Positions 1 through 7,872 of a DNA stretch of 7,872 nt are shown in pieces (position 1 is the first letter of the stretch; each line of letters begins with the position of its first letter). The notes under the pieces were generated by a model, which was not told the origin of the DNA, ran no database searches, and saw only the letters and a list, made by a program, of their open reading frames with translations. The translations under genes were made by a program, and so were the position numbers. The DNA comes from an uncultured Collinsella sp. (GTDB taxonomy: Bacteria > Actinomycetota > Coriobacteriia > Coriobacteriales > Coriobacteriaceae). Location of the stretch: NCBI GenBank assembly GCA_934655755.1, contig CAKUHA010000034.1, positions 1 through 7,872 on the forward strand. The letters run 5' to 3'.

Positions 1-61
1 TGTTTGGACACATTTCCGCAGCTCATATGCGCCCGCAACCGCCGGTTGTCAAAAATCTCAC

Positions 62-67
62 TAGAAT
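62..67 (+). promoter_or_regulatory. Candidate -10 box (TAGAAT) for the HTH-DUF4097 operon
   Basis: TAGAAT matches the TATAAT consensus at five of six positions and is the best -10-like hexamer in the 171 bases ahead of the regulator gene. Transcription would begin near 74-75, giving a leader of about 98 bases before the HTH start codon. The -35 position (about 39-44) is CCGCCG and does not resemble TTGACA, so the call rests on the -10 alone. Confidence 0.3.
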
Positions 68-161
68 AGGTGGCATGTTTTTGGCGGTGGCGGATAGATT
101 TTTAACTGTGCAAGGCGCCTTAAGAACAAAAGCGGTCCGGCGGCACGGCTGGCAAAAGCAT

Positions 162-167
162 AGGAGG
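162..167 (+). promoter_or_regulatory. Strong ribosome binding site for the HTH gene
   Basis: AGGAGG is a full Shine-Dalgarno match four bases before the ATG at 172. It fixes the start of the regulator gene and argues against any in-frame alternative start. Confidence 0.85.
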
Positions 168-171
168 AACC

Positions 172-894
172 ATGAACGTTGAAACTGCGCAGCGGCTCGC
201 CGATCTTCGCCGCAGCAAGGGCTTTAGCCAAGAAGGGCTGGCGCGAAAGCTGGGCCTGTCGCGCCAGGCGGTCAGTAAATGGGAGCGCGCGGAGAGCTCT
301 CCCGATACCGAGAATCTCATCTCGCTCGCCAAGCTTTATGGCGTGAGCCTGGACGAGCTGCTCAATCCGAGCGACGAGATCGAGGACGATATCGAGTTTG
401 AGAATGAGGACCGCGCCCGTCAGCGCGAGGCCGAGGCGGCAGAGCGCGCCCGCACCCATGAGGCGGCGGCACGCGCCACCGAGGCGGCAACGCAGGCAAG
501 TGACGCGGCAGCCAAGGCGGCGCAGGCGGCAAGCTGGAGTGCGCAGGCCGCCAATGCCGCGACGGCGCAGGTAACGGGCGGCGGCGCGGCTGCCCCGACT
601 CCGGTGAAGGGACCGTTCCAGTCGTTCCCGTATTGGGCCGTGTGCTGGCTGCTGTTCTTTTTGCTGATGTTCCTGGTTGGTGCCAGCCCCTTTCCCGCAC
701 TGATCTTCTTTACGATTCCCATCTATCACTGGGTGGCGCGTGCGCTCGATGGCGATTGGGCGCGCGGGGATATCCAGGTTGGTCCGGCACTGGTGGCAGG
801 TAGGACCCAGGTGCAGGACGTTTCCGCTGCGGTTGATGCCGACGCGGCTGCTGCGACTACTGCTGAGTCGATTGCCGAAGAAGGTGATGAATGA
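172..894 (+). CDS. Membrane-anchored XRE-family helix-turn-helix transcriptional regulator
   Basis: This 240-residue protein is a probable one-component regulator that binds DNA from the membrane. Residues about 7-62 form an XRE/Cro-type HTH domain: the 'GFSQEGLARKLGLSRQAVSKWE' type segment at 17-38 contains the turn and the recognition helix, and 'TENLISLAKLYGVSLDELL' follows at 46-64. An acidic patch (68-80) comes next, then an Ala/Glu/Arg-rich, probably helical linker (about 82-136). Two hydrophobic segments (about 153-170 and 174-190, joined by a Pro-containing turn) form a likely membrane hairpin, and an Ala/Glu-rich tail ends the protein. The start is set by AGGAGG at 162-167. The stop codon overlaps the start of the next gene (ATGA), so the two are translationally coupled. 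The target is unknown; by context it probably controls its own operon in response to an envelope signal. The HTH assignment is firm, the membrane topology likely, and the signal inferred. Confidence 0.9.
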   Translation: MNVETAQRLADLRRSKGFSQEGLARKLGLSRQAVSKWERAESSPDTENLISLAKLYGVSLDELLNPSDEIEDDIEFENEDRARQREAEAAERARTHEAAARATEAATQASDAAAKAAQAASWSAQAANAATAQVTGGGAAAPTPVKGPFQSFPYWAVCWLLFFLLMFLVGASPFPALIFFTIPIYHWVARALDGDWARGDIQVGPALVAGRTQVQDVSAAVDADAAAATTAESIAEEGDE

Positions 895-1790
895 TGAAGC
901 TCTCGCATGAATCCAAGGTGCGCCTGGGTGTTGGCATCGGGGCGTTTGTACTGATTGTCGGGCTTGTTTTTGGCACTTCGCGGACTTTGATTCATTTTGA
1001 TGGCCCGTGGAGCCTTAGCGATCTTACATCCCGCTTGTCTGGTCTGGATGATGAGGTTGACGAGGACGACTCCTTGGATGACAGTAACTTTTCCGTCCGG
1101 CCTCAGAAGCTTTCGAGCGTGACCTTTGATGCTGACTCATTCACATCGCTTGACTTGGATGTGACGTCGGGCACGGTCGAGGTCAAGCACGTTTCCGGCG
1201 GGCAGGTGCGTGTTATCGAAAACGGTCGAGTTGCAAAAGGAATCGCTGCCTTTGATGCGGCGACTCGGAACTTGGCTGAGGTGAAGGGCTCTACGCTTAA
1301 GATCAGCCAATTCGATTGCGATGACGAACGCGCAATCGACCGTACGGTCACCATTGAGTTGCCGCGTGAGGTTGCGGACAATCTGGTAGGCATTACCGCC
1401 AACGTGGGGTCGGGCGACCTGACGGTCACGGGCATTGCATGCCATGACCTGAATCTAACGCTGGATTCGGGCGACGTTGAGTTTACGGGCACCGTAACTG
1501 ACGCCCTGAATGCCGAGATTGGCTCGGGCGATGCAACGTTTGAGCTGTATCAGGCTCCCGCGAATTCGATGGATGTTACCGTGGGCTCGGGCGATGTGGA
1601 GATGACGGTTCCGAATTCTACGGGATTTAAAGCGAGCCTCACCGTGGGCAGCGGCGATTTTGAGAGCGATTTCTTTCCGCTTGGCTACGATGGCGAGACG
1701 GTTTGGAATCATGAGTTCGACAACGGTGATAAGTCCGCCACGTATCGTTTTGAGGTCGGGTCGGGCGATATGTCGTTTGATCCGGCGTGA
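891..1790 (+). CDS. Membrane-anchored DUF4097-like beta-repeat protein (putative adhesin family)
   Basis: This 299-residue protein has an N-terminal hydrophobic anchor (about 11-29), a very acidic linker (52-65) and a C-terminal beta-rich region built from short repeats. The recurring (V/I/L)-(G/D)-S-G-D element occurs at residues 172-176, 191-195, 210-214, 231-235, 252-256 and 289-293. Spacing is 19, 19, 21 and 21 residues and then 37, about two repeats; a divergent VTSGT sits at 91-95. This is the layout of DUF4097/DUF4098 'putative adhesin' domains, which are predicted to form a right-handed beta-solenoid outside the membrane. The start at 891 overlaps the upstream stop and has AAGAAGG at 878-884 as ribosome binding site; the second ATG at 894 is an equally possible start. 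Genes of this family often sit beside a small regulator, which suggests envelope stress or surface sensing, but the function is not established. One hand-counted 60-base sample (1081-1140) is 50% GC, against 73% in a sample of elp3 (2581-2640). Confidence 0.85.
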   Translation: MMKLSHESKVRLGVGIGAFVLIVGLVFGTSRTLIHFDGPWSLSDLTSRLSGLDDEVDEDDSLDDSNFSVRPQKLSSVTFDADSFTSLDLDVTSGTVEVKHVSGGQVRVIENGRVAKGIAAFDAATRNLAEVKGSTLKISQFDCDDERAIDRTVTIELPREVADNLVGITANVGSGDLTVTGIACHDLNLTLDSGDVEFTGTVTDALNAEIGSGDATFELYQAPANSMDVTVGSGDVEMTVPNSTGFKASLTVGSGDFESDFFPLGYDGETVWNHEFDNGDKSATYRFEVGSGDMSFDPA

Positions 1791-1797
1791 CGGACGG

Positions 1798-1814
1798 TTA
1801 TCGAAGGCCGATAA
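1798..1814. repeat. Short perfect inverted repeat after the DUF4097 gene
   Basis: TTATCG (1798-1803) and CGATAA (1809-1814) are perfect inverted copies around a five-base loop. The stem can be lengthened by ACGG (1794-1797) pairing with CCGT (1821-1824) across a bulge at 1815-1820. No T-run follows, so it is not a terminator by itself. It may stabilise the mRNA 3' end or be a protein-binding site. Confidence 0.35.
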
Positions 1815-1836
1815 ATATAGCCGTGCTCTTTGATGG

Positions 1837-1876
1837 AGGCGCCGGGGCCGTGGTCGGCTCCGGCGCCTTTGCCTTT
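1837..1876 (+). terminator. Rho-independent terminator of the HTH-DUF4097 operon
   Basis: A long hairpin has its 5' arm at 1837-1850 and 3' arm at 1855-1868, enclosing the tetraloop TGGT. All 14 pairs are Watson-Crick except one G-T wobble (1846/1859), and the stem is very GC-rich (AGGCGCCGG against CCGGCGCCT in the outer part). It is followed by a broken T-tract, TTTGCCTTT (1868-1876). It lies 47 bases after the DUF4097 stop and ends about 12 bases before the elp3 start codon. Confidence 0.8.
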
Positions 1877-1881
1877 ACAAT
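1876..1881 (+). promoter_or_regulatory. Candidate -10 box of a leaderless elp3 promoter
   Basis: TACAAT matches TATAAT at five of six positions and ends six bases before the elp3 ATG, so transcription would be expected to start at or next to the A of the start codon. This is the geometry of leaderless genes, which are common in Actinobacteria. The only purine-rich stretch before the ATG is GGGGG (1882-1886), one base away and too close to act as a normal ribosome binding site. The -35 region falls inside the terminator hairpin and has no consensus match. Confidence 0.5.
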
Positions 1882-1887
1882 GGGGGC

Positions 1888-3792
1888 ATGGAACAGATTA
1901 TCTTGAACATACTCGAGGCTCTGCGTTGCGGTGAGACCGTGGATGACAAGGCGCTCGTCAAACTGATACATGCCGAGGCGCGCCGCGAGGGCGCAGATAA
2001 GCGCGACCTGGCCAAGCGCCGTCTGCTGCCGTTTTACCAGCGGGTAAAACGTGAGGAGCCGGCCCGGTGGGCTGCGTGGAATGTCGATGCCGAGCTGGAG
2101 CGGCAACTGCTGCAGGTGCTGAGGATGAAGCCGCGTCGCACGGCTTCGGGCGTGGCGACCATTACCGTCATCACCAAGCCCTGGCCATGCTCGGGGGATT
2201 GCCTGTTTTGCCCCAACGACCTGCGCATGCCCAAAAGCTATTTGCATGCCGAGCCGGCGTGTGCCCGTGCAGAGCAAAACTGCTTCGATCCATATCTGCA
2301 GGTGAGCGCCCGTTTGACGGCGCTTTCGCAGATGGGTCATGCGACCGATAAGATCGAGCTCATTGTGCTTGGCGGTACCTGGAGCGACTATCCGGAGGGC
2401 TATCAGACATGGTTTATGTCGGAGCTCTTCCGCGCGCTCAACGACGATGCCGTCGCCGGCGTGGCGGCAAACCCCATGTTGGCGCGTCCGGGCATCAGTC
2501 GTGCCGAGGCGGGGCGCCTGCTCGATGACGCTCCCGCCGATGCCCTGCCGCCGGTGGTGGCGGAGCGCCGCGAGCGCTATCGGGCGGCGGGCATTGCGAC
2601 CGACGAACGTGAGCTCGCTGCCGGCGTTGCCGACGAGCAGGAGCGTGTGGATGCTGCCGTGGGCGGCTATAACCGCGCGGTGCGTCGTCTGTACGGACCC
2701 GGTACGCCATGGGGCGAGGTTGCCGAGTGGCAGACGGCAACGATGGAGGAGCTTGAGCGTCAGCAGCGCATCAACGAGACGGCGAAGCATCGTGTGGTGG
2801 GGCTCGTTATCGAGACGCGCCCCGATGCCGTGACGCCGCAGGCCCTCACGCTCATCCGCCGCCTGGGCTGCACCAAGATTCAGATGGGTATCCAGAGTCT
2901 CGACCAGCACCTGCTCGATATCAACGAGCGTCGCATTTCGGTGGCTCAGATCGAGCGGGCGTTTTCGCTTGCACGCCTGTTTTGCTTTAAGATCCACGCG
3001 CATTTTATGCTCAACTTGCTGGGCGCTACGCCCGAGGGGGACAAGCGCGACTACGAGCGCTTTATGACCGAAGGGGCCTTTATGCCCGACGAGGTCAAGG
3101 TCTACCCGTGTGCGCTCATCGAGGGCTCGCGTCTGGTGGGCTGCTATGAGCGCGGCGAGTGGCGCCCCTATACCGAGGAAGAGCTGCTCGATGTGCTGGC
3201 CGACGACATCGTGGTGACGCCGGCGTTCTGTCGTATCAGCCGCATGATCCGCGACTTTAGCTCCGACGACATTATGGTGGGCAACAAGAAGCCCAACCTG
3301 CGTCAGCTCGTCGAGAACCGCTTGGCTGCTCGGGGTGACGGTGCGACGGTGCGCGAGATTCGCTATCGCGAGATCAGCACGGCGGGTGCCGACTTGGCCG
3401 AGCTGTCCCTTGATGAGGTCGCGTACGAGACGCCGGTGACGCACGAACGTTTTTTGCAGTGGGTGACGCCCGAAGGCAAGATCGCCGGCTTTTTGCGCCT
3501 GTCGCTGCCCGATCGCGCGTTTGTTGCCGCGCATGCGGACGAGTTGCCGACGTTGCCGGACGAGGCGATGATTCGCGAGGTGCACGTCTATGGCATGGCG
3601 GCGCGTGTGGGCGATCAGGGCCAGGCGGCTCAGCATCACGGTCTGGGGCGTTCGCTCGTGGAGCGTGCGTGCCAGATTGCTCGGGATGCGGGCTATACGC
3701 GCATCAACGTGATTAGCGCGATTGGCACGCGCGAGTACTACCGTCACCTGGGTTTTTACGACCATGGCCTCTATCTGCAAAAGGAGCTCTAG
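1888..3792 (+). CDS. elp3: Elp3: radical SAM / GNAT tRNA uridine-34 carboxymethyl-modification enzyme
   Basis: This 634-residue protein is a stand-alone bacterial Elp3, which uses S-adenosylmethionine and acetyl-CoA to build the carboxymethyl group on wobble uridine 34 of tRNAs in the cytoplasm. Residues about 1-85 form the Lys/Arg-rich N-terminal tRNA-binding part. The radical SAM core has cysteines C101, C105 and C108 for the 4Fe-4S cluster, the family block 'IELIVLGGTWSDYP' (156-169) and 'VGLVIETRPD' (304-313), then 'IQMGIQSLDQ' (331-340). The C-terminal GNAT domain (about 490-634) shows 'VHVYG' (565-569), an acetyl-CoA loop 'QHHGLGRSL' (582-590) and 'GTREYYRHLGFYDHGLYL' (613-630), diagnostic of Elp3. 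Residues about 187-298 are an extra Arg/Glu/Ala-rich segment between two core blocks. The cluster motif is CX3CX2C, tighter than the CX9CX2C of eukaryotic Elp3. The gene is followed with no gap by the methyltransferase-like gene, so the two form one operon. The family call is very secure; activity is inferred. Confidence 0.95.
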   Translation: MEQIILNILEALRCGETVDDKALVKLIHAEARREGADKRDLAKRRLLPFYQRVKREEPARWAAWNVDAELERQLLQVLRMKPRRTASGVATITVITKPWPCSGDCLFCPNDLRMPKSYLHAEPACARAEQNCFDPYLQVSARLTALSQMGHATDKIELIVLGGTWSDYPEGYQTWFMSELFRALNDDAVAGVAANPMLARPGISRAEAGRLLDDAPADALPPVVAERRERYRAAGIATDERELAAGVADEQERVDAAVGGYNRAVRRLYGPGTPWGEVAEWQTATMEELERQQRINETAKHRVVGLVIETRPDAVTPQALTLIRRLGCTKIQMGIQSLDQHLLDINERRISVAQIERAFSLARLFCFKIHAHFMLNLLGATPEGDKRDYERFMTEGAFMPDEVKVYPCALIEGSRLVGCYERGEWRPYTEEELLDVLADDIVVTPAFCRISRMIRDFSSDDIMVGNKKPNLRQLVENRLAARGDGATVREIRYREISTAGADLAELSLDEVAYETPVTHERFLQWVTPEGKIAGFLRLSLPDRAFVAAHADELPTLPDEAMIREVHVYGMAARVGDQGQAAQHHGLGRSLVERACQIARDAGYTRINVISAIGTREYYRHLGFYDHGLYLQKEL

Positions 3793-4668
3793 ATGAACAG
3801 GCCGAGTATTTCCGCTGGCGTTGTTGCTGGCGTTGCCCTGGGAGCTGCAGCGCTGGGTGCGGCTGCCGTCGCTGTTCGTGCTGCCTGTCTGCAGGTTGCG
3901 CGGACCCGCAACGGGCTGGCGCGTGTGAAGCGCGTGCACGACGAGAATGGTGACGAGGTCCGTGTGCTGGTGCAGGGCGGCGTCTACCAAAGTGCGAGCT
4001 ACGTTGGCGAGCGTTGGGCGGAGCCGGTCTTTGCGTACTATCGCGCATTTGACGATGTGTTTGAGGCTGAGGACGCAATGCGTGATGCTTGCGGGCACGG
4101 TATCGACCGTATGCTTATGCTGGGCGGGGGCGGATTTGCCTATCCCAAGTTTGCGCTGATGTCGCATGAGGGCTTGCGCATGGACGTCATTGAGTATGAT
4201 GCCGAGATTACGCGTCTGGCGCGTCGCTGGTTCTACTTGGACGAGCTGGAACGTACGGTTGGCGATCGCTTGCGGGTGATTACCGCCGAGGCGCGCTCGT
4301 ACCTGGGTGTGACGAGCGTGGGGCATCGTCGCTACGACGTCGTTGTGAGCGACTGCTTTGGCGGCGCCGAGCCCGTACGCGAGCTGGCGACCGTTGAGGC
4401 GCTCCGATTGGTGCGGGGTAGCTTGAACCCGGGCGGCATCTACGTTGCCAATATCGTGAGTGCGAACGAGGGGAGCGATGTAACGTTCCTGCGCGATTGC
4501 GCCGCAACGGTGTTCGAGGTATTCGACCACGCTTGGGTAATTCCCTGTGGCGATACAGAGTTCGGCGGCGAGGAAAACTACCTGCTCATCGCCAGCGACG
4601 GTGACTACACCTTCATCGAAGCCGTGCCTTTCGACGCCGACTTCCTCGGTGCCGCCCTTCACGACTAG
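3793..4668 (+). CDS. Spermidine synthase-like SAM-fold protein with N-terminal membrane anchor
   Basis: This 291-residue protein starts with an Ala/Gly/Val-rich hydrophobic segment (about 7-31), a likely membrane anchor or uncleaved signal. A Rossmann-type SAM-binding domain of the spermidine/spermine synthase superfamily follows. Visible elements are 'GGVYQSASY' (62-70), matching the N-terminal strand region of synthases; the nucleotide-binding loop 'LMLGGGGFAYPKF' (108-120); the motif II acidic residue in 'DVIEYD' (131-136); 'YDVVVSDCFGG' (181-191); and 'LNPGGIYVANIVS' (211-223). The usual GGGDG is GGGGF here, and the catalytic second Asp of the D-S/T-x-D motif is Gly190, so polyamine synthesis is doubtful. 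It may methylate or bind a different partner. The start ATG directly follows the elp3 stop, with AAGGAG at 3781-3786, so it is co-transcribed with elp3. Fold and family are confident; substrate unknown. Confidence 0.85.
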   Translation: MNRPSISAGVVAGVALGAAALGAAAVAVRAACLQVARTRNGLARVKRVHDENGDEVRVLVQGGVYQSASYVGERWAEPVFAYYRAFDDVFEAEDAMRDACGHGIDRMLMLGGGGFAYPKFALMSHEGLRMDVIEYDAEITRLARRWFYLDELERTVGDRLRVITAEARSYLGVTSVGHRRYDVVVSDCFGGAEPVRELATVEALRLVRGSLNPGGIYVANIVSANEGSDVTFLRDCAATVFEVFDHAWVIPCGDTEFGGEENYLLIASDGDYTFIEAVPFDADFLGAALHD

Positions 4669-4678
4669 CTCATTGAGC

Positions 4679-4701
4679 CCCGTCCCAAAAGGACTGGTTT
4701 T
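4679..4701 (+). terminator. Short intrinsic terminator of the elp3 operon
   Basis: CCCGTCC (4679-4685) pairs with GGACTGG (4691-4697) around the loop CAAAA. Six of seven pairs match, with one mismatch, and TTTT (4698-4701) follows. It fills most of the 31 bases between the two convergent genes and overlaps the stop codon of the helicase. On the - strand the hairpin also forms but has no T-run after it. Confidence 0.5.
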
Positions 4702-7144
4702 ATGCGTGGTTGCGCCAGCTGAGGACGCGTTGCTTCATGCCTTGGATGTCAAGGACGCCTTCGGCAAAGCCTTTGCGAACGAGTTCCTCGGGAACGTACT
4801 CGTCGTAACGATCGAAGTAGGGCACCTCGCCGGGATAGACGAGCTCGATAGGATCGAAGTCTTTCTCGGCCTCGGCAGCGAGAACCTCAAAGAACGTCTC
4901 CTCGTCAGCCTTCATCTTAAACTGCATAAAGTACGGGCGTGACGGGTCGAGCCCGCGAAGGCCCAGCTCTGCGGCGCATTTAATTTTGAGCATACGCTCG
5001 AGTGCCAAGAAGGCATAGCTGCCCAGCCAGGGGAAGAGCACCCAGGTGTCGCCGCCCAGGTTGATGAGCGGTTTAGTTCCCGCGCCCGAAATCTCGGCGG
5101 TATGACGAGCCTGCGTAAGGCGTGCTCGTGCGTTGCCCATAAGGTACGGATATGCCGCGTGCTCGTTGAGCGCTTGGCGCATGCGCTCGAGCACATGCGT
5201 ATTTATGTCTCCGGGGCAGTCGCCAAAGTATGCTGGCACACGGCCCTTGACCTGTGTGGCAAAGACGGTGTGACGCTTCCAGTCCACTTCCTCGACGATC
5301 CAGCAATGGCCTGCGATGGCGATGCGTTCGCCAGGTGGTGGCGGATTGACGATCGTGCCCAGCTCGGCCGATTCGCTGCGAACGGTAAACTCCTCGTTCT
5401 CCTGGAACACGGCGTAGAACTTAAAGTTGTTGATGATGCGCTCGCCCGCGAGGCCCACGATGAGCCCGCCGCCCTCGGTGACCTGGATGTGGTCGATCTT
5501 AATGAGGTGGCGCAGCAGCATGCGGTAGTCATCGGCGGAGACGCGGTGGAAATAGCTGAGCGTGAGCACGCGCTGGGCAAGCTCGGCCGGTGTGAGCTCG
5601 CCGGTGCTGGCGAGCGTCGACATGGTCTGGTGATAGAGCAAGCTGTAGGGGAGTCGATCGAGCTCGGGCGGCTCGACCCACTTTTCCTCGCGATAGAGTT
5701 GTACGAGCGCGATGCCCTGTAGAAGCTTCCAGGGAATGGTCTCGGGCATCATCGTGCGTGGCTCGGGCTCTTCCTCGCGCATGACAAACCACATCTCGGG
5801 CGGAAGATCGCGGCGGCCTGTACGCCCCATGCGCTGCAAAAAGGAGCTGACGGTAAACGGTGCATCGATCTGGAACGCGCGCTCCAGGCGACCGATATCA
5901 ATGCCGAGTTCCAACGTGGAGGTGGTGACGGTTGTCTGCGCCTGTTCCCCGTCGCGCATGAGCTCCTCGGCGGTCTCGCGCAGCGATGCCGAGAGGTTGC
6001 CGTGGTGGATCAGGAAGCGGTCGGGCTCGTGCCGGTTCTCACAGTAGCTGCGCAGCATGGAGCACACGGCCTCGGCCTCCTCGCGCGAGTTGGCAAAGAC
6101 CAGGCACTTGCGGCCGCGGGTATGTTCAAAGATATAGCCCATGCCGGGATCGGCGTTGTCGGGCGCGGTATCGGTGGGGTTGAGCAGCGCCTGCTCGGTC
6201 GCTCGCGGGATGTCGACTTCGCCCTCGGGGGCTGAGGAAGTGCGATGGTCCTTGGGGACGGCCTTGCCCCGTGCCCGCTCGCGACGTTGGCGGCGTTCCT
6301 CCTGCGTGAGCTGTCCGCTGTGGCGCATGTCTTGTGTGCCGGCGGGCAGTGCCGTGGGCGTTGCTGCTTCGATGCGCTCGCACGCAAGCACTTCGGCCTC
6401 TTGAGGACCCATGCCCTCAAATCCTCGCTGCTGCGCCTGGGGACCCGAGTTGTAGAAGTGCTCCATGGAGATACGCCACACGCGGCGCGGCTCCTCAAAG
6501 CGGGGGATGACGCAGTCGCGTCCTGTTCCCTGTGAGAGGAAGGCACCCGTGCGCTCGGGGTCCCCGATGGTGGCCGAAAGGCCGATGCGGCGGGGCTGCA
6601 CGCCTGCCATGCGCGAAAGGCGCTCGATAAGACAGAGCGTCTGGCCGCCACGGTCGCCGCGCATGAGCGAGTGGACCTCGTCGATAACGACATAGCGCAG
6701 GTCGCAAAACATGCGCGGGATGGCCATGTGCTTATGGATCAGAAGCGCCTCGAGTGATTCAGGCGTAATCTGCAGGATACCGCTCGGCTTTTTGATGAGT
6801 TTGGCCTTATGCGACTGTGAGACATCGCCGTGCCAGTGCCAGACAGGGATATCGGCCTCTTCGCAGAGGTCGTTGAGGCGCACAAACTGATCGTTGATGA
6901 GCGCTTTGAGAGGGCCAATGTAGAGGGCGCCCACGCTCGCGGTCGGGTTCTCCCAAAACTCGGTCAGGATGGGAAAGAAGGCCGCCTCGGTTTTGCCGGA
7001 TGCCGTGGATGCTGTCAGGAGCACATTGTCTTGCGTGTTAAAGATTGCATCTGCTGCCGCAACCTGGATAGAGCGCAGGCTTTCCCAATCGTGGGAGTAG
7101 ATGAAGTCTTGGATAAACGGAGCATATAGGTCAAAAGCGTTCAC
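4700..7144 (-). CDS. Lhr-like DEAD/DEAH-box helicase of a Shango-type (SngC/BrxHI-like) defence system
   Basis: This 814-residue superfamily 2 helicase is a presumed DNA-acting ATPase of a phage-defence module. RecA domain 1 carries a Q-motif-like Q27, motif I 'TASTASGKTEA' (44-54, Lys51), motif Ia 'IGPLKALINDQ' (76-86), Ib 'ITPESLEALL' (126-135), motif II DEVH (155-158) and III 'LSATIGDP' (189-196). RecA domain 2 has 'VFANSREEAE' (349-358), motif V 'TSTLELGIDIG' (408-418) and the arginine-finger motif VI 'QRMGRTGRR' (437-445). All catalytic motifs are intact. A charged, probably disordered insert (about 232-335) separates the two RecA domains. Winged-helix and beta-rich accessory regions of the Lhr type seem to follow to about 660. 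The GTG start at 7144 is chosen because GAGAGGAGG sits four bases upstream; an in-frame ATG at 7207 would add 21 residues but has no ribosome binding site. It lies 116 bases after the BrxD-like ATPase gene on the same strand. The helicase call is secure; the system assignment rests on that neighbour. Confidence 0.92.
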   Translation of the reverse strand: MNAFDLYAPFIQDFIYSHDWESLRSIQVAAADAIFNTQDNVLLTASTASGKTEAAFFPILTEFWENPTASVGALYIGPLKALINDQFVRLNDLCEEADIPVWHWHGDVSQSHKAKLIKKPSGILQITPESLEALLIHKHMAIPRMFCDLRYVVIDEVHSLMRGDRGGQTLCLIERLSRMAGVQPRRIGLSATIGDPERTGAFLSQGTGRDCVIPRFEEPRRVWRISMEHFYNSGPQAQQRGFEGMGPQEAEVLACERIEAATPTALPAGTQDMRHSGQLTQEERRQRRERARGKAVPKDHRTSSAPEGEVDIPRATEQALLNPTDTAPDNADPGMGYIFEHTRGRKCLVFANSREEAEAVCSMLRSYCENRHEPDRFLIHHGNLSASLRETAEELMRDGEQAQTTVTTSTLELGIDIGRLERAFQIDAPFTVSSFLQRMGRTGRRDLPPEMWFVMREEEPEPRTMMPETIPWKLLQGIALVQLYREEKWVEPPELDRLPYSLLYHQTMSTLASTGELTPAELAQRVLTLSYFHRVSADDYRMLLRHLIKIDHIQVTEGGGLIVGLAGERIINNFKFYAVFQENEEFTVRSESAELGTIVNPPPPGERIAIAGHCWIVEEVDWKRHTVFATQVKGRVPAYFGDCPGDINTHVLERMRQALNEHAAYPYLMGNARARLTQARHTAEISGAGTKPLINLGGDTWVLFPWLGSYAFLALERMLKIKCAAELGLRGLDPSRPYFMQFKMKADEETFFEVLAAEAEKDFDPIELVYPGEVPYFDRYDEYVPEELVRKGFAEGVLDIQGMKQRVLSWRNHA

Positions 7145-7148
7145 GGGG

Positions 7149-7157
7149 CCTCCTCTC
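7149..7157 (-). promoter_or_regulatory. Ribosome binding site that selects the GTG start of the helicase
   Basis: On the - strand GAGAGGAGG runs from 7157 to 7149 and is followed by CCCC and GTG (7144-7142). It contains a full AGGAGG. The in-frame ATG at 7207-7205 has no comparable sequence, so translation from GTG is preferred. Confidence 0.75.
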
Positions 7158-7221
7158 AACAACGGGCTGATCAACGTAGCGGGCAACGGCGCGATATCTT
7201 GCAACATCGGCGTTTACCCAG

Positions 7222-7260
7222 ATAAAACCTGCCAAAATAAACCTGTCCCTTTTTGGTAGG
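7222..7260 (-). terminator. Inverted repeat with T-run after the ATPase gene (possible attenuator)
   Basis: Directly after the ATPase stop codon (TAA, 7263-7261) the - strand reads CCTACCAAAA (7260-7251), a 13-base loop, and TTTTGGCAGG (7237-7228). The two arms pair at nine of ten positions. TTTTAT follows at 7227-7222. This has the form of a weak intrinsic terminator: the loop-side half of the stem is A-T only, so partial read-through into the helicase gene is plausible. No convincing promoter for the helicase was found in the remaining gap; the best is GGGACA (7248-7243) 17 bases before TTTATC, a poor match. Confidence 0.35.
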
Positions 7261-7872
7261 TTAGATGGTGAACTCGGCGAAGTTGCGGCCGCCGTCTGCG
7301 GTGCCGGTGTCGTTTGTTGCGGCTGCTGGTGCCAGCGCGTCGCCGCCGACGCTTTGCAGCAACTCGGCCACATCGGCATCGGGGTTTTGACACAGGATGT
7401 CAAGCAGCTCGATAAAGTCGCGAATGACCTCACGGGGCGTCAGGTGCGTGTCGGCTCCCACGCGGCCAAACTCAATCTTGAGGAAGTCAACCAAGTCGTT
7501 CTCGGTAAGCGTAGGCGTCCAGCCAAAGTAGCCGGCATGGATTTGCATGAGCTTTTCGATCAAGACCAACAACTCCTCGTAGGTGAGCGGCTGCAGGCGG
7601 ATGATGGGCGCGAGCATGTCTTTGAGGTCTTCGCGCGCAAAACGGCCCTGGGCGAGGCGGCTACGCAGGGCCTCGTAGGAAAACACGCCGCGGCGGCGGT
7701 CCTCGATAGAGGTCGGCGTGCCGCCCATAATCATGCCCAAGTACTGCGCCTTGCCTTGCAGCGTGTCGTTGTACATGGTCAGGATCTTCTCGTAGTTGTA
7801 CTGGCGCGTGATGGCGTTGGGAATCTTGTACAGGTTTACAAGTTCGTCGATGAGCACCAGCATGCCCTTGTA
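7261..7872 (-). CDS. BrxD/DUF2791-like ATPase (SngB-like), C-terminal part, cut by the window edge
   Basis: The last 204 residues of a P-loop ATPase are visible; the frame is open to the edge, and its apparent Met at 7863 is internal. The fragment opens with a Walker B strand ending in Asp-Glu, 'MLVLIDELVNLYKI' (fragment residues 4-17), so Walker A and the N-terminal half lie beyond 7872. Next come the family segments 'YLGMIMGGTPTSIED' (about 44-58), 'GVFSYEALRSRL' (about 62-73), 'IRLQPLTYEELLVLIEKL' (about 92-109) and 'LTPREVIRDFIELLDIL' (about 146-162). A Gly/Ala/Thr-rich linker and an 'FAEFTI' end close the protein. These are hallmarks of the BrxD-like DUF2791 family, known from type 2 BREX and from TerB-ATPase-helicase systems. 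It precedes the helicase on the same strand, and the two likely act together. Family is confident; exact system is inferred. Confidence 0.88.
   Translation of the reverse strand, partial: YKGMLVLIDELVNLYKIPNAITRQYNYEKILTMYNDTLQGKAQYLGMIMGGTPTSIEDRRRGVFSYEALRSRLAQGRFAREDLKDMLAPIIRLQPLTYEELLVLIEKLMQIHAGYFGWTPTLTENDLVDFLKIEFGRVGADTHLTPREVIRDFIELLDILCQNPDADVAELLQSVGGDALAPAAATNDTGTADGGRNFAEFTI

Follow-up and report, generated by a model that had tools for sequence, protein, structure and literature searches.

The helicase gene sngC and the 3' half of the ATPase gene sngB, which occupy the right-hand part of the 7,872-nucleotide stretch of Collinsella DNA that we analyzed (the window), are probably part of an inherited Shango-type anti-phage or DNA-surveillance machine and not of a mobile defense island. 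According to the available text of PMC10250203, Shango has an inhibitory effect on phages in P. aeruginosa and, reportedly, also in E. coli, and its helicase SngC has been grouped with BrxHI, DruE and DpdJ in a possible clade of anti-phage helicases (accessible part of PMC12278908). Within the portion of the literature on Shango that our search reached, neither a core, genus-wide Shango nor a mechanism for it was found, and the articles of 2018-2022 retrieved for Shango with Collinsella dealt, by their titles, with colorectal cancer or gut metabolites.

The sngC gene is a single uninterrupted reading frame on the minus strand (4700-7207), which would encode 835 residues from the ATG at 7207. 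The likelier start is a GTG at 7144 that gives a product of 814 residues (4700..7144, minus strand); 5' of it the sequence reads GAGAGGAGG (7149..7157, minus strand), a Shine-Dalgarno-like element, and the start region (VNAFDRYAPF/SAFDRYAPF) is common to the SngC homologues. The sequence-only reading had proposed an intact Lhr-like DEAD/DEAH helicase here, and this was borne out: Pfam finds DEAD and Helicase_C domains in the product, and the PADLOC SngC model matches it with 915 bits (residues 23-826, model positions 4-715 of 720), as against 406 bits for the BrxHI model. The seven motifs of helicase superfamily 2 (SF2) that were read from an alignment are intact. They include, on the minus strand, motif I or Walker A (TASTASGKTEA, 6983..7015), motif II with its DEVH box (VVIDEVHSL, 6665..6691) and motif III (LSATIGD, 6560..6580), whose G-K-T, D-E-V-H and S-A-T are each kept in 43/43 rows with letters (42 genomes and the window), and motif VI (QRMGRTGRR, 5810..5836), which is invariant in 44/44 rows, row 44 being a contig-end fragment. 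The best PDB sequence matches are the DNA helicases 5v9x and 7lhl, which we take to be of the Lhr type. SngC shares the SF2 core and motifs with the Lhr type and with other helicases of this superfamily, DpdJ and DruE among them, but falls far below the cut-offs of the large-helicase NCBIfam models (at best 196 vs 850 bits). Phage records gave four matches to SngC, all weak or partial, one of them covering 80% at 34% identity.

On the same strand adjoining sngC, the frame at 7261..7872 runs open through the right edge of the window and encodes the C-terminal half of a BrxC/D-family ATPase (the last 203 of about 434 residues). That a BrxD/DUF2791-like ATPase adjoins the helicase had also been claimed correctly: the partial protein matches the Pfam BrxC_BrxD profile with 215 bits (positions 238-412 of 414), and in PADLOC it scores 253 bits for SngB vs 34.8 for BrxD. 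As sequence matches, scores of this size, like that of the helicase, are beyond chance. The Walker A of the ATPase and the TerB gene lie beyond the window and were read in relatives that are 96-97% identical to it at SngC. The full SngB of the relative L001 (Collinsella aerofaciens group) has 434 residues with the Walker A GRYGAGKS at 67-74, and scores 564 bits for SngB vs 132 for BrxD in PADLOC; the G-K-S of this motif is kept in 41/41 genome rows.

Comparison of the SngB tails revealed a C-terminal peptide, FAEFTI in the window (codons at 7264..7281, minus strand), of the form [FY]xEFx[IL] in 51 of 54 tails; these comprise 52 of the 58 SngB (L002-L006 and L008, six aerofaciens rows that are almost identical, were left out) and two plasmid SngB. 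A LASFKL-like form is present in 116/120 proteobacterial-type relatives. In the predicted structure of L001 SngB, residues 409-434 have a pLDDT below 50; the peptide, at the end of a disordered tether, is a predicted dock for a partner, either SngC or SngA. A search for solved structures of SngB returned only a designed repeat protein (5.5e-9 over 29 residues), which we do not accept as a homolog, and weaker rows.

All seven of the closest relatives (L001-L006 and L008, aerofaciens group) carry an SngA gene and a full ATPase gene followed by the helicase gene, all on one strand, in agreement with the earlier claim of a Shango-type pair rather than a BREX one. Among the seven, the TerB_N and TerB_C domains were demonstrated for L001, where the gene before sngB matches them with 109 and 61 bits and the PADLOC SngA model with 262 bits. 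Because a TerB_N/TerB_C gene comes next in these relatives, the window is very probably part of a complete sngA-sngB-sngC set, and not of BREX. The SngB and TerB_N matches adjoin in 39/39 genomes that have both on one contig. As read from the genes alone, the arrangement in the aerofaciens group fits a single sngABC operon; sngA and sngB overlap in L001, and 72-75 bases separate the ends of the sngB and sngC matches in the group.

The C-terminal end of SngA is a predicted winged helix that would bind DNA; together with the terminal peptide of SngB, it constitutes a predicted new anatomy for the trio. Columns 450-550 of the SngA alignment have a pN of 0.12-0.17 vs 0.005-0.064 elsewhere (alignment A1 holds 43 of 50 SngA, and A2 30 of 58 SngB). 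A sensor patch was considered for these columns and dropped. They correspond to an Ala/Pro/Glu-rich linker, with most of 438-509 at a pLDDT below 50, and relaxed constraint is therefore the simpler reading. For SngA, a PDB sequence search gave no solved structure (best E 0.7), and Foldseek gave no PDB match at E <= 0.001.

The BrxD/BrxHI pair of type 2 BREX is a look-alike: in a Streptomyces BREX-2 locus an ATPase gene is likewise followed by a helicase gene, in identical order and from homologous families, and the BrxD and BrxHI profiles do match the window proteins. It is nonetheless scarcely credible that the window pair belongs to such a locus. The PADLOC and Pfam searches with both proteins found the domains that had been proposed and ranked SngC and SngB above BrxHI and BrxD, and the partial SngB reaches 36.7 bits against a cut-off of 350 for the NCBIfam BrxD equivalog. 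Unlike BREX type 2, the sng locus has no adjoining PglZ: this protein is encoded in 13/43 Collinsella genomes, always on another contig than sngC or more than 0.8 Mb away, and the neighboring proteins scanned around sngC (part of the reading frames in 22-kb stretches) included no BREX proteins. The TerB gene upstream in the relatives also sets the locus apart, as does the ending of SngB, whose form occurs in 0/120 of the closest relatives of a BREX-2 BrxD.

Within Collinsella (43 genomes, the genus of L001), SngC is encoded in 43/43 genomes, SngA in 43/43 (four partial, by tblastn on fetched stretches; 42 by Pfam) and SngB in 41/43, while the controls gave 41 for rpoB, 13 for PglZ and 12 for Cas1. 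Since every genome has the helicase, the locus is likely to be inherited and permanent in the genus. A second genus has SngC in 30/31 and SngB in 29/31 genomes; the genus of G210 is represented by one genome in the sample. Because 6 of 14 control genomes also match the SngC model at E <= 1e-60, a match by itself does not establish Shango, and the order-wide threshold was set at E <= 1e-97. Near sngC, the 43 fetched Collinsella loci contain a Spermidine-synthase-like gene in 41 cases and elp3 in 40. Of 15 tree splits, SngC and SngB each have 7 in common with RpoB, and the controls Elp3 and SpdSyn have 6 and 5 (40 of the 44 tree rows had SngC, SngB and RpoB; 20 and 18 taxa remained in the pruned tests). 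The dN/dS values are 0.042 for SngB, 0.046 for SngC, 0.066 for Elp3, 0.086 for SpdSyn, 0.087 for DUF554, 0.134 for SngA (in a set that retains the G036 SngA row, which is a fragment from the edge of a contig and has a stop codon at residue 12) and 0.017 for RpoB; purifying selection is thus stronger on SngB and SngC than on elp3. Found across the genus, the locus keeps a conserved position and seems to be inherited vertically.

These observations bear directly on the possibility that a mobile defense island arrived recently, with its left border inside the window. The family does occur commonly on plasmids, where 690 of 72,556 records have SngB-like matches, and in the text available Shango is described from defense hotspots and as over-represented in prophages (PMC10250203, PMC13064858). 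Against such an arrival stand the universal SngC and its conserved flanks, trees that match RpoB as those of the flanking genes do, and a G+C content resembling that of the surroundings; we regard it as very improbable. Nor was any specific defense gene found beside the locus, the nine neighboring proteins that were scanned giving generic partial PADLOC matches. Upstream of L001 sngA are DUF554, a 476-residue protein without a Pfam match and two further genes, presumably GlcD-like and EtfB-like; these do not look like defense genes. The defense island or mobile element that is the usual, though not defining, setting of Shango is thus not seen, given these nine neighbors and the 43/43 genomes with SngC. 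Of the sequence-only reading, the assignment to the family stands and the border of a defense locus is not supported.

In the window, sngB and sngC are separated by a spacer (7145..7260, minus strand), and a short dispersed repeat (7211-7264) lies mostly within it. A megablast search of the whole window against plasmids matched one record, through the short repeat alone. The junction is widened by kilobases in many other Collinsella: where both SngB and SngC match (41 genomes), the distance between them is at most 700 bases in 24 and 1.6-9.7 kb in 13, and the other 4 have the two on different contigs, certainly remote in two cases. Both genes are retained in 15 genomes where they lie apart, by hundreds of kilobases in two. 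In G020 and G021, sngAB is elsewhere, yet the Spermidine-synthase-like gene and elp3 are still near sngC.

The Shango of Pseudomonas aeruginosa PA14 and E. coli belongs to the same PADLOC families as the Collinsella trio, has the same domains (TerB_N/TerB_C, BrxC_BrxD and DEAD/Helicase_C) and matches the aerofaciens group in gene order and strand. The Collinsella set differs in being chromosomal, genus-wide and seemingly vertical, in its conserved place without a specific defense match among nine neighbors and, in many genomes, in having sngB and sngC apart. PADLOC scores for SngC/SngB/SngA are 908/581/340 bits for a Roseobacter plasmid trio, 820/682/360 for a Paenibacillus one and 915/564/262 for Collinsella; two plasmid SngC have 726 and 733 residues vs 814 in Collinsella.

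SngABC could alternatively be a housekeeping complex that maintains, through replication or repair, the cell's own chromosome, with phage defense as a by-product or a property of the mobile relatives alone. Its prevalence, equal to that of rpoB in the genus, the constraint on SngB and SngC, the retention of the genes when they are not adjacent and the nine scanned neighbors without a specific defense match would all suit such a role. However, in an order-wide draw, 131 of 247 genomes had SngC at the threshold and 116, some of them maybe incomplete, had no match that strong, which suggests that relatives dispense with it. Moreover, four of the five plasmid trios examined (Roseobacter, E. coli, Mesorhizobium and Azospirillum, but not Paenibacillus) adjoin mobile or defense genes, and in other hosts the trios of this family act against phages (available text of PMC10250203). 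We therefore judge the housekeeping role rather unlikely and prefer the inherited Shango-type machine.

By analogy, SngABC would have a putative anti-phage function in Collinsella. SngA may recognize DNA in an abnormal state, for example the intermediates of phage replication; SngB, using ATP, would load or switch on the helicase by means of its tail; and SngC would unwind or strip the DNA, with the result that phage replication stalls. Blocking of the phage is likelier than cutting, because Pfam found no nuclease domain in SngA, SngB or SngC.

More speculatively, and with less confidence than we give even to the housekeeping role, Shango in Collinsella and its relatives might be an ancestral core genome-surveillance complex whose scattered parts act in trans and assemble via the SngB peptide, the mobile Shango systems being its offshoots. 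Defense systems are expected to be gained and lost, and the Collinsella set has been retained as widely as rpoB. That it is kept even with its genes apart makes it possible to ask directly if Shango, besides fighting phage, also protects the DNA of its host cell. Search tools that require adjacency probably miss such scattered sng sets, and the C-terminal peptide of SngB offers a small, testable handle on how SngA, SngB and SngC assemble.

On the minus strand of the window, sngC (4700-7207) is a single open frame with DEAD and Helicase_C domains. Its PADLOC match to SngC is nearly full-length and scores 915 bits, against 406 for the top BrxHI model; the likely start is a GTG at 7144, preceded by GAGAGGAGG. 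Upstream on the same strand lies the 3' part of sngB (7261-7872), a gene for a BrxC_BrxD ATPase of which the window edge leaves the C-terminal 203 residues. The closest relatives are chromosomes of the Collinsella aerofaciens group (SngC identity 96-97%), and in one of their loci, L001, the gene order is DUF554, a 586-aa TerB_N and TerB_C protein, a 434-aa ATPase and the helicase, with PADLOC scores for SngA, SngB and SngC of 262, 564 and 915 bits. The SngA-SngB-SngC order is identical across the seven closest loci (L001-L006 and L008). Two plasmid-borne Shango trios served as yardsticks: that of Roseobacter (340, 581 and 908 bits) is adjoined by SAVED, ThiF, Mov34 and nucleotidyltransferase genes, which we take to be CBASS components, and that of Paenibacillus (360, 682 and 820 bits) has ordinary neighbours. 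The assignment to the Shango family proposed by the sequence-only reading for 4700-7872 thus stands, its sngA part by inference from relatives. The Collinsella SngC is longer than both plasmid-borne SngC compared, and its motif III-IV region (about 6100-6550) holds a long, charged and variable linker. A distinct C-terminal ending, IELDLP-like, recurs in many of 120 BREX-2 BrxD relatives (P0241-P0360) and is perhaps another docking peptide.

The distribution of the system was examined in 43 Collinsella genomes, one per species in the collection for the genus of L001. SngC was found in all of them, SngB in 41 and a TerB_N match in 42; tblastn of the fetched stretches recovered SngA in 43/43 (four partial). 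By coordinates, neighbouring gene pieces stop at contig ends in G031 and G037, the two genomes in which SngB was not found. Controls in the same genomes gave rpoB in 41, PglZ in 13 and Cas1 in 12. The genus of Thermophilibacter gallinarum (genome G084, locus L070) has SngC in 30/31 genomes and SngB in 29/31. An order-wide draw of 247 genomes contained strong SngC matches (E <= 1e-97) in 131, all 43 Collinsella among them; a weaker match alone (E 1e-60 to 1e-76) in 18 more was taken to represent other large helicases, and the model also matches in 6 of 14 control genomes. Of the other 204 genomes in this draw, 88 have it; the Shango helicase is thus fixed in certain genera and patchy over the order.

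The sequence-only reading had also made the pair the left border of a defence locus. This was not borne out, given the presence of SngC in all 43 Collinsella genomes examined and a PADLOC scan of nine neighbouring proteins, a subset of the stretch's ORFs, which gave partial, generic cross-matches and no specific defence gene. These matches reached at most 41 bits for helix-turn-helix, 25 and 17 bits for methyltransferase-like proteins and at most 77 bits for a second, more distant SF2 helicase. The G+C of the Shango locus matches its surroundings. The plus strand carries a helix-turn-helix gene (172-894), a DUF4097 gene (891-1790), elp3 (1888-3792) and a spermidine-synthase-like gene, SpdSyn (3793-4668). 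The first of these, a regulator with a hydrophobic C-terminal stretch, overlaps the DUF4097/LiaG-like gene, and the two (172-1790) are possibly an envelope-stress pair. The 954-aa minus-strand frame at 1798-4662, which runs antisense to both elp3 and SpdSyn, is likely an artefact of G+C-rich coding sequence.

Several observations bear on the inheritance of the locus. In the fetched Collinsella loci, SpdSyn lies near sngC in 41/43 and elp3 in 40/43; the misses comprise one contig of only 9 kb, one locus at a contig end and G032, an 18-kb stretch with neither. A quick-method tree of 81 SngC proteins unites the Collinsella rows and Limicola in one starred clade, except for L017, which is placed with the neighbouring Thermophilibacter/Olsenella side (neighbourhood support 92, not starred). 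Nineteen Bacillota rows cluster as one group, and since another coriobacterial set, with compact operons, sits nearer to them than to Collinsella, the order holds more than one SngC lineage. In trees pruned to 18 taxa, SngC and SngB each agree with RpoB at 7/15 splits, compared with 6/15 for Elp3 and 5/15 for SpdSyn, which served as controls; with 20 taxa, SngC has 7/17 and SngB 9/17. The agreement is moderate and not below that of these flanking genes. Among 21-22 rows of the aerofaciens group, SngB (dN/dS 0.042) and SngC (0.046) both lie lower than Elp3 (0.066), SpdSyn (0.086) and DUF554 (0.087); SngA gives 0.134 and RpoB 0.017. SpdSyn also lies near Shango in the Thermophilibacter/Olsenella clade, on the opposite side from Collinsella (loci near Shango besides the window: L024, L033, L040, L043, L046, L052, L070 and L074), and was not found in nine compact-lineage loci; a functional link or a common ancestral neighbourhood is possible.

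The trio is not everywhere compact. By match coordinates in the 43 Collinsella genomes, sngB and sngC lie within 700 bases of each other in 24. Another 13 have both genes on one strand with a gap of 1.6-9.7 kb, four have them on separate contigs, and in two no SngB match was found. In G020 and G021 the separation exceeds 500 kb, provided that contig assembly and binning are correct, and sngC still adjoins SpdSyn, Elp3 and TrmB-like genes; the other two separate-contig cases could be contig breaks. SngA and SngB are adjacent in 39/39 genomes where both matches share a contig. An [FeFe]-hydrogenase-like gene, mostly with an ABC-transporter-like gene, occupies 9 of the 13 opened junctions, and such genes separate sngB from sngC in C. 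tanakaei (L007, 5296-9760) and several other Collinsella. In the window, the sngB-sngC junction holds a short dispersed repeat (7211-7264) that includes GGACAGGTTTATTTT. It has three matching places in the C. aerofaciens record NZ_OY725717.1 (top identity 94.4%); its exact 15-mer occurs in 37/191 fetched stretches, some of them overlapping, at one copy apiece, and sits at the sngB-sngC junction wherever coordinates were compared. That record (899,693 bases) comes from a plasmid collection and is probably a mislabelled piece of chromosome, because an equal-sized contig, C6 of G012, bears rpoB.

Shango was named in core defence hotspots of P. aeruginosa, with 10-100-fold plating effects, in a paper that cites a report on Shango in E. 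coli (Johnson et al. 2023; PMC10250203). SngC has been grouped with BrxHI, DruE and DpdJ in the Hachiman paper (PMC12278908), and the TerB domain of Shango has been noted (PMC10952713). The system is reported to be over-represented in prophages (PMC13064858), to be brought in by mobile elements (PMC12607529), to occur in E. coli genomic islands (PMC11096173) and rumen genomes (PMC13356809), and to be a preferred partner for co-localisation of R-M genes outside defence islands (PMC10924106). The available portions of this literature contain no description of a genus-wide core Shango. The Sng proteins themselves are already known, and in Collinsella they may serve in phage defence, in upkeep of the cell's own DNA or in both. 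As far as our searches go, it is the fixed, apparently inherited and partly scattered state of the Collinsella system, together with the conserved SngB C-terminal peptide, that is new.
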